A stretch of 26,834 nucleotides of DNA. It comes from a virus. Below the pieces are notes generated by a model, which saw only the letters and a list, made by a program, of their open reading frames with translations, did no database searches and was not told where the DNA came from. Both the position numbers and the translations under genes were made by a program. Position 1 is the stretch's first letter. Each line of letters begins with the position of its first letter. Of this stretch, positions 1-26,834 are shown piece after piece. Location of the stretch: IMG/VR virus record IMGVR_UViG_3300035670_001079, positions 1 to 26,834 of that record; one strand, written 5' to 3'.

Positions 1-370
1 CACTAGCTACATTGACTAATGTTTCGTCTATACGAATCCTTTTTAATTCAGTCTCCAACGATTGAATTTTTGAATCCTTTTTTGATACTGTTTCCTTCAG
101 AACTTTATCAAACTCGCCACGTTGTTTTGCGATTTCAAGTTCTTTAAGTTTCTTTTCTTCAAGTAACTTTTTGGCTTCTTCAATATCAATGCCATCAAGT
201 TTATTAGAAACAGATTTTTTATATCTCTCTAATCTTCTTTGAACTATTTGTTCTAACTGCTCGGCAGTAAAAACTTTGTTCTCAGTTGAAGTTGTTTCAG
301 AAACTTCGTTTACTCCAGCATTGTCTTGAGATGCTGTATTCTCAACCGACTCTTTTACTTTGTCGTTCAT
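1..370 (-). CDS. Scaffold-like head assembly protein, partial
   Basis: The ATG at 370 has a clear Shine-Dalgarno (AAGGAG, about 8 nt upstream), and the frame stays open to the window edge, so the C-terminus is missing. The first 30 or so residues are acidic and low-complexity. A strongly charged, probably coiled-coil segment follows (VFTAEQLEQIVQRRLERYKK, then KKLLEEKKLKELEIAKQRGE). The visible part ends in DETLVNVAS, which looks like the C-terminal part of phage scaffold or minor structural proteins of the DUF4355/GP20 type. It lies directly after portal and the Mu-F-like head protein, where scaffold or protease-scaffold genes usually sit before major capsid. Scaffold is the best guess from charge pattern and position; no catalytic motif is visible. 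Confidence 0.6.
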   Translation of the reverse strand, partial: MNDKVKESVENTASQDNAGVNEVSETTSTENKVFTAEQLEQIVQRRLERYKKSVSNKLDGIDIEEAKKLLEEKKLKELEIAKQRGEFDKVLKETVSKKDSKIQSLETELKRIRIDETLVNVAS

Positions 371-394
371 TGTTTGTTCTCCTTCTATATTGTT

Positions 395-409
395 ATAATT
401 GTCAATTAT
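395..409. promoter_or_regulatory. 15-bp palindrome upstream of scaffold gene
   Basis: ATAATTG-T-CAATTAT is a perfect inverted repeat with a one-base centre. It lies 25 nt upstream of the scaffold start codon, just before the Shine-Dalgarno region. Its size and place fit an operator or part of a promoter. No protein can be assigned to it, and AT-rich palindromes of this size can arise by chance. Confidence 0.3.
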
Positions 410-420
410 CAAGGAAATTG

Positions 421-443
421 TAAAAATGCAACAAAGTTGTTGC
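421..443 (-). terminator. Possible intrinsic terminator after the Mu-F-like gene
   Basis: Read leftward, GCAACAA-CT-TTGTTGC forms a 7-bp inverted repeat (428-443; realistically 6 bp with a 4-nt loop) followed at once by ATTTTTA. It starts 10 nt after the stop codon of the upstream head gene. The stem is short and not GC-rich, so it would be weak, and may leave part of the transcript to reach the scaffold gene. Confidence 0.4.
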
Positions 444-452
444 TAAAATGTT

Positions 453-1430
453 CTAATCTACTGTGTATTCAAAAGTACCATCATCTTTTATAGTACCCCA
501 GTCAGTATCTACTGGTTGCCAATGATGACGACAATTATATCCACCTCTATCAATAAATGGGTCGCTACCAGATTTACCTTGCCATTCTTGTTGCCATAAT
601 TGTCTAGCTTCTTCTTCTGTAAATACTTTGTTTGCGTGTTCTACGCAGAAATCTCTACTATCTCTAATGATTGAACCATAATAAACATAGCTAGTTAAAC
701 CTAATTCATCTGCTCTAAACTTTGCAAATTGTCCATCAAATCCCATTAAAGCATCTTGGACTATTTGAGATGAATATACTGCAAGATTAGCACCTGTAAC
801 AGTAGAACCATAAGTTTGTTTAAGTTCATCTACTGCTGTTTTAAAATCTTCTGTATTTGTTTTACCAGCGATTTTTTGTTTCTGTACGAACTCCACAAGT
901 TCTTGTCTTTTTCTGTCATCTGATTGTTGGTAGATTCCATTGATCTTGCTTCTTAAAGAATCAACTACTTCTGCAAAAGGTTTACCTACTAATGTGCTTT
1001 GATAAACTTCTTGTGCTAATGTGTTTGTAAACTCAGTAGCTAAGTTTTGAAATTGTGTAAATGCAATCTTCTTTAGTTGTTGGATAGTAACTAAATCAGC
1101 TTCAGTAATTTGTTTAAACTCAGCAGGAATAGGAAGCTTTCCATAAGTTGCTACAATCGTTCCTGCAATCTTGTCATAGTCATTAATAAATGTTTGAACT
1201 CTAGCTAAGTAAAGTTCTTCTATTGCTTGTTGTAGTTTTGGTCTAATCTCAATAGCAAGTCTTGTATTAAATAATGCACCATCTTGAATAGGAAGTTCAG
1301 ATACAGCTTGTATTACTCTAGTCTCTAAAGTTTTTAATGTATCGTTTAATAATCTTTGATGTTGTGCTTCTAAATTATTGACTGCTTTTTCTCGTATGCT
1401 TTGAAGTTGCTGTAATAAATCTTGTGCCAC
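453..1430 (-). CDS. Mu gpF-like minor head / head morphogenesis protein
   Basis: This 325-aa protein probably takes part in early head assembly at the portal vertex. Residues 1-210 are largely helical and polar. The C-terminal part carries the cysteine/histidine signature of the Mu F-like domain: RDSRDFCVEHANKVF (about 256-270) and GGYNCRHHW (about 297-304), with C262, H265, C300, H302 and H303 as likely metal or structural ligands. The start is a GTG at 1430, one base after the portal stop codon, so it is translated by coupling. The order large terminase, portal, F-like protein, scaffold matches many siphophages. The usual final CRC is replaced here by CRHH. Confidence 0.8.
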   Translation of the reverse strand: MAQDLLQQLQSIREKAVNNLEAQHQRLLNDTLKTLETRVIQAVSELPIQDGALFNTRLAIEIRPKLQQAIEELYLARVQTFINDYDKIAGTIVATYGKLPIPAEFKQITEADLVTIQQLKKIAFTQFQNLATEFTNTLAQEVYQSTLVGKPFAEVVDSLRSKINGIYQQSDDRKRQELVEFVQKQKIAGKTNTEDFKTAVDELKQTYGSTVTGANLAVYSSQIVQDALMGFDGQFAKFRADELGLTSYVYYGSIIRDSRDFCVEHANKVFTEEEARQLWQQEWQGKSGSDPFIDRGGYNCRHHWQPVDTDWGTIKDDGTFEYTVD

Positions 1431-1431
1431 A

Positions 1432-2829
1432 TTAAACTGTTGGTAATGTTATTGGTTGTTGTGGAAACTCTCCAAGTGTTTGACTATTATTATCAATCTC
1501 TTGGTCTATTATAACTAAAGTTTCATCATTATCAATTACAGTTCTAGCTATTTGTTTATCAAGTTCTTTAGTGAATGTAGTTGATTTAATATTAGAAGCT
1601 TTTGCTTGTTGTAATAATTCTAAATCAGTTGCCCAGTCTCTAATGTCAAATGAACTTGGGTACATAATCTCTCCATCAAATACTGTTTCTTGCCATAGTG
1701 CAAATAGTCTCCAAATTTGTTCTTCAGCAAGTTCCATAAGTTTTGCTTTTTGTGCAAGTCTAGCATTTAATAATTGGAACTCAGTTCTTAATGCGATACC
1801 AGATTGTATTCTCTCACCAGTTGCTCTTATAGCCCCAACATGAGATAATCTATTTATTGCATCTACTTTGTGCATGATTGATTTAATTACTCCATCTAAA
1901 TTACTTCCACTTGGTTGTAAGATATAAGGTTTTAAATTAGCATCAATGTTATCAGGAATTTCTATAATAGAACCTGCACCACCAACAGCTTCAGTATCTC
2001 TTGTTTTAACTAAACTTGGGTGATTTGATATTCTAATAATTTGTTCAATCTCAGATAGTTCATTGTAAATAGATTTTTGTAAATCAGCTATATCAGTTAA
2101 ATCAGAAACTCCTAAACCTCTCATTGGACTTCTTTGGTTATATAAAATAACTGCTGGAATCTTACCTAGTGGATTAGGTACTGATTCAATTAGTTTTGGT
2201 TCATCTCTATTTGATGTTGGTAAAAATACTGTATCTATTTTATCTTCGTACCAAATCTTATAACATTCTTTGTCATCTTCTATTGATTCTCTAATTTTTA
2301 AATATTCTAAATAGTAATATCCATTTGGTGATCTAGCATACTTCCAGTCTAATACGTTTTCAGGTGTGTAGATATTTAGATATGGTCTAATGTTTTGTTC
2401 TAGTTCTTCTCCACGTGTCATTACATTTGTAGATGGTTTGTCCACGATAATCCAACAATGTCCATAAACAGAAGCATAGTTTTGTACTTCTCTCATTAGA
2501 GCATCAAATGTTCTACCTTCGTAATCGCAATCATCTAAGAATTGATCTACTGAAGGGTCGTCTTGTAATGTTCCAAGTTCTCTAGTTGGTGGTACTCTAA
2601 ATAAAAATGATGAATAAATATCAATTACGTTTCTAGCATGATTGTCTAATGGTGTGTAAGCAAGTCTTTTAAAATATTCTGATTCTAATTCTAATTGGTA
2701 TTCTTGTAGGAACTTTCCATCTTGGTATTCTTTGCCACCTAAATATGATCTGATGTAATACTCCCATCTTGGCATCATACCTTTGTATTGTGTGTGTTGC
2801 TGTTCTATTTCTTTTCTTGTGTATGCCAT
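1432..2829 (-). CDS. Portal protein
   Basis: This 465-aa protein resembles the phage portal family related to DUF4055. That ring occupies the unique capsid vertex through which DNA is packaged. Near the N-terminus LDNHARNVIDIYSSFLFR (about 62-79) is the typical portal entry helix. A central beta-rich part includes PYLNIYTPENVLDWKY, followed by a helical stem/clip region with SDLTDIADLQKSIYNELSEI. The region around HVGAIRATGERIQSGIALR is also typical. The length is normal for this family. The start overlaps the terminase stop by one base (TAATG), and the gene lies between terL and the F-like protein as expected. Confidence 0.85.
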   Translation of the reverse strand: MAYTRKEIEQQHTQYKGMMPRWEYYIRSYLGGKEYQDGKFLQEYQLELESEYFKRLAYTPLDNHARNVIDIYSSFLFRVPPTRELGTLQDDPSVDQFLDDCDYEGRTFDALMREVQNYASVYGHCWIIVDKPSTNVMTRGEELEQNIRPYLNIYTPENVLDWKYARSPNGYYYLEYLKIRESIEDDKECYKIWYEDKIDTVFLPTSNRDEPKLIESVPNPLGKIPAVILYNQRSPMRGLGVSDLTDIADLQKSIYNELSEIEQIIRISNHPSLVKTRDTEAVGGAGSIIEIPDNIDANLKPYILQPSGSNLDGVIKSIMHKVDAINRLSHVGAIRATGERIQSGIALRTEFQLLNARLAQKAKLMELAEEQIWRLFALWQETVFDGEIMYPSSFDIRDWATDLELLQQAKASNIKSTTFTKELDKQIARTVIDNDETLVIIDQEIDNNSQTLGEFPQQPITLPTV

Positions 2830-4061
2830 TATGAAAATCTTTTAGGTTGTGATTTAGGAAGTGTTGATGTGATTGGGAATAAGTATTCTATTGCGTAACC
2901 TAGTGCATCAGTCATGTGATCGTAACCATTTCCTTTTTCTGGTTGATTTGTACCTTCTTTGTAAACTTGTTTCATTAAGCTATTAATTAGTGTTTTGCAA
3001 GAAGGATTAATAAAAATACTTCTCTTTCCATCAAATGCCTTCAGTTTGCTATTAACAGAATTAATCCTGTCTCTTACTAAAGCATGAGTATTCTTAGCTT
3101 TAACATTTAAACCAGCATTTTGCAATATGGTTAAGTCAGTTCTTCCACCAGCAGAAGTTTTACGTTGTCTTGATGCTGGGTCTGGGTAAACAACCATTTT
3201 AGTTTTTGGGTATCTGCTTAATAGTTCATCAATAAATTCGTCTGTATTTGAACTGTAAATAACTATCTCATCAAAGACATAAGCTATATCGTTTTTAACA
3301 TGGAATAAACAAGCTGACATTGGGTCTATGTTAAAGTCCAAGCCAATATGAATAATAGCATCTTTGTCATACTTACATTCTTGGACATTGTATTCTCTAT
3401 CAAAGTTATAATAAACAACTCCTGAATATGTTTCAAATGAAGCTAAATATTCTTGTCTAAATGTTCTCTCGTCTAAATCTCTTTTGGCTTGTTCAATTTC
3501 TTCTTGATCTACTTGACCACCATCTAATGTAGTGTACTTAAAAGACTTCCATTCTGGGTCATCTCCTAAACCCTTCTGATAAATCTCATAAGACCAGTTA
3601 CCAAATCCTCTAGGTGTTCCTATGAATAATACATTTCCTGTTACGTGTTTATCTGAGATTGTTGGTCGCAGAACTTCGTGCCAAGCCATAGGGTCTATAT
3701 CTGCATACTCATCTAACAGTAAAAAATCTAATCCTACTCCTCGTAAATTGTCTGGTGATTTATCTGCACCTTTTAGACTTATCTGACTACCATTTCTAAG
3801 TATTAAAGTTAGTTCTGTTTCATTAGCATATTTAATCCATCTCTTTTCAGTAGTAAGTCTTTTGATTTGTTTCCACATAATCTCTTTAGACATTCTGTAA
3901 GTAGGTGCTACATAGAATATCTTTGAGTTAGGTTTTCTACTTGCAAATCTAAGTAGTTCATACATGGCTAAGTGTGTCTTGCCGAATCTTCTGCCAGTAA
4001 TTAGAACTCTAAATCTTTTTGGACAAGTATATACAGCTAGTTGTGGTTTACTAAATGGCAT
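2829..4061 (-). CDS. terL: Terminase large subunit (ATPase/nuclease)
   Basis: This is the packaging motor that pumps and cuts phage DNA at the portal. The ATPase domain has Walker A GRRFGKT at 23-29, Walker B FLLLDE at 113-118 (catalytic E118), and a probable coupling motif IGTPRG at 147-152. The RNase-H-like nuclease domain shows its acidic residues in GLDFNIDP (D242), VVYPDPAS (D294) and NGYDHMTDALGYA (D381, D386). At 410 aa it is at the short end but complete. It overlaps the preceding glycosyltransferase-like gene by 11 nt and couples to portal by TAATG. The small-subunit candidate lies about 4.5 kb upstream, beyond an inserted modification cluster. Confidence 0.95.
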   Translation of the reverse strand: MPFSKPQLAVYTCPKRFRVLITGRRFGKTHLAMYELLRFASRKPNSKIFYVAPTYRMSKEIMWKQIKRLTTEKRWIKYANETELTLILRNGSQISLKGADKSPDNLRGVGLDFLLLDEYADIDPMAWHEVLRPTISDKHVTGNVLFIGTPRGFGNWSYEIYQKGLGDDPEWKSFKYTTLDGGQVDQEEIEQAKRDLDERTFRQEYLASFETYSGVVYYNFDREYNVQECKYDKDAIIHIGLDFNIDPMSACLFHVKNDIAYVFDEIVIYSSNTDEFIDELLSRYPKTKMVVYPDPASRQRKTSAGGRTDLTILQNAGLNVKAKNTHALVRDRINSVNSKLKAFDGKRSIFINPSCKTLINSLMKQVYKEGTNQPEKGNGYDHMTDALGYAIEYLFPITSTLPKSQPKRFS

Positions 4062-4596
4062 TGATTAATCCTCTTTGAATTAACTTTGTAATAACTTCTT
4101 CTTCCAGTTTAACATCATGGTTATAACCTTTAGAAGTTCCAATATGACTAACTTCTTCCATTGTATATCTATTCTTTGTTTTAAAGAAATCAAATCCAGT
4201 AATAGTTACTTTGCACTTACAATGATTCAATAACCAATAAATTGCAACAAAGCCAGTAGTTGGTCTGTAATAGTTATATCTAATTGTCATTTGACTGTAA
4301 TCGTATGTGTTCCATAGCCAAGCTTTTTTCTTAACCCAATCAGGCATACGTTCTGCTCTCTTGCCATCTTTTTCAAAGTTTAATCTTACAATACATCTAA
4401 TGTCAGGAATTTCTTTAAGCTTGTTGTGTCCCTCGTAAACTAAATTGTTAATCCAAACATCACATGGTTTATCTTTAACTCCAAGATTCATTCTAACTAC
4501 TGAATTGAATTTGCTATAATCAATAGTTCCTAGTTTCTCACCATTACCTATGAGTAAAACATTCTTGCCTTTGAAGTATTCGTATGGGTCAAACAT
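4051..4596 (-). CDS. GT29-like (sialyltransferase-fold) glycosyltransferase
   Basis: This 181-aa protein resembles the bacterial/phage branch of glycosyltransferase family 29. NVLLIGNG (12-19) looks like the nucleotide-binding start, RMN at 35-37 is typical, and RPTTGFVAIYWLL (111-123) with VTITGFDFF (130-138) matches the long and short sialyl-motif region. NHD at 159-161 is a candidate catalytic histidine. The donor cannot be told from sequence; CMP-sugar use is known for the family only. It is the last gene of a cluster with two GT-A-like transferases and two methyltransferase-like proteins, and it overlaps terL by 11 nt. A target in the virion, DNA or host envelope is possible. Confidence 0.6.
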   Translation of the reverse strand: MFDPYEYFKGKNVLLIGNGEKLGTIDYSKFNSVVRMNLGVKDKPCDVWINNLVYEGHNKLKEIPDIRCIVRLNFEKDGKRAERMPDWVKKKAWLWNTYDYSQMTIRYNYYRPTTGFVAIYWLLNHCKCKVTITGFDFFKTKNRYTMEEVSHIGTSKGYNHDVKLEEEVITKLIQRGLINAI

Positions 4597-5072
4597 TATT
4601 TTGAAAATTCTATTGTGTAATTGTTATAAGGTTTTAATAGTTCTCGCCACCATTTAGCTGATTCAATAGTTGCGTGTGCATTATAACCATTTGGAAGTAT
4701 TGCATTAGCTTTTCTACAACATACCGATAAGAATACCCACTTCTTAGAGTAATTAAATATCTCATCAATAATATCTTTAAGATTATCTACTGGGATATGT
4801 TCTAGTACGTCAGTTGAAATAACTAAATCAAACTTGTCAGTAGGTTTGTTTTGATATTCAGGTACAGCAGGGTCATACTTAGTTGCGTTCCATTCTAAAG
4901 GGTGATGTTTTGCTTTGCCACAACCATAATCTAATATGGTTTCAATGCCTTTGTCTTTTATGATCTGATTAATAGCTGGTATGAATTTCTTTAAAGCTAA
5001 TCCTTGCCAATGTTGTTCCTTTTTGTGATGCTCTTTTGCTTGTTCTAAGTATATGTCGTAAAGATTAGACAT
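4596..5072 (-). CDS. Class I SAM-dependent methyltransferase
   Basis: This 158-aa protein is a small Rossmann-fold methyltransferase. Motif I is ILDYGCGKA (46-54), an acidic second strand follows (KYDPAV), and FDLVISTDVLEHIP (81-94) is the post-II motif typical of Methyltransf_11/23-type enzymes. The C-terminal AKWWRELL segment is also common in these. Such enzymes often act on sugars or small molecules rather than on DNA, and there is no DNA-recognition domain, so glycan methylation within this island is plausible. The start ATG at 5072 overlaps the end of the ParB/methyltransferase fusion by 8 nt, and its stop abuts the GT29-like start. Confidence 0.7.
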   Translation of the reverse strand: MSNLYDIYLEQAKEHHKKEQHWQGLALKKFIPAINQIIKDKGIETILDYGCGKAKHHPLEWNATKYDPAVPEYQNKPTDKFDLVISTDVLEHIPVDNLKDIIDEIFNYSKKWVFLSVCCRKANAILPNGYNAHATIESAKWWRELLKPYNNYTIEFSK

Positions 5073-5994
5073 TTCTAATAACTGCTGTGTGTGGTTTAAG
5101 ATGTTTAAACATTTCTATTTTATGTGGTTTGTGTAGGAAAGCAAAGTTATCTATTCTGTCTGCATCATGTACTACAACTTTATCAGTATGTTTTAATATG
5201 TTGTTAAGATGTTTAATTCTATCTCTTACAAATTGTTCGTGATCTAAAAAGCACATACCATAGTTCTGGTTTAAGAATAGTTCGTTATTAAACTTAACGT
5301 GTAATTGGACATAATTATCACAAGCAAGATAATCAAATCTTCTAGCCCAGTTTATATCTTCTACCATGCTAATTAGTTTAACTCCTTTTTGTTTAGCTAT
5401 CTCTAAAAGCAAAGGTGTTGAGTAATAACCACAACCAGTTTCTAGTATATCTCCATTAGAAGATAGTGCTTCTTTGATTAGTATTTGTTGGTGTGTTGCG
5501 TATTCGTTTATGATTTGTGGTTCGTCAGGCATAATATATTTGTCTATTTTAGTTATTGCAGTTCTGTCTAATTGTAAAGCATCTGCCTTGTGTTTGCCCA
5601 CGTTTTTATAAGTTAATGCTATATTAGAACCTACTTCTCTAGCTTTAACTAAATCTTCATAAACTAATGCGTCTATATGTGTGTAACCATTTTCTATTGC
5701 TGTTTTTATTCTTCTATTGCCATAGATACAAATAAGCTGATTGCCTTCTGCAAGTAAGATAACTGGATTGTATAGTAAATGTGGTTCATCAAATGTTTTC
5801 TTTTTACGTCTCTCTAGTACATCACCAATGTATTTATAATCTTTGATTGAATAGACTAAAACTTGATTCCAGTTCTTATCGCCTTCTTGTCTGTCTATTT
5901 GGCAACAGTATTTAATCTTATTAACTGGTACTGATATTATGTTCTCGTTTCTATGAATACTCTCTAATCTTTTTTCTGATAATTGCTTTTCCAT
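5065..5994 (-). CDS. ParB-like domain fused to methyltransferase-like domain
   Basis: I chose the ATG at 5994 (309 aa). The longer frame would need a TTG at 6042, whereas GGAAAAG lies just before this ATG. Residues 18-115 resemble a ParB/Srx-type domain: ISVPVNKIKY, then NPVILLAEGNQLICIYGNRR with IKTAIENGYTHIDALVYED (92-114), the GxRR element of that fold. Residues about 165-309 have a Rossmann methyltransferase motif, ILETGCGYYSTPLLLEIAKQ (183-202), an acidic strand end (SMVEDINW), FLDHEQFVRDRI and VVVHDADR. ParB-methyltransferase fusions are known from phages, with unclear substrates. It overlaps the upstream glycosyltransferase-like gene by 44 nt and lies inside the glycan island. Confidence 0.6.
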   Translation of the reverse strand: MEKQLSEKRLESIHRNENIISVPVNKIKYCCQIDRQEGDKNWNQVLVYSIKDYKYIGDVLERRKKKTFDEPHLLYNPVILLAEGNQLICIYGNRRIKTAIENGYTHIDALVYEDLVKAREVGSNIALTYKNVGKHKADALQLDRTAITKIDKYIMPDEPQIINEYATHQQILIKEALSSNGDILETGCGYYSTPLLLEIAKQKGVKLISMVEDINWARRFDYLACDNYVQLHVKFNNELFLNQNYGMCFLDHEQFVRDRIKHLNNILKHTDKVVVHDADRIDNFAFLHKPHKIEMFKHLKPHTAVIRNV

Positions 5995-6520
5995 CTTTTC
6001 CAGTCCAATGTATTGTTTTGATATTGTTATTTGTTTCTGCAAGTCTAAGCCATTGATATTCTCTTGGTAAAGTTAAAACTTTGTACTTATGTGCAATCTT
6101 ATTTAAACACTCTTGATCTCCATAGGTAGAAAACTTTTCACATTCTAGCTTCCACTCTTGTAAGAAATCTTGATTGTTACAAACAACTAAACCTGATGCA
6201 AAGTGATTGTTTCTATTGCACCAATCTTCAGTAACAGCAATATCATACCCTTGTGATAGTTCAAATATATCTGATATGTCTGTTAGTATTTCTATGTCGC
6301 TATCAATCCAGCATATTTGTTTTTCTAAAGTTTCTAGCATCATTCTTGGTTTGTAATACCAAGCTTTCATTAAAGGTTTGTAAGATATGCTATTAGGATA
6401 ACTATTCTCTAGTCCAAAGTTAGCTATGTAAAGTTTATTAGTTAGATGTTTGTTGTATGCACGAATAAACCATTGAAGTATATCTTCATGGTCTTTATCG
6501 CTTCCAGTTATAAAGTTCAT
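5951..6520 (-). CDS. GT-A-type glycosyltransferase-like protein
   Basis: This 189-aa protein has a DxD metal/nucleotide-sugar motif in CWIDSDIEIL (D73, D75), preceded by KAWYYKPRMMLETL and followed by FASGLVVCNNQDFLQEW, which is the acceptor-side region seen in GT8-like or GT32-like proteins. TIHWTGKDGK near the C-terminus resembles the HxxG/K phosphate-binding segment of GT8 enzymes. No membrane segment is visible, so it is probably cytoplasmic. It overlaps the next upstream transferase by ATGA at 6517-6520. Donor and acceptor are unknown. The two neighbouring transferases are similar in plan and may have come from a duplication or act in sequence. Confidence 0.65.
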   Translation of the reverse strand: MNFITGSDKDHEDILQWFIRAYNKHLTNKLYIANFGLENSYPNSISYKPLMKAWYYKPRMMLETLEKQICWIDSDIEILTDISDIFELSQGYDIAVTEDWCNRNNHFASGLVVCNNQDFLQEWKLECEKFSTYGDQECLNKIAHKYKVLTLPREYQWLRLAETNNNIKTIHWTGKDGKAIIRKKIREYS

Positions 6521-7185
6521 AACTGAATCTTAACTGTATTCGTATATATGTTAAACCAGTCTGATGAGTATTCGCAATCTTGGTACTTCTCAAAATAACA
6601 ACCACCTTCTGTAAAGTGTATGTTCTTAGCATTGGGATTGTAAGGATATTCTCCTGCTAACCAATTCCATTCTAAAGGTAAGCCACCTACTTGATTATCT
6701 TCTAGCCATTTGAATTGATGCAGTTCTAATCCTGATGCGTTATGAATATAGTGTCTTGATAACTTTGCACATTTAGACGTATTCATTAACATTAGACTAG
6801 ACCAGTTCTTTTTTTCATAAACAGTTTGTATTTGATTGCCGAACTTTGATTCGCTTTTAGGTGTGTAGTTGTGCTGACAACACATAACAGCATAATCATC
6901 ATTTCTTAAATCCCATAGTTCTTTGATATCTGCTTTAAACAGCATATCGCAATCTAGGAATAATGCCCAACCATCATAGTTCATAAGATAAGGAACTATA
7001 AATCTGCTAAATGAAAACTCAGTAGATGATAAACTATTTCTTGGTCTGTTAAATGAATCTTGAATGTTAGGTAAGTAGATTGGTGTAAATGATACTGGTA
7101 CTGAACTGTGTCTTAGTATGCTCTCGCTTAGTATGTGATAAGCTATTTTTTCTTTGCTATCATAACCGATAAAAACCCTAATCAT
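6517..7185 (-). CDS. GT8-like glycosyltransferase
   Basis: This 222-aa protein begins RVFIGYDSKEKIAYHILSES, a start typical of nucleotide-diphospho-sugar transferases in bacteria and marine phages. The DxD motif is FLDCDMLF (D78, D80). SRFIVPYLMNYDGWALFLD before it, SSLMLMNTSKC and WNWLAGEYP after it, and NIHFTEGG near the end fit a complete GT-A domain of the GT8 superfamily. It follows a small coiled-coil ORF with an 8-nt overlap and couples to the second transferase. Its role in decorating virion protein, modified DNA or host polysaccharide cannot be decided from the sequence. Confidence 0.7.
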   Translation of the reverse strand: MIRVFIGYDSKEKIAYHILSESILRHSSVPVSFTPIYLPNIQDSFNRPRNSLSSTEFSFSRFIVPYLMNYDGWALFLDCDMLFKADIKELWDLRNDDYAVMCCQHNYTPKSESKFGNQIQTVYEKKNWSSLMLMNTSKCAKLSRHYIHNASGLELHQFKWLEDNQVGGLPLEWNWLAGEYPYNPNAKNIHFTEGGCYFEKYQDCEYSSDWFNIYTNTVKIQL

Positions 7186-7315
7186 CTTTGGATTGTAGCT
7201 GTTTAAGTTCTAAATCCTTTGCTTGAACTTCCTCGTTGAGTCTGTCTATTTCTTTTCTAAGTTCGTAAATAATGACTTCTAAGTCGTGTGTCCCACGAAT
7301 TTTTTTATCAATCAT
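7178..7315 (-). CDS. Small coiled-coil protein, 45 aa
   Basis: The frame starts at ATG 7315, overlapping the upstream stop as ATGA, and ends 8 nt inside the next gene. The predicted peptide is almost entirely charged helix (EVIIYELRKEIDRLNEEVQA), with a heptad-like spacing of I/L residues that suggests a coiled coil. No family is recognised. Tight overlaps on both sides are the main reason to accept it. Confidence 0.6.
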   Translation of the reverse strand: MIDKKIRGTHDLEVIIYELRKEIDRLNEEVQAKDLELKQLQSKDD

Positions 7316-7533
7316 ATTTGTTGGCTTTTTTCTTCCACACATTTGAACATTAAATCCTTATATATAATACCTTGTTCGTTTAAAGTTTCTACAATTAAAT
7401 CTCTTTGTTTATAGCCAAAATTATTACAATCTTCTAATGTCTTAAAAGTTCTATTATCTTCCATCTTCAAAAATATGGGTCTATATTCATTCCCATTAAA
7501 TATCAGCAAGAAAAATATAGCGAAGTATTCCAC
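7312..7533 (-). CDS. Small probably exported protein, 73 aa
   Basis: The start is a GTG at 7533 that shares its first base with the TAG of the upstream gene. The N-terminus MEYFAIFFLLIFNG is hydrophobic and short, like a signal peptide or membrane anchor. The rest is polar, with two cysteines about 29 residues apart (DCNNFGYK and FKCVEE) that could pair outside the cytoplasm. Similar short secreted-looking proteins are frequent in marine phages, but I cannot name a family or function. Confidence 0.6.
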   Translation of the reverse strand: MEYFAIFFLLIFNGNEYRPIFLKMEDNRTFKTLEDCNNFGYKQRDLIVETLNEQGIIYKDLMFKCVEEKSQQI

Positions 7534-7856
7534 TACTTTTTCTTATTCTGATATGCCCTCAAATATCTTCTGCCTAAAGCTACTGCTTCAGATTTGCTTT
7601 TACCTCTATAACCCCAAGCTTCTAAGCTTAGTTTTAGTCTAGTCTTGCGACCCTTTTCATCAAACAATCTACCTCTACTGCTTCCCATTCTAACTAAGAA
7701 TGAACCTTTGCGTCTGTACTCGGTCAAAGTATCTGGTATTGATTTAACTGGTGGTCTTAAATTACCACCTGTTGCTCTATTGTATCTTGCTCTCCCAGAA
7801 CTGCTAAGACCACCTCTTGGGTTCTTATCACGTTTTAATAGACTAAATTTTCTCAT
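7533..7856 (-). CDS. Basic phage protein with GLSSSGRARYNRATG motif (DUF6321-like)
   Basis: This 107-aa protein is strongly basic. RGGLSSSGRARYNRATGGNL (14-33) with RPPVKSIPD directly after it, and KGSFLVRMGSSRG (50-62), recall a conserved phage family I remember as DUF6321 (typical features: GLsakGR..YN..tG..LkPPV and a K.SFcaRM segment). The usual Cys-Ala-Arg-Met is Leu-Val-Arg-Met here. The C-terminal half (RLKLSLEAWGYRGKSKSEAV) is an additional helical region. Function is unknown; nucleic-acid binding or a packaging/head role is suggested only by charge and by position between the terminase genes. Confidence 0.6.
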   Translation of the reverse strand: MRKFSLLKRDKNPRGGLSSSGRARYNRATGGNLRPPVKSIPDTLTEYRRKGSFLVRMGSSRGRLFDEKGRKTRLKLSLEAWGYRGKSKSEAVALGRRYLRAYQNKKK

Positions 7857-8007
7857 ACTTTTTTAAATTCAACTTTACTGGTGCTTGTTTCTTAACTTTA
7901 AGATTGTGCTTTTTCATTAGCAAGTTCACAATACATTGATGACAAGCTTTTATATGTTGCTCTAATTTATTTACCATAAGTCTTTTACAAAATATACATT
8001 TACTCAT
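7843..8007 (-). CDS. Small zinc-ribbon-like protein, 54 aa
   Basis: The ATG at 8007 overlaps the MT-A70 stop (ATGA) and the frame ends 14 nt inside the next gene. The peptide has two CxxC pairs, CIFC at residues 4-7 and CHQC at 22-25, with histidines nearby (EQHIKACHQC), so it probably binds one zinc ion. The C-terminal half is lysine-rich. A nucleic-acid-binding role is inferred from the zinc pattern and charge; no family is recognised. Confidence 0.65.
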   Translation of the reverse strand: MSKCIFCKRLMVNKLEQHIKACHQCIVNLLMKKHNLKVKKQAPVKLNLKKYEKI

Positions 8008-8552
8008 AATTCATTACCCCAACTATCCCAGCCTTCTGCTTTTTGTCTAGCAAATAATTCAATTCTTGGTAGATCACCACATAATTCTACAATGTCATTT
8101 CTAATTCTGTCTGGCTTTCTGCTGTGTTCTCTACGATCATCAACAACTAATCTTTGAACATTTGCACCTTTTTTTCTGCTTGGTTTCCCTTTTGTTGCTA
8201 AAATACAAATTTCATTATTTGCTCTAGTCCAATATCCAGTACCAATAAAATATAAATTATTAGATTTATTTTTGTTTGTTTTTACCCAATGAAATCCAAC
8301 TGTCTTATAAGTGAAACCCCATTTTTCTACTATCGGTATTTGTTTATGTAATAATGGGTCAGTACACCACATAAATAAAACGCAATTCTTATCTGCAATA
8401 TCTCCTACTGGTAATTTAACAATATCTTCCATTGACATAGTTTTGTAATGTCTCTCAGGATTAGTTTGTGCTTTAGCATTATTATAGTTTTGAAAATGCC
8501 ATGCTGGGTCAGCATAGATGATATTATATTTCTTGTTTGGGAATGGTATCAT
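8004..8552 (-). CDS. MT-A70-family adenine N6-methyltransferase
   Basis: This 182-aa protein is a compact MT-A70 enzyme likely to methylate adenine in DNA. The catalytic tetrad region is YNIIYADPAWHF (9-20); the family norm is DPPW and this protein has DPAW. Further family segments are HYKTMSMEDIVKLPV, CVLFMWCTDPLL, GFTYKTVGFHWVKTNK, GTGYWTRANNEICILATKG (the SAM-binding GxGxWxRxxxE region), and PRIELFARQKAEGWDSWGNE at the C-terminus. It could protect phage DNA against host restriction; no cognate endonuclease is next to it. It overlaps the small terminase gene by 29 nt. Confidence 0.85.
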   Translation of the reverse strand: MIPFPNKKYNIIYADPAWHFQNYNNAKAQTNPERHYKTMSMEDIVKLPVGDIADKNCVLFMWCTDPLLHKQIPIVEKWGFTYKTVGFHWVKTNKNKSNNLYFIGTGYWTRANNEICILATKGKPSRKKGANVQRLVVDDRREHSRKPDRIRNDIVELCGDLPRIELFARQKAEGWDSWGNEL

Positions 8553-8943
8553 TTTGTACTTCCTTCAATTCAATAACTTCTTTAGGTTCATCAACAATGT
8601 CATAGATTGGTAGTGGTACATTGTCGTCAGTATTTTGTATTTTATCTGTTTGTCCAAGATAAACTTTACCTAACCACATAGCCATTATGCTTGAGTTAAG
8701 TTTAGTAGCTATATCAAATTGAGTTTTTCTAATCTTTTGTTTGGCTACATTAACCCCCTTTTCGTATGCTTCCAATGCTTCTTGATTTCTATACAATGTA
8801 GTCCTGTGGCAACCTATAATATTTGCAACTTCTTCTTTGGTACACATATAACTTGCTAAATCTTGTATTTGTTGCAATACCTTAGGAGAAAATTCAAATG
8901 GTGGTCTCCCACCTTTGTCTATTACTGGTGTATTCTTATCCAT
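8524..8943 (-). CDS. terS: Terminase small subunit candidate
   Basis: This 139-aa protein has an N-terminal helix-turn-helix (MCTKEEVANIIGCHRTTLYR, about 33-52) followed by a helical part (EKGVNVAKQKIRKTQFDIAT) and the segment MWLGKVYLGQTDK. The GQxDK ending is a frequent feature of phage small terminases, the DNA-recognition partner of the packaging motor. The C-terminal tail is acidic and could contact TerL. There is no clear Shine-Dalgarno before the ATG at 8943; a motif shared with another leader lies 11 nt upstream. The distance from terL is unusual. A different HTH regulator is possible but less likely. Confidence 0.7.
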   Translation of the reverse strand: MDKNTPVIDKGGRPPFEFSPKVLQQIQDLASYMCTKEEVANIIGCHRTTLYRNQEALEAYEKGVNVAKQKIRKTQFDIATKLNSSIMAMWLGKVYLGQTDKIQNTDDNVPLPIYDIVDEPKEVIELKEVQNDTIPKQEI

Positions 8944-8954
8944 ATTAACCGACT

Positions 8955-8973
8955 ATGTTCGTTAAATGTTCTA
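8955..8973 (-). promoter_or_regulatory. Leader motif shared with the site at 18125-18143
   Basis: Read leftward, TAGAACATTTAACGAACAT lies 11 nt before the small terminase start codon. The same 19-mer with two changed bases lies 8 nt before the start of the 94-aa structural protein at 18116. Neither gene has a recognisable Shine-Dalgarno. It may be a phage promoter element, an operator or a translation signal. Confidence 0.4.
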
Positions 8974-9297
8974 TTAAGCTTTTTTTAACGATTTGTAAAG
9001 GAACTCTAATAAATCTTGGTTTTGATATAGGATATGACAAAGTCCATTAGCTGTTGAATTACATACTAGTTCTTCAGCTTTTGCTGATAAGTCTAGTTTA
9101 TATTCGTCATGGATTAGATGACAAACTTCATGGATTATTGTGTTAGCCATTTGTATATTGTCTAAGGATTTGTCTAAGGTAAGTGTGTTGGAGTCGCAGT
9201 CAAATTCACCAAAAATCTTTTTCTTAGATGCTTGTTCTTTGTCTATTAGGTTTAGATTAATAATCCTGCTTCCAAAGGTTATTTTATCTAAGTTCAT
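8974..9297 (-). CDS. Small HExxH zinc metallopeptidase-like protein
   Basis: This 107-aa protein has the zincin motif in NTIIHEVCHLIHDEY (HEVCH at 56-60), with a glutamate-containing helix (AKAEELVCNSTAN) that may supply the third ligand. The fold plan (short beta sheet, then HExxH helix, then Glu helix) resembles phage SprT-like or ImmA/IrrE-like peptidases. The substrate is unknown. Cutting a repressor or a host protein is known for relatives, but this is only a possibility here. The start codon is embedded in the overlap with a tiny basic ORF (TCAT at 9294-9297). Confidence 0.65.
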   Translation of the reverse strand: MNLDKITFGSRIINLNLIDKEQASKKKIFGEFDCDSNTLTLDKSLDNIQMANTIIHEVCHLIHDEYKLDLSAKAEELVCNSTANGLCHILYQNQDLLEFLYKSLKKA

Positions 9298-9467
9298 TTT
9301 CTTTTAAGCTTCTTTGCTATGTATAGGTTTTTAACAAAGCTGTTTTTCTTGCCGAACTTTTGACCAGCAGAACGTCTTGCAGATTTATAAGCTTTTGATT
9401 TAGTGTTAAAAGGTTTTGGTCTGCCAAGTTTAGAGGGTCTTTGTCTTTCCCAAATAGGTTTTTTCAT
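9294..9467 (-). CDS. Small basic protein, 57 aa
   Basis: The frame runs from ATG 9467 (overlapping the upstream stop as ATGA) to a stop overlapping the metallopeptidase start. About a third of the residues are Lys or Arg (SKAYKSARRSAGQKFGKK), so a nucleic-acid-binding role is likely. No family is recognised. The two perfect 4-nt overlaps support it as a real gene. Confidence 0.6.
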   Translation of the reverse strand: MKKPIWERQRPSKLGRPKPFNTKSKAYKSARRSAGQKFGKKNSFVKNLYIAKKLKRK

Positions 9468-9583
9468 TTCTTTTTTCTCGGCATCTTTAATGGCTTTGGT
9501 CTATAAACTCTATAAGTTCCTTTGGTCTTAACTTTGTTTGTATAAAGCTTATTTAGTGTTGTTGATGTAGTCTCATTAGCCAT
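9464..9583 (-). CDS. Tiny basic protein, 39 aa
   Basis: The ATG at 9583 shares a base with the stop codon of the glucosaminidase gene (TAATG), and the stop overlaps the next small ORF by ATGA. The peptide is Thr-rich at the N-terminus and ends in a Lys/Arg cluster (KPLKMPRKKK). No function is evident; gene packing is the main evidence. Confidence 0.5.
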   Translation of the reverse strand: MANETTSTTLNKLYTNKVKTKGTYRVYRPKPLKMPRKKK

Positions 9584-10197
9584 TATATTTTGCCTTTGTA
9601 TTTAATTAGTATCTGTTTAACATGATTTGAATATTCTTTGCTAGTGGAAAAATTATCTAAGGTATCTGCTAAAATCATTGGGTCTTTTGTTCTATTTCTT
9701 ACAATTCTAAATTCTTGGTAATGATGATTAGTGTTTAGTAGGTTAATGTAGAATTTAACTGATTGGCATTTAGTCTTAAATGTTTTAACTCGCCAGTTTA
9801 TTGATGGGTCTTGTTTAAGTGGCAACATACCATTCTTAGACCATACTCTTATGCCAAATAAGTTTCCACCTTCTATTGCAAATCTTGATGTACCAAAATT
9901 AGATTCTACGATTGCTTGTGCTATGATTAATGATGATGGTATTTGTTCTTCCTTCCTTATCTCTAGGTTATGAAAAGCAATACATTTCTGCATACTTGAA
10001 ATAAACCTTTCGCTAGAGATATTTTCTACTTTGGGTTCAAAGAACCCTATTTTTCTGATTTCTTCTATTGTTTTCTGTCTAATGATAGACTTGGTGTGGT
10101 CATTCGGAAAGAATGTGCCAAGCACAAAAACAGAAAACAAGAATAAACAGACAATAGAATAGTCCCATAGTTTTATACTAAGTATTTTTGAGTTCAT
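9583..10197 (-). CDS. Membrane-anchored GH73-type glucosaminidase (Bax-like)
   Basis: This 204-aa protein probably cleaves peptidoglycan glycan strands. An N-terminal hydrophobic stretch (YSIVCLFLFSVFVLGTFF, 13-30) would act as a signal-anchor. The catalytic domain has IPSSLIIAQAIVESNFGTSR (86-105), in which E98 is the likely acid, and GNLFGIR (111-117), both diagnostic for GH73/Bax-like glucosaminidases. WRVKTF and the YSNHV segment fit the rest. The anchor suggests export to the periplasm without a spanin-type partner in sight, perhaps as a signal-anchor-release lysin or a morphogenesis enzyme. An M15 peptidase at 18952-19398 is a second lytic candidate. Its start region contains a palindrome. 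Confidence 0.75.
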   Translation of the reverse strand: MNSKILSIKLWDYSIVCLFLFSVFVLGTFFPNDHTKSIIRQKTIEEIRKIGFFEPKVENISSERFISSMQKCIAFHNLEIRKEEQIPSSLIIAQAIVESNFGTSRFAIEGGNLFGIRVWSKNGMLPLKQDPSINWRVKTFKTKCQSVKFYINLLNTNHHYQEFRIVRNRTKDPMILADTLDNFSTSKEYSNHVKQILIKYKGKI

Positions 10198-10200
10198 GTT

Positions 10201-10217
10201 AAGGTTATGATAACCTT
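10201..10217. promoter_or_regulatory. 17-bp palindrome over the leader of the glucosaminidase gene
   Basis: AAGGTTAT-g-ATAACCTT is symmetrical apart from its central base and ends 4 nt upstream of the lysis-type gene's ATG (10197). The only purine-rich ribosome-binding candidate on that strand, GGAAGG, enters the palindrome. It could be an operator on DNA or a 6-bp RNA hairpin masking the ribosome site. Confidence 0.4.
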
Positions 10218-10243
10218 CCGACTTTGCAGTCTATCTGTGATTG

Positions 10244-10417
10244 TTATTCCTCGTCAGAATCTTCTTCGTCATCTGAGTAATCATCATCTGAATCGTCATA
10301 ATCAGATTCATCATTCTCATACTCATCAAGACTTGATTCTAATTGATCTCTAAGTTTAGCAATCATATCTTCCATTTTTTCTAATTGCTTTAGAGTTTTT
10401 TCTATTGTTTTTTCCAT
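10244..10417 (-). CDS. Small acidic protein, 57 aa
   Basis: The ATG at 10417 has a good Shine-Dalgarno (AGGAGA, about 7 nt upstream). Residues 1-32 form a charged helix (EKTLKQLEKMEDMIAKLRDQ), probably a coiled coil. The last 25 residues are almost only Asp, Glu, Ser and Tyr (DYDDSDDDYSDDEEDSDEE). Such tails mimic DNA or bind basic proteins; inhibition of a DNA-binding protein is one possibility. It is the first gene after the probable terminator at 10481-10511, so it may have its own promoter. Confidence 0.65.
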   Translation of the reverse strand: MEKTIEKTLKQLEKMEDMIAKLRDQLESSLDEYENDESDYDDSDDDYSDDEEDSDEE

Positions 10418-10480
10418 AACTATTTCTCCTGTTAGTTAATGGCGAATCACTAATGATATTTTAGGATTAAGTAAATATAT

Positions 10481-10511
10481 AAATTTTAAAGGGGGTAATG
10501 TTTCAACCCCC
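10481..10511 (-). terminator. Probable intrinsic terminator of the 12469-10558 operon
   Basis: Read leftward, GGGGGT-loop-ACCCCC forms a 6-bp GC-rich stem with a 9-nt loop (10491-10511), followed by TTTAAAATTT. The hairpin starts about 47 nt after the stop codon of the replication-type gene. The T-tract is interrupted by A residues. This G5/C5 run stands out in a very AT-rich region. Confidence 0.65.
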
Positions 10512-10557
10512 ATACCTATATAGTTATTTGTAGTTATAAAGATATTATTGTTTTATT

Positions 10558-11133
10558 TCAAGAGTTTAATCTGTGCAGAACCCATTTTTCGTAATCTTCT
10601 GCGTCAAGTTTTTCACGCATAATTTCAAACTCGTTCTTTTCTCTTGGTTTCTCAATAATCTTGGTTTTTAAGTCTTGCAAGGTAGGAATAGTAATTTTCT
10701 TTGGTGTATTAGTCATATTGCTAAGACTTATATCATTATTTTTACTACTATATAGTATATTAGTATATGGTTGTTGTTCTGTGTGGGAAAGTTTGTCTTG
10801 AGATTTTGGCAAATCTTGATATTTGCTATATTTTACAATGCTAAATATGCTAAGACGTTTGTGCAAAGTTTGTCTTATGTTATTTGATTGAATTAAGTTC
10901 TTAATAACAGTTCTAACTTTATCTTTAGAAATATTAAATTTTTTAGCCAAATCTCTATAAGCTATTGAAACTTCACCTCTATTTAAAGTTAATTTCTTTT
11001 TTCTATAAATAACTTGTATTGGCTTATGCGAAGCCATTGTAAGTAGATAAATAAATATAGAAACCTCTAACTGATTTTTAAAATCGCTAGATGTATAAAT
11101 CTTCCTGTGTAGTGCTATCCAGCCATCAGTCAT
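10558..11133 (-). CDS. Winged-helix replication-initiation-like protein
   Basis: This 191-aa protein begins GWIALHRKIYTSSDFKN, which is typical of phage replication proteins with an N-terminal helix-turn-helix (O-like or DnaD-N-like). The segment NRGEVSIAYRDLAKKFNISK with DKVRTVIKNLIQSNNI directly after it (about 52-87) is the winged helix. The C-terminal half is polar, and ends with FEIMREKLDAEDYEKWVLHR, a helix that may bind a helicase or loader. It could recognise the origin candidate at 12566-12652 and load host helicase; no phage helicase or polymerase is present in this window. Its start overlaps the upstream methylase-like gene by ATGA. Confidence 0.6.
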   Translation of the reverse strand: MTDGWIALHRKIYTSSDFKNQLEVSIFIYLLTMASHKPIQVIYRKKKLTLNRGEVSIAYRDLAKKFNISKDKVRTVIKNLIQSNNIRQTLHKRLSIFSIVKYSKYQDLPKSQDKLSHTEQQPYTNILYSSKNNDISLSNMTNTPKKITIPTLQDLKTKIIEKPREKNEFEIMREKLDAEDYEKWVLHRLNS

Positions 11134-11747
11134 TCAACACTCCATTGAGTTGCCATAGCTTCTGCTATACCCTTCCAAAACTTTGATCTAATTTTCTGTC
11201 TGTCTTTGCCACTAACACCATCACTAAAATAAATTGGACTTCCTTTTCTTTTGCCAGATTTTAAATAACCATGTATTTTTGGCTTTACTAACTTTGTGTG
11301 TTTTAAAGGTTTTAAATTTTTATACCAAAGACAAGTTCTTTTAGATTCTTCGTCTCCAAAAAAATATGGCTGCACTATTTGATCTGCTTTTTTAAAATTA
11401 TTGTTTAGATAACCTACTGGATTTTCAATGCAAACCTTAGGTATATTGCAATAGTAAAGTTTTTTAACAAATTCCAAAGCTTCTAATCTTAACTGTTTTC
11501 TTAATCTTGCTTTGTCTCCATATTTTTCTTCATTAAACCATCTAATCCCTGCGTTTGATAAATATGTGCAAGGTGGGTGTGCAATCATTAAATCCCAACC
11601 TTTATCTAAATGTTTTAAAATATCATCTTGAATATGATTGCCATTAGTTTCTGTTGGCAAAATATCACAACTCCAAGCATCATGTCCAAGCTTAGCAAAA
11701 GCATCTCTTACAATTCCACTATATTCACAAGCAACCAAAACTTTCAT
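11130..11747 (-). CDS. Small DNA cytosine methyltransferase-like protein
   Basis: This 205-aa protein belongs to a compact phage family usually annotated as DNA (cytosine) methylase. The SAM motif is VLVACEYSGIVRDAFAKLGH (3-22), with an acidic end of strand 2 (SCDILP). The catalytic loop candidate is IAHPPCTYLSNAG (55-67; C60), and CIENPVGYL (106-114) matches the ENx motif, reading ENP rather than the ENV of standard C5 enzymes. A target-recognition domain is lacking, as usual for this small family. It may protect phage DNA or modify cytosine. It is flanked by the replication-type protein and the DnaA-IV-like protein, with ATGA overlaps at both ends. Confidence 0.65.
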   Translation of the reverse strand: MKVLVACEYSGIVRDAFAKLGHDAWSCDILPTETNGNHIQDDILKHLDKGWDLMIAHPPCTYLSNAGIRWFNEEKYGDKARLRKQLRLEALEFVKKLYYCNIPKVCIENPVGYLNNNFKKADQIVQPYFFGDEESKRTCLWYKNLKPLKHTKLVKPKIHGYLKSGKRKGSPIYFSDGVSGKDRQKIRSKFWKGIAEAMATQWSVE

Positions 11748-12019
11748 TTAACTTCTGCCTTTACTAAATCAATTACTTTAGCTGTAAATGATTTTAGTCC
11801 ATTTTTGTTTGTGTCTTTAACAGCAGAATAAATTGTGAACCAAGATTTTTTATATGCCTTGCCAATTTCATTATAAGATAACTTAGTTAGTTCTCTAATT
11901 ACTGCTAGACAAACTTTATTGTGTGGAACTTCAAAGAAATCTAATTCTTTATAAAGTTTAGGATTGCAAAGAACTTTTTTTGTTATTTCGGATATGTTGC
12001 CGATAGTCAAGTTTACCAT
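11744..12019 (-). CDS. DnaA domain-IV-like DNA-binding protein
   Basis: I chose the ATG at 12019 (91 aa) because AGGAAGG lies 8 nt upstream; a GTG at 12028 is in frame but has no spacing for that site. Residues 32-68 (VPHNKVCLAVIRELTKLSYN then EIGKAYKKSWFTIYSAVK) resemble the C-terminal DnaA-box-binding domain of DnaA: the ELT.xS..EIG.A pattern followed by the recognition helix. In that helix the usual DHTT is WFTI here, so the exact base contacts are probably different. No AAA+ domain is present. The gene lies next to the origin candidate and overlaps the HNH gene by 62 nt. It could compete with or recruit host DnaA. Confidence 0.5.
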   Translation of the reverse strand: MVNLTIGNISEITKKVLCNPKLYKELDFFEVPHNKVCLAVIRELTKLSYNEIGKAYKKSWFTIYSAVKDTNKNGLKSFTAKVIDLVKAEVK

Positions 12020-12344
12020 TGTATGCACCTTCCTGTTTGGATTGGTTAATTTTATTACAAGGAGATATACTAGCTATCTTCATAGAAATCAATATAGGAT
12101 TTATATTATATTTTTCAAAGAACTCTAATTCGCCAATAAGATGTTGTTGAGTATGGCAAGTAAAGCACATTGGAATACAGAATCTATCATCTCTTATGCC
12201 TTTGCCTACATTACCGACTTTTGGGATTGAACGAATATGACAGCATTGAACCTGAGTATCGTTCCCACAAACCACACATGGAAAAGAAGCTACGAACTTT
12301 TGATGCTTAACAGATGTAATTATGTTTGCCTTCGCAATTTGCAT
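11958..12344 (-). CDS. HNH / DUF968-like zinc-binding nuclease candidate
   Basis: This 128-aa protein has CVVCG (C23, C26), CCHIRSI (H36) and a second zinc pair CFTCHTQQHLIGE (C60, C63, H64, H68). The arrangement CxxC...H.R...K..D....PxCxxCHxxxH is typical of phage HNH-like proteins related to DUF968 and the Ref/NinG types linked to recombination. A DNA endonuclease role is likely. The start shares a base with the stop of a tiny basic gene. The last 21 codons overlap the DnaA-IV-like gene in another frame, which is long for this compact genome. Confidence 0.7.
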   Translation of the reverse strand: MQIAKANIITSVKHQKFVASFPCVVCGNDTQVQCCHIRSIPKVGNVGKGIRDDRFCIPMCFTCHTQQHLIGELEFFEKYNINPILISMKIASISPCNKINQSKQEGAYNGKLDYRQHIRNNKKSSLQS

Positions 12345-12469
12345 TATTTACGTTTTCGTTTCCTAGATTGAGATAATGCTATTGCTATTGATTGTTTTCT
12401 GCCACGACCCTCTTTCATTAACATAGATATATTTTTACCAATGTTTTTTTTACCATATTTTAATGGCAT
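12344..12469 (-). CDS. Small basic protein with KEGRGRKQSIAIALS motif
   Basis: This 41-aa protein is the first gene of the left operon, with a good Shine-Dalgarno (TAGGAGA). The segment MLMKEGRGRKQSIAIALSQS (16-35) is the signature of a very common short phage protein family, remembered as DUF6496-like, of unknown function. The C-terminus is a run of Lys and Arg. A hairpin lies 18 nt upstream of the start. Binding to DNA is likely from charge alone. Confidence 0.7.
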   Translation of the reverse strand: MPLKYGKKNIGKNISMLMKEGRGRKQSIAIALSQSRKRKRK

Positions 12470-12486
12470 ATTATCTCCTATATTAC

Positions 12487-12512
12487 GTGGGTAAGGGAAG
12501 GCACTTACCCAC
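12487..12512 (-). promoter_or_regulatory. Hairpin in the leader of the left operon
   Basis: GTGGGTAAG and CTTACCCAC form a perfect 9-bp inverted repeat with an 8-nt loop. It lies 18 nt upstream of the first start codon of the leftward operon and just before its Shine-Dalgarno. There is no T-tract, so it does not look like a terminator. It may be an operator or a 5' mRNA stem that stabilises or controls the transcript. Confidence 0.5.
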
Positions 12513-12584
12513 AATCCCTAGTATCAAATATAGAACAAAATAGCAACGAATAAGTCATTGTTTTTAAATCATATTAATTTTATA

Positions 12585-12593
12585 TTATCCACA
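12585..12593 (+). promoter_or_regulatory. Perfect DnaA box TTATCCACA
   Basis: The 9-mer TTATCCACA is identical to the strong E. coli R1/R4 consensus and overlaps the end of an AT-rich repeat. By hand I found three other exact matches to TTAT(A/C)CACA in the window: 16441-16449 and 21426-21434 (both in genes) and 18649-18657 (between genes). One or two are expected by chance at this composition, so location is the stronger evidence. Confidence 0.5.
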
Positions 12594-12612
12594 GCTATTT
12601 TGATATTTAAAG

Positions 12613-12640
12613 TTGCAATAAAAAAACAAATCATTATATT
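12613..12640 (+). promoter_or_regulatory. Candidate promoter of the right operon
   Basis: TTGCAA (12613-12618) and TATATT (12635-12640) are separated by 16 bp and lie 32 nt upstream of the first rightward start codon, leaving space for a short leader with the GGGA ribosome site. A very similar sequence, TTGCAAT followed by ACAAAT and TTATAT, precedes the gene at 16012. The sigma-70-like fit is moderate. Confidence 0.4.
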
Positions 12641-12671
12641 GATTTTATATTAATAAACATAAAGGGAAAAT

Positions 12672-12929
12672 ATGAAAGAAAAAATAACAAAGCTAAAAGA
12701 CAAAAATATTTATGAAATTTTATATAAGAAAAAATTATATAAGATTGAAGAATATTTTAAACCTAGAGAGATAACTCCATACGACCCATTAAAACACAAC
12801 CAAGTTGTTTTGATGAAATTTGTAAAAAGTTTAAGTTATCCTAATGGTGGATATTTTTGGCAAGTGTTAGCATTTAATAACACAACAGAAGCAAAAGAAT
12901 ATCTTATAAACAAAAGCGAAGTAATATGA
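12672..12929 (+). CDS. Hypothetical early protein, 85 aa
   Basis: This is the first rightward gene after the divergent region, with AAAGGGA before the ATG. The protein is Lys-rich at the N-terminus and carries a central hydrophobic strand set (NQVVLMKFVK, GYFWQVLAF), ending in an acidic helix (TTEAKEYLINKSE). No family is recognised. Its place at the head of the operon suggests early expression, and thus a possible host-takeover or regulatory role. Its stop overlaps the next tiny ORF as ATGA. Confidence 0.65.
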   Translation: MKEKITKLKDKNIYEILYKKKLYKIEEYFKPREITPYDPLKHNQVVLMKFVKSLSYPNGGYFWQVLAFNNTTEAKEYLINKSEVI

Positions 12930-13015
12930 AAAAACAATTAGCAAAATTACTCAAATCATACCATAAGAAATGGGATTGCTTTGGTAGATTAATTAAATGC
13001 AAAAAAAAAAAATAA
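12926..13015 (+). CDS. Possible micro-protein, 29 aa
   Basis: The frame starts at the ATGA overlap with the upstream gene and ends in a run of 12 A residues (13001-13012), coding for a basic peptide (LLKSYHKKWDCFGRLIKC, then four Lys). The overlap favours translation, but length and low complexity make this uncertain. A frameshift on the A-run would join it to the following ORF. Confidence 0.35.
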   Translation: MKKQLAKLLKSYHKKWDCFGRLIKCKKKK

Positions 13016-13179
13016 ATATGATTTTTTCAATGACTGATTTTGAAATGCAACTTGTATTAGCTTCATTAAGAAAAACTTTAAAAGATAAAGTTATGGAAAA
13101 CAATAGATACAATAGCAATTTAAAAAAACTTGAAATAAAAATAAACAGAATGATTGAAAGGCAAAAACCTTATGCTTGA
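12997..13179 (+). CDS. Small helical protein, up to 60 aa
   Basis: The frame can begin at 12997 or at the internal ATG 13018, since neither has a clear Shine-Dalgarno. The core (MTDFEMQLVLASLRKTLKDK) and the Lys/Arg-rich end form one or two amphipathic helices. No family is recognised. The stop overlaps the start of a small membrane peptide. Confidence 0.5.
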   Translation: MQKKKINMIFSMTDFEMQLVLASLRKTLKDKVMENNRYNSNLKKLEIKINRMIERQKPYA

Positions 13180-13258
13180 TACAATTAATGATTTAGGATT
13201 TTATTGGTTTTGTTTTGCAGTAATACTAACAATTATAATATGGGAGTTAAATAAATGA
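13172..13258 (+). CDS. Single-span membrane micro-protein, 28 aa
   Basis: ATG 13172 overlaps the end of the preceding gene and the stop overlaps the next ATG (ATGA at 13255-13258). Residues 10-24 (FYWFCFAVILTIIIW) form one probable transmembrane helix that makes up half of the peptide. No Shine-Dalgarno is evident, so coupling is needed. Early phage membrane peptides can affect host membrane proteins or block superinfection; this is only a possibility here. Confidence 0.45.
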   Translation: MLDTINDLGFYWFCFAVILTIIIWELNK

Positions 13259-13347
13259 CTAGAGAAACTAAAGATGGAATAGGATTTGTGCTTGTGTTTG
13301 TATTAGGCACGTCAAGCATAATATTATTAAATTGGCTAATTAATTAA
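13255..13347 (+). CDS. Single-span membrane micro-protein, 30 aa
   Basis: This ORF is coupled to the preceding membrane peptide by ATGA. After a polar start, residues 9-29 (IGFVLVFVLGTSSIILLNWL) form one hydrophobic helix. The pair of consecutive one-helix peptides is unlikely to be two unrelated accidents, but no family is recognised. Confidence 0.45.
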   Translation: MTRETKDGIGFVLVFVLGTSSIILLNWLIN

Positions 13348-13349
13348 TT

Positions 13350-13526
13350 ATGAAAAGAACTGTTGATATTGATATACTGAATGGTTGTGCTGAAATTATG
13401 AAAAAGTATTTTGTTGTGCAAGAATTTTCAGGAAGCAAAATATCAAGTTATGAAAAAGCAATTTACAACGCATTAAAACTAGCTATAAATGGTAAAAGAA
13501 AAGATGAACTTTTTAAAAAAAGATAA
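13350..13526 (+). CDS. Small helical protein, 58 aa
   Basis: The ATG at 13350 lies two bases after the preceding stop. The protein is mixed charged helix (LNGCAEIMKKYFVVQEF, then SYEKAIYNALKLAINGKRKD) with a basic C-terminus. It overlaps the next ORF by 23 nt in another frame. I do not recognise a family. Confidence 0.5.
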   Translation: MKRTVDIDILNGCAEIMKKYFVVQEFSGSKISSYEKAIYNALKLAINGKRKDELFKKR

Positions 13527-13647
13527 TAGTAAAGCTTTAGGCGATTCCATTATGCGTGTTAAAATGGAAGAAGCTTTAAAGAAGTATCAAGAACGATTAG
13601 AAAAACAAAAACTGGAGAAGGCAAATGAAAAACAAAAAAAAGATTGA
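13504..13647 (+). CDS. Small charged helical protein, 47 aa
   Basis: The frame begins inside the end of the preceding ORF and ends 23 nt inside the next. The C-terminal two thirds (MEEALKKYQERLEKQKLEKA) is a strongly charged single helix, like many phage micro-proteins. The sequence GGAGAAGG for the next gene lies inside it. Evidence is position and composition only. Confidence 0.4.
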   Translation: MNFLKKDNSKALGDSIMRVKMEEALKKYQERLEKQKLEKANEKQKKD

Positions 13648-13861
13648 ACTACATTACGCAGAAAAACATCTAAAAGAATTAATTAAAAATAATCGCTTTT
13701 ACACAATTCTTGAATACATACTTGAAGTATGGAAACACAAACCAAGAATAAAAAAAATAGACATAGCTAATATTGTTACTATGGACTATCTTAATCAACA
13801 AACAAAAGAGGGAAAAAACAATGAGAATAATATTAAGTTTATTAATTTTAAGCTTAACTAG
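13625..13861 (+). CDS. Hypothetical protein, 78 aa
   Basis: ATG 13625 has a good Shine-Dalgarno (GGAGAAGG). The protein is Lys/Ile-rich with a central helical region (FYTILEYILEVWKHKPRIKK) and a polar tail. It overlaps the start of the lipoprotein gene by 41 nt. The tail after about residue 60 is encoded only in that overlap and has low complexity. No family is recognised. Confidence 0.5.
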   Translation: MKNKKKIELHYAEKHLKELIKNNRFYTILEYILEVWKHKPRIKKIDIANIVTMDYLNQQTKEGKNNENNIKFINFKLN

Positions 13862-14126
13862 TTGTAGTACGTACAAGCCCATAATTGATTCCAAAGGGAG
13901 AGCAGGTACTTGGAATGAACCTAGAGCAACTGAAATCACAGATGACATTCAACATTGTACTATGTTAGCTGACCAACACATAACAACTAGTATGGAGATA
14001 CAAAACTTTATAATTTTGAATATACTTAGACCTGCAAGTTTTGGAGTTGTTTCTGTGCCAGAAGATACTAAAAAAAATTATATTAAAAACTGTTTGAAAG
14101 GAAGAAATCATAATGTCATTAATTAA
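13821..14126 (+). CDS. Phage lipoprotein, 101 aa
   Basis: I chose ATG 13821, which has AGAGGGAAA upstream and opens a perfect lipoprotein signal: MRIILSLLILSLTSC, with the lipobox LTSC and acylated C15. An upstream in-frame start would bury this signal. The mature part (about 87 aa) has a conserved-looking YKPIIDSKGRAGTW segment, an acidic DDIQHC region and two cysteines (C46 and C91) that may pair. It would sit on the periplasmic face of inner or outer membrane. It lies in the early rightward operon rather than with lysis genes, so superinfection exclusion is more likely than an Rz1-type spanin, but this is inferred. Confidence 0.7.
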   Translation: MRIILSLLILSLTSCSTYKPIIDSKGRAGTWNEPRATEITDDIQHCTMLADQHITTSMEIQNFIILNILRPASFGVVSVPEDTKKNYIKNCLKGRNHNVIN

Positions 14127-14355
14127 AACAGTACAACAAGAAATAGATAGACTTTATTTAGAATCTAAAATGAATAGATATATAGTTTCTAATGAAGCAT
14201 CACTTTACTATGATTTATGTTCTGTGGTTGATAAAACAATAACTTTAGATGAGTTCTATAAGTTGTTCCCTTATCATAACCCAGACATAAATTCTGATTA
14301 CTGGAAACAACAACACAACAGATGGAAGGAAATATGGAAACAAGACGCAGTATAA
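14113..14355 (+). CDS. Hypothetical protein, 80 aa
   Basis: ATG 14113 overlaps the lipoprotein end by 14 nt and has GGAAG upstream. The protein is aromatic-rich (SLYYDLCSVV, LDEFYKLFPYHNPD, DYWKQQHNRWKEIW). It is soluble and probably helical. No family is recognised. Its end overlaps the XRE regulator start by 22 nt, and the sequence GGAAGGAA for that gene lies inside its last codons. Confidence 0.55.
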   Translation: MSLIKTVQQEIDRLYLESKMNRYIVSNEASLYYDLCSVVDKTITLDEFYKLFPYHNPDINSDYWKQQHNRWKEIWKQDAV

Positions 14356-14636
14356 ATGAACGATTAGCAAGTAATCTTAGATTCTTGCGACACAATACTA
14401 AAGTTGAAGAACCTATAACAGCAAAAGTAAGATACATGAGTCAAAGAATGTTGGCAGAATTTATTGGTTCTCATACTCAGCAAATAAGTAAATTTGAACT
14501 TGGAACTAATCAGTTAAGTGCCAGTCAGCTTTATAGAATTGCTAAATTGTTTGGTTTGCCAGTTGATAAATTATTTGATGAAAACTTACCCAAATCAGTT
14601 TATACAAAAACAATAAAGCAAAATATTTATACTTAA
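14334..14636 (+). CDS. XRE/Cro-family transcription regulator
   Basis: I chose ATG 14334 rather than 14322 because GGAAGGAA lies directly upstream (100 aa). Residues 36-62 (MSQRMLAEFIGSHTQQISKF, then ELGTNQ) and the following SASQLYRIAKLFGLPVDKLF are a textbook Cro/CI-type helix-turn-helix fold. It would bind an operator, perhaps one of the palindromes reported here. No peptidase or multimerisation domain follows, so it is more like Cro or a single-domain regulator than a CI repressor. With no integrase visible, lysogeny cannot be concluded. Confidence 0.8.
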   Translation: METRRSINERLASNLRFLRHNTKVEEPITAKVRYMSQRMLAEFIGSHTQQISKFELGTNQLSASQLYRIAKLFGLPVDKLFDENLPKSVYTKTIKQNIYT

Positions 14637-14653
14637 ACAAAAGGGAAGGTAAA

Positions 14654-15388
14654 ATGGAAGAAATCAAATTATACAATGGTCAAGAAACTTTATTCTTTGA
14701 CCCAATTCAACATCAATACTTTTGGAATGATGAGCAGTTGCCTAGTGCTACTGGAATAACCAAAATCTTGACACCAGCTAATGTGATCGGCTTATGGTCA
14801 GCTAAGATATGTTCTGAAGAATTTAAAAAGTTAGTAAGAGCAGGTGTTAGCTATGATGAAATTGAATTATCTAAGATTGCAGATCAAATTAAAAAAGCAC
14901 CTAATCAAAGTATGTCTGATGCTGGTTCAGTTGGTACTCACGTTCATAACTTAATTGAAGATTATATTCATAAAGGAATTGTTCCTGAGATACATAATCC
15001 TGAGATTAAAAAATCATTTGGTAAGTTTAAAGAATGGTACGACAAGCAAGAAGGTTTAGAGATTGTATTTACTGAACGTAAAGTATTAAGTCGTATTCAT
15101 AAGTTTACTGGAACTCTTGATGCTTTATTTAAAAACAAATCAGGAGAGCATATTATCTATGACTGGAAGTCATCATCAGGAATAAGAGATTCTATGTTAG
15201 TGCAAATCTATCTTTATAAGATTTGTGTTATGGAAGAACTTGGAATTGATGTTAAGCAAGGTGTGATAGTTAATTGCACCAAACAAGGTAAACTAAATAT
15301 TAAGGAATTTCCAATAGGCGAAATACAAGCAGATGTGGCGATAGCTTGTCTAAAAATGTATCGCTACCTAAACAATAAGGAGAAATAA
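14654..15388 (+). CDS. RecB/Cas4-like PD-(D/E)XK exonuclease
   Basis: This 244-aa protein carries the motifs of the phage PDDEXK_1-type nuclease family. GTHVHNLIED (94-103) supplies the first helix histidine and glutamate, FTGTLDALF (151-159) the catalytic Asp, and IIYDWKSSSG (167-176) the D-x-K pair (D170, K172), followed by QIYLYKI (184-190), the usual QxxxY helix. There are no four-cysteine clusters, so no iron-sulfur site is expected. It probably processes double-stranded DNA ends in recombination or replication. A gene for a possible ssDNA-binding protein follows after one base. Shine-Dalgarno GGGAAGG precedes the ATG. Confidence 0.8.
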   Translation: MEEIKLYNGQETLFFDPIQHQYFWNDEQLPSATGITKILTPANVIGLWSAKICSEEFKKLVRAGVSYDEIELSKIADQIKKAPNQSMSDAGSVGTHVHNLIEDYIHKGIVPEIHNPEIKKSFGKFKEWYDKQEGLEIVFTERKVLSRIHKFTGTLDALFKNKSGEHIIYDWKSSSGIRDSMLVQIYLYKICVMEELGIDVKQGVIVNCTKQGKLNIKEFPIGEIQADVAIACLKMYRYLNNKEK

Positions 15389-15389
15389 C

Positions 15390-15887
15390 ATGAACGTACA
15401 AGGTGTTATAAAATACGTTTACGACAATAGGTTAGGAAAAGATGGTCAAGCCAATAAGTTTCCTAATTTTAAATTTGGTATAGGAGACCAGCAAATTGTT
15501 TTATGGTCTGCTATTTTACACCCTGCAATAGCAAAAGGTAAAAAAGTATCTGTTGCTGTTCAGGCATCAAAAAAGAATGGCAGTTTATTTGTGCAAACAA
15601 ATGAAAAGAAACAACCAATAATTCAAGAACTTCCTTCTGATGAAGCAAAACCAGATACAAGTTTTGACCCAGAAGAACTTGAAAAAGAATTGGTAGAAGT
15701 TGCTAAAGACTTTGATGCTGATTTGACAGTTGAACCTAAAAAACAATTTAATAAAGATGAGTATATGTTTACTATGGCTTTATTAAAATCAGGTATTGAA
15801 TCTGGCAAAATTGGTGTTACAAAGGAAGAAATTGATTTGAAAATAAAAGATTATAAGTTTTTATTTCAGATGAATTTCCATAACTAA
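15390..15887 (+). CDS. Putative ssDNA-binding / recombination partner protein
   Basis: This 165-aa protein has an N-terminal beta-rich part (VQGVIKYVYDNRLG...FPNFKFGIG...IVLWSAIL, then GKKVSVAVQAS) that could be an OB fold. An acidic middle linker (DPEELEKELVEVAKDFDADL) and a C-terminal helical domain (EYMFTMALLKSGIESGKIGV) follow. It starts directly after the RecB-like nuclease with AAGGAGA before the ATG. This pairing and layout suggest an ssDNA-binding or annealing protein. No clear SSB signature or acidic tip is present, so the function is an inference from fold-like pattern and context. Confidence 0.5.
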   Translation: MNVQGVIKYVYDNRLGKDGQANKFPNFKFGIGDQQIVLWSAILHPAIAKGKKVSVAVQASKKNGSLFVQTNEKKQPIIQELPSDEAKPDTSFDPEELEKELVEVAKDFDADLTVEPKKQFNKDEYMFTMALLKSGIESGKIGVTKEEIDLKIKDYKFLFQMNFHN

Positions 15888-15893
15888 GATTTT

Positions 15894-15972
15894 TATGGCG
15901 AAGGTTTTTTTTAGATGTTCCTTGTTAGATTGTCTAAAAAACACAAATCCCCTTTTGTTTTCCTTCGCCATA
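15894..15972. ncRNA. Candidate structured RNA: three-way junction
   Basis: An 11-bp perfect inverted repeat (15894-15904 with 15962-15972, arm ATGGCGAAGG plus a flanking T-A) closes a segment with two further stems. P2 is 15907-15915 with 15933-15941, nine Watson-Crick pairs plus two G-U pairs. P3 is 15943-15947 with 15954-15958, five pairs with a TCCCCT loop. Junction linkers are 2, 1 and 3 nt. It lies in a 124-bp gap after the ssDNA-binding-like gene. No T-tract follows on either side of the main stem, and it is not a tRNA. Strand and transcription are unknown; upstream read-through would give the rightward RNA. Confidence 0.45.
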
Positions 15973-15975
15973 TCC

Positions 15976-16004
15976 TTGCAATTTAAACAAATATTATATA
16001 TAAA
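15976..16004 (+). promoter_or_regulatory. Candidate promoter before the 68-aa gene
   Basis: TTGCAA (15976-15981), a 17-bp spacer and TATAAA (15999-16004) lie 7 nt before the ATG at 16012. The first transcribed base would then be at or near the start codon, giving an almost leaderless mRNA; this fits the lack of a Shine-Dalgarno. The sequence closely resembles the promoter candidate at 12613-12640. Confidence 0.4.
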
Positions 16005-16011
16005 AAACATA

Positions 16012-16218
16012 ATGAAGGTAGTTAGAGAAAAGTTAATTGAGTGTTCTATTTTAGTTAAAGAACTATTTGAGAATACAGAAGATGCTCTAACTGAAAAAAA
16101 GGAAGGAAAGATTATTTCTGTGGATATACTAAATACAAAGTTCATTAGAAATAATATTAAAATAGCTGATGGAGAAAATGAAAACTCAAGTTCAGAACCT
16201 AAGAGACAGGCATCATAG
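16012..16218 (+). CDS. Hypothetical protein, 68 aa
   Basis: I chose the ATG at 16012. The same frame extends upstream to 15895, but that part reads through the inverted-repeat structure and codes for an implausible peptide. The protein is a helical region (REKLIECSILVKELFENTED) followed by a possible beta segment (GKIISVDILNTKFIR) and a Ser/Glu-rich tail. No family is recognised. A promoter candidate is directly upstream, and GGAGA for the next gene lies near the end. Confidence 0.5.
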   Translation: MKVVREKLIECSILVKELFENTEDALTEKKEGKIISVDILNTKFIRNNIKIADGENENSSSEPKRQAS

Positions 16219-16327
16219 AGTATCTATGAAGTATTTTGAACTAAAGCATAAAATGGAAAAGGCAAAAAGACTTAAAGATGCTTTAGAAACAAAAGTGGTT
16301 TTGAAATTTGAAGAATTACTAGCTTAG
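16178..16327 (+). CDS. Small basic helical protein, 49 aa
   Basis: ATG 16178 has GGAGA just upstream and overlaps the preceding gene by 41 nt. The protein is basic and helical (MKYFELKHKMEKAKRLKDAL). No family is recognised. Good ribosome site and absence of another gene in 16219-16362 support it. Confidence 0.5.
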   Translation: MKTQVQNLRDRHHRVSMKYFELKHKMEKAKRLKDALETKVVLKFEELLA

Positions 16328-16362
16328 GTTAGTATTACAACTTAAAAATGTAAAGGAAGGTT

Positions 16363-16701
16363 ATGGAAGATTTTGCTCTAAAGAATCCTGATACAATAAA
16401 ACAAGAACTAGATTCGGTATCAGAAGAAATGTCTAATGCGTTATACACATTTAGACGTTGCGAAGAATTTAAAAAAATAACATTTGCACAATTAACTCTT
16501 ACTAAGAAATTAGAAAAGAATTGTAGTGTAAGCGAAGCAGAAAAGTGGGCTTATGCTGATAATAACTATGCAACATTAGTAGAAGGTTTATTAGTTGCAG
16601 AAAAAAACTATTCAATTCTAAAAGGCAAGTATGCTAACTTACAGTCTTGGGTAGATTTATATAGAAGCTGGTTAGTTACTAATCGTGAACTGAGTCGTTA
16701 A
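16363..16701 (+). CDS. Conserved-looking helical phage protein, 112 aa
   Basis: ATG 16363 has a strong ribosome site (AAGGAAGG). The protein is all-helical: ELDSVSEEMSNALYTFRRCE, then KITFAQLTLTKKLEKN, SEAEKWAYADNNYATLVEGL, and a last helix ending WVDLYRSWL. This layout recalls short phage proteins of unknown role in replication regions. It is followed with no gap by the PD-(D/E)XK-like gene (TAAATG), so the two are probably translated together and may act together. An exact DnaA-box match (16441-16449) in it is probably chance. Confidence 0.6.
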   Translation: MEDFALKNPDTIKQELDSVSEEMSNALYTFRRCEEFKKITFAQLTLTKKLEKNCSVSEAEKWAYADNNYATLVEGLLVAEKNYSILKGKYANLQSWVDLYRSWLVTNRELSR

Positions 16702-17223
16702 ATGAATGAAAAAAAATATATTAATAACTTTAATGAACAGTCTTATGAAAATCGCACGACTAATTATCTTAACATTAGTGAGGATCGTTTCGTTAATTAC
16801 TGCCTTAATCGTGGCTATCTTTACAGGAAGCTTGGTCTTAATGCTGTTAATGATTCTCAATCTTTCGCTGAAAGTGTTATACCTTTGTTTGCCAAACTCC
16901 CAACCCTTATCAAAGCTTTCCCAGACTACTTCGTTTACGCACCTAAAGAAGCACATAAGCAAGAGCAGTTCTTTGTTGAATTAAAGAACGCAACTTGGGA
17001 ACATGGCAAGACTTTAACTAAGATAAAAGTTAGAGATATTAAAAGATATATTTATTTTGAACAAGCTTTCACAAACTATCATACTAAATTCACAATTTGC
17101 TTTCCTTTAGCTGATAAGATTATTTTTAAAAGTGTAGATCAAATATTAAAGCTACTACCAAAATCGCAATTAAAATGCTTTCCAAATGATAGTATAGAAT
17201 ACTTTGAAGTACAGTTAAATTAG
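16702..17223 (+). CDS. Putative PD-(D/E)XK nuclease, 173 aa
   Basis: Residues 68-96 contain TLIKAFPDYFVYAP and, 17 residues after the PD, FFVELKNA. This gives P74-D75 and E93-x-K95, the spacing of a PD-(D/E)XK active site, with predicted beta strands around both. The helix KVRDIKRYIYFEQAFTNYHT after it and the strand FTICFPLAD also fit the fold. Such proteins include resolvases and restriction-like enzymes. I do not recognise a specific family. It closes the rightward operon and its stop overlaps, tail to tail, the stop of the leftward gene at 17220. Confidence 0.5.
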   Translation: MNEKKYINNFNEQSYENRTTNYLNISEDRFVNYCLNRGYLYRKLGLNAVNDSQSFAESVIPLFAKLPTLIKAFPDYFVYAPKEAHKQEQFFVELKNATWEHGKTLTKIKVRDIKRYIYFEQAFTNYHTKFTICFPLADKIIFKSVDQILKLLPKSQLKCFPNDSIEYFEVQLN

Positions 17224-17453
17224 TGAATAGTGTTGGAAATATCTTCATAATAATCATACCAATTACACTCCTCTACTTCAAACTCAACTCCAGTTATTCT
17301 AAGTTTCTTAACTTGTTTTAATGAAGCAAGAAATGAACTGGCATTTACAAAAGAGTCAGTATCAAAGAACCGACAAAATGCGACATCTTCCTTTATACTC
17401 TCATCATTTACTTTCACAAAGCTTACAGCATAAGTGATTAAGTAGAAGTTCAT
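17220..17453 (-). CDS. Hypothetical protein, 77 aa
   Basis: This is a small mixed alpha/beta acidic protein: MNFYLITYAVSFVK strand start, then DVAFCRFFDTDSFVNASSFL, a strand KLRITGVEFEVEE and the end WYDYYEDI. No family is recognised. Its start overlaps the end of the two-span membrane protein by ATGA and its stop overlaps the convergent nuclease-like gene. No terminator hairpin is visible between the two convergent operons. Confidence 0.55.
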   Translation of the reverse strand: MNFYLITYAVSFVKVNDESIKEDVAFCRFFDTDSFVNASSFLASLKQVKKLRITGVEFEVEECNWYDYYEDISNTIH

Positions 17454-17830
17454 TTTTTAGTAAATGCGTCTATACTTGGTTTAAGTCCATAGATCGCACC
17501 AAAGATACCTACTATTAACCATTGATACCAAGAAGGAAACTTACCAAAGTAATCAAAGAATAAATCTAGTTTAGATTTGATATTAATATCATCACTTATA
17601 ACTGCGTATGATAAAACAATAATTGGAATACAAACCACAATCAAAACAAATTCATCTTTCCATGACTTGTCTTGTTGATCTGCTACATCTCTTTGATATT
17701 CAATCTCACCTCTAGCCATACGTTCATAGTATCTACGTTCAGCTTCAGATTCTAATAGTTCTGATTGCTTATGATTCTTATAAATCTCAGCACCAGTTTT
17801 AACTACTGTTGGTATGATATTCCACCACAT
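17450..17830 (-). CDS. Two-span membrane protein, holin candidate
   Basis: This 126-aa protein has an amphipathic start (MWWNIIPTVVKTGAEIYKNH), a charged helix (RRYYERMARGEIEYQRDVAD), a first membrane span FVLIVVCIPIIVLSYAVIS (about 61-79) and a second, WYQWLIVGIFGAIYGLKP (about 101-118). Proteins of this plan are common in marine phages and are usually left as membrane or holin-like proteins. The M15 endolysin lies 1.1 kb upstream in the same orientation, which supports a lysis role. A virion-associated membrane protein is the main alternative. Confidence 0.55.
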   Translation of the reverse strand: MWWNIIPTVVKTGAEIYKNHKQSELLESEAERRYYERMARGEIEYQRDVADQQDKSWKDEFVLIVVCIPIIVLSYAVISDDINIKSKLDLFFDYFGKFPSWYQWLIVGIFGAIYGLKPSIDAFTKK

Positions 17831-17831
17831 A

Positions 17832-18116
17832 TTAATCTACTGCACAAATTGAAATAATCGCACTTCCGCCCCCATGATGAATGAAAGCTATTTTGTCTCC
17901 ACTCTTAAAAGAGAATATTTCAGTACCAACTACCAAGACATCTTCTGTTGTTGAAGTTGGGTTTGCACCGAACTTAATATGAGTTCCACCAGTTACAGAT
18001 ATTCTTACTAATCCTGATTGTGTTATGATAGCTGATGACTGTGCAGATGTATTACCAACAGTATGACATTCTGGGGTAAAATCTGGGTCTATTGTAGTTA
18101 CTACGTAGTTTGACAT
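17832..18116 (-). CDS. Beta-rich structural (decoration-like) protein, 94 aa
   Basis: This protein is almost wholly beta: VVTTIDPDFTPECHTVGNTS, then AIITQSGLVRISVTGGTHIK, EDVLVVGTEIFSFKSGDKIA, and a terminal strand AIISICAVD. Small proteins of this type are common in marine phages and look like virion decoration or fibre-tip domains. No catalytic motif is present. There is no Shine-Dalgarno; the shared motif at 18125-18143 lies 8 nt upstream of the ATG. The next gene, the holin candidate, starts 1 nt after its stop. Confidence 0.55.
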   Translation of the reverse strand: MSNYVVTTIDPDFTPECHTVGNTSAQSSAIITQSGLVRISVTGGTHIKFGANPTSTTEDVLVVGTEIFSFKSGDKIAFIHHGGGSAIISICAVD

Positions 18117-18124
18117 AAAATTAA

Positions 18125-18143
18125 ATGTTCGTTATTTGTTCTA
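18125..18143 (-). promoter_or_regulatory. Leader motif shared with the site at 8955-8973
   Basis: Read leftward, TAGAACAAATAACGAACAT differs from the small-terminase leader by two adjacent bases. On the same strand a TATAAA lies immediately upstream. It ends 8 nt before the start codon of the 94-aa protein. Both sites precede late-type genes that lack a ribosome site. Confidence 0.4.
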
Positions 18144-18172
18144 CTTTATATTTTTAGTTGTGTATTAACAAT

Positions 18173-18586
18173 CTAAATATCTAATATATTTCTTAAATCT
18201 TCGTAAGTTGGATATGTTTCATAATTAATCATAAGATTTTCTAATCTTTTTTTTTGAATTTCTCTTTCCTTAATTGATGCCAAAATATTTTTTTTAAATT
18301 TTGCACTCATTTCTTCCAAATCATCTTCGTCCCAATCAGGTTGATTTAATATTTTTTTATGTCTTGATTTGATTTCATTATACAAAAATAAACAACAATC
18401 AGGATATTCTGGGTTTCTTGAACTTAATAAAGCATTACATTCTTTGCAGGTTGGCAAAACATCTTCTTTAGAATAACCTCTTTTCCTTCCTGAATTAGCT
18501 ACACTTTCCTTATAATGATGCCTACAACCAGCAATATCATTACAATAAATACATTCAATAACCTTGATTTCTCTATCTATTTTCAT
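18173..18586 (-). CDS. HNH-type zinc protein, possible endonuclease
   Basis: This 137-aa protein has CIYC (C12, C15), GCRHHYKES (H23, H24), and LPTCKECNALLSS (C47, C50, N51), the order of a treble-clef HNH motif. The long C-terminal half is charged helix (EEMSAKFKKNILASIKERE). It may be a free-standing homing-type nuclease: it sits between unrelated modules and has its own upstream region. No Shine-Dalgarno is seen before the ATG. A non-nuclease zinc protein is possible, as the last His of HNH is not obvious. Confidence 0.6.
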   Translation of the reverse strand: MKIDREIKVIECIYCNDIAGCRHHYKESVANSGRKRGYSKEDVLPTCKECNALLSSRNPEYPDCCLFLYNEIKSRHKKILNQPDWDEDDLEEMSAKFKKNILASIKEREIQKKRLENLMINYETYPTYEDLRNILDI

Positions 18587-18733
18587 AATTTCTTAATTAA
18601 ACTGATTTTTTATATAATCAATAGCTAAAATTCAAATCCGTTAAACAGTGTGTATAAAACTCGCCTAATGCGTTCTAATGCAGTTTAAATGGCATTTTAG
18701 AGGTGATTTGATGTTGTAATAACAAGCTTGTAT
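18587..18733 (-). promoter_or_regulatory. Intergenic region upstream of the HNH gene
   Basis: This 147-bp gap holds several signals. A weak promoter for the HNH gene is possible: TTTGAA (18631-18636) and TATAAA (18609-18614), 16 bp apart on the leftward strand. An exact DnaA box (TTATACACA, leftward) is at 18649-18657. CTAATGC is repeated directly 10 bp apart at 18665 and 18675. ACAAGCTTGT near the right end is a perfect 10-bp palindrome. No ORF of note is present. Confidence 0.3.
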
Positions 18734-18955
18734 TTACTTGCTTATTTTCTCAATTAAAAGTTGAATATAATGTATGCTTTTGTTTAAATCTTCTATTTGC
18801 TTTGTTAAGTCTTTGTTTTTCTTATTATATCTACTTAAATATTTAATAGCATTACCAGCATACCAATCTATTTTATTAGCATAAACATATTCAGATACAG
18901 ATATTTTCATATCTTTGTAATGATCTCCACCGATTTGCTTATCTGATGGTTTCAT
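18734..18955 (-). CDS. DUF3310 / SaV-like protein
   Basis: This 73-aa protein matches the short phage DUF3310 family: QIGGDHYKDMKISVSEYVYA (7-26), then DWYAGNAIKYLSRYNKK (31-47) and a final helix LNKSIHYIQLLIEKI. The family is very widespread in phages and is sometimes annotated as a nucleotide-kinase-like protein, but its biochemical role is not established. Conserved residues G9, D11, H12, Y13, GN and Y40 are present. It is coupled to the M15 peptidase gene by ATGA. Confidence 0.85.
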   Translation of the reverse strand: MKPSDKQIGGDHYKDMKISVSEYVYANKIDWYAGNAIKYLSRYNKKNKDLTKQIEDLNKSIHYIQLLIEKISK

Positions 18956-19398
18956 AACACCTCGTATATAACTCTATTGTTGCTTTTGTATGCACGTAAA
19001 TACATTTTTCTATTTCCTGATTTGTTATAAGAGATATGAACCCACCCTGAATTGATTTCTTCTGGCTTCCAAAATTCAAGAATACATTGGTCAAATTCTA
19101 AATGATTAACAACCCAGTCAGCTAGTTCTTTATTAGGTACTCCTAGAACCTCACAATCAACAGCTTGACCAAGAGTGTGTTGTGATGTTGTAGAACTTCC
19201 TATGGCTTTGCATAATTCAGGAGAACGATAGCCAGATGTTATTTTGATGTCGCCAAATTGATTTACTATTGGAGTTATAATTTCGTATATTAATGTTTGT
19301 AAGTTAATTAATATTTGGTCTGTTGGCTCGTTTGGAATGTTGAGTCTTGTGGCTGTTTCTGAAAACAGTAATTCTTTTAAACTAACTTGCCTATCCAT
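18952..19398 (-). CDS. Peptidase M15A-type endolysin
   Basis: This 148-aa protein is a complete zinc D-Ala-D-Ala-type peptidase that cuts peptidoglycan cross-links. The ligands are in SGYRSPELCKAIGSSTTSQH (55-74, with H74) and GQAVDCEV (77-84, D81), and in GWVHISY (118-124, H121), with the SxHxxGxAxD pattern intact. There is no signal peptide or wall-binding domain, so release through a holin is expected. The holin candidate lies downstream and an XhlA-like membrane protein upstream. It overlaps the metallophosphoesterase gene by 22 nt. Confidence 0.85.
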   Translation of the reverse strand: MDRQVSLKELLFSETATRLNIPNEPTDQILINLQTLIYEIITPIVNQFGDIKITSGYRSPELCKAIGSSTTSQHTLGQAVDCEVLGVPNKELADWVVNHLEFDQCILEFWKPEEINSGWVHISYNKSGNRKMYLRAYKSNNRVIYEVL

Positions 19399-20075
19399 TT
19401 GCCTTCTTTGTTAAGTACCATTGGCATTAATCTTGGAGTAGAATCAACAATCATTCCACAACCCATTAAAAATTTAGTTTTAAAATTCTTTGAATAAGTA
19501 AATGCCATATTTGTTTGTTGTATTAAACAACCTACTTGCATAGCAAAAAATAGTGCATCAGGATTAGCCCAGTATTCAATCTTGAACTTAGAATGGAAGT
19601 GTCCCTGAACGCAACTCATTCCATTAATTTGAGATACTTTAGTTACATCAGCAGATATTCCATGAGTAAAGAAACATCTTTGTTTATTTGGAAGTGTAAG
19701 AGTTAAGTTATCTTGCCAGTTCCATTTTTTAACATTTAAGAACTCGTTATATTCTTTTAGATAACCTTTAGGTATTCCTGATTTAATTGCTCTACGATAA
19801 ACTAAGCTAGAATGATTTGAGTCTAGCAAAGTCATTACTGGAAATATTGATTCTAATTCTTTTATAAAATCTTTTGCTCTAGCAAGTTCATGTCCAGCAG
19901 AAGCTAAATCTGGGTTATGGTCGTGGAAGCTAAGTGCGTGGCAATCAATCTCATCACCTATGTTTATGATTGTATCTGGCTTATATTGTTTTTTAATTTC
20001 TTTTAGGAACTCAAAGCTATCTTCTCTATGATATGGAATATGCAAATCAGATATGACTAAGATTCTTTTATTCAT
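19377..20075 (-). CDS. Calcineurin-like metallophosphoesterase
   Basis: This 232-aa protein has the metal-binding motifs of the family: ISDLHIP (D10, H12), NIGDEIDCHAL (GDxxD, 40-44), LLDSNHSS (86-90), FFTHGIS (H138) and VQGHFHSKF (GHxH, 158-161). The third motif is normally GN(H/D)(D/E); here it reads SNHS. Similar proteins are common in marine phages beside lysis or tail genes. The substrate may be a nucleic acid, nucleotide or phosphoprotein; none is shown by the sequence. It lies between the XhlA-like protein and the M15 endolysin. Confidence 0.8.
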   Translation of the reverse strand: MNKRILVISDLHIPYHREDSFEFLKEIKKQYKPDTIINIGDEIDCHALSFHDHNPDLASAGHELARAKDFIKELESIFPVMTLLDSNHSSLVYRRAIKSGIPKGYLKEYNEFLNVKKWNWQDNLTLTLPNKQRCFFTHGISADVTKVSQINGMSCVQGHFHSKFKIEYWANPDALFFAMQVGCLIQQTNMAFTYSKNFKTKFLMGCGMIVDSTPRLMPMVLNKEGKWIGKLV

Positions 20076-20114
20076 AAACTAACTACTAGTTGTATTCGTA
20101 TTAATTGGCAATAC

Positions 20115-20309
20115 TTACTTAGCAAGAAATATTGTAATCAAAGCTAAAGATAAACTTCCAGTAGCAACCAATATAGACCAGTAAAGGTTCTCTACCTTTT
20201 TCTCTAGTTTATAAACAGATACAGATAGTACCTTAACTGAATTTTTAACTCCTGTGATATGCCCCTTTAAACTTATTAGTTCTTCTGATTGTGTTCTTGC
20301 CATAGTCAT
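20115..20309 (-). CDS. XhlA-like coiled-coil membrane protein, 64 aa
   Basis: The first 45 residues form a helical, coiled-coil region (ISLKGHITGVKNSVKVLSVS, then VYKLEKKVENLY), followed by a C-terminal membrane span (SILVATGSLSLALITIFLAK). This plan is that of hemolysin XhlA-type phage proteins, which work with holins at the cell membrane. Two nearby ATGs (20309 and 20303) are possible starts; neither has a good ribosome site. Context (endolysin two genes downstream) supports a lysis role. Confidence 0.55.
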   Translation of the reverse strand: MTMARTQSEELISLKGHITGVKNSVKVLSVSVYKLEKKVENLYWSILVATGSLSLALITIFLAK

Positions 20310-20361
20310 TTTCGCATTTGCAAGACTTTAGCAAGACACAACTGCCATTAGCTAATCTGTA

Positions 20362-20386
20362 AATGCACATTAAATTTTTGTGCATT
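20362..20386. repeat. Hairpin in the 20310-20414 gap
   Basis: AATGCACA and TGTGCATT form a perfect 8-bp inverted repeat with an AT-only 9-nt loop. It lies 29 nt after the stop of the 39-aa gene reading leftward and upstream of the XhlA-like gene. No proper T-tract follows on that strand. It may end or stabilise the transcript, or be an operator; nothing else is visible in the gap. Confidence 0.35.
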
Positions 20387-20414
20387 AATATCAAACTATT
20401 GTGTTTTAATAAAG

Positions 20415-20534
20415 TTATTTTTTGTAAATGTTTTGAACTAAGTCAAAATAATTCTTCCAGTATGATTTTGCATCTTCAAAAGCATCTGCGTAGAATTTAG
20501 ACCAGTAGTTCTTAATGTCGGAATAGTTCAACAT
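20415..20534 (-). CDS. Small phasin-like aromatic helical protein, 39 aa
   Basis: I chose ATG 20534 because AAAGGAGA lies 5-6 nt upstream, the best ribosome site in this region; the longer frame starting at 20603 crosses inverted repeats. The peptide is one amphipathic helix rich in Tyr, Trp, Phe and Asp (YWSKFYADAFEDAKSYWKNY). Short proteins with this look occur in marine phages and recall fragments of phasins. Function is unknown; its strong ribosome site implies high expression. Confidence 0.6.
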   Translation of the reverse strand: MLNYSDIKNYWSKFYADAFEDAKSYWKNYFDLVQNIYKK

Positions 20535-20572
20535 TGAGTTCTCCTTTGAGTAAAAGTTATTTTCTTCAGTCG

Positions 20573-20610
20573 TATATATCATTGACGATATATAATTGTG
20601 CAACGCACAA
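20573..20610. promoter_or_regulatory. Two adjacent inverted repeats upstream of the 39-aa gene
   Basis: TATATATC-ATTGAC-GATATATA (20573-20594) is a perfect 8-bp inverted repeat. TTGTGC-AAC-GCACAA (20596-20610) is a perfect 6-bp hairpin, followed leftward by TTATATAT and placed 9 nt after the stop of the 35-aa gene. The second may be a weak terminator; the first may be an operator at a promoter for the highly translatable 39-aa gene. Confidence 0.35.
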
Positions 20611-20619
20611 ATTTCAAGA

Positions 20620-20727
20620 CTATTTGATGTTTAAATGTTCTTTAACTGATTCAATAATGTATTTGGCAATCTCCCACTTCCATTCTGCGTATAAGCCAAG
20701 CACTAATCCTAATAAAAAGTAAATCAT
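20620..20727 (-). CDS. Single-span membrane micro-protein, 35 aa
   Basis: ATG 20727 overlaps the stop of the 2OG oxygenase gene (ATGA). Residues 1-14 (MIYFLLGLVLGLYA) form a hydrophobic helix, followed by an amphipathic helix (EWKWEIAKYIIESVKEHL). It would be a small anchored protein. No family is recognised; coupling and the reasonable protein character are the evidence. Confidence 0.5.
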   Translation of the reverse strand: MIYFLLGLVLGLYAEWKWEIAKYIIESVKEHLNIK

Positions 20728-21338
20728 AATATAAGTTCTGTTAAACTTTTGTTATTACCAACTGTTCCTTTAATAAATACATTAAAAGCTAAACTAATTC
20801 TAGTGTTATCTCCTTGCTTAGTTTCTACCATGTGAGTTAAAGATGATGGGAATAGTATCACATCTCCAGTCTTAACTGAGAACCACCAAGTTTCAGAATT
20901 ATATAAATTCCAATCTTTTATTTCTGGTTTAATAACTGAATAAATATCTTTTTTATAAAATTTAATCTTGTCAAATTCTTCATCACAATTAATATAAAAC
21001 ACTCCTGATACTAAAGAGTTAGGGTGTTCGTGTTTATGATGATATTGATTTGTTTCAGTATAATTTAACCAAGATTGTGTAATATAGGGTGTAATTGCAT
21101 CTGTTGGAGATATAACTTTTTGAAAGTAATCTTTAACTCTCAAATCTAAATCTTCTTTTAAATCTTTAAATGCTTTATGATTTAGAATGTAGTTATCATT
21201 AGATGTTGTGTTACCCTCGTTTTTATAAACATCTAATTTAGTCTTATCAATAAATAATAATTCTTTATTTGTAAGTTCTCTATCTAATTTAGATATATAA
21301 ATTGGTGTTGGGAATATCCCATTAATATTTGCTTCCAC
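20724..21338 (-). CDS. 2OG-Fe(II) oxygenase (PF13759-like)
   Basis: This 204-aa protein resembles the putative 2OG-Fe(II) oxygenase family common in marine and cyanobacterial phages. NGIFPTPIYISKL is the typical start. SWLNYTETNQYHHKHEHPNS (89-108) contains the HxH iron ligands, with LVSGVFYIN after it. TGDVILFPSSLTHMVETKQG (157-176) supplies the distal His (H169), and R180 is the likely 2-oxoglutarate-binding Arg. The start is a GTG at 21338 with GGAAGGAAA upstream. Substrates of phage members are unknown; hydroxylation of a structural protein is one idea, as it lies with tail genes. Confidence 0.8.
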   Translation of the reverse strand: MEANINGIFPTPIYISKLDRELTNKELLFIDKTKLDVYKNEGNTTSNDNYILNHKAFKDLKEDLDLRVKDYFQKVISPTDAITPYITQSWLNYTETNQYHHKHEHPNSLVSGVFYINCDEEFDKIKFYKKDIYSVIKPEIKDWNLYNSETWWFSVKTGDVILFPSSLTHMVETKQGDNTRISLAFNVFIKGTVGNNKSLTELIL

Positions 21339-21364
21339 TTTCCTTCCTTTCGTTTTTTAAAATA

Positions 21365-21715
21365 CTATAATTCTACTAAATCCCAAGTCAATGTTGATTC
21401 GTTCCACTTGTACTTATTATCATCTTGTGGATAAGCAACTGGTGCTTCCCATCTACAAGTATCTTCGTTTAATATCCAAGAGTTAAAAGGTTTAGGTGCT
21501 ATAAAAGCATCTCTTGTTTGATCGTATTGATAACCAATACTTGCATAATTTTTTCTAAAATTATTATTATATGAAGTTTGTTTCCAAACATCTCTTGTAT
21601 TGTAAAGTTTATTAATAAAATCTATTCCAGCTTGTTCAGTTGTTACAATATCATTAGATATTACGATTACTTGTTCAACTATATTTCCTACTCCTAATTT
21701 TGCAAAGTGTGCCAT
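21365..21715 (-). CDS. Conserved phage tail-region protein, 116 aa
   Basis: This protein begins MAHFAKLGVGNIVEQVIVIS and has a C-terminal FIAPKPFNSWILNEDTCRWE region followed by PVAYPQDDNKYKWNESTLTW. Small proteins with this start and the W-N-E-DT..W.aPv.yP pattern are frequent beside tail-fibre genes of marine phages, without a known function. They may be fibre tips or assembly factors. It lies 3 nt downstream of the tail-fibre gene and before the oxygenase. Beta-rich and aromatic content fits a virion protein. Confidence 0.6.
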   Translation of the reverse strand: MAHFAKLGVGNIVEQVIVISNDIVTTEQAGIDFINKLYNTRDVWKQTSYNNNFRKNYASIGYQYDQTRDAFIAPKPFNSWILNEDTCRWEAPVAYPQDDNKYKWNESTLTWDLVEL

Positions 21716-21718
21716 AAA

Positions 21719-23422
21719 TTATCCTGTTATACTTCCTGATGAATTAAATATAATTACTGTTTCACCAGAACCACCTACATTTGTATTAACTGTTGGAGAA
21801 CCTGTTGTTGTTCCTGAATAACTTGCATCTGGCATACGAAGTATTACAACTCCTGAACCTCCATTTCCTCCAGCTTGTGATGGAGCTCCTCCTTGACCAC
21901 CTCCACCTCCACCTCCAGTATTTGCTGTTCCATTACCTGCATTAGAAATTCCATCAACACCACCAGTTCCACCACCACCAGTACCAGCAGGGTGTGCTGT
22001 TCCTGATCTTGAAGAACCTGAAGCACCACCACCTCTATCAACAGCAGAACCAGTTATAGAAGATGACAAACCATCTCCACCATGTCCCTGACCATCTGTA
22101 TTACCAGCTTCTCCTGCTCCTCCACCTCCACCTCCATTTAATGGACTAGTTTGACCAGTACCTCCTCCAAATCCTTGATTAGCAGTTCCACTTCCTCCAG
22201 TACCTGGCCCTAAATAATTTCCTCCTCCTCCTGAACCACCATTTCCTCCATTAGTTTCACCTCCTGGTCTTGTTCCTCCTCCTCCACCTCCTGAAGATGT
22301 AATTGTTGAAATTCCTGTTCCTGAAATTGAACTGTTAGTTCCTGTTACTCCTCTTGCAGGGGAAGATGTAGCTCCATTTCCACCTCCTCCTACTGTAACT
22401 GTGTAAACTACTCCAGCAGTAAATGTTAAACTTGTTTCACTACTTCCTCCACCACCAGATGATTCTGTTGAGTATGAATTTCTATAACCTCCTGCACCTC
22501 CTCCACCACCATCATCTAAACCCCCACCACCTCCACCAGCGATTACTAAAAAATCTACTGTATAAGGTGCTGGTGAAAAAGCATCTGTTCCTTCATTAAT
22601 TCCTGATGTTGCTAACCAACCTTGTGTTGAATCTATATAAACTAATAATACACCTTCTCTTTCACCAGTTAATACTAAGTTATTAATTTGACCTTCTATT
22701 TTATTTCCATTAGGAGAAACAGTAAGTGCATTAGTGTCAAAAGTTCCTGCATAATCTACTACTGCTACTTGTTGTCCAGCACTTGGTGTTGCAGGTAAAG
22801 TTACTGTAAATGCAGATGATGTAGTATTACAAAAATATCCTTCTCCAGCAACAGCAGTAAAACCAGAAGTCTTAACTGAAGATTGCCAAGAAATACCAGC
22901 AGAAGGAGTTGTAAAAGATAAACCACCTGAACCATTTGTACTTAACACTTGTCCAGTAGTTCCATCAGTAGCAGGTAAAGTAAAAGTTAAATCAGCACTA
23001 ACACTAACTGGTGCTTTTAATGCTACATAATTAGTTCCATTAGCTGTTGTTTCTCTAAAACGAATTTCTTTTTGATTGTCTAAAATTAAATTTACTGTTG
23101 TTGTATTTGCTGAATCTGAAAGTGTTAAAACTGTTCCTGTTGCAGTAGTAGATAGTCCAGTAATTGATACTGTTGAATCTAACCAATTTACTGTGTTAGC
23201 AGAATGGTCAATAGTTGCTAAAGATATATCATCAGCACCATCATAATATTTTAATGTAGGTGTAGTTGGAGAAGTTGTATCTAACCAAAGCTGACCAGCT
23301 ACTGCACCTGTTGGTCTTGATGTTCCTGAATTTGTTGTTTGAATTGCCGATAATGCGTTATTTAAATCTGTTCTAAATGCAGGGAAACCCTGATTTGCTA
23401 TATTATAATCGTGTTGTGCCAT
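21719..23422 (-). CDS. Tail fibre protein with polyglycine-rich C-terminal domain
   Basis: This 567-aa protein has an N-terminal attachment segment with RPTGAVAGQLWLDTT (36-50) and LKYYDGADD, a motif shared by many marine phage fibres. Beta-rich modules continue to about 290. From VDFLVIAGGGGGG to about 525 the protein is dominated by Gly runs (GGGGGAGGYRN, SGGGGSS, TVGGGGNG), interleaved with variable Ser/Thr/Asn segments; it ends SGVVILRMPD and IIFNSSGSITG. Such glycine-rich domains occur in phage adhesins, where packed polyglycine helices present receptor-binding loops (gp38 of phage S16 is the known example). Host recognition is therefore likely. It lies between the J-like protein and a small tail-region gene. 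Confidence 0.75.
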   Translation of the reverse strand: MAQHDYNIANQGFPAFRTDLNNALSAIQTTNSGTSRPTGAVAGQLWLDTTSPTTPTLKYYDGADDISLATIDHSANTVNWLDSTVSITGLSTTATGTVLTLSDSANTTTVNLILDNQKEIRFRETTANGTNYVALKAPVSVSADLTFTLPATDGTTGQVLSTNGSGGLSFTTPSAGISWQSSVKTSGFTAVAGEGYFCNTTSSAFTVTLPATPSAGQQVAVVDYAGTFDTNALTVSPNGNKIEGQINNLVLTGEREGVLLVYIDSTQGWLATSGINEGTDAFSPAPYTVDFLVIAGGGGGGLDDGGGGGAGGYRNSYSTESSGGGGSSETSLTFTAGVVYTVTVGGGGNGATSSPARGVTGTNSSISGTGISTITSSGGGGGGTRPGGETNGGNGGSGGGGNYLGPGTGGSGTANQGFGGGTGQTSPLNGGGGGGAGEAGNTDGQGHGGDGLSSSITGSAVDRGGGASGSSRSGTAHPAGTGGGGTGGVDGISNAGNGTANTGGGGGGGQGGAPSQAGGNGGSGVVILRMPDASYSGTTTGSPTVNTNVGGSGETVIIFNSSGSITG

Positions 23423-23429
23423 ATTCTAT

Positions 23430-26291
23430 CTAATATCCTTTAGCTAAATAATCAAAAGTTTTAGTAACTCCTGAATTGCCACTATTTTTAAATGCAACAT
23501 CAAAACCATTAACAGTTTTATTTGAAATTGTAAAGAAATCTCCTGTGTTTAATCCTTGTGCTGTGATTCCAACTGCATAAGCATTTGAATAAAAAGGTAA
23601 AGTAAATACAACATTATAAGTTCCTGTCCCTGAAACAATATCATTACCACTAAATATTCTATCTGGCATATCTATACTTACTGACAAAGCACTAATAACT
23701 GGAGTAGATGATAAATCAAATGATCTTAATGTTAATCTAAATTTATAATATCTAGCTGTGTAATCTCCAACTACAAAGTTTCTAAATGAAGTATAAGTTA
23801 TATTGTCATTAGATAAAGCAATCTCAATATGAGCATTACAATTAGCAGGAGTATCGCCATCAAAGTTAGATTGTGCGTCATCAAAATCTCCAGTTCTTAA
23901 ATCAAATAAGTCATCTAAGTTATCAGATGTTTGTGTAATAGAAGCAGTTACTCTTGAAGTATAAACTGCACCTATATCTATTGGAGTTGAGAATAAATAA
24001 GTTCCTTCAGAATATAAGTCATAAGAAGTTACACCAGAATCAAAGAATGAAGTTCCTGAATCAAAGTTTCCTGTTGCACTATCAAATAGTTCTGATGAAT
24101 CTAATCTTAATGTACCATCAGAAACTATTACGTTAGTTTTAGTTCCTGTAAATGTAGGTGATTCAGTTTGTGTTGCAACAGCATTATAGTTTCCTATTGC
24201 TAATACATTTGTTTCAATGATTGTTTCATTAGAAGAAAAGTTACCATTTTTATCTACTGCTTTTATAAGATATGAACCTACTCTTGCTGGAACTGTTACT
24301 GAAGTAGCTGGTCTTGCAACCTTTTCAACTAAAGAAACTGAGTTACCCCAAGAAGCACCAGTTGTTAATGTAGAATATCTAATTTGATAATGTGCTAAAT
24401 CTAAGTCTGCAATTTGTTGCCAAGATAAATGTGCATCTCCACCAATAATGTTACAAGAGAAATCTGTTACATCAGAAGGTGGTGCAATTCCACCAACGAT
24501 AGTTCTTGATGCAGATGTATAAGTAGATTGTACTCCTAATGTATTAAATGCTTTTACTCTTACATTGTAAGTTAATCCATCTACTACGTTTAGTATTCTG
24601 TGATTTAATCCTTTAACTTGACCAGACACAATGTAGTCAGTATCGGTACTTAGTTTGTATTCTACTTGGTAATAGTCCACGAAGTTATCTGTTGATGCAC
24701 CAATGGTTACATCTAAAGCAGTAATAACAACTCCATCTGAGTATTCAATAAGTTGGTCATCTAAACTAACTGAAGCTGGTGCAGATACAGAAAAAGGATT
24801 TGGAAGTACAGTATCAGCTATTGTAGGTGCTTCGCCTTTTTCTTCCCAAGTATAGAAGTTATCTTGATGTTCTTCTAATCCAAGAGTTACTGTTGAATCT
24901 GAATTAATAGCTAAAGACATTACTCTAAATGGTTTAGCACTAAATCCTGCTGTGTCGTATGTAGCTGTTACAATATCGCCAATAGATAAATTAAGTGCTT
25001 CTGATGTAACTGTTACTTCTGCTTTTAAATTGTTTCTTGATCTTTTTAATATGTTCTCGCAAATTTCTTCTGCTTGATAAGGAGAAGTTACCTGTAACAT
25101 ATCAAAGCTTCTCTCTAATAAAGTATTATTATCCTCAGATAACATAGTTGAGTGTTGATCTGCTGGGTCTAATGCAGAATCATCATAAGGTGGATATGAA
25201 ACTGTATCTGATTGATAATCTTTTTCTGGGTTTGTAAATGTTCCTATAACTCTATTATATTTTTCAGATTTGCTTTCGCCTTGTAATTTAACTTCGCTTA
25301 CAACATTATCTTTAGTTAATAGTAATTGTGAACTTCCTGTTCCTTCAATAATAACTTTGTATTTACCTTGTGTGTAATTAAAGATTGCTCTCATTGGTAC
25401 AAGCAATTCTCTTACATTCTCTAATACCTTTTTTTCACTATCTATAACTGCGTTTGTTTCAAATAAATTTATATCGCTTACTGCACCAGAATAAGGTGTA
25501 ACTTGTGTATCGCAGGTATTTGCAGAAGTCTTAAATGAATCGTAATTTGTTTCAAAAGCATCATTAGGTAATCCTTTTCCATATCTGCTATTTCTTAGAT
25601 AGTCTAAAAGAACTAATGATGAGTTCGCAGAATAAGCCCAAGTAGTTGCATCATCTTGTCTATGAGAACCAGAACCACCTTTAGTTGAATCTAATCTTGG
25701 GTCATAAATCTTTTTACCTCTAACTGTTACTCTAACTTCTGGTAATCCATTAAAAGCATCTTGATTCCATTTAAACCTTAAAGCAACATAAGCAAGACCA
25801 GATAATTTATGATCTGATGTCCAGTTAGTTGTTTCATCAAGCAAAGAAGAAGCTGATTGATTATCTAATCCAAAAAATCCTTGAATAGATATTAAACTTT
25901 CACCACCTTTATAATAATTAGCATCTCCACTAGATACTCCTCTTATAGTTCCATCAGTTAATGCACCATCAAATGTAACTAGTTTGTCATCAACGTAAAC
26001 TTCATCTATTGCAGTAATTCCTGCACCACCACCTTCGCATAGAACTCCAGCTACATAAAGATATTGATTATCAGCACCAGAACTTTCAACAAATACTCTA
26101 GTTAATCCAACTTGTCTTTTACCATAAACAACAGGAATAGGATTGTTGTTAGAATCTTTATTTACTAATGTTCCTTTTGCTTCGTCTTGTGATGATTGTC
26201 TAGGTGCTTTTGGTTTAGGCGATATAATATAACTTATCGCAGTTGTTATAACGAACTGAATGATTGCTGATACTATTGCACCTTTAGCCAT
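23430..26291 (-). CDS. Lambda J-like tail tip / host specificity protein
   Basis: This 953-aa protein is the central tail-tip protein. A hydrophobic start (GAIVSAIIQFVITTAISYII) precedes NPIPVVYGKRQVGLTRVFVE (50-69) and YLYVAGVLCEGGGAGITAID, the usual opening of J-like proteins. The phage-tail_3-type part follows (RVTVRGKKIYD, YLRNSRYGKGLPND, RELLVPMRAIFNYTQGKYKV). About 540-700 are fibronectin-III-like modules (DYYQVEYKLSTDTDY, TYNVRVKAFNTLGVQS, HYQIRYSTL). The C-terminal third is beta-rich and ends GFDVAFKNSGNSGV, then FDYLAKGY. It probably contacts the receptor or triggers DNA release. Start is coupled to the upstream gene by TAATG. Confidence 0.85.
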   Translation of the reverse strand: MAKGAIVSAIIQFVITTAISYIISPKPKAPRQSSQDEAKGTLVNKDSNNNPIPVVYGKRQVGLTRVFVESSGADNQYLYVAGVLCEGGGAGITAIDEVYVDDKLVTFDGALTDGTIRGVSSGDANYYKGGESLISIQGFFGLDNQSASSLLDETTNWTSDHKLSGLAYVALRFKWNQDAFNGLPEVRVTVRGKKIYDPRLDSTKGGSGSHRQDDATTWAYSANSSLVLLDYLRNSRYGKGLPNDAFETNYDSFKTSANTCDTQVTPYSGAVSDINLFETNAVIDSEKKVLENVRELLVPMRAIFNYTQGKYKVIIEGTGSSQLLLTKDNVVSEVKLQGESKSEKYNRVIGTFTNPEKDYQSDTVSYPPYDDSALDPADQHSTMLSEDNNTLLERSFDMLQVTSPYQAEEICENILKRSRNNLKAEVTVTSEALNLSIGDIVTATYDTAGFSAKPFRVMSLAINSDSTVTLGLEEHQDNFYTWEEKGEAPTIADTVLPNPFSVSAPASVSLDDQLIEYSDGVVITALDVTIGASTDNFVDYYQVEYKLSTDTDYIVSGQVKGLNHRILNVVDGLTYNVRVKAFNTLGVQSTYTSASRTIVGGIAPPSDVTDFSCNIIGGDAHLSWQQIADLDLAHYQIRYSTLTTGASWGNSVSLVEKVARPATSVTVPARVGSYLIKAVDKNGNFSSNETIIETNVLAIGNYNAVATQTESPTFTGTKTNVIVSDGTLRLDSSELFDSATGNFDSGTSFFDSGVTSYDLYSEGTYLFSTPIDIGAVYTSRVTASITQTSDNLDDLFDLRTGDFDDAQSNFDGDTPANCNAHIEIALSNDNITYTSFRNFVVGDYTARYYKFRLTLRSFDLSSTPVISALSVSIDMPDRIFSGNDIVSGTGTYNVVFTLPFYSNAYAVGITAQGLNTGDFFTISNKTVNGFDVAFKNSGNSGVTKTFDYLAKGY

Positions 26292-26704
26292 TAAACGTGA
26301 AACTCCCTTTTAAACTTTTCTGCTTTTCTATAAATATGAAAGTTATTATCTTGCCTTACCCATTTAACAGATTCATTAACTTCAATTTTTTCTTTAAAAT
26401 AATTTTTAACCCATTTCATAATTTGTAAACAATTACTTTTTGCTAATACATTCATAACCCAAATATTGTCTCCACAATTCCATTCATTGTCTTTTAGCTT
26501 TCCAGTTAAAACAAATCTTTGTTCAACATTATCACTTAGATATGCCCAGTTAGTAAATCCAATATCTTGATTGCCTATTCTGTGTATTTGATATTGGTCT
26601 AAGTTAATTGATGGTGTAACCATCTTAACTAAAAATTCATAAGATAATTTATCGTACTTAGGAAATTGTCTAAATAAATGAATTGTTCTATACAAGTCAT
26701 TCAT
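26291..26704 (-). CDS. HlyC-like lysine acyltransferase homologue
   Basis: I chose ATG 26704, which shares a base with the stop of the preceding gene (TAATG); a GTG at 26719 is less likely. The 137-aa protein resembles toxin-activating lysine acyltransferases (HlyC family): IGFTNWAYLSDNVEQRF (48-64), GKLKDNEWNCGDNIWVMNVL (68-87), then a helix IMKWVKNYF. In HlyC the segment after the W is xID, with the Asp important for catalysis; this protein reads VMN there, so activity is uncertain. Phage members occur near tail genes. It might acylate a tail protein such as the adjacent J-like protein, but that is inference. Confidence 0.6.
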   Translation of the reverse strand: MNDLYRTIHLFRQFPKYDKLSYEFLVKMVTPSINLDQYQIHRIGNQDIGFTNWAYLSDNVEQRFVLTGKLKDNEWNCGDNIWVMNVLAKSNCLQIMKWVKNYFKEKIEVNESVKWVRQDNNFHIYRKAEKFKREFHV

Positions 26705-26834
26705 TATGCTGAACCCCACTTAATTCTTTGTGCTGTCTTACTTGCAAACTCCATACCTTTGTCATTAGGGAAATATATCTTTTGTGAGTTTTCAGCAGTT
26801 CTTCTTCCTGAAGTCTTTTCAAAATCTGCCCAAT
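26704..26834 (-). CDS. Tail-region protein, C-terminal fragment
   Basis: The frame is open from the right edge to a TAA at 26704-26706 and codes for the last 42 residues of a longer protein (FEKTSGRRTAENSQKIYFPN, DKGMEFASKTAQRIKWGSA). It ends at the overlap with the HlyC-like start. Its position just before J suggests a minor tail protein, but too little is visible to name a family. Confidence 0.5.
   Translation of the reverse strand, partial: WADFEKTSGRRTAENSQKIYFPNDKGMEFASKTAQRIKWGSA

Follow-up and report, generated by a model that had tools for sequence, protein, structure and literature searches.

A conserved structured element behind the exonuclease and ssb-like genes of a phage operon is a candidate antisense RNA for its own operon's ribosome-binding sites

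A segment that folds almost completely on itself, directly behind an exonuclease gene and an ssb-like gene, raises the question of what such a structure does in a viral genome. We analysed this question for positions 15894-15972 of IMG/VR record IMGVR_UViG_3300035670_001079; the window is the whole stretch of 26,834 nucleotides (26.8 kb), and its large terminase shares 56% identity with those of the Pelagibacter phages HTVC026P and HTVC202P. A preliminary description, made from the sequence alone, had seen a three-way junction here and listed a regulatory RNA, an antisense or decoy RNA, a processing site and a structured DNA site as possible identities. A rightward operon at 12672-17223 includes a lipoprotein-like gene, the exonuclease gene and the ssb-like gene, among others. 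The reported setting, after a RecB-like/ssDNA-binding-like pair and before a candidate promoter, was borne out by the features of the locus:

14654-15388, + strand: PD-(D/E)XK (RecB/Cas4-like) exonuclease gene, a predicted target of the element (PHROG 298, E 6e-27; Pfam PDDEXK_1)
15390-15887, + strand: ssb-like gene (no Pfam or PHROG match; weak OB-fold likeness to RPA)
15894-15904, + strand: 5' arm of closing stem A, TATGGCGAAGG (11 bp with the 3' arm; fold and covariation)
15907-15941, + strand: stem-loop B, core arms 15907-15915/15933-15941 (fold; variable, missing from some relatives)
15943-15958, + strand: stem-loop C, arms 15943-15947/15954-15958 (5 bp), loop UCCCCU at 15948-15953
15950-15960, + strand: putative antisense segment CCCUUUUGUUU, holding the CCCUU common to the loops of relatives
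15962-15972, + strand: 3' arm of closing stem A, CCTTCGCCATA (fold and covariation)
15976-16004, + strand: sigma70-like promoter TTGCAA-17-TATAAA, conserved in relatives and preceding the next gene (ATG 16012)

The three stems A, B and C, with the lengths and the linkers of 2, 1 and 3 nt described earlier, reappeared in place as the minimum-energy fold of the region, with 2 bp added by the model to the core arms of stem B. With short flanks (15884-15982) the fold reaches -26.5 kcal/mol, compared with a shuffled mean of -12.2 kcal/mol (z -5.5, matched by 0 of 200 shuffles), and the bare element at 15894-15972 gives z -6.4. Folding of both strands against shuffled controls had been proposed at the outset; in the window sequence alone the minus strand folds nearly equally well (z -5.45), and the + strand also folds as DNA (z -6.0). 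The element starts 6 nt past the ssb stop codon, and its 3' end lies directly before the conserved promoter-like block.

Several conventional identities were discarded. An intrinsic terminator, which combines a GC-rich hairpin with a T-tract, is rejected because the 3' flank, ATATCCTTGC, has no T-tract, and a tRNA search of the element was negative; the preliminary description was right on both points. Its statement that no convincing ORF explains the segment holds in part: an open frame at 15895-16218 does cross the element, and this frame is broken by stops in two relatives (L042 and L070) and shifted elsewhere, which argues against coding through the element. Rfam yielded no gathering-level match in the window or in the distant loci, c4 model included, and the DUF2815 RNA (RF03084) stayed below gathering level. 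Sub-threshold RF03084 matches occur directly upstream of the ssb-like gene in two relatives (L038:5934-6003 and L019:3235-3303); they overlap coding sequence and may just mirror the purine-rich ribosome-binding site.

Searches with the ssb-like protein provided relatives at 37 and then 59 viral loci, and wherever a relative's sequence includes the DNA behind ssb, an inverted-repeat element lies there. Compensatory change in the stems had been set beforehand as the test that could overturn the structure, and the structure survived it. In stem A, 8 of the 12 aligned pairs change on both sides, with pairing in 95.8% of cells; a covariation score of 0.384 (0.145 in shuffles) was reached by 0 of 500 shuffles, and sliding the partner of stem A abolishes the signal. 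With distant relatives counted, the closing-stem arms come in about a dozen different sequences. G-U pairs hold on the + strand, minus-strand pairs are lost in L022, L038, L041 and L070, and for most element types the + strand gives the better fold of the inner, loop-bearing region. The G·U pairs and the folding in relatives thus favour the + strand as the RNA strand.

A covariance-model search, also proposed earlier, found a single matching place per genome among the relatives, and this single copy at one fixed place rules out a mobile element or repeated site. An alternative pairing between loop and stem was dropped, as it is not universal across groups. The element is absent behind the gene at the ssb position in four Pelagibacter phages; in HTVC026P this place holds just a short plain hairpin. 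No ssb-like relatives were found in the bacterial genome contigs searched; the flank pattern gave ten matches in such contigs, all in unrelated bacteria, and a viral match to it (L101) was a GC-rich chance match. Three further candidates from the first pattern scan (L002, L004 and L005) resemble hairpins formed by chance in unrelated GC-rich sequence.

The three-way junction itself did not hold up as the core feature: the number of stems in relatives ranges from three down to one, with the closing stem standing alone in L041. The constant parts of the element are the long closing stem, a C-rich loop and the location directly behind the stop codon of ssb. CCCTT (CCCUU) is the sole 5-mer present in 12 of 12 distinct inner loops of the first relative set, with 0.55 of 12 expected, and its CCC has an unpaired probability of 0.86-1.0 across 13 element types. 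The conserved feature is the single-stranded loop UUCCCUUU, not the junction. The sequence of this loop complements AAAGGGAA, an unusual ribosome-binding leader that precedes several of the operon's genes. Three such leaders in the window are predicted targets:

12655-12666, + strand: leader of the first gene, AAACATAAAGGG (pairing with one bulge)
13800-13812, + strand: leader of the lipoprotein-like gene (13821-14126), AAACAAAAGAGGG (one bulge)
14635-14645, + strand: leader of the exonuclease gene, AAACAAAAGGG (11-nt perfect complement of 15950-15960)

Window duplexes with the loop come to -15.7 kcal/mol for the lipoprotein-like gene (the best in the operon), -14.9 for the exonuclease gene, -11.1 for the first gene and -8.7 for the ssb-like gene, whose leader, AAGGAGAAA, lies outside the targeted type. 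The exonuclease leader, AAACAAAAGGGAAGG, is of the same kind as that of the first gene, and the lipoprotein-like gene shares this kind of leader in many relatives. The first-gene leader AAACATAAAGGGAAAATATG is constant among relatives despite the differing first-gene protein. Exact loop-leader runs of 9-13 nt are found in several genomes; L061, L063 and L059 share the loop UCCCUUUAUGUUU, which is complementary over 13 nt to the leader of the first gene, with a best duplex of about -19 kcal/mol. In L068 and L069 the element is present, the exonuclease leader is AAAAATGGGGAAGG, and an AAGGGA leader is absent elsewhere in the available part of the operon. The motif is missing before the exonuclease gene in L201 and L208, the former retaining the leader before other genes.

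An exonuclease-based scan extended the comparison to distant phages with divergent ssb proteins, and all those examined that have a complete next gene carry a long inverted repeat after ssb. These distant elements, many with unrelated arms (GAGTGGCAAAG, GTGGCAAA, TAGTGGCC, AACCCCAGCT and TAAGCGAGAGG), fold with z -4.1 to -6.6, and distant relatives with unrelated arms after ssb have the UUCCCUUU loop plus AAACAAAGGGAAAA leaders. In the GTGGCAAA clade, the loop is UUUUCCCUUU and the leaders before the first gene, the lipoprotein gene, the exonuclease gene and others are AAAGGGAAAA. The TAGTGGC clade has AAAAGGAGAUAA before its first and lipoprotein genes and AAAAGAGGAUAA before the exonuclease gene; its loop, UUAUCCCCUUUU, forms 11 of 12 pairs with each of the two leader versions (counted by hand), as expected of a compromise between targets. 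CCCTT is lost in L188; its loop, UUUUAUCUCUUU, forms a 12-nt duplex, one G-U pair included, with the leader of its exonuclease gene, AAAGAGGUAAAA. Where the leaders are of the AAAAGGAGAUAA type, the clade carries UUAUCCCCUUUU or UUUUAUCUCUUU as its loop. Across six clades, loops fit better with leaders from their own clade, at rank 10 among 720 permutations, a fit that mainly reflects two specificity classes, AAAGGGAA and AAAAGGAGAUAA. For the extended part of the loop, inspection by eye inside the main clade gave no clear own-genome co-variation, which is seen between clades only.

In silico, the analysis demonstrates a conserved structure, a strand preference, loop-leader complementarity and clade co-variation. 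From the list of identities first offered, this evidence favours the antisense option. Judged from these sequence patterns, the element is probably an operon-end antisense RNA that represses translation by pairing with Shine-Dalgarno regions within its own operon. Read on the + strand, the element would form the 3' untranslated end of the mRNA of the early exonuclease-ssb operon, and a small RNA might then be cut out of that mRNA. The closing stem would hold and shield the single-stranded UUCCCUUU loop, which would pair with the AAAGGGAA leaders of the first gene, the lipoprotein-like gene and the exonuclease gene and so block ribosome binding, with ssb, through its AAGGAG leader, mostly escaping repression. 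The predicted outcome is a delayed negative feedback on early translation, because the RNA would exist only after transcription reaches the operon end. Within ssb we found no conserved promoter-like block indicative of an independent promoter, and synonymous identity rises mildly near the end of the gene.

A hairpin in this position might instead serve as a 3'-end stabiliser or processing site, guarding the exonuclease-ssb mRNA from 3' exonucleases and marking the boundary to the next transcription unit, with the C-rich loop incidental or protein-bound. A long perfect stem 5-7 nt past the stop codon in nearly all relatives, the missing T-tract and the conserved promoter directly downstream are all consistent with that function. 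We nevertheless consider it unlikely, as it leaves unexplained a loop motif that is kept while the stems change, the matching leader motif and the co-variation. A stabilising role could also hold in addition to the antisense role.

The complementarity could also be a by-product of purine-rich leaders meeting a pyrimidine-rich loop, in an RNA structured for some other regulatory reason; AAAGGGAA itself may be no more than a strong ribosome-binding site for early genes. When the loop is shuffled with its composition kept, the result often pairs equally well with the purine-rich leaders, and only about 7 of 24 genomes beat the shuffles at ~0.05. What makes a by-product quite unlikely, in our judgement, is the combination of exact 9-13 nt runs, clade-specific co-variation and the restriction of AAAGGG leaders by strand and lineage. 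AAGGGA leaders precede 68 of 277 + strand genes versus 5 of 337 minus-strand genes (Fisher 2.7e-20), or 59 of 220 versus 4 of 281 when distinct leaders only are taken, p-values here overstating the evidence because the relatives are not independent. AAAGGG is the most strand-biased of all 6-mers (59 versus 2) and AAACAA the second; together they form the complement of UUCCCUUU.UGUUU, that is, of the loop and its 3' side. Five related phages that do not carry the element have AAGGGA in 1 of 251 leaders and AAGGAG in 21. In silico, the leader motif is thus confined to the operon studied here and to element-carrying phages.

A protein-binding RNA operator could work, for instance, through the neighbouring OB-fold ssb-like protein, as autoregulation, or through a KH/S1 protein of the host that recognises the C-rich loop. 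The element always adjoins ssb, and the model of the ssb-like protein is OB-fold-like; a fixed protein site does not predict a loop that shifts with the leaders across clades, or one whose motif is retained beside strongly divergent ssb proteins, and we regard this explanation as highly improbable. A structured single-stranded DNA site (a primosome- or origin-like hairpin) for phage replication or recombination, in keeping with the position in a recombination operon and with the folding of the + strand as DNA, is scarcely credible given the fixed place behind a stop codon, the leader complementarity and the absence of the leader in phages that lack the element, the last two of which it does not explain.

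The c4 RNA and its target come from one transcript, in which c4 lies upstream of the target. In phages P1 and P7 the loops of this small antisense RNA are complementary to the region where ribosomes bind a phage mRNA, and the RNA blocks translation (PMC12197685). The element resembles c4 in having a loop complementary to a ribosome-binding region of its own operon (11 nt for the exonuclease gene, up to 13 nt for first-gene leaders); it differs in its position at the operon 3' end, in matching several genes and in giving no Rfam c4 match. The alphaproteobacterial alpha-r14/cuckoo sRNAs (NfeR1 and others) keep a conserved anti-Shine-Dalgarno motif in unpaired loops while their stems diverge (PMC10746234), and the element likewise has an invariant anti-SD loop on divergent stems. 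Those RNAs are trans-acting and bacterial, with three hairpins bearing CCUCCUCCC, whereas the element has one C-rich loop in place of several such hairpins, a stem-enclosed UUCCCUUU with predicted targets in its own operon. In Staphylococcus aureus, an accessible UCCC loop of the Rsa RNAs and RNAIII pairs with Shine-Dalgarno sequences (PMC3861533); organism, structure and regulon all differ from those of the element, and no relatedness is implied. Lambda OOP and P22 sar are phage antisense RNAs that control phage mRNAs by pairing (PMC12197685). Each is described with a single phage mRNA as its target, and neither is operon-terminal, whereas the element is matched to several ribosome-binding sites.

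To our knowledge, translation control by a self-encoded RNA is undescribed in pelagiphage-like viruses. On balance, we lean towards a new family of phage regulatory RNAs, in which an operon-terminal hairpin with a loop co-evolving with several leaders of its own operon, in a clade-specific matched code, would impose delayed translational feedback on early genes. If true, these phages would possess a compact feedback device that acts on several targets and whose target code can be read, separating the expression of the exonuclease and early cargo from that of ssb within one mRNA, and the matched leader would offer a simple signature for locating the regulon in metagenomic phages.

A few further observations concern the surrounding genome. 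A low-confidence model of the ssb-like protein resembles RPA-type OB folds. In L034, L038 and L056, the block corresponding to window 15976-16014 has a next gene starting MTVIREKL and a TATAAT that overlaps its ATG; a transcript from that block could therefore not include that start codon. The divergent intergenic region at 12585-12672 contains a DnaA-box-like site, TTATCCACA, a TTGCAA-16-TATATT promoter and the AAACATAAAGGGAAAATATG leader, all three kept in relatives; the gene behind it differs in most relatives, so that the constant leader is followed by a slot for variable cargo. Beside the terminase, a minus-strand cassette at window 4051-7185 holds glycosyltransferase- and methyltransferase-like genes, and a comparable set is annotated in phage DSL-LC06.
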